In this document: one piece after another, positions 1 to 64,000 of the stretch
Position numbering within the stretch: position 1 is the first letter of the stretch
Layout: every line of letters begins with the position of its first letter
Source of the DNA: Haloferax massiliensis
GTDB lineage: Archaea; Halobacteriota; Halobacteria; Halobacteriales; Haloferacaceae
DNA: 64,000 nucleotides
Direction of reading: 5' to 3'
Assembly: GCF_001368915.1 (NCBI RefSeq)
Contig: NZ_CSTE01000002.1
Coordinates: forward strand, 755,250-819,249
Translations under genes and position numbers: made by a program
The notes under the pieces: generated by a model
What the model saw: the letters and a program-made list of their open reading frames with translations, nothing else
Databases searched by the model: none
What the model was told of the DNA's origin: nothing

Positions 1-64
1 GTCGGGCCGGACGCCGAAGCCGCCCGACCGAAACGTCTTCGGCTTCCCGCCGCAACTCCCGGTC

Positions 65-1051
65 GTGAGCGACGCCGCCGACAGCGACCGCGACCCCGAG
101 TTCGCCTTCGAGCTACGGGTCTGCCGCTGGGCCGAGCGCGCGTGGCACCCCGACGGCCCGCGCCCCGCGTTCGTCGCCCGACAGCTCGGCACCCGAGAGC
201 GCCGCTGGGACACCGTCGTCGTGGAGGTCGACCCCGAGGCGTTCGCCGCCCGGCGCGCCCTCTCGACCGACGGCTTCGACTCGGACCTGTTGCGCGTCGT
301 CCGCCACGCGCCCGCCGAGTGGGCGTGGTACCGAGACGCCATCCCCGAACCCGACTTCCCGTGGCGACACGTCGTGCCGGCGGTCCATCGCGCCGCGGGG
401 CTCGGACTCGTCGAGAAGCGCCGCGGCTCGCGGAACCGCGTCGAGTACCGCCGGACCGCCCCGTACCCCGACTGGGTCGAGCGCGTCGTCGCCATCGAGA
501 ACAAGCCGGACCTCGACGCCAGCGCCGCCCGCGCGCTCGCCGACCAACTCGACCACGACGTGTCGCGGGCGCTCGCCGACGAGGTCTGGGTCGCCACCGA
601 GGTGACGGGCCGGCGGGTCGAACCCGCCCTACTGGAGGACCTGCCGGTCGAAGTCGGCATCCTCGGCGTCGACGGCGACTCGGCGGAGGTGCTGTGGCAC
701 CCGAGTTCGCTGTCGCCCGACCCGGCGGACGCCCGGCGGCGACTCGTCCTCGCCGAGCGCGCCTACGACCGCGGCTGGCGGAGCTACGTGGACACGATGC
801 GGCCCGACTGCCGGCAGTTCGAACTCGACCGGCGCGGCCGGGCGCTCGTCCCGCGGTGCGCCGCGAAAGACTGCTATCAGAGCCAGCGCGAGTGCGCCCA
901 CTCGTGTCCGTCGTTCGAGCCGGAGCCGCCGTCGTGGCGGATGAAGGGCTGGCCTATAGAGGGAGGCCCGGGGAAGGGCGTGCGCCGGATTCTGGAAGCC
1001 AGACGCGAGCGCGCCAGAGACCGGGCCGAGCGCGGCAGTGAGAACGCCTAA
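65..1051 (+). CDS. DUF5787 family protein, possible Fe-S PD-(D/E)XK nuclease
   Basis: 328 aa from a GTG start; matches a haloarchaeal family I know as DUF5787, which has no established function. What I see: a Glu in an early helix (E16) next to a lone Cys (C20), a strand with D49, an E145-N-K147 motif at the end of a hydrophobic strand, Q161 in the following helix, and a C-terminal cluster C249/C265/C270/C277/C281. One early Cys plus a C-terminal Cys cluster around a (D/E)xK core resembles the Fe-S nuclease layout of Cas4 and AddB. That reading is inference. The C-terminus is basic (residues 306-324). The next gene starts just downstream and is probably co-transcribed. Confidence 0.85.
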   Translation: MSDAADSDRDPEFAFELRVCRWAERAWHPDGPRPAFVARQLGTRERRWDTVVVEVDPEAFAARRALSTDGFDSDLLRVVRHAPAEWAWYRDAIPEPDFPWRHVVPAVHRAAGLGLVEKRRGSRNRVEYRRTAPYPDWVERVVAIENKPDLDASAARALADQLDHDVSRALADEVWVATEVTGRRVEPALLEDLPVEVGILGVDGDSAEVLWHPSSLSPDPADARRRLVLAERAYDRGWRSYVDTMRPDCRQFELDRRGRALVPRCAAKDCYQSQRECAHSCPSFEPEPPSWRMKGWPIEGGPGKGVRRILEARRERARDRAERGSENA

Positions 1052-1076
1052 CTTCGCGCCCCTCGGACCGACCGAT

Positions 1077-1676
1077 ATGGAACGGTTCCAGAACACGAGT
1101 CTGCCGGACTGGGATTGGTGGGGAAAACTGTGGCCGACGCCGGGCGAGACGCTTCGGGAGCTCGGGCTGTCGGCGGGCGACACCGTCGCCGAAATCGGCT
1201 GCGGAAACGGCTACTTCGCGCTCCCCGCGGCGCGAATCGTCGCGCCGGCCCCGGTGTACGCGGTCGACCTCGACGACGGCCTCCTCGCGGAACTCGACCA
1301 TCTCGCCGACCAGCAACGCATCGACAACGTGGCGACGGTCCGCGGCGACGCCCGCGAGCTATCGGCGCACCTCTCCGACCCCGTCGACGTGGCGCTCTTC
1401 GCCAACGCGTTCCACGGGGTCGACGACCGCGACGAGTTCCTGACGGAAGTCGAGTCGGTCCTCGCCGACGGCGGCCGGTTCGTCGTCGTCAACTGGCGAC
1501 CCCTGCCCCGGTCGGAGACGACCGTGGCAGGCGAGCCCCGCGGCCCGCCGACCGACCTGCGACTCGGTCCCGAGGAGACCGCGGCGATGGTCGAAGAGGC
1601 GACCGACCTCGCGGTGACGGCGGAAATCGACGTTCCGCCGTACCACTACGCGCTGGTGTTCGAGCGGCGAGAATAG
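1077..1676 (+). CDS. Class I SAM-dependent methyltransferase
   Basis: 199 aa. Motif I (AEIGCGNGYF, about residues 40-50) and the following acidic strand end (VDLDDG) are those of a Rossmann-type SAM-dependent methyltransferase. A FANAFHGVDDRDEFL stretch corresponds to the usual motif IV/post-IV region. I chose the ATG at 1077; an in-frame GTG at 1038 overlaps the end of the upstream gene and would add 13 residues not expected in the fold. The substrate is not recognisable. It lies 25 bp after the DUF5787 gene on the same strand, so the two are probably one transcription unit. Confidence 0.85.
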   Translation: MERFQNTSLPDWDWWGKLWPTPGETLRELGLSAGDTVAEIGCGNGYFALPAARIVAPAPVYAVDLDDGLLAELDHLADQQRIDNVATVRGDARELSAHLSDPVDVALFANAFHGVDDRDEFLTEVESVLADGGRFVVVNWRPLPRSETTVAGEPRGPPTDLRLGPEETAAMVEEATDLAVTAEIDVPPYHYALVFERRE

Positions 1677-1694
1677 CATCGCGGAGCCGGGCGG

Positions 1695-2195
1695 TCAGAC
1701 GACCTCCACGTCCACCTCGTCGCGCTCGACGGCGAGGCGGAACGTGGGGACGGTCCGGTAGACGACCTCGATGACGCCCTTGCGGCGGAGGCTCTGGAGC
1801 GCGCGGCGCACGTCGTCCACGTCGGGGTCGATGTCGAACTCCTCGCGGAGCTTGTTGAGGACGCTGACGACGCTCTCGGAGCGCTCGTCGGGGCCGGCGA
1901 CGACCTCGAAGACGCGGGCTTCGAGCGAGGGGACGCGGATGACGCTCGGAACGGACTCCGCCTCGTCGTCGCCCTCGACGCCGGGTTCGACGCCGACGAG
2001 TTCGGCGGCCTCGGCCGTCGCGCGGATGAGGCTGTTGTCGTCGCGGTAGTAGTAGTCTTTGAGCTCGGATTCGAGGTAGCGGTGGACTTCGCTCCCGCTT
2101 TCGAGGTCCCAGCGGTTCTGTAACTCCTTGTTCTTCGTCGGCTGGAGCCGGACGATGTCGGCGAGGCGTTCTTTCGCCTCGTCGGAGAGCGTCAT
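1695..2195 (-). CDS. DUF5797 family protein with winged-helix-like C-terminus
   Basis: 166 aa, conserved in haloarchaea (DUF5797 by recognition). An N-terminal helical region (residues 4-60, with a KELQNRWDL segment typical of HTH proteins) is followed by an acidic linker. The C-terminal part (about 108-155) reads as helix-helix-helix-wing: VLNKLREEF, DDVRRALQSLRRKGVIEVV, then a beta segment. This suggests a DNA-binding or transcription-associated protein, but no function is established. The start ATG at 2195 is preceded on this strand by a TATA-like GTTATA at about 2217-2224, compatible with a leaderless transcript. It converges with the methyltransferase gene. Confidence 0.8.
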   Translation of the reverse strand: MTLSDEAKERLADIVRLQPTKNKELQNRWDLESGSEVHRYLESELKDYYYRDDNSLIRATAEAAELVGVEPGVEGDDEAESVPSVIRVPSLEARVFEVVAGPDERSESVVSVLNKLREEFDIDPDVDDVRRALQSLRRKGVIEVVYRTVPTFRLAVERDEVDVEVV

Positions 2196-2258
2196 ATCGG
2201 TGGATTCGACGGAGGGGGTATAACGTTGTTCTGGATTCTTCAGCGCGACCGCCGAACG

Positions 2259-2268
2259 TTAATTATTA
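2259..2268 (+). promoter_or_regulatory. TATA-like box for enoyl-CoA hydratase gene
   Basis: An AT-only decamer (TTAATTATTA) lies 27-36 bp before the ATG at 2295 in a GC-rich context. This is the spacing of an archaeal TATA box with a near-leaderless transcript. Confidence 0.6.
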
Positions 2269-2294
2269 TCCCTGTGCCTTGCGTCGCCCCGAGT

Positions 2295-3068
2295 ATGAGC
2301 TGGGACACCCTCCGACTCGACTGGGACGGCGACGTGGCGACCATCACCATCGACCGCCCCGAGCAGATGAACGCGCTCAACGCGGACGCGCTCGACGCGC
2401 TCGAAGCGGCGCTCGACGAGGCCGAAGACGGCGGCGCGCGGGTGGTCGTCCTCACCGGCGCGGGCGACAAGGCGTTCGTCGCGGGCGCGGACATCGGCTA
2501 CATGAAAGACATCGGAACGCCCGCCGCGCAGAACTACGCCGAGCAGGGCCACCGCATCGCGACGCGCTTGGAGGAGTTCCCCGCTCCGACCGTCGCGGCC
2601 ATCAACGGCTACGCCTTCGGCGGCGGCATGGAACTCGCGTTGGCGTGCGACCTCCGGGTCGCCTCCGAGCGCGCGCTCCTCGGGCAGACCGAAATCGACC
2701 TCGGTATCATGCCCGGGTGGGGCGGGAGCGTCCGCCTCCCGGCGCTCGTCGGCGACGAAGTCGCGCGGCGGCTCATCTTCTTCGGCGAGCGCATCGACGC
2801 CAGCGACGCCCACGAGTACGGTATCGTCGGCGAAGTCGTCGCCCACGACCAACTCGAATCGCACGTCGAGGACCTCGCCGCGGACCTCGCGTCGAAGCCG
2901 CGGCACGCCCTCGCGGGCGCGAAAGCCGCCATCAACATGTCCCACGACGCGCCCCGGGACGCCGCGCTCGACTTCGAGACGCGGGTCTGGAGCGGCCTGT
3001 TCGGAACCCACGACCAGCGCGAGGGGATGGAGGCGTTCCTCGACAAGCGCGACCCCGACTTCGAATAG
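2295..3068 (+). CDS. Enoyl-CoA hydratase/isomerase family protein (crotonase fold)
   Basis: 257 aa, normal size for a crotonase. The first oxyanion-hole strand is GDKAFVAGADIGYM (about residues 57-70). The second is YAFGGGMELALACD, with the catalytic-type Glu in GGME, and the second Glu lies in QTEIDLGIMPGWGG. Both Glu positions are present, which favours a true hydratase acting on trans-2-enoyl-CoA in beta-oxidation or branched-chain degradation. The ATG at 2295 was chosen over an in-frame upstream ATG at 2226 because the latter lies before the TATA-like box and adds a non-homologous 23-residue leader. Cytoplasmic; apparently transcribed alone. Confidence 0.9.
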   Translation: MSWDTLRLDWDGDVATITIDRPEQMNALNADALDALEAALDEAEDGGARVVVLTGAGDKAFVAGADIGYMKDIGTPAAQNYAEQGHRIATRLEEFPAPTVAAINGYAFGGGMELALACDLRVASERALLGQTEIDLGIMPGWGGSVRLPALVGDEVARRLIFFGERIDASDAHEYGIVGEVVAHDQLESHVEDLAADLASKPRHALAGAKAAINMSHDAPRDAALDFETRVWSGLFGTHDQREGMEAFLDKRDPDFE

Positions 3069-3189
3069 AACCCGACTGAGACCCTCTTTCTCTGACGGAA
3101 TCGGCCGGTTAGCATCACCGATTCCTCAACGTAGCCGTGCTAACACGGCTCCTACAACTGCTAATACGCTCTATGTATAATGAATAATC

Positions 3190-3447
3190 GTGCAAGAATC
3201 CATCACGCTCGGTCGCGTCGAATCCCGCCTCGAAGACCTGTCGTACCCGGTCTCGCGCCGGGACGCCGCGGCCGCCCTCGACGGTGTGACGGTGCTCATG
3301 GCCGACGGGAACGCCGACCTCGGTGAGTTGGTCGGAAACTGCCTCACGGCCGAGTTCGCCGACGCGAAGGACCTGTACTACGAACTGAACAACGCGATGC
3401 CGGTCGAGGCGCTCGGCGAACCGGGGCAGTCCGACGGCGACGCCTGA
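3190..3447 (+). CDS. Small conserved haloarchaeal protein (DUF5789-like)
   Basis: 85 aa from a GTG start. It is acidic, with a pattern (LEDLSYPVSRRDAAAAL then LMADGNADLGELVG) that I associate with the haloarchaeal DUF5789 family. The N-terminal half looks like a small helical domain related to DUF2795-type proteins. No catalytic motif or membrane segment is visible. Upstream, 3150-3180 is AT-rich and carries the promoter. A T-run terminator follows at 3466. Function unknown. Confidence 0.7.
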   Translation: MQESITLGRVESRLEDLSYPVSRRDAAAALDGVTVLMADGNADLGELVGNCLTAEFADAKDLYYELNNAMPVEALGEPGQSDGDA

Positions 3448-3465
3448 GCCTCCGCTTCCCCGGGC

Positions 3466-3471
3466 TTTTTT
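3466..3471 (+). terminator. T-run terminator
   Basis: A run of six T follows a GC-rich CCCCGGGC segment 20 bp after the stop of the small gene ending at 3447. Poly-T tracts are the usual intrinsic termination signal in haloarchaea. Confidence 0.5.
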
Positions 3472-3506
3472 CAGCGCGCACCCCGCGAGCGCATCGCAAT
3501 CCTGAC

Positions 3507-3513
3507 GCTTAAG
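3507..3513 (+). promoter_or_regulatory. TATA-like box (GCTTAAG) for tfs
   Basis: GCTTAAG lies 26-32 bp before the ATG at 3539, a classic haloarchaeal leaderless promoter arrangement. The same element recurs before the methylmalonyl-CoA mutase gene (6549) and before the rhodanese-MBL gene (21099). Confidence 0.65.
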
Positions 3514-3538
3514 TCCCTCAAGCGGTAGGACGTACTTC

Positions 3539-3859
3539 ATGGAGTTTTGCGACGACTGCGGGTCCCTGATGACGCCGCAAGACGGCGTCTGGGTCTGTCC
3601 GAACGGCCACGAGAAAGCCCGCGACAGCGAAAAGGAGAAGTCGATGGTCACGACCGAGGGCCAAGAGTCCAGCGAGGTCGTCGACATGTCCGACGTGGAC
3701 AACGCCGACATCGGCCCGACGACGAAGGCCATCTGCCCGAAGTGCGGCCACGACGTGGCGCGCTACGAGATGAAGCAGATTCGCTCGGCCGACGAGTCCG
3801 AGACGCGTTTCTTCACCTGCGTCGAGTGCGACCACAAGTGGCGCGAAGACGACCACTGA
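3539..3859 (+). CDS. tfs: Transcription factor S (TFS), TFIIS-like RNA polymerase cleavage factor
   Basis: 106 aa, the usual length for archaeal TFS. The N-terminal zinc ribbon has C4, C7 and C20. The C-terminal TFIIS-type ribbon has C66/C69 and C94/C97, with the acidic D85-E86 pair in RSADESETRFF at the loop tip. In TFIIS/TFS that loop enters the polymerase secondary channel and stimulates cleavage of backtracked RNA. The N-terminal ribbon resembles RpoM/Rpb9. It has its own promoter and is followed by a T5 tract at 3870-3874. Confidence 0.95.
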   Translation: MEFCDDCGSLMTPQDGVWVCPNGHEKARDSEKEKSMVTTEGQESSEVVDMSDVDNADIGPTTKAICPKCGHDVARYEMKQIRSADESETRFFTCVECDHKWREDDH

Positions 3860-3869
3860 GCGACTCGCC

Positions 3870-3874
3870 TTTTT
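3870..3874 (+). terminator. T5 terminator after tfs
   Basis: Five T follow a GC-rich segment 11 bp after the tfs stop codon. Confidence 0.4.
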
Positions 3875-3899
3875 CAGCCCTCCGTCCGTAACGCGGGGT

Positions 3900-4526
3900 A
3901 TGTCCGACGCGCTCGCCCCGCCGGCGCTCCCGCCGCTCGAAGGGTGGGTCCGCGTCGACGACGCGACCGACCGCCCGTTCGAACTCGGTCCCGTCAGCGT
4001 CGTCGCCCGGACGGTCGTCTACGAGGACGCCGCCATCCGCGAGCGCGTCCCGGCGACCGCCGACGGCCCGTGGCGCTTTCTGTTCGCCAGCCGCCTCGAA
4101 ATCCGACCGCACACGCCGCCGTCGAAGGCGCTGACGAAACTCGTCGGCAAGCGCGCGAGCGCCGGCTTCCGGTCGCGCCTCGAAGCCCGCGGCTTCTCGG
4201 ACGTCCGCCGCGTCGAGTCGCGGACGCTCCGGGTGCGAGTCGGCGGCGGTGACGACGACGAGACCGATTCCGCCAGCGGGGCGGGGATGGACGCGGAGGC
4301 CGACGTGGTTCGGTACACCGCGACCGTCGAACTCGCGGGCGTCGAACTCGCGGCCGACGCCTACCTCGCGGTGACGCCGGTCGACGGCGAGTTCCTCCTG
4401 ACCGGCGGCGCGTACCCCCGCGAGGTCCGCAGCGGCGACGCGGAGACGGCCGCGTCGCTCCGCGAGACAATCGACCCCGAACGCTTCAGAGAAGAGCTGT
4501 TTCGCGTGATTCGCGGCGTCGAGTGA
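3900..4526 (+). CDS. Hypothetical haloarchaeal protein
   Basis: 208 aa, acidic, no domain recognised. The sequence alternates beta-rich stretches (FELGPVSVVARTVVYED, YTATVELAGVELAADAYLAV) with a short basic helical segment (KALTKLVGKRASAGFRSRLEARGF, about 72-95) and a Gly/Asp-rich linker near residue 115. No signal peptide or transmembrane segment. The ATG follows the tfs terminator by about 25 bp. It converges on trmI. Coding status is supported by acidic composition and strong GC3 bias. Confidence 0.7.
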   Translation: MSDALAPPALPPLEGWVRVDDATDRPFELGPVSVVARTVVYEDAAIRERVPATADGPWRFLFASRLEIRPHTPPSKALTKLVGKRASAGFRSRLEARGFSDVRRVESRTLRVRVGGGDDDETDSASGAGMDAEADVVRYTATVELAGVELAADAYLAVTPVDGEFLLTGGAYPREVRSGDAETAASLRETIDPERFREELFRVIRGVE

Positions 4527-4577
4527 GGCGACACAGTCGGGCCGAAAGAGAGGCTGGCCCGTCCGGGTCGGACCCGC

Positions 4578-5303
4578 TCACTCGTTGCGGGCGAACACGA
4601 GATAGCCGGTGTGGCCGACGCCGGCGGTCGAGGGGCGCGACCCCCGGTCGTTGAAGTCCATGTGTCGCTGAATCGTCTCGAACGTCTCCACGTCCGACAG
4701 GCCCGCCTCTCTGGCGGCTTCGACGGCCGCGCGCGTGCCCTCCACGAACGGGGAGTAGACGGCGAGGTAGCCGCCGGTCACGAGCAGGTCGGGCGCGTGG
4801 CGGACGACCTCGGGCGCGTTCTCGGTGTCGAGGGTGAGCGCGTCGAACGCCGCGTCCGCGAGGTCGTCGACCTCGTCTGTGATGTCGCCGGTGCGGACGT
4901 CGACGCGGTCTTCCACGCCCGCGAGCCGCATGTTCTCGCGGGCGACGTCGGCGAACTCGGCGTCGCGTTCGAACGTCGTCACGTCGACGCCGAGGCGACC
5001 GAGGTACGCCGAGAGGACGCCCGTGCCGGTCCCCGCGTCGAGGACGCGTTCGCCGGCCGCGATGCCCGTGTGACCGACGATGAGGCCGATGTCTCGCGGC
5101 ATCATCGGCGCGCCGGTGCGCTCGAAGTGGTTGAAGAGGTCCGGGCCGCGCGGCTCGCGGACGAGGAACTCCTCGCCGATGTGGGTTTCGAGCGTCTGGC
5201 CGGCCTCGACGTCCTCGGGGACGGTGAGCATCCCGAGGTCGGTGTGGAGTTCGTCGCCGGGCGCTCGGAGGTACTCCCGGTCGCCGTGGACGAGGAGTAT
5301 CAC
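4578..5303 (-). CDS. trmI: tRNA (adenine-N1)-methyltransferase TrmI
   Basis: 241 aa, as expected for archaeal TrmI, which makes m1A at positions 57/58 of the tRNA T-loop. An N-terminal small beta domain (residues 1-65) is followed by a Rossmann SAM domain with motif [20 protein letters not shown] (about 84-102). [11 protein letters not shown] is the family's motif IV region. The C-terminus ends with the YLVFARNE strand. The start codon overlaps the stop of nac by 4 bp, so it is translated from the nac transcript. Confidence 0.92.
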
Positions 5304-5680
5304 TCCAGTCGCGCGATGGCCGCGGCGAGGTCGCCGTCTTCGGCCTCCAGCGCTTCGCGGGCCTCGTCCTCGGGGACGCCGGCGCGCTGGGCCACGATGG
5401 CCACGTCGTCGGCCGGAATCTCGTCGGCGGCCTCGTCGCCGTCGCCGCTGTCGCCGCCGTCGTCACCGGCTCCGAGCGCGCGCGTCTCGGGTTCGCCGAC
5501 GATCTGGTACGTCTCCTGGCCCTGCGCGTCCATGCGCGTGACCTGCGCGTCGCTGAAGACGAGTTCCTCGTCGGCCGTCTTGATGACGACTTCCTCGGCA
5601 TCGAGCTCCGTCACGTCGATGCCCATCTGCTTCATCATCTGCTGCATTTTGCGCGGATTCATCCCGCCGCCTCCAAACAT
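5300..5680 (-). CDS. nac: Nascent polypeptide-associated complex protein (archaeal NAC)
   Basis: 126 aa. A Met/Gly-rich N-terminus ([16 protein letters not shown]) leads into the NAC beta-barrel domain (about 20-75: [14 protein letters not shown], then [11 protein letters not shown]). After an Asp/Gly linker comes a C-terminal UBA domain ([20 protein letters not shown]). Archaeal NAC forms a homodimer at the ribosomal exit tunnel. I chose the ATG at 5680; an in-frame TTG at 5707 would add nine unlikely residues. It forms a two-gene operon with trmI, a pairing I know from other haloarchaea. Confidence 0.92.
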
Positions 5681-5762
5681 ACCCGAAGCGTCGGGGTGAG
5701 CGCTCAAAAGCGTGGCGAACGTCGGTGCGCGGCGGGCGGTACGCGCGCCGGCGGTCGCGGGC

Positions 5763-6431
5763 TCACTCGACCCGCGTGCTGACCGAGAGGCCGCTTCCGA
5801 CCGGGAGGACGATGGTCTCGTACCGCGGGTCGGCCCGGACCGCGTCGAGGAACGCCGCGATGCCGCGGGTGTCGGCGTCGGCCCCGTCGAGGGCCTCTGC
5901 TTGCCCTTCGCTCCAGTCGGTGAGCGCGCCGAAGTCGACCGGGCCGCGCATGACGTTGTCGGCGACGACGACGCCGCCTTCGGCGACGCGGTCAGAGACG
6001 AGGTCGAACGCCTCGGCGTAGCGGTGCTTCTGGTGGTCCAAGAGCACGAGGTCGAACTCGCCGTCGACGCCCTCGAACAGGTCGAGCGCGTCGCCTTCGA
6101 GGAAGGTCGTCCGGTCGGCGAGGCCGGCGCGGTCGAGGAAGTCCCGCGCCATGTCGAGTTCGTGGGCGTCGTGTTCCGTCAGGTAGAGTTCGGCGTCGTC
6201 GGCCATGCCCTCGGCGAACCACGTCGCGGAGTAGCCGAAGCCGGAGCCGAACTCGAACAGCCGCGTCGCGTCCGCGAGGTGCGCGAGGACGCGGAGGACG
6301 CCGCCCGCCTCGGGACCGATGATGGGAAAGCCGTGCTCGTCGGCGTAGGCGGCCATCTCGGCCTGTACCGCGTCGTGTTCGGGCGCGGTCGCCGCGAGGA
6401 ACCGCCGCGTCTCGTCGCTCAAGATGTCCAT
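5763..6431 (-). CDS. O-methyltransferase (Methyltransf_3 type)
   Basis: 222 aa. The SAM-binding motif [19 protein letters not shown] (about 56-74) and the metal-site strand [17 protein letters not shown] are those of caffeoyl-CoA/catechol O-methyltransferase-like enzymes (COG4122). In that group the Asp of LLD helps bind a divalent metal. [14 protein letters not shown] is the downstream metal-ligand strand. The substrate is unknown. The ATG at 6431 was preferred; the longer upstream reading frame lacks recognisable sequence and overlaps the promoter of the divergent mutase gene. Confidence 0.88.
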
Positions 6432-6548
6432 GCGGAAGCAGGGCGCGCGAGGGACATAAAATCGGTCGCCGCGGCCGGGTTTTCGGGTGCTGTCGCGGAC
6501 GGTTCTGCGGCCCGCGGTCGGCGACGGCGTACCCACCGACCCGCGTAC

Positions 6549-6556
6549 GCTTAAGT
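6549..6556 (+). promoter_or_regulatory. TATA-like box for methylmalonyl-CoA mutase gene
   Basis: GCTTAAGT is centred about 28 bp before the ATG at 6580, with a purine-rich region around it. Same element and spacing as before tfs. Confidence 0.6.
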
Positions 6557-6579
6557 AGAGACGAACCACATCTTCGACC

Positions 6580-8256
6580 ATGTTTGATCCCGACGAGCTC
6601 GAAGAGATTCGGGAGGCGAAAGCCGAGTGGGAGGAGGAGACGCTGGGGCCGACCCTCGACCGCTTCGGGGAGCGCAAAGAGGAGTTCACGACGGACACGG
6701 GCGGCAACGTCGTCGAGCGGCTCTACACCCCCGACGACGCCGACGTGGACTACGACGAGGACGTGGGCTTCCCGGGCGAGAAGCCCTACACGCGCGGGGT
6801 GTATCCGACGATGCACCGCGGGCGGCTCTGGACGATGCGGCAGTACGCGGGCTTCGGGACGGCCGCCGAGACGAACGAGCGGTTCCGCTACCTCATCGAC
6901 AACGGCTCGTCGGGGCTGTCGCTCGCGTTCGACCTGCCGACGCAGATGGGCTACGACTCCGACGCGATGATGGCCGCCGGCGAGGTCGGGAAGTCGGGCG
7001 TCGCCATCGACAGCCTCCACGACATGGAGACGGTGTTCGACGGCATCGACCTCGGGGAGGTCTCCACGTCGATGACCATCAACGCCCCGGCGGCCGTGTT
7101 GCTGGCGATGTACGTCGCGCTCGGCGACAAGCAGGGCGTCCCCCGCGAGGAGCTTCGCGGCACCATCCAGAACGACATCATGAAGGAGTACATCGCGCGG
7201 AACCTCTACATCTTCCCGCCGGAGCCGTCGATGCGGCTCATCACGGACATCTTCGAGTTCTGCGCGGCGGAGACGCCGAAGTTCAACACCATCTCCATCT
7301 CCGGCTACCACATCCGCGAGGCCGGGTCGACCGCCGCCCAAGAGGTCGCGTTCACCCTCGGCAACGGCATCCAGTACGTCGAGGCCGCGGTCGACGCCGG
7401 CCTCGACGTGGACGACTTCGCCCCCCAGTTGTCCTTCTTCTTCAACGCCCACAACAACATCCTCGAAGAGGTGGCGAAGTTCCGCGCCGCCCGGCGGATG
7501 TGGGCGAAAATCATGGAAGAGCGCTTCGGCGCGGAGAACCCGAAGTCGATGCAGTTGAAGTTCCACACCCAGACCGGCGGCTCGACGCTCACCGCCCAGC
7601 AGGTCGAGAACAACGTCGTCCGGGTGGCATATCAGGCGCTGGCGGCCGTCCTCGGGGGCACGCAGTCGCTCCACACCAACGGGAAGGACGAGGCGCTGTC
7701 GCTGCCGACCGAGAAGTCGGTCCGGACGGCGCTCCGCACCCAGCAGATTCTCGCCCACGAGTCGGGCGCGGCGGACACCATCGACCCGCTGGCTGGCAGT
7801 TACTACGTCGAGGCGCTGACCGACGACATCGAAGACGAGGCGTTCGACCTGCTCGACGAGGTGGACGACCGCGGCGGGATGCTCGACGCCGTCAAGAACC
7901 AGTGGGTCCAGCGGGAGATTCAGGACGTGGCCTACGAGCGCCAGCGCGAGATTGAGGAGGGCGAGCGCGTCATCGTCGGCGTCAACGAGTACCAGGTGGA
8001 CGAGGAGCCGACCGTCGAGGTCCAAGAGGTCTCCGAGGAAGAAGAACAAAAGCAGGTCGAGTCGCTCGACGCCCGGAAGGACGACCGCGACGAGGAGGCC
8101 GTCGAGGCCGCCCTGGCGGACATCCGCGCCGCCGCGAACGGCGACGAGAACCTCCTCCCGCTCATCGTCACGGCGGTCAAGGCGTACGCGACCGTCGGCG
8201 AGATATGCGGCGTCCTCCGCGAGGAGTTCGGCGAGTACGAACCCGGTATGGCCTGA
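6580..8256 (+). CDS. mcmA1: Methylmalonyl-CoA mutase, large (catalytic) subunit
   Basis: 558 aa. This is the TIM-barrel catalytic chain only; the cobalamin-binding domain (DxHxxG motif) is absent and must be a separate small subunit elsewhere, as in other archaea. Family landmarks: [19 protein letters not shown] (about 77-95), the [18 protein letters not shown] segment and the [17 protein letters not shown] stretch with the active-site Tyr/His region. The C-terminal 60 residues are acidic. The enzyme interconverts (R)-methylmalonyl-CoA and succinyl-CoA in propionate and branched-chain amino acid breakdown. The epimerase for the same pathway is 1.5 kb downstream, after an unrelated short block. 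Confidence 0.95.
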
Positions 8257-8559
8257 GTCAGCCGCGCCATTCCCGAACGACCAGCGCCGACGACCTCCCC
8301 GTTCCGTGCCAACGAGACACATAATTTATACTTTCACCCGACTGACCAGTTTTATTGTCACCCCCCGAGTGACCACAACCGAGGCTTATGATGCCGCTTA
8401 CTGGATTCTAAACCCGTCACACGCCCGGTCGCCGTCAGTCGGCGCGAGGTTCGCGCCACCAGCCGCTCGGTTTTTCGAGTAGTGGCGGCCGTCGCGTTGC
8501 GGGGCTCTCCGACCGGAGAGCCCCCGGTATCGCATCCGATTGTCCACCTCACCAGACGA
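8257..8559. other. Intergenic region with two AT-rich blocks and a hairpin
   Basis: About 300 bp without a convincing gene. It contains a TATA-like ATAATTTATACT (about 8321-8332), a second AT-rich block at 8380-8405, a T5 tract (8471-8475) and a perfect 10-bp hairpin (8501-8524). A short transcript could start near 8350, but no tRNA-like or coding pattern is visible. Confidence 0.5.
8501..8524. repeat. Perfect inverted repeat, 10-bp stem, 4-nt loop
   Basis: GGGGCTCTCC-GACC-GGAGAGCCCC forms a very stable stem-loop 36 bp before the ATG of the small membrane protein at 8560. It could be a terminator of an upstream transcript or a 5'-leader structure. No T-run follows it, which argues against a simple terminator. 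Confidence 0.75.
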
Positions 8560-8844
8560 ATGTCACGACAACGCCCCCGAGACAGTCGTACCGGCTCCGA
8601 CTACCACCCCTCCCATCACCGACCCGCGCCCTCGCTGGCGACGCAGGCCGTCCTGCTCGCGTCGATGGCCGCGGTCGTCGCGGTCGTCACCTTTCCCGTA
8701 GCGTCGCTCGCGGTCGCCGTCACCGTCGCCGCCGTCGTCGCCGTCGCCCGCGTCGTCGTCACCCGGGCCGACCGCTCGATGCTGACGGTCGACGTGCCCG
8801 GCGTCCCCGTCGAGGTCACGGTCGCCCGGACCGCCCGCGACTGA
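8560..8844 (+). CDS. Small membrane protein, hypothetical
   Basis: 94 aa. A polar, basic N-terminus (residues 1-30) is followed by one long or two short hydrophobic segments rich in Val/Ala (about 33-70), then a short polar C-terminal tail. I chose the ATG at 8560 because the upstream extension runs through the hairpin. No family recognised. Base composition matches its neighbours. It converges with the membrane protein at 8995. Confidence 0.55.
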   Translation: MSRQRPRDSRTGSDYHPSHHRPAPSLATQAVLLASMAAVVAVVTFPVASLAVAVTVAAVVAVARVVVTRADRSMLTVDVPGVPVEVTVARTARD

Positions 8845-8952
8845 GGCCCGACCGAACGCTGTGAACCCACGCCGACCCCGCTCGCGCACCTCCGACACTC
8901 ACACCCCGCGACCACTCACCCCTCGCGTCCCGCTCTTGACGCGCCCTTCCGC

Positions 8953-8972
8953 GTTCCGTTCCGTTCCGTTCC
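8953..8972. repeat. Tandem GTTCC x4
   Basis: Four perfect copies of a 5-mer lie in a pyrimidine-rich spacer between convergent genes. A simple-sequence repeat without obvious function. Confidence 0.7.
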
Positions 8973-8994
8973 CGACTCGTTTCGCTCCGTCCCG

Positions 8995-9333
8995 TCACTC
9001 CCCGGATTCGACGAACCGACGCCGAAGCCCACGAGCGACCGCCACGACGGCCATCGCTTGGAGGTAGCCGAAGACGGCGAGCGCCGGGTAGAACACCGAT
9101 GTCTCGCGGACGCCGAACTCGTTGGCCGCGAGCGTGTCGAAGAAGAAGGCGGCCACGAGCGCGGGGTAGTCGACGACCCAAATCTCCTTCGGCAACACCT
9201 CGAAGAAGCCGACCGCCCACGCGGCCGCGAGGACGGCGAAGACGGCGAGCGTGGCCCGGTCCGTGGCGAGTCGGGCGAATCCGCGTGCGAGCCGCCGCGG
9301 GTCGCGGGCGGCGCGCCGGGTCGTTGTCGTCAT
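8995..9333 (-). CDS. Small membrane protein, hypothetical
   Basis: 112 aa. A basic N-terminus (RRAARDPRRLARGFARL) is followed by about three hydrophobic segments: roughly 29-46, 55-68 and 82-100. It ends with a short RRRF-containing tail, so the N-terminus is probably cytoplasmic. No known family recognised. It starts 7 bp after the stop of the YbjQ-like gene on the same strand, so the two very likely form an operon. Confidence 0.75.
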   Translation of the reverse strand: MTTTTRRAARDPRRLARGFARLATDRATLAVFAVLAAAWAVGFFEVLPKEIWVVDYPALVAAFFFDTLAANEFGVRETSVFYPALAVFGYLQAMAVVAVARGLRRRFVESGE

Positions 9334-9340
9334 CGTCGGA

Positions 9341-9709
9341 TCACGCCACGTCGGCGTTCGACTCGGACGCGGGTTCCGCGTCGGCGTCGGAGCCGCCGAC
9401 GAGCGTGACCGCCGTCCCGTAGGCCAGAATCTCCGCCGCGCCCTGCGCCACCTCGGCGGTCACGTACCGGACGCCGACGACGGCGTCGGCTCCCATCGCC
9501 TCCGCCTCGGCTATCATCCGTTCCGTCGCCTCGTCGCGCGCCTCGGCCATCAGCCCGGTGTAGGACTTGAGCTCGCCGCCGACGATGTTTCGGAGGCCCT
9601 GCGTGATGTCGCGGCCGACGTTCCGGGCGCGTATCGTGTTCCCGCGGACTGCTCCCAGCGTCTCCTCGATGTCGCGGCCGACGACCGACTCCGTTGTAGT
9701 TACTATCAT
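9341..9709 (-). CDS. YbjQ/UPF0145 family protein
   Basis: 122 aa. Diagnostic features: the N-terminal strand MIVTTTESVVGR, the RNVGRDITQGLRNIVGGELKSYTGLM segment, the helix with repeated AxxMxxEAEAMGADAVVGVRY, and a final strand AYGTAVTL. Members form pentameric heavy-metal-binding-like barrels of unknown function. The acidic C-terminal tail is haloarchaeal. It is divergent from the epimerase gene; only 54 bp separate the starts, and one AT-rich element (GGTTTATCC, about 9731-9740) could serve both directions. Confidence 0.88.
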   Translation of the reverse strand: MIVTTTESVVGRDIEETLGAVRGNTIRARNVGRDITQGLRNIVGGELKSYTGLMAEARDEATERMIAEAEAMGADAVVGVRYVTAEVAQGAAEILAYGTAVTLVGGSDADAEPASESNADVA

Positions 9710-9763
9710 GACACGAATATCGAACCGTCTGGGTTTATCCGTTGCGCCCGACGAACTGGAGAC

Positions 9764-10147
9764 ATGCACTTCGACCACGTCGGAATCGCCACGTCCGACG
9801 CCGCCGGACTGGCCGCGCTGTTCGCGGAGCTGTTCGACGCGCCCGTGGCCCACGAGGAGACGTTCGACGGCATGTCGGTCGTCTTCCTCGAACTCGAAAA
9901 CGGCTACTTCGAACTGCTCGAACCCCACGAGGAGGGCGCCATCTCGAAGTTCCTCGACAAGCGCGGCGGCGGCATCCACCACGTCGCCGTCGAGACCGAC
10001 GACATCGAGGGCGCGCTCCGGGCCGCCGAGGCCGCCGGCGTCGACCGCATCGACGAGGAGCCGCGCCCCGGCGCGTGGGGCCACGAGGTCGCCTTCTTGC
10101 ATCCCAAGTCCACCGGCGGCGTCCTCGTCGAGTTCGTCTCGCACTGA
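9764..10147 (+). CDS. mce: Methylmalonyl-CoA epimerase
   Basis: 127 aa, VOC superfamily (two beta-alpha-beta-beta-beta modules). The first module opens with HFDHVGIATSD, whose His is a metal ligand. The second opens with GIHHVAVETDDIEGAL (metal His) and ends VLVEFVSH (metal Glu). FLELENGYFELLEP supplies the catalytic-type Glu of module one. The enzyme interconverts (S)- and (R)-methylmalonyl-CoA, feeding the mutase encoded at 6580. It ends 3 bp before the ligase gene at 10151, so they are probably co-transcribed. Confidence 0.93.
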   Translation: MHFDHVGIATSDAAGLAALFAELFDAPVAHEETFDGMSVVFLELENGYFELLEPHEEGAISKFLDKRGGGIHHVAVETDDIEGALRAAEAAGVDRIDEEPRPGAWGHEVAFLHPKSTGGVLVEFVSH

Positions 10148-10150
10148 GCG

Positions 10151-11932
10151 ATGACGGGCGACTCTCCCGACGACGCGGCCGACGCCGCCGACTCCGATTC
10201 GATCAACACCGATTCGACCGACAACGACGCCGCAGCCGCCGGCGAGAGCCGCGGGTTCGCCGGGCCGATGCGCGACTGGCTCTCCCACCGGGTCGCCGCG
10301 ACGCCCGACCGCCGGGCGCTCATCCACGCCGCGACCGGCGACTCGTGGACCTTCCGCGAACTCGACGCGCTCGTCGACGAGACCGCCGGCCAGCTCGCCG
10401 CCCTCGGTGTCGAGGCCGGCGACCACCTCGGCGTCGTTCTCGACCCCGGCGTCGACTACGTCCGACTCATCCACGCCGCGACGCGGCTCGGGGCCGTGCT
10501 CGTCCCCCTCGGCGACCGACTCACCGCCGACGAAATCGGTCGCAACGTCGAACTCGCGGACGTGACCACGCTGGTCTGCGGCGAGTCCACCGAGTCGACG
10601 GCGGTCGAGGCCACGACCGACGTGCCCGTCGTCTCCGTGGACGACCCGCGGTGGGAGGGCGTCATCAACCTCTCGTCCATCGCGCCGAAGCGAGTCGAAC
10701 CGGCGGGCTGGTCCCTCTCGGAGACGATGCTCCTGCTTTTCACCTCGGGGACGACCGGGACGCCGAAAGCGGTGAAACTCACCATGGGCAACCTACTCGC
10801 GAACGCCGTCGCCGGGGCGTTCCGACTCGGCGTCTCTCCCGACGACCGGTGGCTCGTCACGCTCTCGTTGCACCACATGGGCGGCATCGGTCCGATCCTC
10901 CGCGGCCCGCTGTACGGGTCGACCGTCGTCCTCCGCGAGGGGTTCGACGCCGGCGGTGCGGCCGACGACATCGGCAAGTACGACGTCACGGCCGTCTCGC
11001 TCGTGCCGACGATGCTCAAGCGGATGCTCGACAGCAGGGGGACGCTCTCGGACTCGCTCCGCGTGGTGCTCCTCGGCGGCGCGCCCGCCCCCGACGAGCT
11101 CGTCGAGCGCTGTCGGAACTACTCGGTGCCGGTCCACCCGACATACGGCATGACCGAGACGGCGTCGCAGGTCGCCACCGCGACCCCGCGGGAGGCGTTC
11201 GCCGACGTGGGGACCGTCGGGCGGCCGCTCTACTTCACCGACCTCCGGGTCGTCGACGAGGACGGGACCCCCGTCGAACCCGGCACGCCGGGCGAACTCG
11301 TCGTCTCGGGGCCGACCGTCTCGCCCGGCTACTACCGGAACCCCGAGGCGACCGCCGAGGCGTTCACCGACGCCGGCCTCCGGACCGGCGACATCGGCTA
11401 CCGCGACGACGACGGACTCCTGTACGTTCTGAACCGGAAGGACGACCGCATCATCACCGGCGGCGAGAACGTCGACCCAGGCGAGGTCGCGGCGGTCCTG
11501 CGGGACCACCCCGAGGTGGACGACGCCGCCGTGCTCGGTGTCCCCGACGCCGAGTGGGGCGAGCGCGTCGCCGCCCTCGTCGTTCCCGCGGACCCGGAGA
11601 ACCCGCCGGACGACGACGACCTCGACGACTTCTGCCGCGAGCGACTCGCCGGGTTCAAATGCCCGCGACTGGTCGCGACCGCGGACGAACTCCCGCGGAC
11701 CGTTTCGGGGACGGTCGACCGCGAGGCGGTCCGCGAGCGGCTGGTCGCGGCCGAGCCCGTCGCGGAGGCCGAACCGGAGCGCACGGCGGCCGGGGAACGC
11801 GACGAGCCGAGCGCGCCCGAGGTCGGTTCGGAAGGCGACGGCGGCGAGGCGACGCCCGCGAGCGACACCGACGAGGGCGCCGACGCGACGGTCGCGGACG
11901 GCGAACGCGGCGCTCGTCGACGACGACGGTGA
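10151..11932 (+). CDS. AMP-forming acyl-CoA ligase, MenE-like; 3' end probably frameshifted
   Basis: 593 aa as read. The ANL adenylation core is clear: P-loop LLFTSGTTGTPKAVKLT (about 194-210), the TYGMTETASQ motif, TGDIGYRDDDGLLYVLNRKDDRIITGGENV hinge and a C-terminal FKCPR...SGTVDR segment with the catalytic-type position changed from PKTxxGKxxR to SGTVDREAVR. It resembles o-succinylbenzoate-CoA ligases, but the context is acyl-CoA catabolism, so the substrate is open. After residue 560 the chain is acidic, then ends abruptly as ERGARRRRR. The next frame continues an acidic Asp/Gly tail to 12101. A basic poly-Arg end is what shifted GAC codons give, so a one-base shift near 11900 is likely. 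Confidence 0.85.
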   Translation: MTGDSPDDAADAADSDSINTDSTDNDAAAAGESRGFAGPMRDWLSHRVAATPDRRALIHAATGDSWTFRELDALVDETAGQLAALGVEAGDHLGVVLDPGVDYVRLIHAATRLGAVLVPLGDRLTADEIGRNVELADVTTLVCGESTESTAVEATTDVPVVSVDDPRWEGVINLSSIAPKRVEPAGWSLSETMLLLFTSGTTGTPKAVKLTMGNLLANAVAGAFRLGVSPDDRWLVTLSLHHMGGIGPILRGPLYGSTVVLREGFDAGGAADDIGKYDVTAVSLVPTMLKRMLDSRGTLSDSLRVVLLGGAPAPDELVERCRNYSVPVHPTYGMTETASQVATATPREAFADVGTVGRPLYFTDLRVVDEDGTPVEPGTPGELVVSGPTVSPGYYRNPEATAEAFTDAGLRTGDIGYRDDDGLLYVLNRKDDRIITGGENVDPGEVAAVLRDHPEVDDAAVLGVPDAEWGERVAALVVPADPENPPDDDDLDDFCRERLAGFKCPRLVATADELPRTVSGTVDREAVRERLVAAEPVAEAEPERTAAGERDEPSAPEVGSEGDGGEATPASDTDEGADATVADGERGARRRRR

Positions 11933-12101
11933 GGCGAGCGCCGACGGGGACGAACACGACGACGCCGAGAGCGCGGTGGGCGACGCCGAGAGCGCAGAGA
12001 GCGACACCGATGACGGCGACGGCGGGGACGACGGGGACGACGGGGACGACGGGGACGACGGGGACGACGGCGACGAGCTCGCCTTCGACCGCGACGAGTG
12101 A
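11900..12101 (+). pseudogene. Out-of-frame acidic tail of the MenE-like ligase
   Basis: About 65 codons in the frame +1 relative to the ligase encode an Asp/Glu/Ser/Gly tail (LVDDDGEASADGDEHDD and onward, ending ELAFDRDE) with no start codon of its own. Skipping one base near 11901-11906 would join the ligase to this tail and give a protein of roughly 650 aa. Most likely the original C-terminus, separated by a mutation or an assembly error. Confidence 0.6.
12024..12068 (+). repeat. Five perfect tandem copies of a 9-mer (GGGGACGAC)
   Basis: The repeat encodes Gly-Asp-Asp units in the acidic-tail frame. A 9-bp unit preserves reading frame on expansion or contraction. Flanking degenerate copies extend it on both sides. 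Confidence 0.85.
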
Positions 12102-12193
12102 GTGAACGCGCCCGCGGGTGACGCCGAATCCACAGCCCGCGTCTCGGCGGGTCGTTTCCAAACAATCATTACGTTTTGACGCAAGGGCATGGT

Positions 12194-13855
12194 ATGGTAG
12201 GTGCTACCAACCAGACGCTTCGGCCGTTCCTGTGGCGCGCGGGGAAGCTCTATCCGGACCGCGAAATCGTCTCTCGGACCGCCGAAGGGCTGGAACGCTA
12301 CACGTACGCGGAGTACGAGGGACGCGTGGCACGGCTCGCGGGGGCGCTTTCGGACGCCGGCATCGGGGACGGCGACCGGGTGGCGACGTTCTGCTGGAAC
12401 CACAACCGACACTTCGAGACGTACTTCGGCGTGCCGTCGATGGGCGCGCAGTTGCACACCATCAACCCGCTTCTGCCCGACCACCACATCCAGTACATCG
12501 TCGAGAACGCCGAGGACCGCCTCGTCTTCGTGGACCCGTCGCTCGCGCCGAAACTCGCCGGCGCGGTCGACGAAGACGCGTTCGCCTCGGTCGAGCAGTT
12601 CGTCGTGATGGCCTCCGAAGTGCCGGACGACGTGGGTCTGTCCCCGGTGACGGACTACGAGTCGTTCGTCGCCGGCTACCCCGACGAGTACGACTGGCCG
12701 GACCTCCCGGAGGACCAGCCGGCGGGGATGTGTTACACCTCGGGGACGACGGGTCAGCCGAAGGGCGTCGAGTACTCCCAGCAGATGCTGTGGGCGCACA
12801 CGATGGCGACGCTCCCCGAGTCCGGCCTCGATATCGGCGCGAAGGACGTCATCATGCCGGTCGTCCCGATGTTCCACGTCAACGCGTGGGGCCTGCCGTT
12901 CTCGACGACCGCGGCGGGCGCGAAACACGTCTACCCCGGCCCGTCGCCGACGCCCGAGGACCTCGCGAAACTCATCGAGGAGGAGGGCGTGACGATGACC
13001 GCGGGCGTGCCGACGGTGTGGCTCGGCCTGCTCGACTACCTCGACGAGCACGACGCGGACGTCTCGTCGCTCGAACGCATCGTCATCGGCGGGTCGGCCG
13101 CGCCCAAGTCGGTCATCCGGCGGTTCGACGAGGAGTACGACGTGGACGTGCTCCACGCGTGGGGCATGACGGAGATGTCGCCGGTCGGGACCGTCGCCCA
13201 CCTCAAGCCGGGGATGGAGGACCTCCCCGCCGAAGAACAGTACGAAAAGCGCGCTAAACAGGGCCTGCTCGCGCCGGGGCTTGAGATGCGCGTCGTCGAC
13301 GACGACGGGAACGAGGTCCCGTGGGACGGCGAGGAGTTCGGCGAACTGTGGGTGCGCGGCCCGTGGGTGACGACCGAGTACTTCGAGCGACCCGACGCGA
13401 ACGAGGAAGATTACGAGGGTAACTGGCTGAAGACCGGCGACGTGGTCACCGTGGACGAAGACGGCTACGTCCAAATCGTCGACCGGGCGAAAGACGTCAT
13501 CAAGTCCGGCGGGGAGTGGATTTCGTCGCTCGAACTGGAAAACAGCATCATGGCCCACGACGACGTGGCCGAGGCGACCGTCATCGGCGTCCCCCACGAG
13601 CGCTGGCAGGAGCGCCCCGTCGCCTTCATCGTCCCGAAGAGCGGCGTCGACGAGGACGCGCTGAAGGCCGACCTCGTCGCGCTCGTCGAAGACGAGTTCC
13701 CGAAGTGGTGGGCCCCCGACGAGGTCGTATTCATCGATGAGGTGCCGAAGACCGCGACCGGAAAGTTCGACAAGAAGGTGCTCCGCGAGCGGTACGACGA
13801 CTCGTCGCTCATCGAGGGCAAGACGCCCGATTCGGAGGCCCCGTCGGACGAGTGA
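12194..13855 (+). CDS. Long-chain acyl-CoA synthetase (AMP-forming)
   Basis: 553 aa. ANL signatures: CYTSGTTGQPKGVEYS P-loop (about 179-194), VPMFHVNAWGLPF, HAWGMTEMSP, WLKTGDVVTVDEDGYVQIVDRAKDVIKSGGEWIS hinge and the C-terminal PKTATGKFDKKVLR with the catalytic Lys. This is the pattern of fatty-acyl-CoA synthetases of the 540-560 aa class. It activates carboxylic acids to CoA thioesters for beta-oxidation, with the acyl-CoA dehydrogenase gene just downstream. The ATG at 12194 (MVGATNQTLRPF) was preferred over a TTG at 12176. Confidence 0.9.
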   Translation: MVGATNQTLRPFLWRAGKLYPDREIVSRTAEGLERYTYAEYEGRVARLAGALSDAGIGDGDRVATFCWNHNRHFETYFGVPSMGAQLHTINPLLPDHHIQYIVENAEDRLVFVDPSLAPKLAGAVDEDAFASVEQFVVMASEVPDDVGLSPVTDYESFVAGYPDEYDWPDLPEDQPAGMCYTSGTTGQPKGVEYSQQMLWAHTMATLPESGLDIGAKDVIMPVVPMFHVNAWGLPFSTTAAGAKHVYPGPSPTPEDLAKLIEEEGVTMTAGVPTVWLGLLDYLDEHDADVSSLERIVIGGSAAPKSVIRRFDEEYDVDVLHAWGMTEMSPVGTVAHLKPGMEDLPAEEQYEKRAKQGLLAPGLEMRVVDDDGNEVPWDGEEFGELWVRGPWVTTEYFERPDANEEDYEGNWLKTGDVVTVDEDGYVQIVDRAKDVIKSGGEWISSLELENSIMAHDDVAEATVIGVPHERWQERPVAFIVPKSGVDEDALKADLVALVEDEFPKWWAPDEVVFIDEVPKTATGKFDKKVLRERYDDSSLIEGKTPDSEAPSDE

Positions 13856-13883
13856 CGGCGGCTCGGCCGACCCATCTAACAAG

Positions 13884-13910
13884 AAACTAGTTTGAAGTTT
13901 ATACTAGTTC
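13884..13910. promoter_or_regulatory. Paired ACTAGT palindromes, candidate operator of acyl-CoA dehydrogenase
   Basis: A perfect 10-bp palindrome AAACTAGTTT (13884-13893) and a second ACTAGT core (13903-13908) have centres 17 bp apart. They lie in the AT-rich promoter region 40-65 bp before the ATG at 13948. This could be a regulator site overlapping or flanking the TATA box (TTTATAC, 13898-13904). Confidence 0.45.
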
Positions 13911-13947
13911 CATACACTATTTTTACTGTACAATCCGATAGCGCGGT

Positions 13948-15099
13948 ATGGACCTTCTCGACGACTCCATCGTACCCGAACACGCCCGCGACCTCAAGCG
14001 GGAGGCCCGCGAGTTCGCAGAGGCGCACATCGAACCGGTCGCGGCGGACTACTACGAGTCCGGCGAGTACCCCCACGAGGTCCTCCAGGCGGGGATGGAC
14101 GCGGGGCTGGTCGCGCAGGACATCTCCGAGGAGTACGGCGGGAAGGGCTTCGACCTCCAGCAGATGCTCGCCATCTCCGAGGAGTTCTACCGCGCCGACG
14201 CCGGCATCGCGCTGACGCTCCAGCTCGCCTCGTTCGGGTGCGAGATTATGGAGGACTACGGCAGCGAGGAACAGAAGGAGACGTGGCTCCGCCCGGTCGC
14301 GGAAAACGAACAGCTTTCGGGGCTCGCGGTGTCCGAACCGCAGACCGGCTCCGACATGGCCGGCATGGAGACGACCGCCGACAAGACCGACGGCGGCTAC
14401 GTCCTCAACGGCGAGAAGTACTGGGTCGGAAACGCCGTCGAGGCCGACTGGCTGACGGTGTACGCCAAGACGGCCGACACCGACGACCGCTACTCGAACT
14501 ACTCGATGTTCGTCGTGCCGACGGACACGCCCGGCTACGAGGCAGAACACATCCCCGAGAAGATGGGCATGCGCGCGTCCAAGCAGGGGCACATCGTCTT
14601 CGACGACTGCGAGGTGCCCGAGGAGAACCTCATCGGCACCGAGGGCGGCGGCTTCTACATGCTCGCGGACTTCTTCAACCACGGTCGCATCGTCGTCGGC
14701 GGCCACAGCCTCGGCCTCGCCGCCGCCGCCATCGAGGAGGCGTGGGAGTTCGTCCACGACCGGCAGGCGTTCGGGCGCAACGTCTCGGAGTTCCAGGCGG
14801 TCCAGCACATCCTCGCGGACATGCGAATGGAGTTCGAGGCGGCCCGCGCGCTCAACTGGCGCGCCGCCGAGAAGGTCGCAAACGGCGAGGACGCCGGCTT
14901 CTGGGCGGCCGCCGCCAAGACGAAATCGACCGAGACGGCCGTCGACGTGGCCGAACGCGGCATGCAGCTCCACGGCGGCCGGTCGGTCCTCAACGAGTAC
15001 AAGATTTCGCGGGTGTACCGCGACGCGCGCATCCCCGTCATCTACGAGGGCGCGAACGAGATTCAGCGCAACCTCATCTACCGGCAGGGCGCGCTGTAA
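13948..15099 (+). CDS. Acyl-CoA dehydrogenase
   Basis: 383 aa, typical ACAD length. N-terminal helical domain (1-120); middle beta domain with SGLAVSEPQTGSDMAG (FAD-contacting); C-terminal helical domain ending RIPVIYEGANEIQRNLIYRQGAL. YEGANEIQRN carries the Glu/Gln region of short- and branched-chain dehydrogenases. FGRNVSEFQAVQHILADM is a standard C-terminal signature. It oxidises an acyl-CoA to the 2-enoyl-CoA with FAD, passing electrons to ETF. It follows the acyl-CoA synthetase by 92 bp but has its own AT-rich promoter with paired palindromes. Confidence 0.93.
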   Translation: MDLLDDSIVPEHARDLKREAREFAEAHIEPVAADYYESGEYPHEVLQAGMDAGLVAQDISEEYGGKGFDLQQMLAISEEFYRADAGIALTLQLASFGCEIMEDYGSEEQKETWLRPVAENEQLSGLAVSEPQTGSDMAGMETTADKTDGGYVLNGEKYWVGNAVEADWLTVYAKTADTDDRYSNYSMFVVPTDTPGYEAEHIPEKMGMRASKQGHIVFDDCEVPEENLIGTEGGGFYMLADFFNHGRIVVGGHSLGLAAAAIEEAWEFVHDRQAFGRNVSEFQAVQHILADMRMEFEAARALNWRAAEKVANGEDAGFWAAAAKTKSTETAVDVAERGMQLHGGRSVLNEYKISRVYRDARIPVIYEGANEIQRNLIYRQGAL

Positions 15100-15204
15100 G
15101 GCGGCCCCGTCACGGCCCCCGGAACTGACAACTCGTTTTCCGGTTTGGCATCGCTTGACCGGAACGCAGTTACTATCTGAGCCTCGTACCTTGAGTCAAC
15201 ATCA

Positions 15205-15978
15205 ATGGTACGCACGAGTGTTATCGGCTGCGGAAACATGGGGAGCGCCCTTCTCACCGGTCTCTGGAAGGCCGGCGGCCATTCGGTCGTCGCCTGCGAC
15301 CTCGACCCCGACGCCCTCGCCGCGGTCGCCGACTACTGTGAAGCGACGACGGACGACGTGTCGCGCGCCGCCGAGGCGGACGTGGTGTTCGTCGCGGTCA
15401 AGCCCGACATCGTCGAACCCGTTCTCTCGGAACTCGACCTGTCTCCCGACCAGACGCTCGTCACGATAGCCGCGGGCGTGCCGACCTCCTTTGTCGAGGC
15501 GCGCACCGACGCCCGCGTCGTCCGCATCATGCCGAACCTCGCCGCCGAGACCCGCGACATGGCCGCGGCGGCGACCGGCGACCTGACCGACGAGGTCCGC
15601 GAACTCCTCTCGGACGTGGGCGAGTTCGTCGAGGTCGAGGAGTCGCAGATGGACATCGCGACCGCGGTCAACGGCAGCGGACCGGCCTTCGTCTTCTATC
15701 TCATCGAGGCCGTCACGCAGGCCGGCGTCGCGGGCGGACTCTCCGAGGAAGACGCCGAGATTCTCGCCGCCCAGACGTTCAAGGGCGCGGCCGAGACCGT
15801 CGTCCAGGACGACCGCACCGCCGACGAACTCATCGACGCGGTCTGCTCGCCGAACGGGACGACCATCGAGGGGATGGAGGTCCTCTGGGACAGCGCCGCC
15901 GACGACGCTGTCACCGAGGCGGTGGTCGCGGCCGAGCGCCGGTCGAAGGAGCTCGCGGAGGAGTTCGCCGATGAGTGA
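15205..15978 (+). CDS. proC: Pyrroline-5-carboxylate reductase
   Basis: 257 aa. The NAD(P) Rossmann motif [21 protein letters not shown] is at residues 5-25. [25 protein letters not shown] and [18 protein letters not shown] are conserved ProC segments. The C-terminal signature [15 protein letters not shown] (about 213-227) corresponds to the family's PGGTTIxxLxxL. It reduces P5C to proline, the last step of the pathway. It is the first gene of proC-proB-proA; proB starts 8 bp before its stop. Confidence 0.95.
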
Positions 15979-16837
15979 ACTGAGCGAGACGACGGAGACG
16001 GCGGAGACGTCCGAGGTCGCCGAGCCCGACGCCGACGCGGTCGCCGCCGAGGCGGACCGCGTCATCGTCAAGGCCGGCACCAACTCGCTGACCGACGAGG
16101 ACTCCAACCTCGACGACGACAAGCTCGACAAGCTCGTCGACGACATCGAATCGCTGCTCTCGCGCGGTAAGGAGGTGCTGCTCGTCTCCTCGGGCGCGGT
16201 CGGTGCCGGCATCGGCCGACTCGACCATCCCACGGCGGACCGCGACACCCTCGAAGCGTCGCAGGCGCTGTCGACGGTCGGTCAGAGTCTCCTGATGCAC
16301 CGCTACACGGAGAGCTTCGAGCGCTACGACCGGAAGGTCGCCCAGATTCTCATCACCCAGCACGACCTGGAGAACCCCGAGCGGTTCACCAACTTCCGGA
16401 ACACGGTCGAGACGCTGCTGGAGTGGGGCGTCGTGCCCATCATCAACGAGAACGACGCGGTCGCCACGGAGGAACTCCAAATCGGCGACAACGACATGAT
16501 TTCGTCGAACATCGCGGTCGGCATCGGCGTCGACCTGCTCGTGACGCTCACCGACGTTGGCGGCGTCTACACCGGGAACCCGAAGGAGGACCCCGACGCC
16601 GAGCGCATCGAAGTCGTCGGCGACAACTACAGCGACGTCGAGGACGTCGTCACCGCGAGTTCGACCGGCGGCTTCGGCGGCATCCAGACGAAGGTCCGGG
16701 GCGCGCGCGACGCCGCCGAGTACGGCATCCCCGCCGTCATCGCGCAGTCGACCGAACCCGACGTGTTGGCGAAGATAGCCGAGCGCGAATCGGTGGGAAC
16801 AATGTTCCTGCCCATCGACGGTGAGACCGATGACTGA
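15971..16837 (+). CDS. proB: Glutamate 5-kinase
   Basis: 288 aa: the amino-acid kinase domain only, without the C-terminal PUA domain found in E. coli ProB. After a Glu-rich leader of about 30 residues come [10 protein letters not shown] (ATP site), [12 protein letters not shown], the [10 protein letters not shown] strand (glutamate/ATP site) and [23 protein letters not shown]. It phosphorylates glutamate to gamma-glutamyl phosphate. It overlaps proC by 8 bp and proA by 8 bp, so translation is tightly coupled. The ATG at 15971 sits inside the end of proC. Confidence 0.95.
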
Positions 16838-18164
16838 GCGAGACACGACCGCGCAGGTCGAACGGGCACAGTCGGCGGCGCTCCGCCTCGCCAACGTCGA
16901 CGCGGCCGACCGCGACGCCGCGCTCGGAGCCATCGCGGACGCCATCCGCGACAACAGCGAGGCGATTCTCGCGGCTAACCGCGAGGACGTCGAGGAGGCC
17001 GAGGCGATGCTCGCGGACGGCGAGTACACGCAGGCGCTCGTCGACCGCCTCAAACTCGACGAGGCGAAACTCGACGACATCGCCGGGATGGTCGAGTCCG
17101 TCGCCGAACAGGACGACCCCCTCGGGGAGACGCTGGAGGCGAGAGAGCTGGACGAGGACCTCGAACTGTACAAGCTCTCTGTTCCCATCGGCGTCGTCGC
17201 GACCATCTTCGAGTCGCGGCCCGACGCGCTCGTCCAAATCGCCGCGCTGGCGCTGAAGTCCGGCAACGCCGTCATCCTCAAGGGCGGCAGCGAGGCGAGC
17301 GAGTCGAACCGCGTGCTGTACGAGACGATTCTGTCCGCCACCGAGGACCTGCCGGACGGCTGGGCGACGCTCATCGAGGCCCACGAGGAGGTCGACCGCC
17401 TGCTCGAACTCGACGACATGGTCGACCTCGTGATGCCCCGCGGCTCCTCGGAGTTCGTCAGCTACATCCAGGACAACACCCAGATTCCCGTGCTCGGCCA
17501 CACCGAGGGCATCTGCCACGTCTACGTCGACGAGGCGGCCGACCTCGACATGGCCGAAGACATCGCGCTCGACGCGAAGGTGCAGTACCCCGCGGTCTGC
17601 AACGCCGTCGAGACGCTCCTCGTCGACGAGGCGATCGCGGCCGACTTCCTGCCCGCGGTCGTCGAGCGCTACCGCGACGAGGGCGTCGTCCTCCGCGGCG
17701 ACGAGGCGACCCGCGAACACGTCGATATCGACCCCGCGACCGACGACGACTGGGACACCGAGTACGGCGACCTCGAACTCTCCGTCAAGGTCGTCTCGGA
17801 CCTGTACGACGCGGTCGACCACATCAACGCCCACGGCTCGAAGCACACGGAGTCCATCGTCACCGACGACGCCGAGCGCGCGGAGACGTTCATGACCGGC
17901 GTCGACGCCGCCAGCGTCTTCCACAACGCCTCGACCCGATTCGCCGACGGCTACCGCTACGGTCTCGGGGCCGAGGTGGGCATCTCGACGGGCAAGATTC
18001 ACGCCCGCGGCCCGGTCGGTCTCGAAGGCCTGACGACCTACAAGTACTACCTCGAAGGCGACGGCCAGTTGGTCGCCACCTACGCCGGCGAGGACGCCGT
18101 CCCCTTCACCCACGAGGCGCTCGACGCCGACTGGAACCCCGGCCACCGAAGCCGACGGGACTGA
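16830..18164 (+). CDS. proA: Gamma-glutamyl phosphate reductase
   Basis: 444 aa, aldehyde-dehydrogenase fold. The catalytic Cys is C257 in [14 protein letters not shown]. The [35 protein letters not shown] segment binds NADPH. It ends with the FNP-like region GRATAS replaced by [31 protein letters not shown], as in other ProA proteins. It reduces gamma-glutamyl phosphate to glutamate semialdehyde, which cyclises to P5C. The ATG at 16830 was taken over a GTG three codons upstream. A T5 tract at 18189-18193 follows the operon. Confidence 0.95.
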
Positions 18165-18188
18165 GCGCGCCGGCGGTTCGGCGTCCGG

Positions 18189-18193
18189 TTTTT
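18189..18193 (+). terminator. T5 terminator after proA
   Basis: TTTTT after a GC-rich CGTCCGG segment, 25 bp past the proA stop. Confidence 0.4.
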
Positions 18194-18267
18194 CGCGGCA
18201 AATAGAACTATATCCCTGACAGTCGCCTCTCCGGTAGAGTCGTCTCCGCTGCGACTCGGTGACTCCA

Positions 18268-18930
18268 ATGGATCTAGACGAATTCGTCAGCACGCACGCA
18301 CCGTCCGAAGGCGGCGAATCCTTCGAACTCGAAAACTCGAAACTCCTCGACGTGGCCCTCGACGGGGAGGTAATGGCGAAAGCCGGGTCGATGGTCGGCT
18401 ACACCGGCGACATCTCCTTCGAGCGCAAGTCCGCCGGCGGCCTGACGGGGATGCTCAAGAAGAAGGCCACGGGCGAGGGCGACGTCATGATGCAGGCGAC
18501 CGGCACCGGTCACCTCTACCTCGCGGACCAGGCCAAGGAGGTCCAGATTCTCGAACTCGACGCGGGCGAGGAACTGAGCGTCAACGGCAACGACGTGCTC
18601 GCGTTCGAGTCGAGCGTGAACTGGGACATCAAGATGCTGACGAGCATCGCCGGAACCTCCTCGGGCGGCCTGTTCAACGTCTTCCTCGAAGGTCCCGGCC
18701 ACGTCGCCATCACGACCCACGGCGAGCCGGTCGTCCTCCAGACGCCGGCCAAGACCGACCCCAACGCGACCGTCGCCTGGAGCGGCAACGTCTCGCCGTC
18801 GTCGAACCGCGACATCAACATCAAAGGTCTGCTCGGCCGCTCGTCGGGCGAGTCCTACCAGCTCGAATTCGCGGGCGACGACGGCTTCGTCATCGTCCAG
18901 CCGTTCGAGGAAGTCGGCCCCGGCGAGTAG
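18268..18930 (+). CDS. AIM24/TIGR00266 family protein
   Basis: 220 aa. All-beta protein with the family's segments: LLDVALDGEVMAKAGSMVGY, the GLTGMLKKKATGEG loop, VMMQATGTGHLYLAD, and a second repeat with VFLEGPGHVAITTHG. It ends in FVIVQPFEE. The double-stranded beta-helix-like barrel is conserved from bacteria to mitochondria (Aim24), but the biochemical role is unknown. The ATG at 18268 was preferred; a GTG three codons upstream is possible. AT-rich AATAGAACTATATCCC at about 18201-18216 is the likely promoter. Confidence 0.88.
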   Translation: MDLDEFVSTHAPSEGGESFELENSKLLDVALDGEVMAKAGSMVGYTGDISFERKSAGGLTGMLKKKATGEGDVMMQATGTGHLYLADQAKEVQILELDAGEELSVNGNDVLAFESSVNWDIKMLTSIAGTSSGGLFNVFLEGPGHVAITTHGEPVVLQTPAKTDPNATVAWSGNVSPSSNRDINIKGLLGRSSGESYQLEFAGDDGFVIVQPFEEVGPGE

Positions 18931-19025
18931 TCGTTTTCCCCGCCCCGACCGACTCCCGTTTTGCGCTCGACGGAGATGTATTGGCCGCCTGAACGGTTAT
19001 GGTCGCTCCGTCCGAACCCCGGGGT

Positions 19026-19829
19026 ATGGGTGACATCAGCGTCCACCTGGTCGACCGGGGTCGCGTTCTCACGGATATGGGTTACGTACTCGACGGGTAC
19101 ACCATGGGGAGCGCGTCGAACCGGAGCCCCGACCACGAAACGGCCGAGTTCGTCGTCTGGAACGCCGTCGTCGACGGCCCCGACCGGACGGTGCTGTGGG
19201 ATACCGGAGCGAACCCCGAAGCGGGCGACGGCTACTGGCCCGCCCCGCTGTACGAGGCGTTCGAGTACGTCGACGCCGCGGACCACACGCTCGAAGGCGA
19301 CCTCGATTCGGTCGGCTACGACCTCGCCGACATCGACGCCGTGGTGATGAGCCACCTGCACCTCGACCACGCGGGGGGTCTCGCCGAGTTCGCCGGGACG
19401 GACGTCCCGATATACGTCCACGAGGAGGAACTGAAGTTCGCGTACTACTCGGCGAAGACGACCGAGGGCTCCATCGCGTACCTCGCCTCGGACTTCGACC
19501 GCGACCTGAACTGGAACGTCGTCCACGGCGACGAACACACGCTGTTCGACGGCTTCCGGCTCGTTCACCTGCCGGGCCACACGCCCGGCGTGCTGGGCGC
19601 GCACATCGAGACGCCAGCCGGCGACGTGCTCGTCGCGGGCGACGAGTGCTACGTGGAGGGCAACTACACCGACGAGGTGCCGCTCGGCCCCGGCCTGCTC
19701 TGGAGCGAGCGCGACTGGTTCGACAGCCTCCAGAAAGTGAAGGAACTCGAACGCCGGACCGGCGGCGACGTGCTCTTCGGTCACGACCTCGCCCGCTTCG
19801 AGTCGTTCGGCGACGGCTGGAACGTCTGA
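19026..19829 (+). CDS. MBL-fold hydrolase, N-acyl-homoserine lactonase-like
   Basis: 267 aa. The zinc motif is SHLHLDHAGG (H110, H112, D114, H115). RLVHLPGHTPGVLGAHIE gives the third His, VLVAGDECY the bridging Asp, and FGHDLARF a final His. The overall layout, including VLWDTGANP near residue 57, is that of the AttM/AiiA lactonase-like branch of metallo-beta-lactamases. Substrate unproven: lactonase, other ester hydrolase or lactamase-like. The ATG at 19026 follows a purine-rich GGGGT; an in-frame ATG at 18999 is possible. A T5 tract follows at 19862-19866. Confidence 0.85.
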   Translation: MGDISVHLVDRGRVLTDMGYVLDGYTMGSASNRSPDHETAEFVVWNAVVDGPDRTVLWDTGANPEAGDGYWPAPLYEAFEYVDAADHTLEGDLDSVGYDLADIDAVVMSHLHLDHAGGLAEFAGTDVPIYVHEEELKFAYYSAKTTEGSIAYLASDFDRDLNWNVVHGDEHTLFDGFRLVHLPGHTPGVLGAHIETPAGDVLVAGDECYVEGNYTDEVPLGPGLLWSERDWFDSLQKVKELERRTGGDVLFGHDLARFESFGDGWNV

Positions 19830-19861
19830 AGCGGGCGGACGGCGCGCTCGTCGGGCTCGAA

Positions 19862-19866
19862 TTTTT
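19862..19866 (+). terminator. T5 terminator
   Basis: TTTTT 33 bp past the stop of the MBL-fold gene ending at 19829. Confidence 0.35.
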
Positions 19867-19927
19867 CTGGACTCACGCGCCGAGCGGGCGACAGCGACCG
19901 CGCTCGTCGCGTCCGAAGAAAGTGAAA

Positions 19928-20020
19928 AGGGGAACCGCAGGGGTGGTGTCGGGTGAGGTGGAGTTGGGTGGAGTGGTGTGGCTGATGTTGGGGTGGGGAA
20001 GTAGGGGGATTGGATTACTG
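19928..20020. other. Strand-asymmetric G-rich, C-poor spacer
   Basis: Roughly 90 bp between two convergent genes in which the + strand is made of G, T and A with very few C (many GGGG, GGTG and GGGTG runs). It differs sharply from its surroundings and is a possible G-quadruplex region on the + strand. On the minus strand it forms the C-rich 3' region of the DsrE-like gene. Confidence 0.6.
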
Positions 20021-20039
20021 GTGGAGACGACGACCCGGC

Positions 20040-20621
20040 CTAAATCATGAGTTGCACGTCGGCGTCGGCCATGTGCTGGAGGGCCGTCGCCGCGCCGACT
20101 CCGGTGGTGACGCCGTCGTAGAACTCGGCTTCGTCGTAGCCCATCAGTTCGATGGTCATCTGGCAGGCCTGGAGGTCGACGCCCATGTCGAGGGAGGTCT
20201 CGATGAGTTCCTCGATGGTCGCCGTCCCGTTTTCCTTGATTTTCTTTTCCATCATGCTCGTGGCGACGTTGTCCATGAAGGGCAGTGCGGCGACGGCGTT
20301 CGGCATCGGCATGCTCGGGTTGCCGACCGCGCTGAGCTTCAGGTTCTTCGACTTCTCCTCGTGGAGGATGTCGAGTCCCCAGAACGTGTGGAAGACCACG
20401 ACGTCCCAGCCGAAGGCGGCCGCCGTGCTGGCGAGGATGAGCGGCGGGTACGCCATGTCGAGGGTGCCTTTGGTCGCGATGATGGTCATCGACTTCTGTC
20501 CGTCGTCGTCGGTCGCCTCCCGGAGGTCGGAGACCTCCTCCTGCAGGGCTTGGACCTGCGCACGGAGGTCTTCGACGGAGTCGGCTCCCGCGTCGACGGG
20601 CGCGTCGGCGTCCGAGCTCAT
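20040..20621 (-). CDS. DsrE/DsrF/DrsH-like sulfur carrier family protein
   Basis: 193 aa. An acidic N-terminal region with a short coiled coil (VEDLRAQVQALQEEVSDLREA, about 16-36) precedes a DsrE-like domain: MTIIATKGTLDMAYPPLILASTAAAFGWDVVVFHTFWGL and the Cys-containing LQACQMTIELMG. Family members carry persulfide on Cys and trimerise or associate with TusA-like proteins. The Cys of LQAC is the likely sulfur site. The start overlaps the stop of the TusA gene by 4 bp, so it is co-translated. It belongs to the divergent sulfur locus with the rhodanese-MBL gene. Confidence 0.9.
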   Translation of the reverse strand: MSSDADAPVDAGADSVEDLRAQVQALQEEVSDLREATDDDGQKSMTIIATKGTLDMAYPPLILASTAAAFGWDVVVFHTFWGLDILHEEKSKNLKLSAVGNPSMPMPNAVAALPFMDNVATSMMEKKIKENGTATIEELIETSLDMGVDLQACQMTIELMGYDEAEFYDGVTTGVGAATALQHMADADVQLMI

Positions 20622-20869
20622 TCCTTCTGGATGAAGTGGCGGAAGACCGCGTCGCCGTCTTCCTCGGCCTCTTCCTGTTCGAGCATGGCGACGCCGTCGG
20701 TGGCGTCGGCCCAGCCCTTCAGGTCGCTCATACTGCCGGAGTCGGTCGCGACGACCTGCAGAATCTCGCCGGATTCGAGCTCGTCGACCGCGCCGCGGGT
20801 CTTGACGACGGGCATCGGGCAGGACAGTCCTTTCACGTCGAGGGTCTCGGTGGGTTCGTATGTACTCAT
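20618..20869 (-). CDS. TusA family sulfur carrier protein
   Basis: 83 aa. The TusA/SirA signature is DVKGLSCPMPVVKTRGAV with the persulfide-carrying Cys at C17. EILQVVATDSGSMSDLKGWAD forms the second half of the two-layer fold. The acidic C-terminal extension contains EEAEEDGDA. It transfers sulfane sulfur between proteins in sulfur trafficking. First gene of the two-gene operon tusA-dsrE on the minus strand. TATA-like CTTATATT on the minus strand (about 20901-20908) lies about 32 bp upstream. Confidence 0.92.
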   Translation of the reverse strand: MSTYEPTETLDVKGLSCPMPVVKTRGAVDELESGEILQVVATDSGSMSDLKGWADATDGVAMLEQEEAEEDGDAVFRHFIQKE

Positions 20870-20900
20870 TTTCGAGGTCACCTGTGTTGGGTGTATTCCA

Positions 20901-20908
20901 CAATATAA
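20901..20908 (-). promoter_or_regulatory. TATA-like box for tusA-dsrE
   Basis: CTTATATT on the minus strand, 32-39 bp before the tusA start. The adjacent CCACAATA sequence is repeated 49 bp upstream (20898-20905 and 20947-20954). Confidence 0.5.
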
Positions 20909-21098
20909 GGGTGCTTCGTAAAAGTGTGTCGGTTCTTGGGGAGACACCACAATACCTTATCGAACGGGTTGAAGGGCGTCAAATCGGCACTTAACGGGTT
21001 AGAGAGCCATTGTGTGCTCGCGTAGGTGCGAAATCGCACTAGTTTCGGTCGATGTCCACGGAGGGAATATTGCAAGAAATCCAAACTACCATCCGAAA

Positions 21099-21106
21099 GC
21101 TTAAGT
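21099..21106 (+). promoter_or_regulatory. TATA-like box for rhodanese-MBL gene
   Basis: GCTTAAGT preceded by CCGAAA (BRE-like) lies about 30-37 bp before the ATG at 21136. It decides the choice of this start over the upstream in-frame ATG at 21052. Confidence 0.6.
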
Positions 21107-21135
21107 CTGACCACCCGATAGTGGGTGATGAATAC

Positions 21136-22323
21136 ATGACCGTTCCAGACTTGCCGGAACTCGACGTCGACGTGCCAGTCATCGAACCCGAGGCGCTGAA
21201 AGCCCGCATCGACGAGGGCGAGGCGCTCACCATCCTCGACAACCGCGTGCCGTCGGAACACGAGGACTGGCGCATCGACGGCGAGAACGTCTCGCACGTC
21301 AACATCCCCTACTTCGAGTTCCTCGACGAGGAGCTCGACGAGTCGCTGTTCGAAGAGCTGCCCGAAGACGAGGAGTTCGTCGTCCTCTGTGCGAAGGGTC
21401 ACTCCTCGGAGTACGTCGCCGGGTTGCTCATCCAGGAGGGCTACGACGCCGTGGCGCTCGAACGCGGCATGAACGGCTGGGCGAGCATCTACGAGTACAC
21501 CGAACTGGAGACCGACGGCGACGCGCTCGTCGCGCAGTACCAGCGCCCCTCCAGCGGCTGTCTGGCGTACCTCGTCGTCGACGGCGACGAGGCCGCCGTC
21601 GTCGACCCGCTTCGCTACTTCGCCGACGAGTACGTCGCCGACGCGAAGGCGCTCGGCGCGGAGCTGAAGTACGCCGTCGACACGCACATCCACGCGGACC
21701 ACATCAGCGGGGTCCGCACGCTGGTCGAAGACTACGGCGTCACGGGCGTCATCCCCGAGGCCGCCGAAGACCGCGGCGTCGACTACGACACGCCCTACGA
21801 GACCATCGCGGACGGCGAGTCACTCACCGTCGGCGACGCCGCCATCGAGGCCGTCCACACGCCCGGCCACACGACCGGCATGACGACCTACAAGGTCGAC
21901 AACGTGCTGTTCACGGGCGACGGCCTGTTCATCGAGTCGGTCGCCCGCCCCGACCTCGAAGACGGGGACGAGGGCGCACCCGACGCGGCCGGGATGCTCT
22001 ACGATTCCCTGCAGGAGCGCGTCCTCTCGCACGACGACGACGCCATCGTGGCCTCCGCGCACTTCAGCGACGCGGCAATCCCCGCCGACGACGGCAGTTA
22101 CACCGCCACGCTCGGGGAACTGAAGGACACGATGGACGCACTGTCGATGCCCAGAGACGAGTTCGTTGAGTTCATCCTCTCCGATATGCCGCCGCGGCCG
22201 GCCAACTACGTCGACATCATCGAGACGAACCTCGGCGTGCAGGAGTCGGACGACGACCGCGCCTTCGAGCTCGAACTCGGGCCGAACAACTGCGCGGCCA
22301 GCAACGAAGCCCTGACGAACTAA
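21136..22323 (+). CDS. Rhodanese / MBL-fold fusion, persulfide dioxygenase-like
   Basis: 395 aa. The N-terminal rhodanese domain is about residues 8-125, with the active-site loop VVLCAKGHSSEY (single Cys). The C-terminal metallo-beta-lactamase domain (about 140-380) has AVDTHIHADHISG (HxHxDH), VHTPGHTTGM (His) and FTGDGLF (Asp). This combination fits ETHE1-like persulfide dioxygenases fused to a sulfurtransferase: sulfane sulfur plus O2 to sulfite. Here the rhodanese is N-terminal, the reverse of many bacterial fusions. The start ATG 21136 is supported by the TATA spacing. The next gene begins 1 bp after the stop. Confidence 0.88.
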   Translation: MTVPDLPELDVDVPVIEPEALKARIDEGEALTILDNRVPSEHEDWRIDGENVSHVNIPYFEFLDEELDESLFEELPEDEEFVVLCAKGHSSEYVAGLLIQEGYDAVALERGMNGWASIYEYTELETDGDALVAQYQRPSSGCLAYLVVDGDEAAVVDPLRYFADEYVADAKALGAELKYAVDTHIHADHISGVRTLVEDYGVTGVIPEAAEDRGVDYDTPYETIADGESLTVGDAAIEAVHTPGHTTGMTTYKVDNVLFTGDGLFIESVARPDLEDGDEGAPDAAGMLYDSLQERVLSHDDDAIVASAHFSDAAIPADDGSYTATLGELKDTMDALSMPRDEFVEFILSDMPPRPANYVDIIETNLGVQESDDDRAFELELGPNNCAASNEALTN

Positions 22324-22815
22324 ATGTCGGGTCTGACGCCGCTCCTCGTCGACGGGCTCTTCCCGAACGGCATCGCGCACTACGCGCTCGGCGGCCTCCT
22401 CATCGGCCTCGGGACCGCCGTCATCTACCTCGGGACGGGCATCATCGCCGGCGCGAGCACCTTCCTCGAATCGACGCTGTCGTACGTCTCCGACCTCCCG
22501 CGGTTCAACAAGGCGAAGTACGTCGCCTCGCGGGACTGGCGGGTCGTGTTCACCCTGAGCATCGTCGCCGGGGCCGCGCTGTACACCGTCCTGTTCGGCG
22601 ACGGCTGGTGGGTCTCCGACGTGCAAGCGTGGCGCTTCGCCGTCGGCGGCGTGCTCGTCGGCGTCGGCACCCGCATCGGGAAGGGCTGTACGTCCGGCCA
22701 CGGGGTCTGCGGCGTCGGCTCGCGCTCGCGGACCTCGCTCGTCAACGTCGCCACCTTCATGCTCGTCGCCATCGGGGTCGCACAGCTCCTGAGCGCGCTG
22801 GGGGTGTCGCCGTGA
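22324..22815 (+). CDS. YeeE/YedE family transporter, first half
   Basis: 163 aa, about four transmembrane segments: residues 18-42, 75-93, 100-120 and 140-160. The conserved motif GKGCTSGHGVCGVGSRSRTS (about 119-138) is the Cys-containing pore motif of thiosulfate transporters of the TsuA/YeeE family. The protein equals the first half of the canonical family member; the second half is the next gene. It starts directly after the TAA of the rhodanese-MBL gene and overlaps the next gene by 4 bp. Predicted to import thiosulfate or a related sulfur anion. Confidence 0.9.
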   Translation: MSGLTPLLVDGLFPNGIAHYALGGLLIGLGTAVIYLGTGIIAGASTFLESTLSYVSDLPRFNKAKYVASRDWRVVFTLSIVAGAALYTVLFGDGWWVSDVQAWRFAVGGVLVGVGTRIGKGCTSGHGVCGVGSRSRTSLVNVATFMLVAIGVAQLLSALGVSP

Positions 22816-23276
22816 GCGACGACGAACGCGGACTCGGGTTCATGCTGGTCGTCGTCGCTGGCGGCCTGATATTCGGGTTCGGCCTCGCCGTCAGCAACAT
22901 GGCCCGCCCGGAGGTCGTCCTCGACTTCCTCCAGTTCGACGACTTCGGCCTCGTCTTCGTGATGGGCGGGGCAGCCGTCGTCACCGGCACCGTCTTCGCG
23001 CTCGCCGAGGCGTTCGGCGACCGCGCGCCCATCACCGGGCGCGACTACGGCCGCCGCCTGAAGTCGTTCGACAGGAACGTCGTCGTCGGCGGGGTCGTCT
23101 TCGGTGCCGGCTGGGGTATCTCCGGCATCTGTCCCGGCGCGGCCTACGCCAGCCTCGGCGTCGGCAACTACCCCATCCTCATCGCCATCGGCGGGATGTT
23201 CGTCGGCGCGTACCTGCAGGGGCTCTGGCGCGCCCGCCGCGCCGACAGCGCCGCGACCGGCACCTCCGCCGACTGA
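22812..23276 (+). CDS. YeeE/YedE family transporter, second half (DUF6691-like)
   Basis: 154 aa, GTG start in a GTGA overlap with the first half. Four hydrophobic segments (about 8-28, 48-68, 92-112, 122-143). The pore motif GWGISGICPGAAYASLGVG has the conserved CPG that pairs with GCTSGHG of the first half to line the thiosulfate path in single-chain homologues. The two halves probably assemble as a heteromer. Splitting of YeeE into two adjacent genes is known in several lineages. Confidence 0.9.
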   Translation: MSDDERGLGFMLVVVAGGLIFGFGLAVSNMARPEVVLDFLQFDDFGLVFVMGGAAVVTGTVFALAEAFGDRAPITGRDYGRRLKSFDRNVVVGGVVFGAGWGISGICPGAAYASLGVGNYPILIAIGGMFVGAYLQGLWRARRADSAATGTSAD

Positions 23277-23522
23277 GCCGCCTCGCTGGCGTAATCAACT
23301 TCGTTCTTTTCGCGTCTCTCGGCCGCAGAGCGACGGCGACGGAGTTCTCGACTCCTGCCGCCGATCTGCCGACGCCGGCCGACGGCTCGTGCGCGTCGTC
23401 GAGCGCCGGCGCTCGCTTCCGTCGAGAGCGGGCCGTTCGGTGGTCACCGTGGGACGCCGCGAACGCCGCCGTGAGTCCCCCTCGACCGCGATTTCTCTAA
23501 TGAGATATGCTTCGATATAGTC

Positions 23523-23530
23523 TTGCACAA
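23523..23530. promoter_or_regulatory. TTGCACAA motif copy
   Basis: Exact reverse complement of the TTGTGCAA at 25040 in front of the HTH regulator gene; the surrounding TCTTGCACAATA resembles the copy at 23662. Candidate regulator site, distal to the promoter at 23740. Confidence 0.35.
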
Positions 23531-23663
23531 TAAGCAAACAACTACCTTGTCGTAGATAGCGGAGAAATATGTTCGTAACGCCCCTTGATACAAAATATAC
23601 CTCGGTTGAGCGGTATTCTTATGCCCATTCTATAACTTACGAGTATGCAATAGCTATGTGGTC

Positions 23664-23671
23664 TTGTACAG
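23664..23671. promoter_or_regulatory. TTGTACAG motif copy
   Basis: Part of TCTTGTACAGTA, one mismatch from the palindromic TTGTACAA. 49 bp upstream of the next copy. Confidence 0.35.
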
Positions 23672-23712
23672 TATTCCCAAAAGCGTTATATCCTCACTCC
23701 GGTTAGCCAGCG

Positions 23713-23739
23713 TTGTACAAGAAAGTATGATTCGTACAA
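23713..23739. promoter_or_regulatory. Palindromic operator candidate TTGTACAA plus inverted GTACAA
   Basis: A perfect 8-bp palindrome at 23713-23720 and a second half-site TCGTACAA at 23732-23739 have centres 19 bp apart, close to two helical turns. They overlap or abut the TATA-like CAATATAC (23737-23744) about 30 bp before the ATG at 23773. A bound regulator would block TBP/TFB. Confidence 0.55.
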
Positions 23740-23772
23740 TATACACCGAGAACCCCGAGGGGTGCTGGTAAG

Positions 23773-23922
23773 ATGTTCGGAATCGAGACGTTGAGCGGGA
23801 ACGCGCAGGCGGCCGCGCTCGTCGGCATCGTTCTCGTCGAGGCGATGGTGCTGTACGTCGGCTACGGCGCGCTGACCGCCGCGGTGGGGCCGTCCGTGCG
23901 GAAGGCCATCGGTGGTGAGTGA
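23773..23922 (+). CDS. Small membrane protein upstream of TauE (DUF7512-like)
   Basis: 49 aa. MFGIETLSGNAQ leads into one hydrophobic helix (AAALVGIVLVEAMVLYVGYG, about 13-32), then a short C-terminus ending KAIGGE. Its stop overlaps the GTG start of the TauE/SafE gene by 4 bp (GTGA), so it is translationally coupled. I recall such mini-proteins next to TauE genes in haloarchaea, named DUF7512, but the number is from memory. Probably a subunit or stabiliser of the exporter; function untested. Confidence 0.8.
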   Translation: MFGIETLSGNAQAAALVGIVLVEAMVLYVGYGALTAAVGPSVRKAIGGE

Positions 23923-24962
23923 GCGTGTTCGAGCTACTCGGAATGTCGGCAGGGATGCTGGCGCTCTTCGTCGCGTTCGGCGTCCTCATCGGCATCCTGT
24001 TCGGCTTCTTCGGCATGGGCGGGTCGTTCCTCGTGACGCCCGCGCTCCTCGTCATGGGCTATCCCTCGCGCGTGGCCGTCGGCTCCGGCCTCGCGTTCGT
24101 CTTCGGGACCTCCGTCATCGCGACGCTGAAGCACCGCGACCTCGGACAGGTCGACTACAAACTCGGTATTTCGATGATTATCGGGACCACGGTCGGCCTC
24201 GAAGTCGGGAAGGAAATCGTCCTCTACCTCGAAGAACTCGGACTCGCCGGTAACATCATCAGCGTCACGTACGTGCTGCTTCTCGGCGGTATCGGGCTGT
24301 TCGTCACCTACGAGGCGCTGAAGGGCGGAAACGGCGGCGGCGTCAGCCACGACGTGGACGGCGACGCCGACATCGACGCCGACGACATCCCCGAGCTGGC
24401 GAAGAAGATTCAAGGCTACTCGCTGCCGCCGATGATAACCCTCCGCGGCGGCGTCAAGGTCTCGCTGTGGATGATTCTGCTCGTCGCGTTCGCCACGGGG
24501 CTCCTCTCGGGGTTCCTCGGCGTCGGCGGCGGCTTCATCCGCATGCCCGCGCTGTTCTACCTCATCGGCGTCCCGGTGCCCATCGCGGTCGGGACCGACC
24601 TGTTCGAAATCATGTTCTCGGGCGGCATCGGCTCGTTCCTCTACGCGCAGTCCGGCGGCGTCGACCTCTCTATCGTCGCGCCGCTGCTCGCCGGGTCGGC
24701 GCTCGGCGCGCGCGTCGGCTCCGCCGCGACCTCCATCGTCGACGAGGACGAGATCAAGATTTACTTCGGCCTGATGCTGCTCCTCGGCGCGCTCGCGGTC
24801 GCCGTGCGGCAGGCCGGGAACTACCTCGGCATGGGCGTCCTCGACTACGTCAGCCTCGCGCTCATCCTCGGGTCGGCGCTCATGGTCTCCGGCGCGGTGC
24901 TCTACAGCGCCGTCAAGTCCATGCGAGCCCCCTCGGCGGCCGGGAGTTCGACCGCCGACTGA
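23919..24962 (+). CDS. Sulfite exporter TauE/SafE family protein
   Basis: 347 aa, GTG start. Eight or more transmembrane segments in two related halves. Each half has the family motif: GILFGFFGMGGSFLVTPALLVMG (about 24-46) and GLLSGFLGVGGGFIRMPALFYLIG (about 194-217). A charged Asp-rich loop (VDGDADIDADDI, about 144-155) separates the halves. Predicted to export sulfite or a sulfonate-type anion, the expected product of the persulfide dioxygenase encoded in the same locus. Coupled to the 49-aa gene upstream. Confidence 0.92.
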   Translation: MSVFELLGMSAGMLALFVAFGVLIGILFGFFGMGGSFLVTPALLVMGYPSRVAVGSGLAFVFGTSVIATLKHRDLGQVDYKLGISMIIGTTVGLEVGKEIVLYLEELGLAGNIISVTYVLLLGGIGLFVTYEALKGGNGGGVSHDVDGDADIDADDIPELAKKIQGYSLPPMITLRGGVKVSLWMILLVAFATGLLSGFLGVGGGFIRMPALFYLIGVPVPIAVGTDLFEIMFSGGIGSFLYAQSGGVDLSIVAPLLAGSALGARVGSAATSIVDEDEIKIYFGLMLLLGALAVAVRQAGNYLGMGVLDYVSLALILGSALMVSGAVLYSAVKSMRAPSAAGSSTAD

Positions 24963-25039
24963 GGGCGACGGCTCGCACGCGAACCGCACTCGCATCGAAC
25001 GCGAATCCGCGACACCGAGCGGTCGTTTCTCACTCGGTG

Positions 25040-25047
25040 TTGTGCAA
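25040..25047. promoter_or_regulatory. TTGTGCAA motif in front of HTH regulator gene
   Basis: Lies just upstream of the TATA-like GCATACAAA (25049-25057), 47-54 bp before the ATG at 25094. Same palindrome class as the sites at 23523-23739, suggesting autoregulation. Confidence 0.4.
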
Positions 25048-25093
25048 AGCATACAAACCCTTTTGAGGGCTGACCACGTAGCCCGAACCGATA

Positions 25094-25486
25094 ATGGCTA
25101 GCTCGATGGTCGAATACCTGCAATCGGACATGGAGTGCGAGGGGCTCCTTGAGTGTCTCCACGGACTGAAGCAACTCGACCGACGGTGTTTCGAGGTGCT
25201 CGTCGAGACCGACGAACACCTGACCGTCGACGAGGTCGCCGAAGCGGTCGAACGGGAGCGCTCGACCGCCTACCGCTCCATCCAGCGCCTGCTGCAGGCG
25301 GGGCTCATCCAGAAGGAACAGGTGAACTACGAACACGGCGGCTACTACCACGTCTACCACCCGACCGACCCCAACGAGGTCGCAGACGACATGCAGCGCA
25401 TGCTCAACGACTGGTACGCCCAGATGGGCACGCTCATCCAAGAGTTCCGCGACAAGTACGACGAGAAGATCGTCCCCGCGGAGTGA
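25094..25486 (+). CDS. Cys-containing winged-HTH regulator (TrmB-like), candidate sulfur-locus regulator
   Basis: 130 aa. The HTH core LTVDEVAEAVERERSTAYRSIQRLLQAGLI (about 43-72) is followed by a wing with GGYYHVYHPTDP and a C-terminal helical dimerisation region (YAQMGTLIQEFRDKYDEKI). The N-terminal Cys pair C15/C21 in MECEGLLECLHG, plus C32, is unusual for an acidic haloarchaeal regulator and suggests redox or persulfide sensing, which is inference. It is last in the sulfur locus, same direction as TauE, with its own promoter containing a TTGTGCAA palindrome. Confidence 0.85.
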   Translation: MASSMVEYLQSDMECEGLLECLHGLKQLDRRCFEVLVETDEHLTVDEVAEAVERERSTAYRSIQRLLQAGLIQKEQVNYEHGGYYHVYHPTDPNEVADDMQRMLNDWYAQMGTLIQEFRDKYDEKIVPAE

Positions 25487-25595
25487 GTCCCCTCGGCCGA
25501 CGAGCGGCCGCCGCCTCTCGATTTGTCCGCGTCCCAAATCAATTAGGTTCCGTATTCAACGGCACACAGTCCGTAGCTACTGCCACGACCACTCT

Positions 25596-25802
25596 ATGTC
25601 GAAGAGTAAAAGCAGTCCCCGAAACAACGAGTTCGTCGAAGAGTGCCCGTCGTGTGAGTCGCGGACGCCTCACGACGTCTCCATCGAAATCAAGACCGAG
25701 AGCCGGAAACGCGAGAACCGCGAGTTCTCCCGCGAGCCGTACCGCGTCACGCGCTGTACGCGCTGCGGGAACACGCAGTCCCAGCGCATGAACGACGCGT
25801 GA
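25596..25802 (+). CDS. Small zinc beta-ribbon protein (DUF7835-like)
   Basis: 68 aa. CPSCESRTPHDV and CTRCGNTQSQR form a two-knuckle CxxC...CxxC zinc ribbon spaced by a charged strand-rich middle (IEIKTESRKRENREF). I associate it with a conserved haloarchaeal mini-protein family labelled DUF7835; the label is from memory. Possible nucleic-acid or protein binding. It has its own AT-rich upstream region (CAAATCAATTAGG, about 25537-25549). Confidence 0.75.
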   Translation: MSKSKSSPRNNEFVEECPSCESRTPHDVSIEIKTESRKRENREFSREPYRVTRCTRCGNTQSQRMNDA

Positions 25803-25890
25803 ACGACGCTCCCGACCGGCGGCCGACCTCCAACCGCATCCGAGTTCGAACGACCACGCCCGCGACGCCGACGTAGCCACGGTCCGAGAC

Positions 25891-26283
25891 ATGACACAAT
25901 CTCACACACCCGACGCGCCGACCGTCCTCCTCGTCGACGACGAGGCCGCCCTCGCCGACAGCCTCGCGCTGTGGCTCGAACGCCGCTACCGCGTCCGGGT
26001 CGCCTACTCCGGACACGAGGCCCTCCAGGCGTTCGACGACGACGTCGACCTCGTCTTCCTCGACCGCAACCTCCCCGGTCTCTCCGGCGAGTCCGTCCTC
26101 GAAGAACTCCGCCGCCGAGTCGACCCGTCGTCGTTCGATGTCGTCATGCTCAGCGCCTCGCCCGGCGACGAACTGGCCGCCCTCCCCGTGGACGACGTGC
26201 TCACGAAGCCGGTCACCAAACGTGACGTCTTCGACGCCGCCGCTCGACTCGTCGGCGACGCGCCCGGAGCAAAACTCGAATAA
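25891..26283 (+). CDS. Stand-alone response regulator receiver domain
   Basis: 130 aa, receiver domain only. Acidic pocket D16-D17, phosphoacceptor D58 in LVFLDRNLPGLSG, Ser/Thr near VVMLSAS and the conserved Lys in DVLTKPVTK. No output domain follows; the ~25-residue tail is too short for the HalX domain seen in relatives. It converges with the receiver-Bat gene, and a histidine kinase gene lies 2 kb away, so it may act as a phosphate sink or relay partner in that cluster. Confidence 0.9.
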   Translation: MTQSHTPDAPTVLLVDDEAALADSLALWLERRYRVRVAYSGHEALQAFDDDVDLVFLDRNLPGLSGESVLEELRRRVDPSSFDVVMLSASPGDELAALPVDDVLTKPVTKRDVFDAAARLVGDAPGAKLE

Positions 26284-26312
26284 ACGCCTCTCTTGCCCGT
26301 AGCTCCCGGCCG

Positions 26313-28061
26313 CTAATCGTTCGCCGGTGCCGGATTCAGCTCGTCGAAATACGTCTCGATGAGCTTCCGCTCCGCCGTCCGGAGATGCTCGTGGAGCGTC
26401 GGCGGTGAGATGCCGAGCGAGTCGGCGACTTCCTCGGCCGTGCTCCCGCGGGGCCACTCGAAGTAGCCGGAGACGAGCGACGTTTCGAGGACCGTCCGCT
26501 GTCGGTCGGTCAGCTTCGAGTCGAGCGCCCGCCGGAAGGAGTCCGGCGACTGGACGGACCGCTCGACCTCGCGCTTTGCGACGACGGAGACGCCCGGTGC
26601 GGCCGTCGTCACCGCCTCTACGAGCGCGCCGTGGTCGGCGTCGGCCGCGACGTGGAGCGCGAGACTCCCGCTGCCCTCCGAGAGCGTCAACCGCTCCACG
26701 CTCGCGCCGTGGTCGATGGCGGTCGAAAGTACCGTCTCGGCGTCGGTGCGGAGTTCGACGACGGACTCCTCGTCGCCGTCGGAGACGACGCGGGCCTGCG
26801 AGACGTCGTCGGACTCGATTGCGGCCGCGACCACGTCGCTCCCCGACGCGCCCGCGACGCTGACGAAACAGGTGAGGCCGTCGTCGAGGCCGGTCACGCC
26901 GTCGAGCGAAAACCGGCAGTCGAGCGCCGCCGAGAGCCGGGCGAGCACGCCGGCGTCGCAGCCGAGCTGAAACTCCAGTTCGACGACGCTGTCGCCGTTG
27001 AGAAGCTGTTTGCTCTGGGTCGCGTTGATGCCGTTGCCGACGGTCGCTCCGAGGTCTGAAAACAGCGCGGCGGCCTCGTCGTCGAAGCCGTCGGTCTCGT
27101 CGTAGACGACGAGCGCGCCGTACATCGTCTCGCGGTAGCCGATGGCGACACAGAGCGCCGACACCGCGCCGAGGTCGGCGGCGTCCTCGCCGAAGACGGC
27201 CGCGCGGTGCGCCTCCGAGACGTCCTCGAAGACGAAGCCGTCTTCGACCGTCCCGTCGATGCCGAACGCCTCGTCGACGAACGCGAGGTCGACGCCCGAG
27301 GGGTCGAGGCCGTGGCCCGCCGCCGCGGTACACCGGAGCGACCCCGCGGCGGTGCGCCTGAGGACGAACGCGGCCTCGTGGGCGCTCGCGACCGCGTCGC
27401 AGACGGTCTGTTCGATTTCGTCGCGGGTGCGCGCGTCGATGAGCGCCCGGTCGACGTCGCGGAGGAGCTCGTTGGTCCGGTTCAGGCGGTCGAGCTGCGC
27501 CTCGCGGTTTCGAATCGCCGCCTCGTGTTCGGCCCGCACCGCCTCCAAGCGGCTGCGCAGGTCGGACAGCGCCTCCGGCTCGCGGAGCTCCTCCACGTCG
27601 CGGCTGTCGAGCGCCGCCTCGGTGGATTCGAGCGCGAAGTACTCGCGGACCTCGGACTCGAACCCCGACCGTACGAGCAGTTCCTCGACCGTCTCTTTGA
27701 CCTCCGACTCGGAGACGGGTTTGACGAGGTAGGCGTCGAACGGCATGTCGACGATGTCGGTGTCGGGCTCGACCGCGGTCATCATCGCCACGCGGCAGTC
27801 GAGGCCGCGCTCGCGAATCTCTTCGAGCACGTCGTCTCCCGTGACGTTCGGCATCCGGCGGTCGAGGAGGACGACGTCGACTGTGTCGTCGAGCCGGCGG
27901 AGGGCTTCTTCTCCGCCGTATGCGGTCTCGACGGCGAACCGCTCGCCGTCGAGCCAGTACCGGCAGGTGTCCGCGAGGTCCTCGTCGTCGTCGACCACGA
28001 GGACGACCTGCTCGGCGGCCCGCTGGTCGGGGCTCTCGCGCGCCGAGCGTTCGGTGACCAT
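26313..28061 (-). CDS. Receiver-GAF-bacterioopsin-activator-type transcription regulator
   Basis: 582 aa. N-terminal receiver domain (18-130; acidic pocket DDDED, phosphoacceptor D67 in VVLLDRRMPNVTG, Lys in LVKPVS), a helical linker rich in Glu/Arg (about 150-195), a GAF domain (about 200-335), the Bat beta domain (about 345-495) and a C-terminal HTH_10 domain (SKLTDRQRTVLETSLVSGYF to LHEHLRTAERKLIETYF, about 510-570). Such proteins are phosphorylation- and ligand-responsive regulators. The ATG 28061 is supported by a minus-strand TATA-like box at 28090-28099. Transcribed in the same direction as the kinase. Confidence 0.92.
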   Translation of the reverse strand: MVTERSARESPDQRAAEQVVLVVDDDEDLADTCRYWLDGERFAVETAYGGEEALRRLDDTVDVVLLDRRMPNVTGDDVLEEIRERGLDCRVAMMTAVEPDTDIVDMPFDAYLVKPVSESEVKETVEELLVRSGFESEVREYFALESTEAALDSRDVEELREPEALSDLRSRLEAVRAEHEAAIRNREAQLDRLNRTNELLRDVDRALIDARTRDEIEQTVCDAVASAHEAAFVLRRTAAGSLRCTAAAGHGLDPSGVDLAFVDEAFGIDGTVEDGFVFEDVSEAHRAAVFGEDAADLGAVSALCVAIGYRETMYGALVVYDETDGFDDEAAALFSDLGATVGNGINATQSKQLLNGDSVVELEFQLGCDAGVLARLSAALDCRFSLDGVTGLDDGLTCFVSVAGASGSDVVAAAIESDDVSQARVVSDGDEESVVELRTDAETVLSTAIDHGASVERLTLSEGSGSLALHVAADADHGALVEAVTTAAPGVSVVAKREVERSVQSPDSFRRALDSKLTDRQRTVLETSLVSGYFEWPRGSTAEEVADSLGISPPTLHEHLRTAERKLIETYFDELNPAPAND

Positions 28062-28089
28062 CGTATCGAGCACACAGTAACGGCGAACA

Positions 28090-28099
28090 GTAATATATC
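28090..28099 (-). promoter_or_regulatory. TATA-like box for the receiver-GAF-Bat gene
   Basis: GATATATTAC on the minus strand, 29-38 bp before the start at 28061. Confidence 0.55.
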
Positions 28100-28201
28100 T
28101 GCCCATCGCAGAAGGTGGAATTTAGGCGGTACGGCGACCCGAATCGCCGGTCTCCGACGGTCGGTCTCCGCCGCCGAAGGCGGGGTGAACGCGGGCCGAA
28201 C

Positions 28202-30217
28202 TCACGCTCGCGGGAGCGTGACGACGAACGTGGCCCCGCCGCGGTCGTTGTCCTCGATTCCGACCGCCCCGCCGTAGCTCTCGACGATTTCCCGGACCAG
28301 AAACAGGCCGAAGCCGTTGCCCGGGTTCGACAGGTCCTCGATGCGCTGGTCGACGATGCGGTGTTTCTCCTCGTCGGGGACGCCCGGCCCGTTGTCGGAG
28401 ACGCGGAGTTCGACCACGTCGTCGCCGGCGGCAACCTCGACTTCGACCGCGGGGTTCGGCTTGTCGTTGTGCTGGACGGCGTTTTTCAGCAGGTGCTCGA
28501 CGACCTCGTCCAGCAGGTCGTCGGCGACGACCGAGATGGCCGGCAGTCGCCCGACCGTGACGCTCGCGGCGTCGGACTCCCGCCGGAGCGACTCCACGCC
28601 GTGGTCGACCGCCTCGTCGATTCGCCGCGGGCGGAACTCGTGGGACTCGCGCTCGACGATGACCTTCATGAACGTCCGCATCGTCCCGACGAGTTCGGTC
28701 ATCTCGCGGACGCGACCCTGTATCGTTTCGAGGTGGGTCAGCCCCGCGTCGTCCACGAAGTCCTCGACGATGTCCGCCCGCGCGCCGACCACGTTCAGCC
28801 CGTTGAGGAGGTTGTGGCGGATGATGCGGTTCACGAACTCCAGTCGCTCCTGTTCGCGGCGGAGCGCACGCTCTCGCTCCTTGCGGGCGGTGATGTCGTG
28901 GCCTTCGAGGACCAGAAACGACACCTCGCCCTCGTCGTCGTGGACCGGCGTGACGGAGAAATCGACGACGACCGGCCGGCCGGTGTTATCGCGGTCGATT
29001 TCGACCTCGTGGCGGACGAACTCCCCGTCGGCCGCGCGGTCGAGGTCCGCCCGGAGGTCGGCGACGCGCTCGTCGTGGCCGCGCCACCACGGCGTCTCCC
29101 ACGCTCGAAGCCCGACGATGTCGTCGCGGTCGGCGTCGACGAGGTCGAGCGCGGCGTCGTTCACCCGGAGGACCGTCCCGTCGGGGTCGACCAGCCCGAT
29201 GTGCTGGAAGGTGCTGTTGAACACCGCGTCCAGTTGCCGCTCGCGGCGCTTCCGGTCGGTCATGTCGCGGGTCACCTTGGCGAAGCCGATGACCTCGCCG
29301 GCGTCGTCGGTCAGGGCGGTGATGGTGACAGACGCCCAAAAGCGGGTGCCGTCGGCTCGGACCCGCCACCCCTCGTTTTCGACCCGGCCCTCGGTCCGCG
29401 CCCGGTCGAGGAGGCGCTCCGGCAGGCCGGCTTCGGCGTCTTCGTCGGTGTAGAACGTCTCGATGTGCTCCCCGAGTATCTCCTCCGTGTCGTAGCCCTT
29501 GATGGCCGCCGCGCCGCGGTTCCAGCTCTCGACGCGCCCCGAGGCGTCGAGCCGGAACAGCGCGTACTCCTCGATGTTCTCGACGATGCGCGAAAACGCC
29601 TGCTCGCGGCGTTCGAGTTCGCGCTCGCGCTCCCGGCGGACGCGGGTGTCGATGCCGTGGGCGACGGCGTGGCCGAGGTTCGAAATCGGCTCGGCGAGCT
29701 CGGCGGTGAACGCCCGCTCGTGCTCGGCGTACATCGTGAGCACGCCGTAGCGCGCGTCGTCGTAGACGAGCGGGACCGACGCCGCAGAGCGGTAGCCGCG
29801 TTCGAGCGCCGGTCCCCGGAACGCCCCGAACGCCGGGTCGTCGGCGACGCTCTGGGTCGCCTGCACCGCGTTCGACCGGACCGCCCGGCCGACGGGGCCG
29901 CCTCCCTCGGGGCGCTCCGCCGACACCGACACGTCTATCTCGTCGAGGTAGCCGTCTTCGACGCCGGCCCACGCGGTCGGCTCCACGTCGCCCGTCGTCT
30001 CGTCGACGACGCCGACCCACGCGAACCGGAGTTCGCCGGTCTGGACGAGTCGCTCGCAGACCTGCCGCTCGATGTCCTCGCGCTCGGCGGCGTCGACGAT
30101 TATCTCGTTTACGTCCGCGACGACCTCGTTGAACGTCGCGAGGATGTCGAGCCGCTGGCGCAGTTCGCGCTCGGTGACCGACGGCTCGCCGCCCGACCGC
30201 GGAGACCCGTCTGTCAT
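28202..30217 (-). CDS. GAF-PAS-PAS histidine kinase
   Basis: 671 aa, soluble (no transmembrane segment). GAF (about 20-190), PAS (about 215-330, ending FAKVTRDMTDRKRRE), PAS (about 335-450, ending LEGHDITARKERER), HisKA-type helix with the phosphorylated His in NRIIRHNLLNGLNV (about residue 467), and HATPase (LLKNAVQHND N-box, VSDNGPGVPDEE G1, GFGLFLVREIVESYGG G2). It senses a cytoplasmic cue through GAF/PAS and phosphorylates a receiver. The stop lies about 140 bp before the Bat-type regulator start, so the two are a probable cognate pair. Confidence 0.93.
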   Translation of the reverse strand: MTDGSPRSGGEPSVTERELRQRLDILATFNEVVADVNEIIVDAAEREDIERQVCERLVQTGELRFAWVGVVDETTGDVEPTAWAGVEDGYLDEIDVSVSAERPEGGGPVGRAVRSNAVQATQSVADDPAFGAFRGPALERGYRSAASVPLVYDDARYGVLTMYAEHERAFTAELAEPISNLGHAVAHGIDTRVRRERERELERREQAFSRIVENIEEYALFRLDASGRVESWNRGAAAIKGYDTEEILGEHIETFYTDEDAEAGLPERLLDRARTEGRVENEGWRVRADGTRFWASVTITALTDDAGEVIGFAKVTRDMTDRKRRERQLDAVFNSTFQHIGLVDPDGTVLRVNDAALDLVDADRDDIVGLRAWETPWWRGHDERVADLRADLDRAADGEFVRHEVEIDRDNTGRPVVVDFSVTPVHDDEGEVSFLVLEGHDITARKERERALRREQERLEFVNRIIRHNLLNGLNVVGARADIVEDFVDDAGLTHLETIQGRVREMTELVGTMRTFMKVIVERESHEFRPRRIDEAVDHGVESLRRESDAASVTVGRLPAISVVADDLLDEVVEHLLKNAVQHNDKPNPAVEVEVAAGDDVVELRVSDNGPGVPDEEKHRIVDQRIEDLSNPGNGFGLFLVREIVESYGGAVGIEDNDRGGATFVVTLPRA

Positions 30218-30603
30218 CCCGTTCGACCCCCCCGAGAACGGGCGTCCCGTCGTGCGTGCATACCCCGACTCTAACCCCCACCGACTTGTGCGTTTCTCGG
30301 TCGCCCCGAGTCGGACCTAACCACGTAGGGCCGTGAATTACTACTGACCGTTCCATTCCACTATACGGCCACAGTGACCTGCCCGGGTCACTCGTCGTGC
30401 CCGCACGGCCCCACGGTGGAATCGACAACCCACCCCCTCTCTCTCCGCCCTGGGGACGTGTCCCTGCCCAAACCCCAACTCCCTTTCCGCGAAATCGCCC
30501 GACGAGCGACGGGTGTTTCGTTCGTATCCCCGGCTCGTACATTCATTTCTCCCCGATGCAGATACAAGACCAAAAACACGCTTCACCGCGCCATTTACCC
30601 CCG
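30218..30603. other. 386-bp divergent intergenic region
   Basis: It separates the kinase (minus) from the UPF0058 gene (plus). Short overlapping reading frames on both strands are rich in Arg/Pro/Ser and look non-coding. AT-rich blocks near 30335-30365 and 30540-30600 are plausible promoter regions for the two genes. No repeat or RNA gene recognised. Confidence 0.5.
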
Positions 30604-30927
30604 ATGAGCACATACGTGCAACTCATGAAGAAAAACGAGCTCATCCACGTCCACTCGCTGCTCGTGGAAATCGCCACAGACTACCGCGACCGCGGGGTGC
30701 TCACGAGCGCCGACCTCGAACCGTACAACCGACTGGGAATCGGCCCGATGGCCCTCCGGGACTGCCGCGCCGACCACGAGCGCGCCGTCCGGACGCTCAC
30801 GACCGCGCTCGCGGTCTGTGCGGCCCGGGACCTCGACCGCGACGCGGAGGGGGTACCCGGCCGACACCTGCTTCAGTCCGACGAGACGGCTGGCACGGAC
30901 ACCGACCAACGCGCACCCTCGTACTGA
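30604..30927 (+). CDS. UPF0058 family protein
   Basis: 107 aa. The family's core MKKNELIHVHSLLVEIATDYRDRG (about 8-31) and a helical middle (DHERAVRTLTTALAVCAA) are clear, followed by a short disordered acidic tail. UPF0058 members are small helical archaeal proteins without assigned function. The N-terminal seven residues may be an extension; an internal ATG at residue 8 is an alternative start. Confidence 0.85.
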   Translation: MSTYVQLMKKNELIHVHSLLVEIATDYRDRGVLTSADLEPYNRLGIGPMALRDCRADHERAVRTLTTALAVCAARDLDRDAEGVPGRHLLQSDETAGTDTDQRAPSY

Positions 30928-31009
30928 ATTTTCTTCGCGGGCCACCCTCGAACAGCGGCGGCACCGTCCGACGGATGGACCTAAGAGCGCCCGGTGAGAC
31001 GCCCCCGGT

Positions 31010-32752
31010 ATGCGACTCGAAGACTACTGGGGCGTCGGCCCGAAGACCTCGGACCGACTCGAATCGGCGCTCGGCAGGGAGGGGGCGGTCGCAGCCATCG
31101 AGTCGGCCGACGTGCGGGCGCTCGTCGACGCCGGCGTCACCCGCGGGCGGGCGGTTCGCATCCTCCGCCGGGCCGACGGGCAGGACGGCATCGACGCGCT
31201 GGCGACCCGGGACGCCCGCGACGTGTACGACGACCTGCTGTCGCTCGCCAGCGACCGCGCGCTGACCGAACACGCCGCCGACCGCATCCGCGTGTTGACG
31301 CCGCTTCCGACCGTCGGGGCCCGGCGCGACCGCCTCGACCGCATCCTCGCGGCGCGGGAGGCGTGGGCCGACCTCGACGGCGACGCCCGCGACGCCGTCG
31401 AGGAGGCGTTCCGCGACTACGACGAGGCCGGCGAGACCGAGCGCGCCGCCGTCCGCGCCGCGCTCGAACTCCGGGAGGCCGGCCTCCGCGGCGAGCCGTT
31501 CGACGCGCTGGCGGAGGCCGACCCCGACGCCCTCCGCGACGCGCTCGGGGCGCTCGGCTACGTCGATAAGGACGGCTCGGTCGCCGCGGGCGCCGACGAC
31601 CGCCTCGACAGCCTGCGGAGCCGGCTCGACACCGCGAACGAACTCCAATCCGGCTCGTTCGACGTGCTCGAAACCATCCAGTCGCGGGGCGTCCGCTCGC
31701 TGGACGACTTCCGCGCCGCGTTCGTCCAGTACGTCGCACAGGAGACCGACCTCTCGCGCGGCGAGGTCGAGTCGGTCGCCGCCGAGGACGCCCGCGACGC
31801 GACCGACTTCGTGAGCGCGTCGCTCCGGGCGCTCGTCGAGGACCTCGAAGCCGACGTCGCCGCCCGCGAGGAGACCGTCGCCGAGGAGCTTCGGGACCGC
31901 ATCTGGGCCGCCCGCGACGACGTCGACCTCGCGGTCGAGGCCGTCGACGAGGTGGCGCTGTCGCTGTCGCTCGCGCGGTTCGCAAACGAGTACGACCTGA
32001 CGCCGCCGGACATCGCCGAGACCGGGCTGGCGGTCTGCGGCGCGCGAAACCTCTTTCTCGACGACCCACAGCCCGTCTCCTACGCCGTCGGCGACCACGA
32101 ACTCGCGTGCGCCGGCGGACCGACGCCGCCGGTCGGCGACCGCGTGTCGGTCCTCACGGGGGCCAACAGCGGCGGGAAGACGACGCTTCTGGAGACGCTC
32201 TCGCAGGTCGCCATCCTCGCGTCGATGGGGCTTCCCGTCCCCGCCGAGTCGGCGGTCGTCGGCCGGTTCGACTCGGTCGTGTTCCACCGCCGGCACGCGA
32301 GCTTCAACGCGGGCGTGCTCGAATCGACGCTCAAGTCCATCGTTCCGCCGCTTTCGGGCGGCGGGCGGACGCTGATGCTCGTCGACGAGTTCGAGGCCAT
32401 CACCGAACCGGGTCGCGCGGCCGACCTGCTCAACGGACTGGTGAACCTCACCGTCGAGCGCGACGCCTTCGGCGTCTACGTCACGCACCTCGCGGACGAG
32501 CTGAGCCCGCTCCCGCCGGAGGCCCGCATCGACGGCATCTTCGCCGAGGGGCTGACCGACGAGCTGGAACTGCGCGTGGACTACCAGCCGCGGTTCGGGA
32601 CGGTCGGCAAGTCCACGCCGGAGTTCATCGTCTCGCGGCTGGTGGCGAACGCCCGCGACCGCGCCGAGCGGCAGGGATTCGAAGCGCTGGCGGCGGCAGT
32701 GGGCGAAGAGGCGGTACAAAAGACGCTGTCCGACGCCGAGTTCGTCGGCTGA
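31010..32752 (+). CDS. MutS-related ATPase with N-terminal helix-hairpin-helix domain
   Basis: 580 aa. Residues 1-55 form a double helix-hairpin-helix (WGVGPKTSDRLESALG and DAGVTRGRAVRIL). A long helical core (60-340) resembles the MutS lever/clamp. The MutS ABC ATPase follows, with Walker A LTGANSGGKTTLLETLSQ (about 381-398), the ABC signature-like PLSGGGRT, Walker B LMLVDEFEAITEPG, and THLADEL. The mismatch-recognition domain I of MutS1 is absent, so this is a MutS2/MutS5-like archaeal branch acting on branched or recombination DNA rather than mismatches, by family analogy. It has its own start 82 bp after UPF0058. Confidence 0.9.
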   Translation: MRLEDYWGVGPKTSDRLESALGREGAVAAIESADVRALVDAGVTRGRAVRILRRADGQDGIDALATRDARDVYDDLLSLASDRALTEHAADRIRVLTPLPTVGARRDRLDRILAAREAWADLDGDARDAVEEAFRDYDEAGETERAAVRAALELREAGLRGEPFDALAEADPDALRDALGALGYVDKDGSVAAGADDRLDSLRSRLDTANELQSGSFDVLETIQSRGVRSLDDFRAAFVQYVAQETDLSRGEVESVAAEDARDATDFVSASLRALVEDLEADVAAREETVAEELRDRIWAARDDVDLAVEAVDEVALSLSLARFANEYDLTPPDIAETGLAVCGARNLFLDDPQPVSYAVGDHELACAGGPTPPVGDRVSVLTGANSGGKTTLLETLSQVAILASMGLPVPAESAVVGRFDSVVFHRRHASFNAGVLESTLKSIVPPLSGGGRTLMLVDEFEAITEPGRAADLLNGLVNLTVERDAFGVYVTHLADELSPLPPEARIDGIFAEGLTDELELRVDYQPRFGTVGKSTPEFIVSRLVANARDRAERQGFEALAAAVGEEAVQKTLSDAEFVG

Positions 32753-32827
32753 GTCGACCCGGCGTCGGAGGGGGCTCGCGGCGGCGACGACGCTCGTCGG
32801 TTTCGCGGCGACCGGGCCGGCGTCGAC

Positions 32828-33049
32828 TCAGCACATCTCGTCGAGCGAGACGAACGCGTCGGCGTCGGCGGTCAGCCACGCCTCCATCTGGTCGCGACAA
32901 CTGTCGCGCCGGGGGTAGACGGTCACTTGGTCCGGGCTCCCTCGATAGGTGACGACGACGCTATGGAGGAGGCAATCCCCGGTGGTATCCGCGCCGGCGC
33001 GGTCAGCGGTCCCTGCAACCGAGTTCTGAGATGCGGGCAGTTCGGACAT
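32828..33049 (-). CDS. Small haloarchaeal protein (DUF7511-like)
   Basis: 73 aa. An Ala/Ser-rich leader is followed by HSVVVTYRGSPDQVTVYPRRDSCRDQMEAWLTADADAFVSLDEM, whose second half (AWLTADxDAFVSLDxM) I recognise from a recurrent haloarchaeal mini-protein family, named DUF7511 from memory. It has one Cys near the middle and one at the C-terminus. The function is unknown. A minus-strand TATA-like GGTTATGTAA lies at about 33080-33089. It converges with the MutS-like gene. Confidence 0.7.
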   Translation of the reverse strand: MSELPASQNSVAGTADRAGADTTGDCLLHSVVVTYRGSPDQVTVYPRRDSCRDQMEAWLTADADAFVSLDEMC

Positions 33050-33286
33050 TCGCCGTCACGTAGACAAACGCGACCGTGATTACATAACCTTCACTAAGTG
33101 TGGTAGTCATTGACAATATCCGTGGGTTACAAAACGTTGCACCAAGTGGGAGTACGGAGTGATACATAGCCGCGAACACCGACGCGCAGGTGTGGATTCC
33201 TCAGTTTCGCGGCATCGGTCGGGCTGTCGGGCGACTTCTGCCGGCGGAGACGGGTTGAAGTGCCCGGGACCGCCATCTGGGTGTCG

Positions 33287-33475
33287 ATGGTCGATCCCAC
33301 GTCCGATTTGGAAGCAAACGTAGACCCAGAAGACGCCCCGACCTGCGCGACGTGCGGGGAGCCGATTGCCAACAACCCGACACACCGCGTCGTCACGTGG
33401 GTCGAAGACGACACTGTGCAGGCGCGGCACTTCTGCGACGACGACTGCCGGGACGCGTGGGACGACGAACGCTGA
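33287..33475 (+). CDS. Small Cys-cluster zinc protein (DUF7576-like)
   Basis: 62 aa. Two zinc knuckles, CATCGEPIANNPTHRVV and FCDDDCRDAW (CxxC ... CxxxC), resemble treble-clef/TRASH-type metal-binding modules. The acidic N-terminus is likely disordered. I took the ATG at 33287; an in-frame ATG at 33260 would add nine residues. I associate it with DUF7576, but the name is from memory. Possible metal chaperone or nucleic-acid binder; nothing in the neighbourhood decides. Confidence 0.72.
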   Translation: MVDPTSDLEANVDPEDAPTCATCGEPIANNPTHRVVTWVEDDTVQARHFCDDDCRDAWDDER

Positions 33476-33535
33476 CGCTCTCCTGACGACACGTCTGGCA
33501 CTCGGCACGCCGGCCGCGACGCGGCCCACCCGCGA

Positions 33536-35890
33536 CTACTCGACCGACGACCAGAACCGGTCGAGACCGAAGCCGAGCATGTCCGGACTGACGGGTCTGA
33601 ACTCCTCGCGCTCCTGTTCCGGCAGGTAGTCGCGGACGCCGTTCCACGAGTCGCGGGCGTACCGGGCGTCGACGAAGACGCGGACGCCGACCTCGTCGGT
33701 GCCGCGGATGACGCGCCCGATGGCCTGTCGCGCCTTTCTGACCGCGGGGACGGTCAGGGCCGTCTCGAACCCGTTCCCGAACTCGCGGTCGTAGGCCGTC
33801 TTCACCGCGCGGGTCCGCGGCGACGACGTGTTGATGAGCGGGACGCCGCAGACGACGGCCGCCGAGAGCTTGTCGCCGCTGTAGTCGACGCCCTCGGTGA
33901 GCGTGCCGCGGAGGCTCGTCACGAGCACCTTCCCCTCGCCGCCGAAGAAATCGCGCTTGAGCCGCTCCGTGGCCCCGTCGTCGGACGACTCGTCGAGGAG
34001 CACGGGCTTGTCGACGCGGGCTTCGAGCGCGCCCGCCATCCACTCCGCCTCGGCGTAGTTCGGCATCCCGACGAGGACGTTCCCCGGCGACCGCTCGCAC
34101 ACCTCGACGGCGGCGTCGGTGTACGCGAGCCGCGTCTCGTTTTCCTCGCCGGGCGGCCCGCGGTTGCTGTGGGTGAACTTCGGCACGTCGACGGCGAAGC
34201 TCGCGCGGTTCGACTCGGGGAAGCCGAGGCCGAACGTCCGCTCGGCCACCGGGCGGCCGTCGTCGGCGAGGGCGTCGAGGCCGGTCACGCGCCGGAACAC
34301 GTCGATGGGTTCGAGCGTCGCGCTCATGAGGACGCCGCCGCCGAAGTCGCCGAGGCGCTCGGCGATGGCCTCGCCGGGGACGCAGTTGTGGACCGACAGC
34401 CGGGCGTTGTACGCGCGCCGCCACGACTCCGGCGGCTCCATCTCGTCCCACGTCCGTTCGAGCTCGATTTCGCGGAAGTGCTTCTCGTGGTCCGCGTAGG
34501 CCCACGTCGAAAGCGCCCGCCCCGCCGCGGGCGCGGCCCGGCGCTTGTCGTCGTCCTCCACCGAGTCGAGGATGCGGGCGACCGCCGAGCCGGTCGCCTC
34601 GGCGCGGACCCACGTCCCCTCGTCGTGGCCGCTCTCCTCGGCCCACTCGGTGAGTTCGTCGACGCCGGGGTCCTCGGGGTCGCGCAGCGGGAGCTCCTCG
34701 TCGTCGAGTTCGGTGAGGTCGGCGCGCCAGCCGACGTACTCGCGGTCGAGGTGCGCGGTCACGCGCCGGTCGAGCTCCTCGCGGAGGTCGCGGATGAAGT
34801 CCCGGGTCTCCTCCAGTTCGCGGAGCGTCACGTCGGCCTCCTGTAGCTCCCCGCGGACGAGGTCGGCGTCGACGGTGGACTTGCCGGCGTCGTCGAACTT
34901 CACGGGCTGGATGACGCGCGTGAACTCGCTTTCGGCGTCGCGGAGCGTCCGGTCGCCGACGCCGACGGAGACGAGGTCGCGGACGCGGGGTTCGAGCATG
35001 TGCGCCTCGTCGCAGATGACGAACGTCGAGTCGTCGACGAGCGCGCCGGTGAACGTGCCGACGGTCGTCGGGTCGAACGCGTGGTAGTAGTTGCCGACGA
35101 CGACCTCGACGTGGGGCAACAGCGCGCCCATCACGGAGTGGGGACACGACCCCGCGCCCGCGGCCAGCGAGACGAGGTCCTCGGTCCCGATGAGTCCCTT
35201 CTCGTCGAACTCGAAGGGGACGGCCTCGATTGGGTCGCCGTCCTCGGGGAGGTCCGCGAGGAAGTTCGCGTAGAACGGGCAGTACTCCACGTCCTCGTAC
35301 TCCGGCATCGACGTCGGGTACGGCGTCGGGTCGCCCGCGGTTTCGAGGTAGTCCGGCCCCGCGGTCGTCGAGCCGGTGTCGAGGAGGCCGGTCTGTTGCT
35401 CGCGGGCGTCTTTGGCGAGCGCCTCGGCGCTGGTCCGCCCGCCGTCGCCGACGAGTCCGCGGGTCCGGTCGCGGAGGGCCTCACAGCGGTCGTAGACGGT
35501 CGCGTCGTCGATGCCGCCGCGGCCCTCGCGGCTGTAGGGACACACGTCGGACTTGCCGACGAGCGTGAGCCCCGAGACGGGCTTCCAGTCGCTCGGGAGG
35601 TTCTCGTTGATGGTTCGGAGGTCGGCCTCGAACTGCCGGAGCTGTTGCTTGACGCTCGTGAGGACGAAGACGCGCTCGTAGTCGGAGTCGGGGTCGCGGA
35701 CGAGGTCGATGCCGGCGGTGAGCGCGAGCATCGTCTTGCCGGTCCCGCACGCGCCCTCCACGACGGCGAAGCCGTCGTCGCGGGCGGTCTGTATCGCGGT
35801 CTCGATTCCGTCGGCCTGCTCCGGGTACGCCTCCGGGTGGCCGAACACCTCCTGCCAGGTCACGCTCTGTGGTCCAGTTGCGACGGCCAT
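33536..35890 (-). CDS. XPD/Rad3-DinG-family Fe-S DNA helicase
   Basis: 784 aa, superfamily 2. Walker A GACGTGKT (46-53), DEAH box VICDEAHML (292-300), motif III-like SATLEP, and motif VI QAIGRVIRGTDEVG. Four Cys between motifs Ia and II (C117, C136, C204, C249) match the [4Fe-4S] cluster domain of XPD/DinG, although the spacing to C204 is long. Predicted 5'-3' helicase in repair. It carries an insert of about 60 residues (150-205) relative to compact archaeal XPD, containing Asp/Glu/Pro-rich sequence. The start ATG is well placed. An ArsR-type gene lies upstream in the same direction. Confidence 0.9.
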   Translation of the reverse strand: MAVATGPQSVTWQEVFGHPEAYPEQADGIETAIQTARDDGFAVVEGACGTGKTMLALTAGIDLVRDPDSDYERVFVLTSVKQQLRQFEADLRTINENLPSDWKPVSGLTLVGKSDVCPYSREGRGGIDDATVYDRCEALRDRTRGLVGDGGRTSAEALAKDAREQQTGLLDTGSTTAGPDYLETAGDPTPYPTSMPEYEDVEYCPFYANFLADLPEDGDPIEAVPFEFDEKGLIGTEDLVSLAAGAGSCPHSVMGALLPHVEVVVGNYYHAFDPTTVGTFTGALVDDSTFVICDEAHMLEPRVRDLVSVGVGDRTLRDAESEFTRVIQPVKFDDAGKSTVDADLVRGELQEADVTLRELEETRDFIRDLREELDRRVTAHLDREYVGWRADLTELDDEELPLRDPEDPGVDELTEWAEESGHDEGTWVRAEATGSAVARILDSVEDDDKRRAAPAAGRALSTWAYADHEKHFREIELERTWDEMEPPESWRRAYNARLSVHNCVPGEAIAERLGDFGGGVLMSATLEPIDVFRRVTGLDALADDGRPVAERTFGLGFPESNRASFAVDVPKFTHSNRGPPGEENETRLAYTDAAVEVCERSPGNVLVGMPNYAEAEWMAGALEARVDKPVLLDESSDDGATERLKRDFFGGEGKVLVTSLRGTLTEGVDYSGDKLSAAVVCGVPLINTSSPRTRAVKTAYDREFGNGFETALTVPAVRKARQAIGRVIRGTDEVGVRVFVDARYARDSWNGVRDYLPEQEREEFRPVSPDMLGFGLDRFWSSVE

Positions 35891-35968
35891 AGGGGTGTCG
35901 GTGAGTGGCCGCGGACTCGCACTTGAACGTTCGCGAGAGAGCCTGCCGGCACGCGGACCGCGCCGACG

Positions 35969-36355
35969 CTATTCGAGGAAGGAGGCGATTGCCTCGGCGA
36001 AGGCCTCTCGGTCCCCGCCGTCGCCGCCGACGCAGACGACGAACGGCGCGGCGGCGGCGTACACCTTCATCTCGCGGCCCTTCTCGGAGTAGCGGGTGTC
36101 GGCGACGCGGACGAGGTCGGCCTCGATGAGGTTTCCGAGGTGGTGGCGGGCGTTCTGGACGGAGGTCTCGACCCGCTTCGAGAGTTCGGTCGCCGTCGCC
36201 GGCGAGTCCTGCAGACACGACAGCAGGTCGCGGGCGGTGTCACAAGAGAGGCAGCCGAGGAGTTGCGCCGTCTCGTCGTCGTCGAGCCAGTGAACCCGAG
36301 GGTCGGCCTCACCGCTCGAATCGACGGTCCCGTCGGACGGGAGCAACCCTGACAT
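35969..36355 (-). CDS. ArsR-type winged-HTH transcription regulator
   Basis: 128 aa. After an acidic N-terminus, LLGCLSCDTARDLLSCLQDSPATATELSKRVETSVQNARHHLGNLIEADLVRVADT forms the winged helix (about 32-87), followed by YSEKGREMKVYAAAAPFVV as wing/beta region. C35, C38 and C46 could be metal or redox ligands, though the canonical ArsR metal motif is absent. Its upstream neighbour on the same strand is an MFS transporter, 42 bp away, so they may be one operon. Confidence 0.82.
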   Translation of the reverse strand: MSGLLPSDGTVDSSGEADPRVHWLDDDETAQLLGCLSCDTARDLLSCLQDSPATATELSKRVETSVQNARHHLGNLIEADLVRVADTRYSEKGREMKVYAAAAPFVVCVGGDGGDREAFAEAIASFLE

Positions 36356-36397
36356 ACAATCGACATTTCGGTGCGGGAAGTAAACCGTTTCGGGAGG

Positions 36398-37582
36398 TCA
36401 GGCGCTCGACGGCTCGGTGCGGTCGACGCCGGGGAGTCGGTTCACCGCGTAGAGGACGGCGAGCGCGGCGACGAACACCGCGAGGCCGCCGGCGAGCGTC
36501 CGGAAGACGGCCTCGAAGGCGTAGTTCGCCTCGGTCAGGAAGCCGACCGCGCCGCTCCCGTTGGCCTCCAAGAGGAGCGCCGCGCCGCTGAAGACGGCGT
36601 AGGCGCTCCCGCGGGCGTCGCTCGGCAGCGACGAGAGCATGAACGTGTCCAGCGCGGGAAACAGGCTGTGGACGACGTAGCCGAGCACCGCGACGACGAC
36701 GGCGACGGCGACGAAGCCCTGCGCGTACGTCAGGGCAACGAGCGCGCCGATGAAGGCGACGAGCAGGCCGAAGATGTACGGGACGTGCGGGAGGTTGTCG
36801 GCGAGGCGGCCCGAAAGCGAGAACGCGGGGACGCCGGCCGCGAAGACGATGGTGAGCATCGTGCTCGCCGTGGCGGCGTCGAACGCCTTCGCTTGGGTCA
36901 TGTACGACACGAGGAAGTTGAACAGGCCCTGCCAGACGAACCCCGCGGGCGCGATGAGGAGGATGCCCGTGAGGATGAGCTTCCAGTGACCGAGCGCGGC
37001 GGAGAAGTCGCGGTCCGCGCCCGTGCCGGCCCCCGCGCTTCCGTCTCGGGAGACGGCGTAGAGGAGGAGCGTCACGAGCGCGCCGGCGGCCGCCAGCACC
37101 CAGAACGTCTCGCGCCACGAGTACGACGCGAGGATGAAGACGACGACGGGCGCGGCGACGACGGCGGCGACCTGACTGGCCGCGCCGTGGATACCGACCA
37201 TGCGGCCGACGCGCTCGGGGAACAGTTCGCCGACGAGCGGGGTCGCGGAGACGAAGTACGCGCCGGAGGCGAGCCCGAGGCCGAACGCGCCGATTTGGAG
37301 CGTCAGCACCGACGTCGCGCTCGCGGTGAACGCCGCGGCGACGACGAGCAGCGTGCCCGACCCGAGGACGACCTTCGACCGCGAGACGCGCGTGAGGAGG
37401 TAGCCGACGGGGATGCGCGGGATGGCGGTCCCGAGCCAGACGAGGCTCGTCACGACGCCGATGGTCGCCGGGCCGACCGAGAACTGCGTCTGGAGCGTCT
37501 CGACGAGCGGCGGGAACGCGACGCGGCCGAAGTTGACGAGGAAGACGAGTCCGCAGAGAGTTCCGAAGAGGCGGCGAGTCAC
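36398..37582 (-). CDS. Major facilitator superfamily transporter
   Basis: 394 aa with twelve predicted hydrophobic segments. Loop 2-3 has the MFS motif GTAIPRIPVGYLLTRVSRSKVVLG (about 52-75). The midpoint carries a charged SRDGSAGAGTGADRDFSAALG loop. A GTG start at 37582 places the first helix at RRLFGTLCGLVFLVNFG; an upstream ATG at 37639 would add a 19-residue polar leader that reaches into the promoter of the divergent nnr gene. The substrate is unknown; sugar- or drug-type is not decided by the sequence. Likely co-transcribed with the ArsR-type gene. Confidence 0.88.
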   Translation of the reverse strand: MTRRLFGTLCGLVFLVNFGRVAFPPLVETLQTQFSVGPATIGVVTSLVWLGTAIPRIPVGYLLTRVSRSKVVLGSGTLLVVAAAFTASATSVLTLQIGAFGLGLASGAYFVSATPLVGELFPERVGRMVGIHGAASQVAAVVAAPVVVFILASYSWRETFWVLAAAGALVTLLLYAVSRDGSAGAGTGADRDFSAALGHWKLILTGILLIAPAGFVWQGLFNFLVSYMTQAKAFDAATASTMLTIVFAAGVPAFSLSGRLADNLPHVPYIFGLLVAFIGALVALTYAQGFVAVAVVVAVLGYVVHSLFPALDTFMLSSLPSDARGSAYAVFSGAALLLEANGSGAVGFLTEANYAFEAVFRTLAGGLAVFVAALAVLYAVNRLPGVDRTEPSSA

Positions 37583-37671
37583 TACCCCGGATTCAGTCGC
37601 CGCCGTGTCAAGCGTTGCGAATCCGACCCGCGACCACATGTGTTAACGCGCCGCCGGGCAAACGGGGGCGT

Positions 37672-39051
37672 ATGATTACGAGTCGACGCATGGCCGCGGT
37701 CGACCTGAACGCCGAGGCGCTCGGCGTGCCGCGGAAACAGCTCATGGAGTCGAGCGGGAACGCCGTCGCGCGGGCGTGTCGCGACCTCGCGGACCCCGGC
37801 GCGTCGGTCGCAGTCGTCGCCGGGCGCGGCAACAACGGCGGCGACGCCCTCGCCGCCGCGCGGTTCCTGAAGGCGTACGACGTGACCGTCCACCTGCTCG
37901 GCCGCCCCGAGACGATTTCGACCGACATCGCCCGCGAGAACTGGGACGCCCTCGTCGCGGGCGAGGCCGACCACCGGACCGTCACCGACTCGGCCGGCTT
38001 CGACCTCGGCGACCCGGACCTCGTCGTGGACGCGATGCTCGGCACCGGCGTCACCGGCGCGCTCCGCGAACCCGAGGCGACGGCCGCGCGCGCCATCAAC
38101 GACTCCTCGGCGACCGTCCTCGCGGTGGACGTGCCCTCCGGCGTCGACGCCGATACGGGCGACGCGGCGGGCCTCGCGGTCGACGCCGACCGGGTCGTCA
38201 CCTTCCACGACGACAAGCCCGGCCTCGGCGACCTCGACTGCGAGGTCGTCGTCGCCGACATCGGCATCCCCGAGGCCGCGGAGCTGTTCACCGGTCCCGG
38301 CGACCTCCTCGCGCTCGACCGCGACGCCCAGAGCCACAAGGGCGACCACGGCGACGTGCTCGTCGTCGGCGGCGGTCCGTACACCGGCGCGCCCGCGCTC
38401 GCCGCGCAGTCGGCCCTCAGAGCCGGCGCTGACCTCGCCCGCGTCGCCTGCCCCGAGGCCGTCGCCCGCGAGGTACAGGGCTACTCCGAGAACCTCATCG
38501 TCCGCGGCTTTTCGGGCGACCGACTCGCGCCCGAACACGTCCCGGACCTGCTCGATTTCGCCGCCGACCGCGACGCGGTCGTCTTCGGCCCCGGCCTCGG
38601 CGACGCCGACGAGTCGCTCGCCGCGGTTCGCGAGTTCCTCGCCGCCTACGACGGGACCGCCGTCGTCGACGCCGACGCCCTGCAGGTCGTCCCCGACGTG
38701 GACACCGAGGCGACGCTCATCTGTACGCCCCATCAGGGCGAGTTGCGGAAGATGGGCGGCGAGACCGACTCCGACTGGGAGGTCCGGAGCGACCTCGTCC
38801 GCGAGTTCGCCGCCGACCTCGGCCACACGCTCCTCGTGAAGGGCGCGTACGACGTGGTTTCGGACGGCGACGCGGTCCGCGTCAACCGAACCGGGAACCC
38901 CGGCATGACCGTCGGCGGCACCGGCGACGTGCTGGCGGGCGCGACCGGCGCGCTCGCGGCCCTCCTCGCCGCCGAGGCGTTCGGCGGCGGCCTCGTCGCC
39001 ACCGACCTCTTGGAACGACTGCCCGCGGCCCTGCGAGGTGACGAAGCATGA
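37672..39051 (+). CDS. nnr: Bifunctional NAD(P)H-hydrate epimerase / ADP-dependent dehydratase
   Basis: 459 aa, a fusion of YjeF_N (about 1-205) and YjeF_C (about 220-455). Epimerase part: VVAGRGNNGGDALAAARFL and VVDAMLGTGVTGALREPE. Dehydratase part (ribokinase-like): KGDHGDVLVVGGGPYTGAPALAA, DADALQVV, and the NRTGNPGMTVGGTGDVLAG active-site signature. It repairs hydrated NADH/NADPH damage. ATG 37672 follows a GGGG run. It overlaps moaC by 4 bp (ATGA), so the two are translationally coupled. Confidence 0.94.
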   Translation: MITSRRMAAVDLNAEALGVPRKQLMESSGNAVARACRDLADPGASVAVVAGRGNNGGDALAAARFLKAYDVTVHLLGRPETISTDIARENWDALVAGEADHRTVTDSAGFDLGDPDLVVDAMLGTGVTGALREPEATAARAINDSSATVLAVDVPSGVDADTGDAAGLAVDADRVVTFHDDKPGLGDLDCEVVVADIGIPEAAELFTGPGDLLALDRDAQSHKGDHGDVLVVGGGPYTGAPALAAQSALRAGADLARVACPEAVAREVQGYSENLIVRGFSGDRLAPEHVPDLLDFAADRDAVVFGPGLGDADESLAAVREFLAAYDGTAVVDADALQVVPDVDTEATLICTPHQGELRKMGGETDSDWEVRSDLVREFAADLGHTLLVKGAYDVVSDGDAVRVNRTGNPGMTVGGTGDVLAGATGALAALLAAEAFGGGLVATDLLERLPAALRGDEA

Positions 39052-39575
39052 GCGACGAGCGCGCCGGTGCGGAGTCGAACGAATCGGTTGACCGCGACGA
39101 CAGCGACCTGACCCACGTTGACGAGGAAGGCAACGTCCAGATGGTCGACGTGGGCGCGAAGCCCGACAGCCGCCGCCGGGCGGTCGCCCGCGGGACCATC
39201 CACCTCAGCGCCTCGACGGTTCGGGCCATCCGCGACGACGAAATCGGGAAGGGCGACGTGTTGGCGACCGCCCGAATCGGCGCGATTCAGGCCGTCAAGC
39301 ACACGTGGGAGACGATTCCGATGTGCCACCAGATACCCATCACGAACGTCGACACCGAGTTCGAGGTGGCCGACGAGTCGGTCACGCTCTCCGTGACGGT
39401 CGGGACGACCGGCAAGACGGGCTGTGAGATGGAGGCGCTAGAGGGCGTGACGACCGGCCTCAACGTCGTCTGGGACATGGTGAAAGCCGCGGAGAAAGAC
39501 GACGACGGCCAGTATCCGGGGACGCGAATCTCGGACGTGGAGGTCGTCACGAAGGAAAAAGCGACGCTCGACTGA
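39048..39575 (+). CDS. moaC: Cyclic pyranopterin monophosphate synthase MoaC
   Basis: 175 aa. Conserved core: LTHVDEEGNVQMVDVGAKPDSRRRAVA, KHTWETIPMCHQIPIT (MCH motif in the active site) and GKTGCEMEALEGVTTGLNVVWDMVKAAEKDD. It forms cyclic pyranopterin monophosphate in molybdenum cofactor synthesis, following MoaA. A 25-residue acidic N-terminal extension is typical of haloarchaea. It is coupled to nnr; no other Moco genes are in the window. Confidence 0.95.
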   Translation: MSDERAGAESNESVDRDDSDLTHVDEEGNVQMVDVGAKPDSRRRAVARGTIHLSASTVRAIRDDEIGKGDVLATARIGAIQAVKHTWETIPMCHQIPITNVDTEFEVADESVTLSVTVGTTGKTGCEMEALEGVTTGLNVVWDMVKAAEKDDDGQYPGTRISDVEVVTKEKATLD

Positions 39576-39646
39576 GTCGAAACCGGCGGGTCGGGTCGAG
39601 TCCGCGACGGACCAAAGCGTGGTGGGCGCGACTCGGCGCAGGCCGC

Positions 39647-40948
39647 TCAGGCCGAGTCGGCCGGCACGGAGAGGTCGGCGGCCTTCGCCCGCGCCTTCTC
39701 GACGATAGCGGGGCGCGCCTCGAACTCGACGTGGACCTGTTCGCCCTCGTACTCCTCGGTCTCGACGTGGGCGTGGTCGTAGAGCCACGAGACGAGGCTC
39801 ATCGTGTCGTCGGCCATCGGCAACAGGAGGCGCTCGCGCTCCCACGGGGGGAGTTCGTCCTCGACGCGGGCGGCCAGTTCCTCGACGTTCTCGCCGGTCA
39901 GCCCCGAGACGGCGACGGGGTTGGGCGCGAGCGCCGACAGCGCCGCGCGCTTTTCGTCGAGCTCCTCGGCCGCGACCTTGTCCACCTTGTTGAACACGGT
40001 CACGATGGGCGCTTCGTTGCGCTCGTAGAGTGTGTCGTGGCTCGTGACGAGCTTCTCGCGCATCTCTTCGACGGGCTCGGAGGCGTCAACGACGAGCAAC
40101 ACGAGGTCGGCCCGGTAGACCGAATCGAGCGTGGACTTGAACGACTCGACGAGCCAGTGGGGGAGGTCCGAGACGAACCCGACGGTGTCGGTGAGAAGCA
40201 CGTCTCGCTTGCCCGTTTCGGCGCGCCGGGTGGTCGTCCCGAGGGTCGTAAACAGCTTGTCCTGTGACTCCGCGGTCGGGTCGAGGTCCGGGTGGAGGTC
40301 GTCGTTCTGGCCGACTTCGAGGTCGGCGGCGAGCCGTTGCATCAGCGTCGACTTCCCGGCGTTCGTGTAGCCCGCGAGGGCCACGAGGTCGAAGCCGGAC
40401 TCGCGGCGCTGTTCGCGCCGGGTCTCCTCCTTGTCCGCGATGGCGTCCAGTTCGTTCTTGATGCGCGAAATCTGGGCCTTGATGTCCTGCTCGCGGCTCT
40501 CGTCGTACTCGCCGAGGCCCATGAAGCCGGGGCGCTCGTCGCGCTTCGCCAGCGACGCCTTCGCCTCGGCGCGAGGCAGTTCGTAGCGGAGTTCGGCGAG
40601 TTCGACCTGCAACTGCGCCTTGCGGGTGTTCGCCCGCTGGCCGAAGATGTCGAGGATGAGCGTGAAGCGGTCGATGACCTCCGCGTCGTCGGGGAGCTTC
40701 TGGGCGATGTTGTACGTCTGGTAGGGGCCCAGCCGGTTGTCGAAGACGACGGCGGCGGCGTCCTCGCGAGCGACGAGCGACGCTAACTCGCCGACTTTCC
40801 CCTCCCCGAAGTGGAACGCGGCGTCCTCCTCGCGGGTCTGGGTGAGTTCGCCGACGACCTCGTAGCCCGCGGCGCGGGCGAGGTCGGAAATCTCCGTGAG
40901 GTCGGCGTCTCCGCGGTCGACGCGCTTCGCGACGACGACGCGACTCAT
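39647..40948 (-). CDS. hflX: GTPase HflX
   Basis: 433 aa. The N-terminal HflX domain (1-185; FHFGEGKVGELASLV, DNRLGPYQTYNIA) includes a coiled linker. The G domain starts with VALAGYTNAGKSTLMQRL (G1), then LLTDTVGFVSDLPHWLVESFKSTL (G2/G3, DTVGF), VFNKVDKV (NKxD) and the VSGLTGEN G5 loop. HflX binds the large ribosomal subunit and can split stalled ribosomes under stress. It is a single gene on its strand, with a TATA-like CTTAAG at about 41012-41019 upstream. Confidence 0.94.
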   Translation of the reverse strand: MSRVVVAKRVDRGDADLTEISDLARAAGYEVVGELTQTREEDAAFHFGEGKVGELASLVAREDAAAVVFDNRLGPYQTYNIAQKLPDDAEVIDRFTLILDIFGQRANTRKAQLQVELAELRYELPRAEAKASLAKRDERPGFMGLGEYDESREQDIKAQISRIKNELDAIADKEETRREQRRESGFDLVALAGYTNAGKSTLMQRLAADLEVGQNDDLHPDLDPTAESQDKLFTTLGTTTRRAETGKRDVLLTDTVGFVSDLPHWLVESFKSTLDSVYRADLVLLVVDASEPVEEMREKLVTSHDTLYERNEAPIVTVFNKVDKVAAEELDEKRAALSALAPNPVAVSGLTGENVEELAARVEDELPPWERERLLLPMADDTMSLVSWLYDHAHVETEEYEGEQVHVEFEARPAIVEKARAKAADLSVPADSA

Positions 40949-41159
40949 CGCCGCACCTCGATTGTGGGGTACGTTGCCTGCACTGTGTCAGTCGGTACTA
41001 GCCGCCGGAGGCACTTAAGCCCCGCTCGGCCGGGGTCACGCGTCGAGATGGCGTCCCGTCACCTCCCGTTCCATGGCCGCGTTTGGACGCCGGGACTCTT
41101 GTAGGTTGCCCGGCCGCGACCTGACAGTTCGGCGACGACGACAGTCACCCCACAAATCA

Positions 41160-41167
41160 CTTATACC
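41160..41167 (+). promoter_or_regulatory. TATA-like box for FUN14 gene
   Basis: CTTATACC lies 22-29 bp before the ATG at 41189. Confidence 0.55.
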
Positions 41168-41188
41168 GATAGGCGGGATGTTCGCCGT

Positions 41189-41518
41189 ATGGACCCCTTA
41201 CAACTGAGCATCGACCCCCAACAGCTCGGCATCGAGTTCGGGAGCGGGGCCGTCATCGGCGGCATCATCGGCTTCGCGGCCAAGAAAATCGCGAAGCTCA
41301 TCGCCGTCATCGTGGGCCTCGAACTCGCCGTGTTCAAGTTCCTCGAATCGCGGGGCATCATCACCGTCGACTGGGAGCGCCTCACCGGCGGCCTCGTGAG
41401 CGCCACGCAGGACGCCGCGAGCGGCGCGCCGCCGGACTGGATTTCGACGATTCTCTCGACGCTGTCCGTCTCCGCCGGCTTCTCCGGCGGCTTCCTCGTC
41501 GGCTTCAAGAAGGGATAG
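41189..41518 (+). CDS. FUN14 domain-containing membrane protein
   Basis: 109 aa. The family's Gly-rich membrane pattern is clear: FGSGAVIGGIIGFAAKKIAKLIAVIVGLELAVFKFLESRG (about 17-56) and a C-terminal SAGFSGGFLVGFKKG. There are three hydrophobic segments with the GGxxG spacing typical of FUN14. Eukaryotic FUNDC1 is a mitophagy receptor; the archaeal role is unknown. Own promoter; neighbours are unrelated. Confidence 0.9.
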   Translation: MDPLQLSIDPQQLGIEFGSGAVIGGIIGFAAKKIAKLIAVIVGLELAVFKFLESRGIITVDWERLTGGLVSATQDAASGAPPDWISTILSTLSVSAGFSGGFLVGFKKG

Positions 41519-41557
41519 TTCGCGTTCGCGTTCGCGTCTCGGCCGTGCCGACCCGTC

Positions 41558-42274
41558 TCAGAGCTCGTCTTCGTCCTTGACGATGCGCGTCTCGGCCGTG
41601 CCGCTCGTGATGTTGTTCACCTTGTCGTAGAAGTCGTTTTGCATCCCCGCGGGGAACGTGATGACGCCGACCCACGAGCCGTCGTTCTGCCACTCCTCGC
41701 GTTCGAGGTCGCCGTAGCTCCGAATCTGCGCCTGTCCGCTGCCGGCGTACTCGGCGGGGAGTTGGACGGCGACGGTGACCTCGGCGAACTTGATGGGCAA
41801 CACGGGTCGGAGCGCGTCGAGGGCGTCGTCGACCTGCGACTCGACCGGCTCCATCGGGTCGATTTTGAAGCCGGCCTCTTCGAGCGCGCGCTCGATTCGC
41901 TCCGGCGGGTGCGGCGAGTCGTTCATCTGCGGGTTCACCGCGTTGCGCGCGATGCGGTTGATGAGCGACTTGCGCTTCTGTTCTTGCATCTCGCGGCGCT
42001 GTTCGGCCGTGATCTGAATCTCCCCTTTCTTGACGACCTGGGGGATTATCTCCAGCGGGTCGGTCGTCCCGAAGACCTCTTCGAGGTCGTTCTCGGCGGG
42101 GCGGTCGCCGCGGGAGGCGTCCTCGAACACGTCTTCGGCGGCGATGACCTCTTCGAGGTCGCCGTCGAACTCACCGCGCTTTATCGAGAGCGCCGCGTCG
42201 GGGTCGATGAGCACCTCGAACCGCGCGCCGTGAGATTCCAGGCGGGCCGTGACTGCCTCGTCGAGTGAAATCAT
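41558..42274 (-). CDS. Ribosome assembly factor SBDS
   Basis: 238 aa, the normal size of archaeal SBDS. N-terminal FYSH domain (1-90: [34 protein letters not shown]), central helical domain ([34 protein letters not shown]), and a C-terminal ferredoxin-like domain ([32 protein letters not shown]). It promotes release of aIF6 from the large subunit together with EF-2-like GTPase, by analogy with the eukaryotic protein. TTTTTACC (about 42298-42305, minus strand) is a plausible promoter. Divergent from the NifU gene. Confidence 0.95.
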
Positions 42275-42399
42275 AGGTTCCGATACTCTCTCCGTGGTAA
42301 AAAGCCCTCGCCGACCGACTCACCCGACAGCGTCTCGCGAAATTCGCCGCGACCTCGTTCGGAGCAATCGTTATGCTCGCCCGCACCCCACGTCTCGGT

Positions 42400-42714
42400 A
42401 TGAGTTCGCAGACGTCGGAGAAGTCCCTCGAAGAACGGCTCGACCTGTTCATGCGGCGGAACTTCCCCCAGATAGAGATGCACGGCGGCGACGCGGGTAT
42501 CGAGGCCATCGACGACGAGACCGGCGAAGTGTGGATCTCCCTCACCGGCGCGTGTTCCGGCTGCGGCATCTCGCCGATGACGATTCAGGCGTTGAAGGCG
42601 CGCATGGTCGCCGAGTTCGAGGAGATAGACGCGGTCCACGCCTCGACCGGCGGCTTCTACGACGACGACCCGGGCGCGGGGTTCGAACCCGACGTGTCCG
42701 ACGCGCCCTTCTGA
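42400..42714 (+). CDS. NifU C-terminal-domain (Nfu) Fe-S protein
   Basis: 104 aa. The Nfu domain is complete: LFMRRNFPQIEMHGGDAGIEAIDDETGEVWISLTGACSGCGISPMTIQALK, with the cluster-binding CxxC at C52/C55. The acidic tail after residue 88 is haloarchaeal. It assembles or carries a [4Fe-4S] or [2Fe-2S] cluster for transfer to apoproteins. ATG 42400 is supported by TTATGC about 25-30 bp upstream; an in-frame ATG at 42373 is too close to that element. Confidence 0.93.
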   Translation: MSSQTSEKSLEERLDLFMRRNFPQIEMHGGDAGIEAIDDETGEVWISLTGACSGCGISPMTIQALKARMVAEFEEIDAVHASTGGFYDDDPGAGFEPDVSDAPF

Positions 42715-42835
42715 GCCGCCTTCTGACTCCGCTTTTCGACCGAACCGTCCCCACGAGCGACGACGCCCGGAGCGCGCGCCGTCGCTCGCCGTGATAGATA
42801 AACAGAGAATCGAACCGAGCGAAGCGGACGCCCGC

Positions 42836-43171
42836 TTACGCGGCGGCTTCGATGATGTCGACGAGGTCCTCTTTGCTCTGGACGCCGATGACCTCCTTCA
42901 CCTGCTCGCCGCCGGCGTAGAACTGCAGGGTCGGGACGCTTCGAATCCCCTGTTCGCGGGCCAGCTCTTGGAGTTCGTCGATGTCGACCTTGGCGACGAC
43001 GGCGTCGGTCTCCTCGGCGATTTCCTTCACGGTGGGTTCGAGCATCTTACACGGGCCGCACCACTCGGCGTGGTAGTCCACGAGGACGACCCCGCTGTCG
43101 GCGATGAGTTCGTCGAGTTCGTCCGAACTCTCGATGTGGACGGGCGCATCGGTTGTCTTCGGAGTGCTCAT
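42836..43171 (-). CDS. trxA: Thioredoxin
   Basis: 111 aa. The thioredoxin fold is complete: VVLVDYHAEWCGPCKMLEP with the WCGPC active site at C38/C41, and RSVPTLQFYAGGEQV with the cis-Pro. A ~15-residue acidic leader precedes the fold. I chose ATG 43171 over one at 43204. It is a general protein-disulfide reductant, which also makes it a possible reductant for the persulfide proteins elsewhere in the window; that link is inference. Confidence 0.94.
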   Translation of the reverse strand: MSTPKTTDAPVHIESSDELDELIADSGVVLVDYHAEWCGPCKMLEPTVKEIAEETDAVVAKVDIDELQELAREQGIRSVPTLQFYAGGEQVKEVIGVQSKEDLVDIIEAAA

Positions 43172-43282
43172 GTCTCCACGTATCGGCGCGACACTCTTAC
43201 CCATTGCGCCTGTTTGCGTGACGGCGCACGACCGCGAAGCTCCGCGCTCGCGGCGAAATCGGCCGGATTCGAGGAACGAGGC

Positions 43283-43942
43283 TCAGCAGTCGTAGGTCAG
43301 GAGCACCCCGTCGTCGACGCGCTCGACACCGCGGAGCGACAGTCGGGGGAAGTCGGCGACGAAGCCCTCCCCGTCGGCGAGGGTCGGCGCATCGCGGCCG
43401 CCGATGACCATCGAGCCGACGTAGAGCGTGAGTTCGTCGACGAGGCCGGCCTCGAACAGCGAGAAGATGAGTTCGCCGCCGCCCTCGACCATGAGTCGGT
43501 CGACGCCGCGCGATTCGAGCGCGCCGAGGGCGTCGGGGAGCGACACCCGCTTTTCGCCCGCGACGACGAGTTCCGCGCCGGCGGATTCGAGCGCGTCGCG
43601 GCGGGCGTCGGGCGCGGCTTCGGAGACGAGCACGTAGGTCGTCGCCGCGTCGTCCAGAACCCGGGCGTCGGTCGGGGTCCGAGCGCGCGAGTCAGCAACG
43701 ACGCGGGCGGGGTGCGGCGAGTCGCCTCGGTCCTCGCGGGCGGTGACGAGGTCGGGGTCGTCGAGCGTGAGGTGCGGGTCGTCGGCGAGGACGGTCCCGA
43801 CGCCGACGGCGACGGCGTCGGCGGCCGCGCGAATCTCGTCCACGCGGGCGAAGTCGTCGTCGCCGCTTATCCGCACCTGCTCGCGGCGGCGCGAGGAGAG
43901 CTTGCCGTCGAGACTCGCGGCGGCGTTGACGTGGACGTGCAT
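43283..43942 (-). CDS. 2,5-diamino-6-(ribosylamino)pyrimidinone 5'-phosphate reductase (RibD-C type)
   Basis: 219 aa, DHFR-like fold. MHVHVNAAASLDGKLSSRRREQVRISGDDDFARV is the family start; AVAVGVGTVLADDPHLTL contains the VGxxTVxxDxPxLT signature; VDRLMVEGGGELIFSLFEAGLVDELTLYV is the C-terminal signature. The NADPH-dependent archaeal enzyme reduces the riboflavin intermediate before deamination (also feeding F420 via its product). TGA is followed 110 bp later by the convergent-side thioredoxin start; single gene. Confidence 0.9.
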   Translation of the reverse strand: MHVHVNAAASLDGKLSSRRREQVRISGDDDFARVDEIRAAADAVAVGVGTVLADDPHLTLDDPDLVTAREDRGDSPHPARVVADSRARTPTDARVLDDAATTYVLVSEAAPDARRDALESAGAELVVAGEKRVSLPDALGALESRGVDRLMVEGGGELIFSLFEAGLVDELTLYVGSMVIGGRDAPTLADGEGFVADFPRLSLRGVERVDDGVLLTYDC

Positions 43943-44010
43943 ACTCGCGGGTCGTCGCCGCGGCGAAAACGCCTTTCGGTGGGTCGTCGCCGGAGTATTG
44001 CCGGACAGGA

Positions 44011-44018
44011 ATTAAATA
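44011..44018 (+). promoter_or_regulatory. TATA-like box for glycosyltransferase gene
   Basis: ATTAAATA lies 27-34 bp before the ATG at 44045. Confidence 0.6.
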
Positions 44019-44044
44019 GGCATCTGTGGTACATTGTGTCATCT

Positions 44045-45175
44045 ATGACTGCCAAGGTCCTGATGCTGGGGTGGGGGTTTCCGCCGAACGTCAGCGGCGG
44101 GCTCGACACGCACGTCGGCGAGATGTTCGAACGTCTCGAAGAGCGGGAGGACGTGGACATCGAACTCGTGCTTCCGGCCGAGTACGCGCCGGACCGCGAT
44201 GGAATCGTGGGCGTCCCGACGGGCGAGGGCGACATCATCACGCGCATCGGGCGGCTGGGGTCGACGTTCGCGGAGCGCGCGGCCGACGCCGACATCGTCC
44301 ACACGCACGACTGGTTCGGCTACGGCCCGGGGTCGCGCGCGAAGTCGAACAACGAGGACGTGGAGTGGGTGACCACGTTCCACTCGCTTTCGTCCGACCG
44401 CAACATCGACCCGCCGCAGCGGGAGGTCGAGACCGAGCGCCGCATCGCCGAGCGCTGCGACCACCTGCTCGCGGTGAGCGAACTCCTCGCGGACAAGGTC
44501 AAACGGGAGTACGGCGGCGACTGCCACGTCATCTACAACGGCTTTTCGGAGTGCGAGACGACGGGCCGCGACCTCAAGGCGGAGCTCGGCATCGACGGGA
44601 AGATGCTGTTTTTCGTCGGCCGCCACACCGACCAGAAGGGCATCTCGCACCTCGTCTACGCGATGGAGAAACTCGCCCGCGACGACGTGACGCTCGTCAT
44701 GGGCGGGTCGGGCCACCTCACCGCCCAACTCAAGCGCTTCGCCGAACTGCTCGGCGTCGAAGACCGCATCAAGTGGGCCGGCTACGTCCCCGAGGAGGCG
44801 CTCGGTGACTACTACGCCTCCGCGGACCTGTTCGTCTCGCCGTCGCTGTCAGAGCCGTTCGGCATCACCATCGTCGAGGCGCTCTCGACCGGCACGCGCG
44901 TCGTCGCCACCGAGAGCGGCGCGGCGGAGGTCCTCCCCGAGGACTGCGTCATCGAGGTCGAACCCGACTCGCGCTCTATCGCCGACGGTATCGAGTACGG
45001 CCTCTCGCTGGAGGGGAAACCGGAGTACGAACCGTACACGTGGGACCGCGTCGTCGACGAGACGGTCGACTACTACCACAGCATCCTCGACGACGACGCC
45101 GACCCCTCGGCCGGCGCGGAGAACGAAGTGACCGCGGACGCCGACGCGGACGCCGCCGAGTCGGACGCGAACTGA
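44045..45175 (+). CDS. Glycosyltransferase family 4 protein
   Basis: 376 aa, GT-B fold. N-terminal domain: VLMLGWGFPPNVSGGLDTHVGEMFERL (G-rich acceptor side) and DIVHTHDWFGYGPG. C-terminal domain: GKMLFFVGRHTDQKGISHLVYAMEKL, VMGGSGHL, and the GT4 donor motif LFVSPSLSEPFGITIVEALSTGTRVVA (about 263-289, Ex7E). It transfers a sugar from a nucleotide donor; the closest familiar family is glycogen/starch-synthase-like GT4. A C-terminal acidic tail of about 25 residues. The acceptor is unknown; no other glycosylation genes nearby. Confidence 0.92.
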   Translation: MTAKVLMLGWGFPPNVSGGLDTHVGEMFERLEEREDVDIELVLPAEYAPDRDGIVGVPTGEGDIITRIGRLGSTFAERAADADIVHTHDWFGYGPGSRAKSNNEDVEWVTTFHSLSSDRNIDPPQREVETERRIAERCDHLLAVSELLADKVKREYGGDCHVIYNGFSECETTGRDLKAELGIDGKMLFFVGRHTDQKGISHLVYAMEKLARDDVTLVMGGSGHLTAQLKRFAELLGVEDRIKWAGYVPEEALGDYYASADLFVSPSLSEPFGITIVEALSTGTRVVATESGAAEVLPEDCVIEVEPDSRSIADGIEYGLSLEGKPEYEPYTWDRVVDETVDYYHSILDDDADPSAGAENEVTADADADAAESDAN

Positions 45176-45245
45176 ACAGGACAACGGGCGGCGTCAGAAG
45201 CGAGGGGCGGCGCTCGGCGGGGAGAACGGGGGGAGCGACCCGCGT

Positions 45246-45623
45246 TCAGCGGAGGAGTCGCACGTCGGTCACCGGCTCGGGGTGGCGAATCCGGTAGCCG
45301 CCGCGGGTCGGGACCATCCCCTCTCGCGGCATCGTGCCGCGGGCGGACTGGTACGGCGAGTCGTCGGTCTGGACCGACTGGTACGGCGAGTCGTACGCCG
45401 ACTGGTAGGGGCTGTCCGACGGCTGGTACGCGCTGTCGGTCGCCGCCTCGGCGTCGAACCCCTCCGGCGGGAGGTAGATTCGCTCGCCGGACGCCGAGCG
45501 GACGACGACTGCGGTGTCTTTGTCGCCTTCCATCACGATGGTCGTCCACCCGTCCTCGATGGTCACCGAGAAAGAGACGTCCTCGTCGGCGTCGGCGGCC
45601 TCCGGGGCCTCGTCGTTCGACAT
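45246..45623 (-). CDS. Acidic protein with SPYQS repeats (DUF7510-like)
   Basis: 125 aa. An acidic N-terminus and a short beta segment (VSFSVTIEDGWTTIVMEGDKDTAVVVRSASGERIYLPPEGFD, about 15-55) precede repeats SPYQSAYDSPYQS and DSPYQSA (about 68-92). A RGGYRIRHPEPVTDVRLL C-terminus follows. The YLPPEGFD...SPYQS layout recalls a haloarchaeal family I know as DUF7510, from memory. No membrane segment. Function unknown; the repeats suggest a binding or assembly surface. Divergent from the rpa1 operon. Confidence 0.75.
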   Translation of the reverse strand: MSNDEAPEAADADEDVSFSVTIEDGWTTIVMEGDKDTAVVVRSASGERIYLPPEGFDAEAATDSAYQPSDSPYQSAYDSPYQSVQTDDSPYQSARGTMPREGMVPTRGGYRIRHPEPVTDVRLLR

Positions 45624-45723
45624 ACGAGTCTAACTGGCACGCGAACACTTAGTGATTCGCCCGCGGCCGGTCGCCCGGCCGCCCGGCAACACTTTTTATC
45701 CGACGGGGGCGAATCCCGACTCG

Positions 45724-47007
45724 ATGGAACTCGACCAGCATGCCGAGGAGCTCGCCTCCGCCCTCGGTGTCGACAAAGAGGAGGTCAAATCCGACCTGCA
45801 GAACCTGCTGCAGTACAGCGTCCCGCTCGACGAGGCGAAACAGAGCGTCCGCCGCAAACACGGCGGCGGAAGCTCCGGCGGGAGCGACGGCGCGCCCTCG
45901 ACGAAGCGAATCGCCGACATCGACCCCGACGGCGGCAACGTCTCGGTGACGGTTCGCGTGCTCACCGTGGGCACCCGTTCTATCGTCTATCAGGGCGACG
46001 AACAGACCATCCGTGAGGGGGAACTCGCCGACGAGTCCGGCGTCATCTCCTACACCGCGTGGCAGGACTTCGGCTTCGAACCGGGCGACTCCGTCGTCAT
46101 CGGTAACGCCGGCGTCCGCGAGTGGGACGGCAAGCCCGAACTGAACATCGGCGCGTCCTCGACGGTCGGCGTGGAGTCCGAGACGGTCGAGACGCCCTAC
46201 GACGACCGCATCGGCGGCGAGGCCGACCTCATCGACCTGCAGGCCGGCGACCGCGGCCGAACCGTCGAGGTCCGCGTCCTCGAAGTCGACTCGCGCACCA
46301 TCGACGGACGAAACGGCGAGACGACCATCCTCTCGGGCGTCGTCGCCGACGAGACGGGACGGCTTCCCTTCACCGACTGGGCACCCCGCCCCGACGTGGA
46401 GGAGGGCGCGAGCCTCCGCCTGTCGGACGTGTACGTCCGGGAGTTCCGCGGCGTGCCGCAGGTGAACCTCTCGGAGTTCACATCGCTCGAAGTGCTCGAC
46501 GACCCCGTTTCCGTGACGGACTCCGCGCCGCGACTGAAAGTCGGCGAGGCCGTCGACGCCGGCGGGATGTTCGACGTGGAAGTGCTCGGGAACGTCCTCG
46601 AAGTGCGCGACGGCTCCGGGCTCATCGAGCGCTGTCCCGACTGTAGCCGCGTCGTTCAGAACGGCCAGTGCCGACAGCACGGCGAGGTCGACGGCGAGGA
46701 CGACATGCGCGTGAAGGCGATTCTCGACGACGGCACCGGCACGGTGACCGCCATCCTCGACCGCGACCTCACCGAAGAGATCTACGGCGGGACGATGGCC
46801 GACGCGATGGAGGCCGCCCGCGAGGCGATGGACAAGGAGGTCGTCGCCGAGGACATCGCCGACACGCTCGTCGGCCGCGAGTACCGCGTCCGCGGGAACC
46901 TCTCGGTTGACGAGTACGGCGCGAACCTCGAAGCCGACGAGTTCGAGGAGACCGACGACGACCCGGCCGAACGCGCGGCCGCCCTCCTCACGGAGGTGCG
47001 CGCATGA
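45724..47007 (+). CDS. rpa1: Replication protein A large-type subunit RPA1
   Basis: 427 aa. An N-terminal helical segment (MELDQHAEELASALGV) precedes OB folds at about 70-165, 180-275 and 320-385, and a zinc motif CPDC...C...H (C304, C307, C316, H319) at the start of the last one. This matches the Haloferax volcanii RPA1, a single-stranded DNA-binding protein. By knowledge of that species, rpa1 lies in an operon with rpap1 and rpe, as here: rpap1 overlaps by 4 bp. It protects ssDNA in replication and repair. Confidence 0.93.
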   Translation: MELDQHAEELASALGVDKEEVKSDLQNLLQYSVPLDEAKQSVRRKHGGGSSGGSDGAPSTKRIADIDPDGGNVSVTVRVLTVGTRSIVYQGDEQTIREGELADESGVISYTAWQDFGFEPGDSVVIGNAGVREWDGKPELNIGASSTVGVESETVETPYDDRIGGEADLIDLQAGDRGRTVEVRVLEVDSRTIDGRNGETTILSGVVADETGRLPFTDWAPRPDVEEGASLRLSDVYVREFRGVPQVNLSEFTSLEVLDDPVSVTDSAPRLKVGEAVDAGGMFDVEVLGNVLEVRDGSGLIERCPDCSRVVQNGQCRQHGEVDGEDDMRVKAILDDGTGTVTAILDRDLTEEIYGGTMADAMEAAREAMDKEVVAEDIADTLVGREYRVRGNLSVDEYGANLEADEFEETDDDPAERAAALLTEVRA

Positions 47008-48842
47008 GCGCCTCGCCGGTCGTCGGCACGCGGGAAATCGCCTACCGCGTCTTCGCCGCCGAGTTCGACGACGCGTCGCTTTCGTACTCCGAGAGCGACG
47101 AGGAGCGCGCGCCGAACTACGTGGTCACGCCCACCGGCGCGCGACTCAACCGGACGTTCGTCGCCGGCGTGCTCACCGAGGTCGAACACGTCAACGACGA
47201 GGTGCTCCGCGGGCGCATTGCGGACCCGACGGGCGCGTTCGTCACCTACGCCGGCCAGTACCAGCCCGAACCGATGGCCTACCTCGACGCGGCGACGCCC
47301 CCGGCGTTCGTCTCGCTCGCGGGGAAGGCCCGGACGTACGAGCCGGACGACGCCGACGTGGTCTACTCCTCGGTCCGCCCCGAGAGCGTCAACACCGTCG
47401 ACGCCGACGTGCGCGACCGCTGGATCGTCTCGGCCGCCGAGGCGACCCTCCGACGCATCGCGGTGTTCGACGAGGCGCTGTCGATGCCCTACCGCGGCGA
47501 CGACCTGACCCGCGCGCTCGAAGCCCGCGGCGTCGACTCGACGCTCGCGGCGGGCGTCCCCCGCGCAATCGACCACTACGGGACGACCCGAACCTATCTC
47601 GAAGCCCTGCGCGAAGTCGCCGTGCAGGCGCTCGAACTCGTCGCGGGCGACCGCGACCAGGTGGACTCCCTCGACGTCGCCCCCGGCGACGGCGGCGACG
47701 CGGTGCTCGGCCCGCTCCCCGAACTCGACCTCGAACCGGCCGACAGCGTCGATATCGAGGTCGGCGACGCGGACGCTGACGACGGCGACGAACTCGGCGA
47801 TCCGGAGCCCGACGCTGTCGAGGCGGAAGCCGACCCGGACGAGTTCGAGACCGAATCCGATTCCGAACCGACTGCAACGCCCGACGCGGGTCCGGAACCC
47901 GCCGACGGTGCCGAGTCCGACGCCGTCGAGCCGGAGTCTGAATCCGAGCCCGTCACAGAACCTGAATCCGAACCCGTCGCGGAAACCGACCCCGAGCCGG
48001 TCGCCGCCGAGACGACGGCCACGACTGAGAGCGAGCCGTCCGCGACGGTCGATGCCGAGTCCGAGTCGGAACCTGACGCGGAACCCGACCTCACGTCCGA
48101 ACCCGAACCGGCGACCGACTCGCTTGACGCCGATTCGGAGCCCGGCTTCGACGCCGGTGCCGACGACGGCACGCTCGGCGACTTCGACGACGACGCCCCC
48201 GACGCGGGCGCGACCGACACCGAGTCGTTCGACGGTTCGGAAGGCGGAACCCTCGGCGACTTCGACGACGGCTTCGACGACCCAGAACCAGAGGCGGAGG
48301 CGACCGATTCGACCGACTCGGTCGACCCCGACGGGATGTACGAACTCGACGAGGACGAGCGAGCCGAAATCGAGTCCGAGTTCGGCACGGAGTTCACCTC
48401 CGGCGCGGACGTCGACCCCGCCGGCGAGGCGGACATCGACGTGCCCGACGCGGACGACCTCACCGAACAGCTCGAAGACGAGCCCGCCGACGCCGAACCG
48501 GAACCGGAACCCGCGGCCGACGCCGCCGCGGAACCCGAACCGGCGGTCGAGTCCGAGCCTGAACCCGAACCCGAGCCGACGCCCGACGCGGCGTCGGCCG
48601 GGGACGAAGACGAGACCGAGGCCGACGCCGACGACGCCGCCGAGGACATCGACCTCGAATCGGTCGTCGTGGACGCCATGGACGACCTCGACGGGGGCGA
48701 CGGCGCGGACCACGACGAGGTCGTCGCCGCCGTCGTCGACGAGTACGGCGCGGACCCCGGCGCGGTCGAAGACGCCATCCAAGAGGCGCTCCTCGGCGGT
48801 CGGTGCTACGAGCCGCAGGACGGCGTGCTGAAGGCCATCTGA
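47004..48842 (+). CDS. rpap1: RPA-associated protein Rpap1 with long acidic tail
   Basis: 612 aa. Only the N-terminal ~210 residues look folded: VVGTREIAYRVFAAEFDDA, NRTFVAGVLTEVEHVNDEVLRGRIADPTGAFVTYAGQYQPEP (OB-fold-like), and the helical RALEARGVDSTLAAGVPRAIDHYGT. From about 225 to 540 the sequence is a low-complexity Glu/Asp/Pro/Ser tail (ESEPVTEPESEPVAE-type repeats), followed by a small C-terminal domain (VVVDAMDDLDGGDGADHDEVVAAVVDEYGADPGAVEDAIQEALLGGRCYEPQDGVLKAI, about 550-612). Rpap1 forms a complex with RPA1 in H. volcanii. The tail length is likely variable between strains. Confidence 0.9.
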   Translation: MSASPVVGTREIAYRVFAAEFDDASLSYSESDEERAPNYVVTPTGARLNRTFVAGVLTEVEHVNDEVLRGRIADPTGAFVTYAGQYQPEPMAYLDAATPPAFVSLAGKARTYEPDDADVVYSSVRPESVNTVDADVRDRWIVSAAEATLRRIAVFDEALSMPYRGDDLTRALEARGVDSTLAAGVPRAIDHYGTTRTYLEALREVAVQALELVAGDRDQVDSLDVAPGDGGDAVLGPLPELDLEPADSVDIEVGDADADDGDELGDPEPDAVEAEADPDEFETESDSEPTATPDAGPEPADGAESDAVEPESESEPVTEPESEPVAETDPEPVAAETTATTESEPSATVDAESESEPDAEPDLTSEPEPATDSLDADSEPGFDAGADDGTLGDFDDDAPDAGATDTESFDGSEGGTLGDFDDGFDDPEPEAEATDSTDSVDPDGMYELDEDERAEIESEFGTEFTSGADVDPAGEADIDVPDADDLTEQLEDEPADAEPEPEPAADAAAEPEPAVESEPEPEPEPTPDAASAGDEDETEADADDAAEDIDLESVVVDAMDDLDGGDGADHDEVVAAVVDEYGADPGAVEDAIQEALLGGRCYEPQDGVLKAI

Positions 48843-48846
48843 GGCC

Positions 48847-49629
48847 GTGTCGGGACCGCTCGTCGAACCGATTCCCGGCCATCCCGCCGCGGTGGCGGAG
48901 ACGAGCAGACGCGGGTTCCCCGAGCGCTCGCTCGTCGTCGCCGACTACCACGCCGGCATCGAGGCCGGCCTGCGGTACGAACGCGGGGTGGAACTCCCGT
49001 CGAAGGCCGCGGTCCGCCGCGAGCGCCTGCTGTCGCTTCTCGACCGGGCCGACGCCGACCGACTGGTCGTCCTCGGCGACCTCGGCCACCGCATCGGCGA
49101 CCAGAAGGGAGACGAGGCCGAGGAACTGCGCGCCCTCGCGGCCGCCGTGGCCGACCGCGCGGAACTGACGGTCGTCCCCGGCAACCACGACGGCGGCCTC
49201 GCGGACTTCTTCGGCGACGACGTGGAGGTGACCGACCCCGCTGGCGTCCGCCTCGGCGACGTGGGCTTCTGCCACGGCCACACGTGGCCCTCGCGGGAGG
49301 TGCTCGCCGCCGACGTGGTCTGTTCGGCCCACGAACACCCGGCGGTCAGGCTGGAAGACGAGGTCGGCGGCGCGCGGAAAGAGCGCGTCTGGCTCCGCGG
49401 CTCCCTCGCGCCCGCGGTGTTCGCGGAACACTACGAGGTCGCCCCCGCGGAGGTGGCGCGAGCAGACGCCGAACTCGTGGTGTTCCCGGCGTTCAACGAC
49501 ACCTCGGGCGGGACGTGGGTCAACGTCGCCGGACAGGGCTTTCTCTCGCCGTTTCTGCCCGACGGCCTCGCTGACGGCGAGGCCTACCTGCTCGACGGCA
49601 CGCGGTTGGGCGACTACCGGAACGTCTGA
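48847..49629 (+). CDS. rpe: RPA operon metallophosphoesterase Rpe
   Basis: 260 aa, GTG start, 4 bp after rpap1. Calcineurin-like phosphoesterase motifs in order: LVVADYHAGIEAGL (DxH), LVVLGDLGHRIGD (GDxxH), VVPGNHDGGL (GNHD), GFCHGHTWPS (GH), and CSAHEHPA. It corresponds to the phosphoesterase known as rpe in the H. volcanii rpa1 operon. It probably hydrolyses a nucleotide or DNA-end phosphate; the substrate is not known to me. Confidence 0.9.
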   Translation: MSGPLVEPIPGHPAAVAETSRRGFPERSLVVADYHAGIEAGLRYERGVELPSKAAVRRERLLSLLDRADADRLVVLGDLGHRIGDQKGDEAEELRALAAAVADRAELTVVPGNHDGGLADFFGDDVEVTDPAGVRLGDVGFCHGHTWPSREVLAADVVCSAHEHPAVRLEDEVGGARKERVWLRGSLAPAVFAEHYEVAPAEVARADAELVVFPAFNDTSGGTWVNVAGQGFLSPFLPDGLADGEAYLLDGTRLGDYRNV

Positions 49630-49647
49630 GCCTAAGCAGAGCCGACG

Positions 49648-49926
49648 CTAGGCAAAGACGAACGTGAGCGTACCGAGGACGAACACGGCGACGCTCGCCA
49701 CGCGGGCGAGTCGTTGCCAGCCGGTCCACTCGCGGAAGAACTCCGGCACGCCCTCCTCCCGTTCTCGAACGGCGTAGCCGACGAACCAGAGGGTCGAAAG
49801 CACCAGCACTGCGGCGAAGACCAGTTGCCACGCCGCGAGGTCGCCCCGTTGGTTGCCGAGGACGAGAAGCAGGTTCCCGGCCGTGAATCCCGCCTGCGAC
49901 AGCCAAAAGGACCGCTCGGGAGTCAC
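49648..49926 (-). CDS. Small membrane protein, hypothetical
   Basis: 92 aa, GTG start. Three hydrophobic segments: about 9-24, 30-50 and 74-92. A charged loop REREEGVPEFFREWTGW lies between the last two. No family recognised. It is second gene of a two-gene minus-strand operon; its start overlaps the stop of the upstream membrane-protein gene by 4 bp. It converges with rpe. Confidence 0.75.
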   Translation of the reverse strand: MTPERSFWLSQAGFTAGNLLLVLGNQRGDLAAWQLVFAAVLVLSTLWFVGYAVREREEGVPEFFREWTGWQRLARVASVAVFVLGTLTFVFA

Positions 49927-50201
49927 GTCACCACCGAGTACAGTTGGAGTGCGACGCCGAACGCGTAGAGCGCCGCGCCGACGATGACGAGGTAGACGAG
50001 CGGGCCCCAGTCCGACGGGACTCGGGCGCGTTCGGGGTCGCGGAGGGCGACGACCGACGCGTAGCCGACTGCGAGCACGCCCGCGGTCGCCGCCGCCGTG
50101 TTGATGCCCACGTCTCCCGCGAAAACGTCGAGCGCGATGTCGATGGCGGCACAGAGACCGAAGACGAGGAACGCGGACCAGTAGACTCGTTTCGGGGACA
50201 C
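49923..50201 (-). CDS. Small membrane protein, hypothetical
   Basis: 92 aa, GTG start. Three hydrophobic segments: about 7-28, 33-52 and 66-88. Its only charged stretch is ALRDPERARVPSDWG in the middle loop. It pairs with the coupled downstream 92-aa membrane protein; together they may form a two-subunit membrane complex. Divergent from the Lhr helicase gene. Confidence 0.75.
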   Translation of the reverse strand: MSPKRVYWSAFLVFGLCAAIDIALDVFAGDVGINTAAATAGVLAVGYASVVALRDPERARVPSDWGPLVYLVIVGAALYAFGVALQLYSVVT

Positions 50202-50259
50202 GCCCGAAATTGATTCGTGTGCGACATGAATCTCCCGGTGGGGACCGCCCCGAGCGGTG

Positions 50260-50267
50260 CGCTTAAT
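50260..50267 (+). promoter_or_regulatory. TATA-like box for lhr
   Basis: CGCTTAAT-type element lies 25-32 bp before the ATG at 50292; it argues for that start instead of the in-frame GTG 50217 or ATG 50226. Confidence 0.5.
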
Positions 50268-50291
50268 CGCCTCGAACCGCTAGCTGGGGCG

Positions 50292-53132
50292 ATGCCAGAC
50301 GGCGAGGCCGCCGCCGGAATGGACGCCTTCGCGACGCTCTCGTCGCCCGTTCGGAACGCGCTCTCGGAGCGCGGCTTCACGACGCCCACCGAGCCGCAGC
50401 GCCGGGCGATTCCCCCGCTGTCCGACGGAAAAAACGGCCTCATTATCGCGCCCACGGGCACCGGCAAGACGGAGACGGCGATGCTGCCGGTCTTTTCGGC
50501 CATCGCCGACGCCGAGGACCGATTCGGTATCTCGGCGCTCTACATCACCCCGCTTCGGGCGCTGAACCGCGACATGCGCGAGCGACTCGACTGGTGGGGC
50601 GAACAGCTCGATATCGACATCGACGTTCGCCACGGCGACACCACGCAGTACCAGCGCCAAAAACAGGCGAACGACCCGCCGGACGTGCTGGTGACGACGC
50701 CCGAGACGTTGCAGGCGATGCTCACGGGGAAGAAGCTCAGGACGGCGCTTTCGGACGTGCACCACGTCGTCGTCGACGAGGTCCACGAACTCACGTCGGC
50801 CAAGCGCGGCGCGCAGTTGACAATCGGACTGGAGCGCCTCCGCGAGTTGGCCGGGGCGTTCCAGCGAATCGGACTCTCGGCGACGGTCGGGTCGCCCGAG
50901 GAGGTCGGGAAGTTCCTGACCGGCGACCGCCCGTTCGAGGTCATCGAGGTGGACGTGGACAACCGCGTCGAGTTCGAAGTCGTCCGCCCCGAGGTGACGA
51001 ACGAGGACGAGGCGCTGGCCGGGAAACTCGCCACCGACCCCGAGATAGCGAGCCACGTCCGGACGATTCGGGACATCGTCCGCGACCACGAGTCGGTGCT
51101 CGTCTTCGTCAACACCAGACAGACCGCGGAGGCGCTCGGCTCGCGGTTCAAGGCGCTCGGCGACCCCATCGAGGTCCACCACGGCTCGCTGTCGAAGGAC
51201 GTTCGCATCGACGTGGAAGACCGCTTCAAGGCCGGCGAGCTGGACGCCCTCATCTGCACGTCGTCGATGGAACTCGGCATCGACGTGGGCCGGGTCGACC
51301 ACGTCGTCCAGTACAACAGCCCCCGCGAGGTGTCGCGGCTCCTCCAGCGGGTCGGCCGCGCGGGCCACCGCTTGGGCGTCGTCTCCCGCGGGACCGTCGT
51401 CACCGACCACCCCGACGACACGCTCGAAGCGCTCGCCATCGCCCGGCGGGCCGTCTCCGGCGAGGTCGAACCCGCCCGCGTCCACCACGGGAGCCTCGAC
51501 ACCGTCGCCAACCAAATCGTCGGCGTCGTCATGGATTACGGCGACGTGTCGGCCCGCCGCGCCTACGAGATTATCACGCGGGCGTACCCCTTCCGCGACC
51601 TCGCAGAGGACGACTTCCGCGCCGTCGTCCGCGAGCTTTCGGGGAACCACCTCCTCTGGCTCGACGAGGACAAGGACCTCCTCGAAAAGTCCGGCGGCAC
51701 GTGGCAGTACTTCTACGCCAACCTCTCGATGATTCCCGACGAGGAGACCTACGACGTCCACGACATCTCCTCGCGCCGGCAGATCGGGACGCTCGACGAG
51801 AAGTTCGTCCTCAACTTCGCCGCGCCGGGCGCGACGTTCATCCAGCGCGGCGAGATGTGGCGCGTCAACGACGTGGACGACGAGGAGGCGCGGGTGAACG
51901 TCTCGCCCATCGAGGACCCCGGCGGCGAGGTGCCGTCGTGGGTCGGCTCGGAGATTCCGGTGCCCGCGCCGGTCGCCGGCGAGGTGGGCGAACTCCGCGA
52001 CGTGGCCGCGCCGCAGTTCGAGTCCGGGGCCGACCGCGAGGCCGTCGCCCGCGACGTCGCCATGCGCTACCCGACAGACGAGGCCACGGTCCGGTCGGCG
52101 CTCGGCCCCATCGAGAAACAGGTTGAGGCCGGCGCGCCGATTCCGACCGCGAACCGGCTCGTCCTCGAAGGCTCGCCCCGGAAGGTGACGCTGAACTCGC
52201 CGTACGGCCACCGGGTGAACGAGACCCTCGGGCGGCTCCTGTCGGCGCTCATCGGCCAGCGGACCGGCTCCTCGGTCGGCATGGAGGTCGACCCCTACCG
52301 CGTCGAGTTCGACGTGCCCGGAAAGGTCCGCCCGACGACGTTCGCCGAGGTGCTCCGCGAGACCGACCCCGACCACGTCGAGGCCCTGCTCGAACTCGCG
52401 CTCAAGCGGTCGGACTCGCTGAAGTTCACGCTCGCGCAGGTGGCCGCGAAGTTCGGCGCGCTCAAGCGCTATCAGGGCAAGGGCCGCTTCGGCGGCGACC
52501 GCCTCCTCGCCGCGTTGGAGGACACGCCCGTCTACGACGAGGCCGTCCGCGAGGTGTTCCACACCGACCTCGCCGTCGAGGAGACCGTCGAACTGCTCCG
52601 CCGCCTCCGCGACGGCGACGCGGAACTCGCCGTCGCCCGCGAACCGACCGCCATCGGCACCGGCGGCCGCGGGTCGGGCACCGACCTGCTCGTCCCCGAG
52701 AACGCCGACGCCAGCGTCATCGAGACGGTTCGGGACCGGATTCAGAACGACCGCGTGCTGTTGGCGTGTCTCCACTGCAAGGACTGGACCCGCAAGACGA
52801 AGGTCAAACGCGTCCGCGAGCCGGTGGAGTGCCCCGAGTGCGGCGCGACCCGCGTCGCCGCGCTCAACCCGTGGGACGACGAGACGGTGAAAGCGGTCCG
52901 CGCGCCGGAGAAAGACGACGAACAGGAGCGACTGACGAAGCGGGCGTACCGCTCGGCGAGTCTGGTGCAGGCCCACGGCAAGCGGGCGGTCGTCGCGCTC
53001 GCGGCCCGCGGGGTCGGCCCGCACAACGCCGCGCGCATCATCAACAAGCTCCGCGATGACGAGGACGACTTCTACCGCGACATCCTCGAACGGGAGCGCG
53101 AGTACGCCCGGACCCAGTCGTTCTGGGACTGA
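50292..53132 (+). CDS. lhr: Large helicase-related protein Lhr (SF2 ATP-dependent DNA helicase)
   Basis: 946 aa. SF2 motifs: Q-motif TTPTEPQRRAIPPL, Walker A APTGTGKTE (54-61), DEVH box VVVDEVHEL, SAT (LSATVGSPEE), motif IV-VI with TSSMELGIDVGRVDHVVQY and QRVGRAGHRLG. The Lhr core is followed by a winged helix and domain 4 (DUF4 region). The C-terminal zinc knuckle CLHCKDWTRKTKVKRVREPVECPECGATR has CxxC ... CxxC. Archaeal Lhr enzymes are 3'-5' helicases acting on forked or RNA:DNA substrates. ATG 50292 chosen by promoter spacing. Confidence 0.93.
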   Translation: MPDGEAAAGMDAFATLSSPVRNALSERGFTTPTEPQRRAIPPLSDGKNGLIIAPTGTGKTETAMLPVFSAIADAEDRFGISALYITPLRALNRDMRERLDWWGEQLDIDIDVRHGDTTQYQRQKQANDPPDVLVTTPETLQAMLTGKKLRTALSDVHHVVVDEVHELTSAKRGAQLTIGLERLRELAGAFQRIGLSATVGSPEEVGKFLTGDRPFEVIEVDVDNRVEFEVVRPEVTNEDEALAGKLATDPEIASHVRTIRDIVRDHESVLVFVNTRQTAEALGSRFKALGDPIEVHHGSLSKDVRIDVEDRFKAGELDALICTSSMELGIDVGRVDHVVQYNSPREVSRLLQRVGRAGHRLGVVSRGTVVTDHPDDTLEALAIARRAVSGEVEPARVHHGSLDTVANQIVGVVMDYGDVSARRAYEIITRAYPFRDLAEDDFRAVVRELSGNHLLWLDEDKDLLEKSGGTWQYFYANLSMIPDEETYDVHDISSRRQIGTLDEKFVLNFAAPGATFIQRGEMWRVNDVDDEEARVNVSPIEDPGGEVPSWVGSEIPVPAPVAGEVGELRDVAAPQFESGADREAVARDVAMRYPTDEATVRSALGPIEKQVEAGAPIPTANRLVLEGSPRKVTLNSPYGHRVNETLGRLLSALIGQRTGSSVGMEVDPYRVEFDVPGKVRPTTFAEVLRETDPDHVEALLELALKRSDSLKFTLAQVAAKFGALKRYQGKGRFGGDRLLAALEDTPVYDEAVREVFHTDLAVEETVELLRRLRDGDAELAVAREPTAIGTGGRGSGTDLLVPENADASVIETVRDRIQNDRVLLACLHCKDWTRKTKVKRVREPVECPECGATRVAALNPWDDETVKAVRAPEKDDEQERLTKRAYRSASLVQAHGKRAVVALAARGVGPHNAARIINKLRDDEDDFYRDILEREREYARTQSFWD

Positions 53133-53156
53133 CGGGGTCGGTTCCGGGCCCGACGC

Positions 53157-53546
53157 TTACTCCTCGATGGCCCACTCGTCGAGAATCTCGGTCGTCGCGG
53201 CCGCCAGCGCCTCGAAGTCCTGCATCGAGATGCCGTCGGTCGTGACGAAGACGCCGAAGTCCTCGACGGTGATTCGGACGAGATAGCCGTTTTCGAACAC
53301 GCGAATCGTGTACTCGTAGTCGCCGAGTTCGGACCCGCGGTAGGCGTCCTGTGTCATCTTGAAGTCGTGCCACTCGTTGCCGATAAAGGAGTTCAGGTCG
53401 GCCTCCTGTTCGAGGTCCTCGCGGAGGTACACCTGCACGTAGTCGAAGCGACTGAAGTACGTGAGCGAGCGGAGGCTGTCGCCGACGGCCGTGCGGCAGA
53501 CGGTGACGAGCTTTTCCTGTGCTTCCTCGGGGAGGAGATTGGACAT
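53157..53546 (-). CDS. Conserved haloarchaeal protein (DUF7522-like)
   Basis: 129 aa. MSNLLPEEAQEKLVTVCRTAVGDSLRSLTYFSRFDYVQVYLREDLE, then a helical-beta region (FKMTQDAYRGSELGDYEYTIRVFENGYLVRITVEDFGVFVTTDG), ending in an acidic helix. I recall the family as DUF7522; the label is from memory. It has a roadblock- or sensor-like beta-sheet appearance but no catalytic residues. The gene converges with lhr. Confidence 0.8.
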   Translation of the reverse strand: MSNLLPEEAQEKLVTVCRTAVGDSLRSLTYFSRFDYVQVYLREDLEQEADLNSFIGNEWHDFKMTQDAYRGSELGDYEYTIRVFENGYLVRITVEDFGVFVTTDGISMQDFEALAAATTEILDEWAIEE

Positions 53547-53637
53547 CGCTTCAGCCTGTGCGAGCGAGCGCCAAATAGGCGGCGGCTTCGGCAGTCACGG
53601 GGCGAGAACTAAGACGCGGCGACCGCCCGAGACGCCG

Positions 53638-54039
53638 CTACTCCGACGCGTAGGCGTCCCGGTAGTCGCGCTCGCGCCGGATGAGCTCCTCGACGCCGTG
53701 TTCGAGGATGTCGGAGCCGAGCGACGTGGCGCGGTAGTACGAAAACAGCCCGTCGTCGTCGGCTTTCGTCCGCTTTCGCTTCTCGACCAAGCCGGCGTCG
53801 ACGAGCTTGTTGAGGTGGTAGTGGAGCGTGTTCGCCGGCACGCCGAGCGCCTCGGCCAACGCCTTCGGGCTCCGCTCGCCGAAGTGGACCAGTCGGTACA
53901 GCAGGGTGAACCGCGTCCGGTCGCCGAGTGCGGCCTGCATGTCGAGGTACTCGTCCAGCGTGAGGACGCTCGTCGGCGGCAGCAACTCGGCGGGGTCCTC
54001 GGGCAGCCCGTCCGAATCGACCGGGTCGTTCGTCGCCAT
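53638..54039 (-). CDS. ArsR-type HTH regulator divergent from DUF7509-like gene
   Basis: 133 aa. Winged helix: ALGDRTRFTLLYRLVHFGERSPKALAEALGVPANTLHYHLNKLVDAGLVEKRKRT (about 36-90), then a beta region (FSYYRATSLGSDILEHGVEEL). No metal-binding Cys. The start 54039 was preferred over 54093, which would run into the divergent promoter region. It lies 98 bp from the next gene, with an inverted repeat between them, so it probably controls itself and the divergent operon. Confidence 0.88.
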   Translation of the reverse strand: MATNDPVDSDGLPEDPAELLPPTSVLTLDEYLDMQAALGDRTRFTLLYRLVHFGERSPKALAEALGVPANTLHYHLNKLVDAGLVEKRKRTKADDDGLFSYYRATSLGSDILEHGVEELIRRERDYRDAYASE

Positions 54040-54072
54040 CTCGGTTCGAGAGACGCGGCGCGGCGGTTTAAC

Positions 54073-54089
54073 AGTTCTTGAGTCGAACT
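54073..54089. promoter_or_regulatory. Inverted repeat AGTTC-N7-GAACT between divergent genes
   Basis: Five-bp half-sites at 54073-54077 and 54085-54089 lie between the minus-strand TATA-like GTTAAA (about 54066-54072) and the plus-strand TATA-like box (54107-54115). Candidate operator for the ArsR-type protein. Confidence 0.4.
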
Positions 54090-54106
54090 CCACTGAAAAA
54101 TCCTGA

Positions 54107-54115
54107 TTTTATATA
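54107..54115 (+). promoter_or_regulatory. TATA-like box for DUF7509-like gene
   Basis: TTTTATATA lies 23-31 bp before the ATG at 54138. Confidence 0.6.
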
Positions 54116-54137
54116 CTCTCGCGCGGTACCTGTGCCC

Positions 54138-54758
54138 ATGACGGACGCCATCTCGCGCGACGAGATACGAGCGGCGCTCGGGCGGACGACCTACGACCGG
54201 TTTCTCGTCTACGTGATGGGTCCGTACAAATCGTTCAACCTCAACTACGTCCTCTCGGAGGAGGAGCTCGCCGCCATCGACATCGAGGACCTCCCCGGTC
54301 CGATTCGGAAGCTGTTCGCCGCGCGGGACGAGGTCGACGACGCGCTCGCGCTCCTCCGGCGCGTGCAGGGAACGCTCCGCGCCGACCCGGGCGTGAACGC
54401 CTTTCTCGCCGTCGACGCGGACCTCAGCACCGACGAGGTGGACGCCGCGACGCAGTCGCTCGCGTTCGCCGAGGCGAGCAACGCGACCGTGTTCGTCCTG
54501 CCGTTTCTCGGCCACAACTTCGGCGTCGGCGAGGAGGCGGGGTCGATACTCGAACGGCTCTCAGAGACCCACGGGGACAGAATCGTCTTCGTCCACGAAG
54601 ACAGCGTCACGAGCGAGATGATTCGCGCGGCGCGCGCCCGCTGGGACCTCCGCGTCGAGACCTACGACACCGAGGCGGAGCTTCACAAGCGCGTCCGACT
54701 GTTCGTCGCGGACGTGATGAACCGCGAACTACACGGCGACCTCGACCGGCTGGACTGA
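54138..54758 (+). CDS. DUF7509-like protein with nucleoside 2-deoxyribosyltransferase-type motifs
   Basis: 206 aa. FLVYVMGPYKSFNLNYV (about 21-37) resembles the AGPF/Y start of deoxyribosyltransferase-like folds. SLAFAEASNATVFVLPFLGHNFGVGEEAGSILERL (about 114-148) resembles the DxV...GxG(V/T)xxEIG signature with the catalytic Glu. I associate the family with the haloarchaeal DUF7509, from memory. No transmembrane segment. Divergent from the ArsR-type gene. A SAM methyltransferase gene with its own TATA-like box follows. A role in nucleotide signalling or defence is possible but only inferred. Confidence 0.75.
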   Translation: MTDAISRDEIRAALGRTTYDRFLVYVMGPYKSFNLNYVLSEEELAAIDIEDLPGPIRKLFAARDEVDDALALLRRVQGTLRADPGVNAFLAVDADLSTDEVDAATQSLAFAEASNATVFVLPFLGHNFGVGEEAGSILERLSETHGDRIVFVHEDSVTSEMIRAARARWDLRVETYDTEAELHKRVRLFVADVMNRELHGDLDRLD

Positions 54759-54795
54759 CGCCCGTTGTCCCTATCGATTGCTATCGTTGAGCACA

Positions 54796-54806
54796 TTAAA
54801 TATAAT
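54796..54806 (+). promoter_or_regulatory. TATA-like box for methyltransferase gene
   Basis: TTAAATATAAT lies 28-38 bp before the ATG at 54834. Confidence 0.6.
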
Positions 54807-54833
54807 TTACACGAGGGCGACGAACGACTCGTC

Positions 54834-55574
54834 ATGCCCGACGACGCCCTCGGACTGGCGATGTTGGACCGGGTTCGCGGCTGTCTGCGCGCCCCCTGTG
54901 TCTACCGCGACGGCGACGACGCGGGAGCCGCCGCCGGCGACGCGCACGTCTACGAGAACTACCTCGTCCCGTCCGAGCGGTGGCCCGCCGCGAAGCGCGA
55001 GTTCGTCGATTCCCTCCGAACCCCGCTCCTCGACGTGGGGTGCGGCGCGGGCCAGCACGCCCTCGCCGCACAGGAGCGCGGCGAAGTCGTCGCCTTCGAC
55101 GTGAGTCCGAACGCGGTTCGCGCGGCCCGCGAGCGCGGCGTCGAGGCGGCTGTCGTCGGCGACATGTTCGACTCACCGGTCGAACCGAGCGAGTCGGAGT
55201 CGTCGGCCGGCGGCTTCGAGACGGTGCTCGCCAACGGGACGCAGGTCGGACTCGCGGGGTCGCTGGACCGACTCGCCGACCTGCTCGCGTCGTTTGCCGC
55301 CCTCGCCTCGTCGTCCGGCGAAGTCGTCGTCGACTCGTACGACCCGGCGCGCATCGACACCGAGCGCTTTTTCGGCTACCGGTCGGACCCGCGAGAGGGC
55401 GTCGCCCGGCGGTCGTTCCGCGTCGAGTACGGCGACCTCCGCGGGCCGATGCTCGACTTCCTTCTCGTCTCGCCCGCTCGGCTCCGAGCGGTCGCCGCCG
55501 AGGCGGGCCTCGACGTGCGCGAGGTGACCGTGCCGAACCCCGAGTCGAGTTACTACCGAGCGCGACTGGCGTGA
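54834..55574 (+). CDS. Class I SAM-dependent methyltransferase
   Basis: 246 aa. Motif I TPLLDVGCGAGQHALAAQERG (about 61-81), then VVAFDVSPNAVRAARERGVEAAVVGDMFD (motif II/III). VLANGTQVGLAGSLDRLADLLAS is the motif IV region. The C-terminal half (RVEYGDLRGPMLDFLLVSPARLRAVAAEAGL) fits a small-molecule methyltransferase. ATG 54834 is supported by the TATA-like box; an in-frame ATG at 54765 would place the start before it. The substrate is unknown. Confidence 0.85.
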   Translation: MPDDALGLAMLDRVRGCLRAPCVYRDGDDAGAAAGDAHVYENYLVPSERWPAAKREFVDSLRTPLLDVGCGAGQHALAAQERGEVVAFDVSPNAVRAARERGVEAAVVGDMFDSPVEPSESESSAGGFETVLANGTQVGLAGSLDRLADLLASFAALASSSGEVVVDSYDPARIDTERFFGYRSDPREGVARRSFRVEYGDLRGPMLDFLLVSPARLRAVAAEAGLDVREVTVPNPESSYYRARLA

Positions 55575-55632
55575 GCCGGGGCGGTCGCGGCGGCGCGTCG
55601 GAAGCGGAGCCGTCGGCGTCGCCTCCCGACTC

Positions 55633-55950
55633 CTACTCCCAGCGGTTGGTCGCCTCGTTGCGCCGCGGGAGGAACGGAAGCAAGAGCGCGACGGCGAAGA
55701 CGATGCCCGCGATGGCGAGGTACTCGGACGTCCCGACGACGAGCGCGACGAGCGAGAACACTGAGGCCTCGCCGTCGGCGACGGCCGATATCGCGGCCGC
55801 GTCGTTGTTCAACAACACGAGGAACATGAACATCGCCTCGGCGAACGCGACTCGAAGGCCGGCTTTCGTCACCCACCACGTCGCGGAGAGCGGACCGCCG
55901 GTGAGCGCGTCCCACTCCCGCCGGACCTTCCGCCGCCACGCCGCGTTCAC
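55633..55950 (-). CDS. Membrane protein, hypothetical
   Basis: 105 aa from a GTG start; an upstream in-frame GTG at 55983 is an alternative. WRRKVRREWDAL is a basic N-terminus. Two or three hydrophobic segments (about 37-55, 68-88 and a shorter one near 25). The C-terminus PRRNEATNRWE is charged. No family recognised. It converges with the methyltransferase at 54834 and lies upstream of the Cdc48-type gene, on the same strand but after its stop. Confidence 0.6.
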   Translation of the reverse strand: MNAAWRRKVRREWDALTGGPLSATWWVTKAGLRVAFAEAMFMFLVLLNNDAAAISAVADGEASVFSLVALVVGTSEYLAIAGIVFAVALLLPFLPRRNEATNRWE

Positions 55951-56052
55951 GACACACCTCTGTTGCGAGTGAACATGGAACACAGTACGCGGCGAAACGA
56001 GATAATCTCGCAGGTGTCGTCGATGGAGGTCCGCTCCGGCGTTCGCCGCCCG

Positions 56053-58278
56053 TCAGACCTGCGTCGGCGAGACCGATTCCAGCGCCGCCTCGAAGTGCGC
56101 GCGAGTGATGCGCACCTCGTCGGCGTGGCTGTTCGCCTCGGTGCCCTCGTAGGCGTCGGCCACGTCCTGAATCGCCCGGAGGGCGGCCTCGCGGCAGACC
56201 GCGGCCACGTCGGCCCCGGTGTAGCCGTCCATGTGGGCGGCCACGTCGCCGAGGTCCACGTCGGTTCCGAGCGGCTTGTCGCGGACGTGCACGTCGAGGA
56301 TGGCGCGGCGCGCCTCGATGTCGGGGGCGGGGACCTCGACGTGGGTCTCCAGCCGACCGGGGCGGAGGAGCGCGGGGTCGAGCGCGTCCCGGCGGTTCGT
56401 CGCCGCGAGGACGACGAGGTTCGGGTTGTCGGCGGCGTTGTCCATCTCCGTCAGGAGTTGGGAGACGACGCGCTCGGTGACGCCCGAGTCCGACCCGGCG
56501 CTGTCGCGGTCGGTGGCGATGGCGTCTATCTCGTCGAAGAAGACGATGCTCGGGGCGGCCTGTCGGGCGCGGTCGAACACCTCGCGGACGGACTTCTCGG
56601 ACTCGCCGACGTAGCGGTCGAGCAGTTCCGGGCCGGCGACGTGGATGAAGTTGACGCCGCTTTCGGCCGCGATGGCGCGGGCGAGCATCGTCTTGCCGGT
56701 CCCCGGCGGGCCGTGGAGGAGCACGCCGGTCGGCGGGTCGGTCGACGCCGCCTCGAACAGCGGCGCGTAGGTCAGCGGCCACGTCACCGCGCGTTCGAGC
56801 GTCCGCTTCACGTCGTCGAGGCCGCCGACGCCCTCGAAGCCCTCGGTCGGCTGTTCGGCGACGTACTCGCGCATCGCCGAGGGTTCGACCGTCGCCATCG
56901 CGGACTCGAAGTCGGCGCGCGTGACGGTCATGTCCGCGACGGCGACCCGGTTGTCGCCGCCCTCGCTTCCGCTTCCGCCTCCACTTCCACCGCCACCCTC
57001 GCGGCGGACGCGCCGGAGGGCGGTCATCGCGGCCTCCTTCGCCAGCGATTCGAGGTCCGCGCCGACGAAGCCGTGGGTTCGGGAGGCCAATCGACCGATG
57101 TCAACGTCCTCGGCGAGGGGCATCCGACGGGTGTGCACGTCGAGAATCTCGCGGCGGCCCGTCTCGTTCGGGACGCCGATTTCGATTTCGCGGTCGAAGC
57201 GGCCGCCGCGGCGGAGCGCCGGGTCGAGGCTGTCGACGCGGTTGGTCGCGCCGATGACGACCACGTCGCCGCGGGCGTCGAGGCCGTCCATGAGCGACAG
57301 CAGTTGGCCGACGACGCGGTTTTCGAGGTCGCCGCCGTCGTCGCGCTTCGACGCGATGGAGTCGATTTCGTCGAAGAAGATGATGGCCGGCGCGTTCTCG
57401 CGGGCCGACTGGAACACCTCGCGCAGTTTCTCCTCGGACTCGCCTTTGTACTTCGAGAGCACCTCCGGCCCGGAAATCGTGGTGAAACTCGCGTCGACCT
57501 CGTTGGCGACGGCCTTGGCGATGAGGGTCTTCCCCGTGCCCGGCGGGCCGTGCAGGAGGACGCCTTTCGGCGGCTCGATGCCGAGGTGCGCGAACACCTC
57601 GGGTTCGGACAGCGGGAGCTCTATCATCTCGCGGACGAGGTCGAGTTCGTCGTCGAGGCCGCCGATGTCCTCGTAGGTGACGCCCGTCGCCCGGCCGCGG
57701 CTCGCGCCGTCGCCGTCGTCGCCGCCGGTCACGCTCTTGACGGCGTCGCGGACCGTCTCGCTCGCGCCCTTCGAACTGCTCGCCGTCACGGAGACGCTCG
57801 TCGCGTCGGTGACGCGGACCACGCCCTCCGGGGCGGTCTCGCTGACGACGAGGGCCGCGCCGCCGAGTCGCTCGACGCGGACGCGGTCGCCGGCGCGCAG
57901 CGGGCGGTTCCGAAGCTCCGCCTTCACGACCTCCTCGATGGTCTCGCGGTCGACGCTGGTCCGCTCGAAGGCGCTGGGGCCGGCGAGCGTCACCGACCGC
58001 GCGTCCTCGACGTCGATTTTCCTGACGCGGACGCTGTCGCCGATTTTCACGCCGGCGTTGGCCCGCGTGTCGGCGTCGACGAGCATCTCGCCGGCCGGCG
58101 CGCCGGGGCGGGCGGGCCACATCTTGGCGACCGTCTCTCGGGAGCCCTCGATGACGACCGTCTCGCCGCTGAGCACGCCGAGTTCTCGGCGGGCGGCCTC
58201 GGGAAGGCGGGCGATGCCGCGGCCCGCGTCGCGTTTCTCCGCGGCGCGGACGACGAGCGTCACCCCATCTTCAGACAT
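56053..58278 (-). CDS. Cdc48/p97-type AAA ATPase
   Basis: 741 aa. N-domain (1-190; double-psi barrel VVRAAEKRDAGRGIARLP, then RTSVDRETIEEVVKAELRNRPLRAGDRV). D1 AAA: HGPPGTGKTLIAKAVANEV, IIFFDEIDSIASKRDD, ATNRVDSLDPALRRGGRFDREI. D2 AAA: HGPPGTGKTMLARAIAAESG, IVFFDEIDAIATDRDS, ATNRRDALDPALLRPGRLE. Both Walker A/B and arginine-finger regions are intact. It unfolds ubiquitin-like (SAMP)-tagged or other substrates for the proteasome, by analogy. A Gly/Ser linker (GGGGSGGGSGSEGG) separates the D1 helical domain from the D2 linker region. Confidence 0.94.
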   Translation of the reverse strand: MSEDGVTLVVRAAEKRDAGRGIARLPEAARRELGVLSGETVVIEGSRETVAKMWPARPGAPAGEMLVDADTRANAGVKIGDSVRVRKIDVEDARSVTLAGPSAFERTSVDRETIEEVVKAELRNRPLRAGDRVRVERLGGAALVVSETAPEGVVRVTDATSVSVTASSSKGASETVRDAVKSVTGGDDGDGASRGRATGVTYEDIGGLDDELDLVREMIELPLSEPEVFAHLGIEPPKGVLLHGPPGTGKTLIAKAVANEVDASFTTISGPEVLSKYKGESEEKLREVFQSARENAPAIIFFDEIDSIASKRDDGGDLENRVVGQLLSLMDGLDARGDVVVIGATNRVDSLDPALRRGGRFDREIEIGVPNETGRREILDVHTRRMPLAEDVDIGRLASRTHGFVGADLESLAKEAAMTALRRVRREGGGGSGGGSGSEGGDNRVAVADMTVTRADFESAMATVEPSAMREYVAEQPTEGFEGVGGLDDVKRTLERAVTWPLTYAPLFEAASTDPPTGVLLHGPPGTGKTMLARAIAAESGVNFIHVAGPELLDRYVGESEKSVREVFDRARQAAPSIVFFDEIDAIATDRDSAGSDSGVTERVVSQLLTEMDNAADNPNLVVLAATNRRDALDPALLRPGRLETHVEVPAPDIEARRAILDVHVRDKPLGTDVDLGDVAAHMDGYTGADVAAVCREAALRAIQDVADAYEGTEANSHADEVRITRAHFEAALESVSPTQV

Positions 58279-58356
58279 GCCACCCAGTTCGCCCGCTCGA
58301 CCCTTGAGGGTTCGCCCGGAGTAACCGTTTTCCCGGACGGCGCGGTAACAGTACGC

Positions 58357-58491
58357 ATGGTCGCCACGACGGAGAAAGACGGCGCGACGTGGTACCGATG
58401 CGAAGAGTGCGGGATGCTGTTCGACGTGGAGTCCGACGCCGAGGCCCACGAGGAGAACTGCGACACGGACAGCCCGTCGTACTTGCAGTAG
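58357..58491 (+). CDS. Tiny zinc-finger protein (DUF7128-like)
   Basis: 44 aa. WYRCEECGMLFDVESDAEAHEENCD is a C2HC zinc finger (C15, C18, H30, C35 by spacing). The ends are short and acidic. Such mini-zinc-fingers are abundant in haloarchaea; I recall DUF7128 as the family name. Divergent from the Cdc48-type gene, which it faces head to head with 78 bp between starts. Confidence 0.75.
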   Translation: MVATTEKDGATWYRCEECGMLFDVESDAEAHEENCDTDSPSYLQ

Positions 58492-58540
58492 CGGGGGTGC
58501 GGAAGCGGGAGCGTCGACGGCGACGCGGCGAGCGCGACGG

Positions 58541-58777
58541 CTACGCCGGGTCGTGTTCTTCCGCGAGTCGCTCGGCGTGGTCCAGCGAGGTCGCGCGCTC
58601 CCAGCGGACGCGCGCTGCGTCGCCGTAGGCGAGCGCCTCCTTCAGTTCGTCGCGGAGGACGCCGACGCCGCGGCCGACGAGGTCGCCGTCGGCGTCGCCG
58701 AGTTCGTAGTAGCCGTAGGCTTCCGGGGCTTTGCCGACGGTCCGCTTTTCCAGCGGCTCCCAGCGCTTTCGGAGCAT
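58541..58777 (-). CDS. Small haloarchaeal protein (DUF7508-like)
   Basis: 78 aa. MLRKRWEPLEKRTVGKAPEAYGYYELGDADGDLVGRGVGVLRDELKEALAYGDAARVRWERATSLDHAERLAEEHD: an Arg-rich start, then a beta hairpin (GYYELGD...LVGRGVGVL) and helices. It recalls GIY-YIG-adjacent or DUF7508 proteins, from memory. The start ATG 58777 overlaps the upstream gene's stop (TGATG); a GTG at 58780 is possible. Coupled to DUF5796. Confidence 0.72.
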   Translation of the reverse strand: MLRKRWEPLEKRTVGKAPEAYGYYELGDADGDLVGRGVGVLRDELKEALAYGDAARVRWERATSLDHAERLAEEHDPA

Positions 58778-59205
58778 CACTCGGCGACGAACTCGTAGGA
58801 GTCTTCGCCCCAGTCGTCCTCGACGAAGACGAACACGCGGCCGCGGGCGACCTCCGGGTCGGCCTCGATTTCGAAGCGGTGGCCGGGCACCCGCCGGACG
58901 AGGACGCCGGGGAACAACTCCTCTTCTTCGTCCTCACCGAGGATGACGCGGCCGACGCCGCTCGATTCGAGCACGTCGTCGTGGCTCGTGAGGTCGTTGA
59001 CGTACATCATGACGCCCTCCGTCTCGGTGGGGTCGGTGACGAGGACGTGGACCTCCTTGCCGGGGGCGGTGGCGAGCGTGCCCGTGACCGCTTCGGGGAC
59101 GCCCCGGTAGACCGTGGTTCGGTTGTCGAGGTACTCCACTTCGACGCCGTAGTCGTGGAGTTCGACGCCGAGCGTGCTCGGGGCGATGTCGTTGCGGGCG
59201 CTCAT
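58777..59205 (-). CDS. DUF5796 family protein
   Basis: 142 aa. ELHDYGVEVEYLDNRTTVYRGVPEAVTGTLATAPGKEVHVLVTDPTETEGVMMYVNDL, then GVGRVILGEDEEEELFPGVLVRRVPGHRFEIEADPEVARGRVFVFVEDDWGEDSYEFV. The protein is beta-rich, strongly acidic and conserved in haloarchaea (DUF5796 by recognition). No catalytic motif. First gene of the pair with the DUF7508-like gene. Divergent from aroK. Confidence 0.82.
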   Translation of the reverse strand: MSARNDIAPSTLGVELHDYGVEVEYLDNRTTVYRGVPEAVTGTLATAPGKEVHVLVTDPTETEGVMMYVNDLTSHDDVLESSGVGRVILGEDEEEELFPGVLVRRVPGHRFEIEADPEVARGRVFVFVEDDWGEDSYEFVAE

Positions 59206-59363
59206 GGCCCACCGTTGCTTCGGGGACGGCAAAAACGTCGCGTCTCGGGACGGCTCGCGCCCCGCGTCGCTCCCGCCGCCGCGCTATCGTCTCGCCGCCG
59301 CCCCTCCGGGCGAAAACGGCACGGACCGCCACACATAACACGGTGTGCCGACCTCCCGGAAGT

Positions 59364-60233
59364 ATGCACGGCCGAGCCACCGCCCTCGGGGCGGGCACCG
59401 TCTTGAACGCCCTGGCGACGGCGACCGGCTCCGCGTTCGCCATCGACGCGGAGACCACCGCGTCGGTCGAACTGGACGACTCCGGCGACGTCCGCGGGAG
59501 CATCGCGGAGGCCCCGGACGCCGACACGCGACTCATCGAGCGCTGCGTCGAACTCGCCGTCGAGGCGTTCGGCGACGGCGAGGGCGGCACCGTCGAGACC
59601 GAAAGCGACCTGCCGATGGCCGCCGGCCTCAAGAGTTCGAGCGCCGCGGCCAACGCGACGGTGCTGGCGACGCTCTCGGCGCTCGGCCGCTCGGTCGGCC
59701 CCGGCCCGGACGCCGATATCACCCGGCTCGACGCCTGCCGGATGGGCGTCCGCGCCGCCCGCGAGGTCGGCGTCACCGCCACCGGCGCGTTCGACGACGC
59801 CGCGGCCTCGATGGTCGGCGGCGTCGTCGTCACCGACAACACCGGGGACGACCTCCTCGCCCGCGACGAGGTCGACTGGGACGTGCTCGTGTGGACGCCG
59901 CCGGAGCGCGCCTACAGCGCCGACGCCGACGTGAGTCGCTGCGAGAACGTCGCCCCGATGGCCGACCTCGTCGCCGACCTCGCGCTCGAAGGCCGCTACG
60001 CCGAGGCGATGACCGTCAACGGCCTCGCCTTCTCGGCCGCGCTCGACTTCCCGACCGACCCCGCCGTCGAGGCGATGCCCATCGCCGACGGCGTCTCGCT
60101 GTCCGGGACCGGCCCGAGCGTCGTCGCCGTCGGCGACCGCGCCGACCTCGAACGCGTCGAGGAACTGTGGGACGCCCGCGAGGGCGAGACCCGACTGACG
60201 ACCACCCGAACCGACGGAGCACGAATCCAATGA
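59364..60233 (+). CDS. aroK: Archaeal shikimate kinase (GHMP type)
   Basis: 289 aa, GHMP kinase unrelated to bacterial AroK/AroL. The ATP motif LPMAAGLKSSSAAANATVLATL is at about 89-110. ATGAFDDAAASMVGGVVVTDN is the second motif (catalytic Asp region), and VSLSGTGPSVVAVG the third. It phosphorylates shikimate at the 3-OH. ATG 59364 lies about 25-30 bp after CATAAC. It overlaps the chorismate mutase gene by 4 bp (ATGA), so two aromatic-pathway steps are translationally coupled. Confidence 0.94.
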   Translation: MHGRATALGAGTVLNALATATGSAFAIDAETTASVELDDSGDVRGSIAEAPDADTRLIERCVELAVEAFGDGEGGTVETESDLPMAAGLKSSSAAANATVLATLSALGRSVGPGPDADITRLDACRMGVRAAREVGVTATGAFDDAAASMVGGVVVTDNTGDDLLARDEVDWDVLVWTPPERAYSADADVSRCENVAPMADLVADLALEGRYAEAMTVNGLAFSAALDFPTDPAVEAMPIADGVSLSGTGPSVVAVGDRADLERVEELWDAREGETRLTTTRTDGARIQ

Positions 60234-60538
60234 CAGACGACACCCCAGACGCCGCCGAACCGTTTCAGGACATGTCCCTCGACGAACTCCGCGAGGAGAT
60301 AGAGGATATCGACCGCGGCATCGTCGAACTCATCGCCCGCCGGACCTACGTCGCCGACACGGTGGCGAAGGTCAAAGCCGAGAAGGACCTGCCGACGACC
60401 GACGAATCGCAGGAAGAGCGCGTGATGGAGCGCGCCGGGAAGAACGCGGCCCACTTCGAGGTGGATTCGAACCTCGTGAAGGCTATCTTCCGACTGCTCA
60501 TCGAGATGAACAAGGCCGAGCAGCGACAGAATCGGTAG
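60230..60538 (+). CDS. Chorismate mutase, AroQ type
   Basis: 102 aa, all-helical. SLDELREEIEDIDRGIVELIARRTYVADTVAKVKAE (helix 1 with the catalytic Arg/Lys pattern), ESQEERVMERAGKNAAHFEVDSNLVKAIFRLLIEMNKAEQRQ (helices 2-3). It converts chorismate to prephenate for Phe/Tyr synthesis. A ~14-residue acidic leader precedes helix 1. It is the second gene of the aroK-aroQ operon. Confidence 0.94.
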   Translation: MTDDTPDAAEPFQDMSLDELREEIEDIDRGIVELIARRTYVADTVAKVKAEKDLPTTDESQEERVMERAGKNAAHFEVDSNLVKAIFRLLIEMNKAEQRQNR

Positions 60539-60649
60539 CCGAGTTCGGGAATTCTAAGACCGCACATCGGAGTTCCGTTAGTTGGCCCTTCTTTGGGCAG
60601 TCGTTCTGTTGTTCCTCGGTCGTTCGCGAGGACACGGTTCCCATAGACC

Positions 60650-61651
60650 TCACTCGCGAGTCACCAGTTCGGGAAGTGAGATTCGCTTCGGCGAGTCCGG
60701 GACGAGCCACGCCGGGACGACTCGCGTGAGAGTGACCATCCCGACCAGTTCGACGAGCGTCTGCGTCACGACGACCGCGGGTGCCAGTCGGTAACCCGCC
60801 GGAAGCGCAAGTGCAAGTGGCAGGACGACCAGCGAGTTACGGGTGACCGACGTGAACACGAGCGCCCTACCCTCCCCGGCATCCATCTGCAAGACTCCCG
60901 CCGCGAGTCGTCCGAGTATCGGCATGACGACGAGGAAGGCGACGTACACCGGGATGACGACTGCAATCTGCTCAATCGAACTCTGCACCCGGGGGAGCTG
61001 TGACGCGATGACGACGAACAACGTCGCGCCCATCATCGGAACCGGTAACCACCCCATCGTCTCCTGCCACGTGTCACCTCTCGACGACCGTTCCGCCCAC
61101 GCTTCGGTGAGCCACGCGAGCGTCAACGGGAGCGCGATGAGCACCAGGAACGCCTCGACGAACGGCCCCGGTTCGATGACCGCTGCGACCGTCGAGCCCA
61201 TGAACAGCCACAGGTACAGCGGGAGCAACAACAGTTGGACGAGCATCAGGGCCGGGGTCGTCGCTGTAATCTGCTCGGCGTCGCCGTCTGCGAGTTCGGT
61301 GAAGGTGATTACGTAGTCGATACACGGCGTCAGAAGCACCATGAGCGCACCCACGAGGATGACTGGTCGCTGGGGAAGGAACCGAGTGAGTCCCCAGGCG
61401 ACGACGGGGACGACCAAGAAGTTCATACCCAGCGCCGCCGCGACAAACCGCCCGTTCCGAAACGCGCGACGGAGTCGAACGAACGGAATTTCGAGGAACG
61501 TGACGTAGAGCAGGGCGGCCAGCACCGGGTCGATGAGCGACTCGGAGAGCGGGGCCGAGTCCGGAAGGTAGACGCCGACTCCGACGGCCAAGAGAACGAA
61601 GGCTACATAGACGGCAACTTGATGCCGTTGGAGCCACCGCTTGGAGTTCAT
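60650..61651 (-). CDS. ACR3-like arsenite exporter (bile acid:sodium symporter superfamily)
   Basis: 333 aa, ten hydrophobic segments. FLEIPFVRLRRAFRNGRFV (TM2-3 loop), LMVLLTPCIDYVITFTELADGD with a Cys at the position of the conserved ACR3 Cys, and FTSVTRNSLVVLPLALALP (family motif TRNSLVVLPLALAL) are diagnostic of the arsenic resistance protein family rather than bile-acid carriers. It exports arsenite. No ArsR, ArsC or ArsM gene is adjacent. Convergent with chorismate mutase. Confidence 0.88.
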   Translation of the reverse strand: MNSKRWLQRHQVAVYVAFVLLAVGVGVYLPDSAPLSESLIDPVLAALLYVTFLEIPFVRLRRAFRNGRFVAAALGMNFLVVPVVAWGLTRFLPQRPVILVGALMVLLTPCIDYVITFTELADGDAEQITATTPALMLVQLLLLPLYLWLFMGSTVAAVIEPGPFVEAFLVLIALPLTLAWLTEAWAERSSRGDTWQETMGWLPVPMMGATLFVVIASQLPRVQSSIEQIAVVIPVYVAFLVVMPILGRLAAGVLQMDAGEGRALVFTSVTRNSLVVLPLALALPAGYRLAPAVVVTQTLVELVGMVTLTRVVPAWLVPDSPKRISLPELVTRE

Positions 61652-61803
61652 CTACTGGCTGATTCGTTAGTCGCCGGTAAACCACCGTCGCTCCCCCGTG
61701 TCAGACAGGAAGCGGCGAAGTAGACGGAATCTGTCACACCAAGTGAGGGCTTGACAGGCCGAACGGCGGCAGCATCGGTAGCTCGGCGCGCCGCGACGCC
61801 GCG

Positions 61804-62190
61804 TCACTCGCGGATGACCATCACCTTCACCCGCCGGACCGCGTCGAAGTCGCGGAGCCGATAGGTCAGCGCCCGGACGCGCTCGGCGGGGCCGCGGCAG
61901 AACAGCGATTCGAGACACCACTCGCCCTGATGGGTGTGGCTCGTGTTGAGGATGACGTCCTGAAACTCGTGTTGCGCCCCGTGAAGCTCCCGTATCACGT
62001 CGTGGTGGCGGTAGTCGAAGCCGACGAGCGCGACGACCTCGCCGGAGACGTCTTCGAGCCGGGCGTGGGACTCGACGAACTCCCGCATGGCCTCTCGGAC
62101 CGCCCGCGACCGGTTTTCGATGCCCTCGTCGCGCCACGCCCGGTCGAACTCAGCGACCAGTTCGTCGGGGATGTTGAAACTCGTCCGCAT
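61804..62190 (-). CDS. nikR: Nickel-responsive regulator NikR
   Basis: 128 aa. An N-terminal ribbon-helix-helix (MRTSFNIPDELVAEFDRAWRDEGIENRSRAVREAMREFV, 1-40) is followed by the ACT-like Ni domain: AQHEFQDVILNTSHTHQGEWCLESLFCRG with H74, H85, H87 and C92, corresponding to E. coli NikR H76, H87, H89 and C95. It binds Ni(II) and represses transport genes. ATG 62190 was preferred; a longer reading frame reaches 62259. Divergent from the NicO transporter gene with a candidate operator between them. Confidence 0.93.
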   Translation of the reverse strand: MRTSFNIPDELVAEFDRAWRDEGIENRSRAVREAMREFVESHARLEDVSGEVVALVGFDYRHHDVIRELHGAQHEFQDVILNTSHTHQGEWCLESLFCRGPAERVRALTYRLRDFDAVRRVKVMVIRE

Positions 62191-62235
62191 CACCTCCGAC
62201 TGGCGCGTACAGCTACAAGAGTCCCCGTTATGACG

Positions 62236-62253
62236 ATACCCTCGATTCGGTAT
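62236..62253. promoter_or_regulatory. Candidate NikR operator ATACC-N8-GGTAT
   Basis: A 5-bp inverted repeat (62236-62240 / 62249-62253) in the 106-bp divergent region between nikR and the NicO gene. The right half overlaps GGTATTAAC, a TATA-like element for the transporter; TTATGAC just to the left could serve nikR. Confidence 0.4.
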
Positions 62254-62296
62254 TAACAACCCCTATCCCCCTCGTTTGCCACGGGTACGGTAGCAC

Positions 62297-63160
62297 ATGG
62301 CCTCGAACGAACTACTCGGTCTCGTCGCCGGCGCGGTAGTCCTCGGAGCCGTCCACGGCGTCGAACCGGGTCACGGCTGGCCCGTCGCGGCCTCGTACGC
62401 GCTCGACCAAGCGAACAAGTGGGTGTACGGGTTCGCGGCGAGCCTCATCCTCGGGGTCGGCCACCTCGTCAGCAGTATCGCGATGGTGGGCGTGTTCTTC
62501 TACGCGAAGTCGTACTTCGACCTCACGCAGGTCAACGAGCCGATTACGGTACTCGGCGGCGTCCAAATCGGCGGTCCGGTCAGTCTCGTGGCGGGCGTCT
62601 TGCTCATCGCGCTCGGCGTCCGCGAGTATACTCACGGACACGCTCACGGGACTCACGGGCACGACGACGGCCACGGGAGTCACAGTCACGGAGGTGGCCA
62701 TGAAGGTGGTCACGACCACGAGCACTCACACGATGACGGCGGCCATAGCCACTCACACGACCACGACGGTCACACCCACGACCGCGACGACGGCGGACTG
62801 TTCGCCCGCCTGAAGGGCTTCGTTCCCTTCGCCGGCGGACACTCCCACTCGCACGGCACCCCCGACGAAGCCGCGGAGCGCGGCCTTCTCGGCATCGCGT
62901 GGTTCGCGTTCGTCCTCGGGTTCGCCCACGAGGAGGAGTTCGAGATAATCGCGCTCTGCGCCGGGTCGAACTACTGCCTCGAACTGATGGGCGCGTACGC
63001 GCTCACCGTCATCATCGGCATCGTGGGCCTGACGATGCTGCTGATTGCGGGCTACCACCACTACGAGGACGAAGTGGAGAAGTACACCCCGTACCTCCCG
63101 GCGTTCTCGGCGGCCGTGTTGGTGCTGATGGGTATCGGCTTCATCACGGGCCTGTTCTAA
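62297..63160 (+). CDS. NicO-family nickel/cobalt transporter with His-rich loop
   Basis: 287 aa. LGAVHGVEPGHGWPVAAS (about 17-34) is the NicO/RcnA signature in TM1, with HGxxPGHG metal-ligand residues. FGFAHEEEFEIIALCAGSNYCLELM near TM4 and four further hydrophobic segments complete the fold. A ~75-residue loop (about 113-190) is extremely His/Asp/Gly-rich (HGHDDGHGSHSHGG and similar), a typical metal-binding buffer. Ni/Co transport is supported by divergent NikR; import or export is not decided by sequence. Confidence 0.92.
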   Translation: MASNELLGLVAGAVVLGAVHGVEPGHGWPVAASYALDQANKWVYGFAASLILGVGHLVSSIAMVGVFFYAKSYFDLTQVNEPITVLGGVQIGGPVSLVAGVLLIALGVREYTHGHAHGTHGHDDGHGSHSHGGGHEGGHDHEHSHDDGGHSHSHDHDGHTHDRDDGGLFARLKGFVPFAGGHSHSHGTPDEAAERGLLGIAWFAFVLGFAHEEEFEIIALCAGSNYCLELMGAYALTVIIGIVGLTMLLIAGYHHYEDEVEKYTPYLPAFSAAVLVLMGIGFITGLF

Positions 63161-63262
63161 TCGGTTCCGGCCCGCCGGAACCGACGCCGGTTGCCCCGGC
63201 GGGCCGCTCAGGGCAGGCGATAGAGCTATCACCCGGTGACGCATCGACTCGGTCACGAGGTG

Positions 63263-63923
63263 ATGTCTATTAACCACCACAATCGGAATCCTCGTCCGCG
63301 GACTCGTTCTCGGCGTCTCGATAGCCGCGCCGGTCGGTCCAATCGGCGTCCTGTGCATCCAGCGAACGCTTTCTAAGGGCCGCCGTTCGGGCTTCGTCAG
63401 CGGACTCGGAGCGGCGTCCGCGGACGCGGTCTACGGGGCCATCGCGGGGTTCGGCCTCGCCGCGCTCTCGTCGGTCCTGCTCGGCCACCGCAACGGAATC
63501 GCCCTCGCCGGCGGGACGATTCTCCTGTACGTCGGCATCCAGTCGATTCGGGGCGACCCGGCGTCGGTCGAGTCGGCTCCGACGACCGAGCGGTCGGCCG
63601 TCGTGTCACCCGACTCGAACGCCCGGTCGCTCGCGGCCGACTTCGGGTCGACGTTCCTCCTGACGCTGACGAACCCGGTGACGATACTGGCGTTCGTCGG
63701 CATCTTCGCCGGTTTGGGCGTCGGCGTCTCGGGCGACTACCTCGGGGCGGCGGTCCTCGTCGCGGGCGTCTTCGCCGGGTCGGCGCTCTGGTGGTTCGTC
63801 CTGAGCGCCGCCGTCGACCGCGTCCGGGAGCGGGTCACCCCGGCGGTCCTCCGGCGGGTGAACCAACTCGCGGGCGTCGTCATCGTCGGGTTCGGCGTCG
63901 CGGCGCTCTGGAGCGGCCTGTAG
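63263..63923 (+). pseudogene. LysE/RhtB-family transporter, frameshifted or missing a start codon
   Basis: A LysE-type translocator reads continuously from 63264 to the stop before 63924 (GLVLGVSIAAPVGPIGVLCIQRTLSKG near the N-terminus; FLLTLTNPVTILAFVGIFAGLG in the middle; hydrophobic segments throughout). But this frame has no ATG, GTG or TTG start before the GTG at 63603. An ATG at 63263 is one frame off: ATG-TCT-ATT-A then the transporter frame. Removing one A at 63271-63273 would give MSITTTIGILVRGLVLGV, an ordinary LysE N-terminus. A recent frameshift, a non-canonical start codon or a sequence error are possible. Confidence 0.7.
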
Positions 63924-64000
63924 CGCGTCGCCCCGGGACCTCCGCGTACCGCCGGTCCCGGTCCCCTCGAACGCTCCGTTCGCCGTCACCTCCATATCGC

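Follow-up and report, generated by a model that had tools for sequence, protein, structure and literature searches.

The gene at the left end of the window (the 64 000-nucleotide stretch of the Haloferax massiliensis genome analysed here) encodes a protein, DUF5787, that is probably a PD-(D/E)XK DNA nuclease belonging to the core genome of haloarchaea, with a winged helix-turn-helix (wHTH) domain inserted in its fold, a four-cysteine domain near its C-terminus, two paralogous forms and a role in repair or recombination. The gene pair occurs in almost every haloarchaeon, has a fully conserved nuclease active site and is without an assigned function; DUF5787 is not named in the literature searched. 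Since HerA-NurA is absent from H. volcanii (PMC7776575), an unrecognised core nuclease pair would constitute a testable gap in archaeal DNA repair, and DUF5787 may be an overlooked DNA-repair nuclease of haloarchaea rather than a Cas4-type iron-sulfur enzyme.

Identification and organization of the gene

The ORF at 65..1051 on the + strand has a GTG start and encodes 328 aa. It belongs to Pfam family PF19100 (DUF5787), which it matches with an E-value of 8.3e-97 and a score of 324.6 bits against a curated cut-off of 25; the match begins at residue 37, and the conserved helix that carries E16 and C20 lies outside the Pfam model. A search of NCBIfam gave no match and one of PHROGs only weak matches at chance level, while searches of the PDB sequences with both the single protein and a profile returned nothing relevant and no sequence-level similarity to characterised nucleases. 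The residues on which the initial annotation had built its case (E16, C20, D49, E145-N146-K147, Q161 and C249, C265, C270, C277 and C281) are all at the positions claimed. The features of the gene are as follows.

65..1051, + strand: DUF5787 paralogue A, 328 aa (PF19100, 8.3e-97; 71-member alignment, 55-98 % identity)
98..142, + strand: predicted helix alpha1, residues 12-26, with motif-I E16 (110-112) and C20 (122-124); E12 and E16 invariant, C20 replaced by S or A in 8 intact members
167..229, + strand: predicted strands beta1-beta2, residues 35-55, RQxGxxxRxxD, with putative catalytic D49 (209-211); R39, Q40, G42, R46 and D49 invariant
233..463, + strand: predicted inserted wHTH domain, residues 57-133, H-H-H-H-E-E in the model, with ArsR-type wHTH matches
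464..505, + strand: predicted strand beta3, residues 134-147, YPxW...ENK, with putative catalytic E145/K147 at 497-505; E145 invariant, K147 in all but one
518..568, + strand: helix alpha2, residues 152-168, QhxxD, with Q161 (545-547) and D165, both invariant
581..697, + strand: predicted strands beta4-beta6, residues 173-211, DExWxAT...LPxxxG; P194 and G198 invariant
722..772, + strand: helix 220-236 joining the core to the Cys domain (model and alignment); R226 and E231-R232 conserved
800..919, + strand: four-Cys domain, C249 (809-811), C265 (857-859), C277 (893-895) and C281 (905-907); Cys invariant in ~207 sequences

Predicted fold

An AlphaFold2 model built on 71 orthologues (pLDDT 84, pTM 0.85) places the elements in the order helix 12-26, strand 35-42, strand 47-55, insert 57-133, strand 138-146, helix 152-168 and strand 173-179, followed by two further strands, a long helix and a Cys region with a beta-hairpin. 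Setting the insert apart, this is the alpha-beta-beta-beta-alpha-beta core of the PD-(D/E)XK nucleases, and the secondary structure foreseen from the letters agrees with it: helix 12-26 carries E16 and C20, strand 47-55 carries D49, strand 138-146 ends with E145, and Q161 belongs to helix 152-168. When the model was compared with the PDB by Foldseek the best match was 3dnx (E 1.3e-4, probability 1.00, TM-score 0.63 by target length), which we take to be a member of the MmcB-like family PF06319. Among viral models the matches were to phage proteins of the MmcB family or named 'DNA repair protein', with probabilities of 0.98-1.00. The predicted fold, these structure matches and the invariance of the putative catalytic residues together support the reading of DUF5787 as a PD-(D/E)XK nuclease that had been proposed from the sequence.

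The segment between D49 and E145 contains a 77-residue insert (57-133) with the predicted topology H-H-H-H-E-E of a wHTH domain. ArsR-type regulators such as SqrR (6o8n) match this part of the model with a probability of up to 0.96 (Foldseek, PDB), and in a Pfam search with 71 members some gave weak matches to PaaX and GntR. This predicted domain is an addition to the initial annotation, which had not noticed it, and the combination of a wHTH inside a PD-(D/E)XK fold with a four-Cys domain is absent among the top structure matches.

Residue conservation

Conservation was assessed by aligning 133 sequences of paralogue A with 76 of paralogue B, the broken B copy of the present genome being left out of the count of identical columns. 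Twenty-six columns are identical across the ~207 sequences; they include E12, E16, R39, Q40, G42, R46, D49, E145, Q161 and D165, and also P194, G198, E231, R232, G237, R239, C249, C265, C277 and C281. As putative catalytic and Cys residues are among these columns, the pattern is not one that would arise by chance. The D and (D/E)xK of the nuclease signature correspond to D49, E145 and K147, of which K147 is missing once, being Asn in one B member. Four of the five C-terminal cysteines are constant, C270 being Cys in only about a quarter of the A sequences and rarely in B. C20 is kept in ~96 % of members and gives way to Ser or Ala in eight intact ones. Two of these eight are A sequences that share 80 % identity; the other six are B sequences and form four identity groups. 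This corresponds to losses in at least five separate lineages, and all four C-terminal cysteines were retained every time.

The C-terminal cysteine domain

The four invariant cysteines have the spacing C-x15-C-x11-C-x3-C, and a beta-hairpin (252-265) lies between C249 and C265 in models of both the full-length protein and the separate domain. Modelled alone (pLDDT 71) the domain gave no significant fold match, with faint matches to the zinc-binding ribosomal protein bL36 that are far from significance. The four cysteines can make a complete metal site without C20, and the metal is most likely zinc. An arrangement in which these four residues alone hold an Fe-S cluster in a PD-(D/E)XK nuclease seems unlikely: four invariant cysteines would suffice for it, but the C-beta-hairpin-C...CxxxC arrangement looks more like a zinc ribbon, and the bL36 matches, faint as they are, are to a zinc protein. 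Sequence cannot separate the two metals, because the same Cys staple holds Fe-S in Cas4 and AddB and zinc in DUF3799 (PMC3466216).

Distribution and the two paralogues

Of the 392 genomes searched within the order, 383 carry DUF5787, among them 343 of the 345 of good quality, usually in two copies. Outside the order (393 genomes of the phylum) the family is absent, the one weak match there being a methionyl-tRNA synthetase frame. This distribution indicates a core, vertically inherited gene. Apparent matches in G228 and G003, outside the haloarchaea, were recognised by eye as methionyl-tRNA synthetase frames, and a match in G134 is weak and unrelated. The nine genomes of the order without DUF5787 fall in three families (G134, G396, G403, G410, G417, G393, G401, G409 and G414), and two of them are more than 90 % complete; these nine may branch before the family arose.

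The copies are of two types, A, to which the gene in the window belongs, and B, which is located in the same genome at C1:381.7-382.3 kb. Identity between the paralogues is highest in the two nuclease segments (44 and 54 %) and falls to 30 % in the four-Cys region and 23 % in the winged helix. Such conservation of the putative cutting core, together with divergence of the parts expected to contact DNA, suggests two targets or partners.

In the B copy of the present genome the reading frame is broken by a tandem duplication of 32 bp (L149:5710-5773; G000:C1, ~382.4 kb). The seven nearest Haloferax genomes (89-91 % identical) are without it, their matches extending over 869 rather than 901 bases, and it represents either a real mutation or an assembly error.

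Genomic neighbourhood

In 66 of 80 A loci a NUDIX hydrolase gene lies upstream on the same strand, and in 50 of 80 a convergent gene of DUF5797 lies downstream. DUF5797 (1695-2195 of the window, minus strand) is another haloarchaeal family without an assigned function. A run of N separates the NUDIX gene from DUF5787 just left of window position 1 (L176, ~5900-7250); the distance between the two genes is ~200 bases in L042, another Haloferax. In many genomes B is situated between a gene for an MBL-fold protein and that for eIF2-gamma, on opposite strands, with PIN-domain and RNA polymerase subunit genes also nearby. The survey of neighbourhoods, including the 80 A loci, revealed no conserved repair or methylase/restriction partner near A or B. 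We note that genes resembling those for family X DNA polymerase and Mut7-C, named by eye, are found downstream of A in 8 of the 80 loci, including L110:7702-9916.

A search with PADLOC yielded no family match beyond one weak one, and a scan of viral contigs found no relatives of DUF5787. The near-universal distribution, the lack of a restriction partner, the single weak PADLOC match and the lack of viral relatives point to a house-keeping function rather than to defence.

Possible function

In the mechanism that we favour, DUF5787 would be a metal-dependent DNA nuclease of the PD-(D/E)XK type, encoded in the core genome of haloarchaea, whose active site would be formed by E16, D49, E145 and K147 together with Q161. 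The wHTH domain, which interrupts the fold after motif II and before motif III, would bring DNA to the cleft, and the C-terminal domain, for which a structural Zn(Cys)4 site is most likely, would clamp the C-terminus and may touch DNA. A and B would have a common cutting core and different wHTH domains, and so would probably differ in the DNA structures on which they act, or in their partners, in house-keeping repair or recombination. The latter is the most likely role of this putative nuclease, although neither the neighbours of A (NUDIX, DUF5797) nor those of B (MBL-fold, eIF2-gamma) point to repair. A more specific proposal, that A and B are a haloarchaeal invention standing in for an end-processing or branched-DNA nuclease that is missing, such as HerA-NurA, with one core directed to two DNA targets by diverged wHTH domains, is decidedly unlikely.

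The substrate could also be RNA. A universal core nuclease with a zinc-like domain and a wHTH that binds structured RNA might serve in RNA processing, as the core distribution and the proximity of B to eIF2-gamma, PIN-domain and RNA polymerase subunit genes would allow; B and these neighbours are on opposite strands, however, and hence do not form an operon, and DNA is mostly the substrate cut by PD-(D/E)XK families, and we regard this role as unlikely.

Comparison with known nucleases

A restriction or defence nuclease after the manner of DpnI, with a wHTH that recognises a base mark and a PD-(D/E)XK domain that cuts, is very unlikely. R.DpnI consists of a nuclease domain and a C-terminal wHTH (PMC4117772), and the likeness is one of domain content; PaqCI is also among the structure matches of DUF5787, with a weak score. 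In DUF5787, however, the predicted wHTH lies inside the nuclease fold, and rather than being patchy the family is near-universal in haloarchaea, with two copies per genome, besides having the PADLOC and viral results and the want of an adjoining methylase described above.

With Cas4, AddB and RecB-like proteins (PF01930) DUF5787 has in common the PD-(D/E)XK catalytic residues and conserved cysteines after the core, and the initial annotation had inferred from this a [4Fe-4S] staple of one Cys before and three after the core. The differences are considerable. In SSO0001 (C32, H62, D99, E113) and Pcal_0546 (C64, H94, D123, E136) the staple Cys precedes the motif-I His by 30 residues (PMC4176176), and in the Cas4 set collected here by ~27, whereas C20 of DUF5787 follows the motif-I E16 by four residues in the same helix; the N-terminal Cys is thus neither equivalent nor, as its losses demonstrate, indispensable. 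The C-terminal cysteines of the Cas4 set are three (C162-x2-C165-x5-C171, or CxxCx5C), as against four with a different spacing, and the conserved Tyr that follows the Q of Cas4 (QhxxY) has as its counterpart D165 in Q161-h-x-x-D165. A further difference is the wHTH insert, 77 residues long, that separates motifs II and III in DUF5787. No Cas4 is found among the best 50 structure matches of DUF5787 (Foldseek, PDB), and comparison with the Cas4 profile by hhalign was not significant, resembling that with six control families. The position and dispensability of C20, the four cysteines and their spacing therefore leave the Cas4/AddB staple unsupported. That C20 and three of the C-terminal cysteines hold such a cluster is very unlikely, even with a PD-(D/E)XK core that has Cys at both ends and a C20 so widely kept; of the proposal for an uncharacterised haloarchaeal Fe-S nuclease, the nuclease fold stands and the Cas4/AddB type of Fe-S centre does not.

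The closest resemblance in structure is to the MmcB-like family (PF06319), in which MmcB itself is described as a PD-(D/E)XK endonuclease giving Caulobacter protection against mitomycin C (PMC9578287). The phage MmcB models cited above are predicted to have the same fold. At the profile level the families stay apart: PF06319 has no match above its cut-off in eight haloarchaeal genomes, MmcB is not among the Pfam matches of 71 DUF5787 members at E<=1, hhalign of DUF5787 against phage MmcB scored no better than against six unrelated control families, and the phage MmcB profile gave no match in the PDB and did not recover 3dnx. The MmcB proteins examined here are also shorter (173-201 aa) and have neither the wHTH insert nor the four-Cys domain. 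Nevertheless, the motif order of D, ExK and then PxxxG is common to both families, PxxxG being invariant in DUF5787 and likewise, after the corresponding strand, in the phage MmcB-like proteins, and in the hhalign alignment, for all its non-significant score, the putative catalytic D, ExK and PxxxG are in register, a coincidence that is no more than suggestive of a link between DUF5787 and MmcB.
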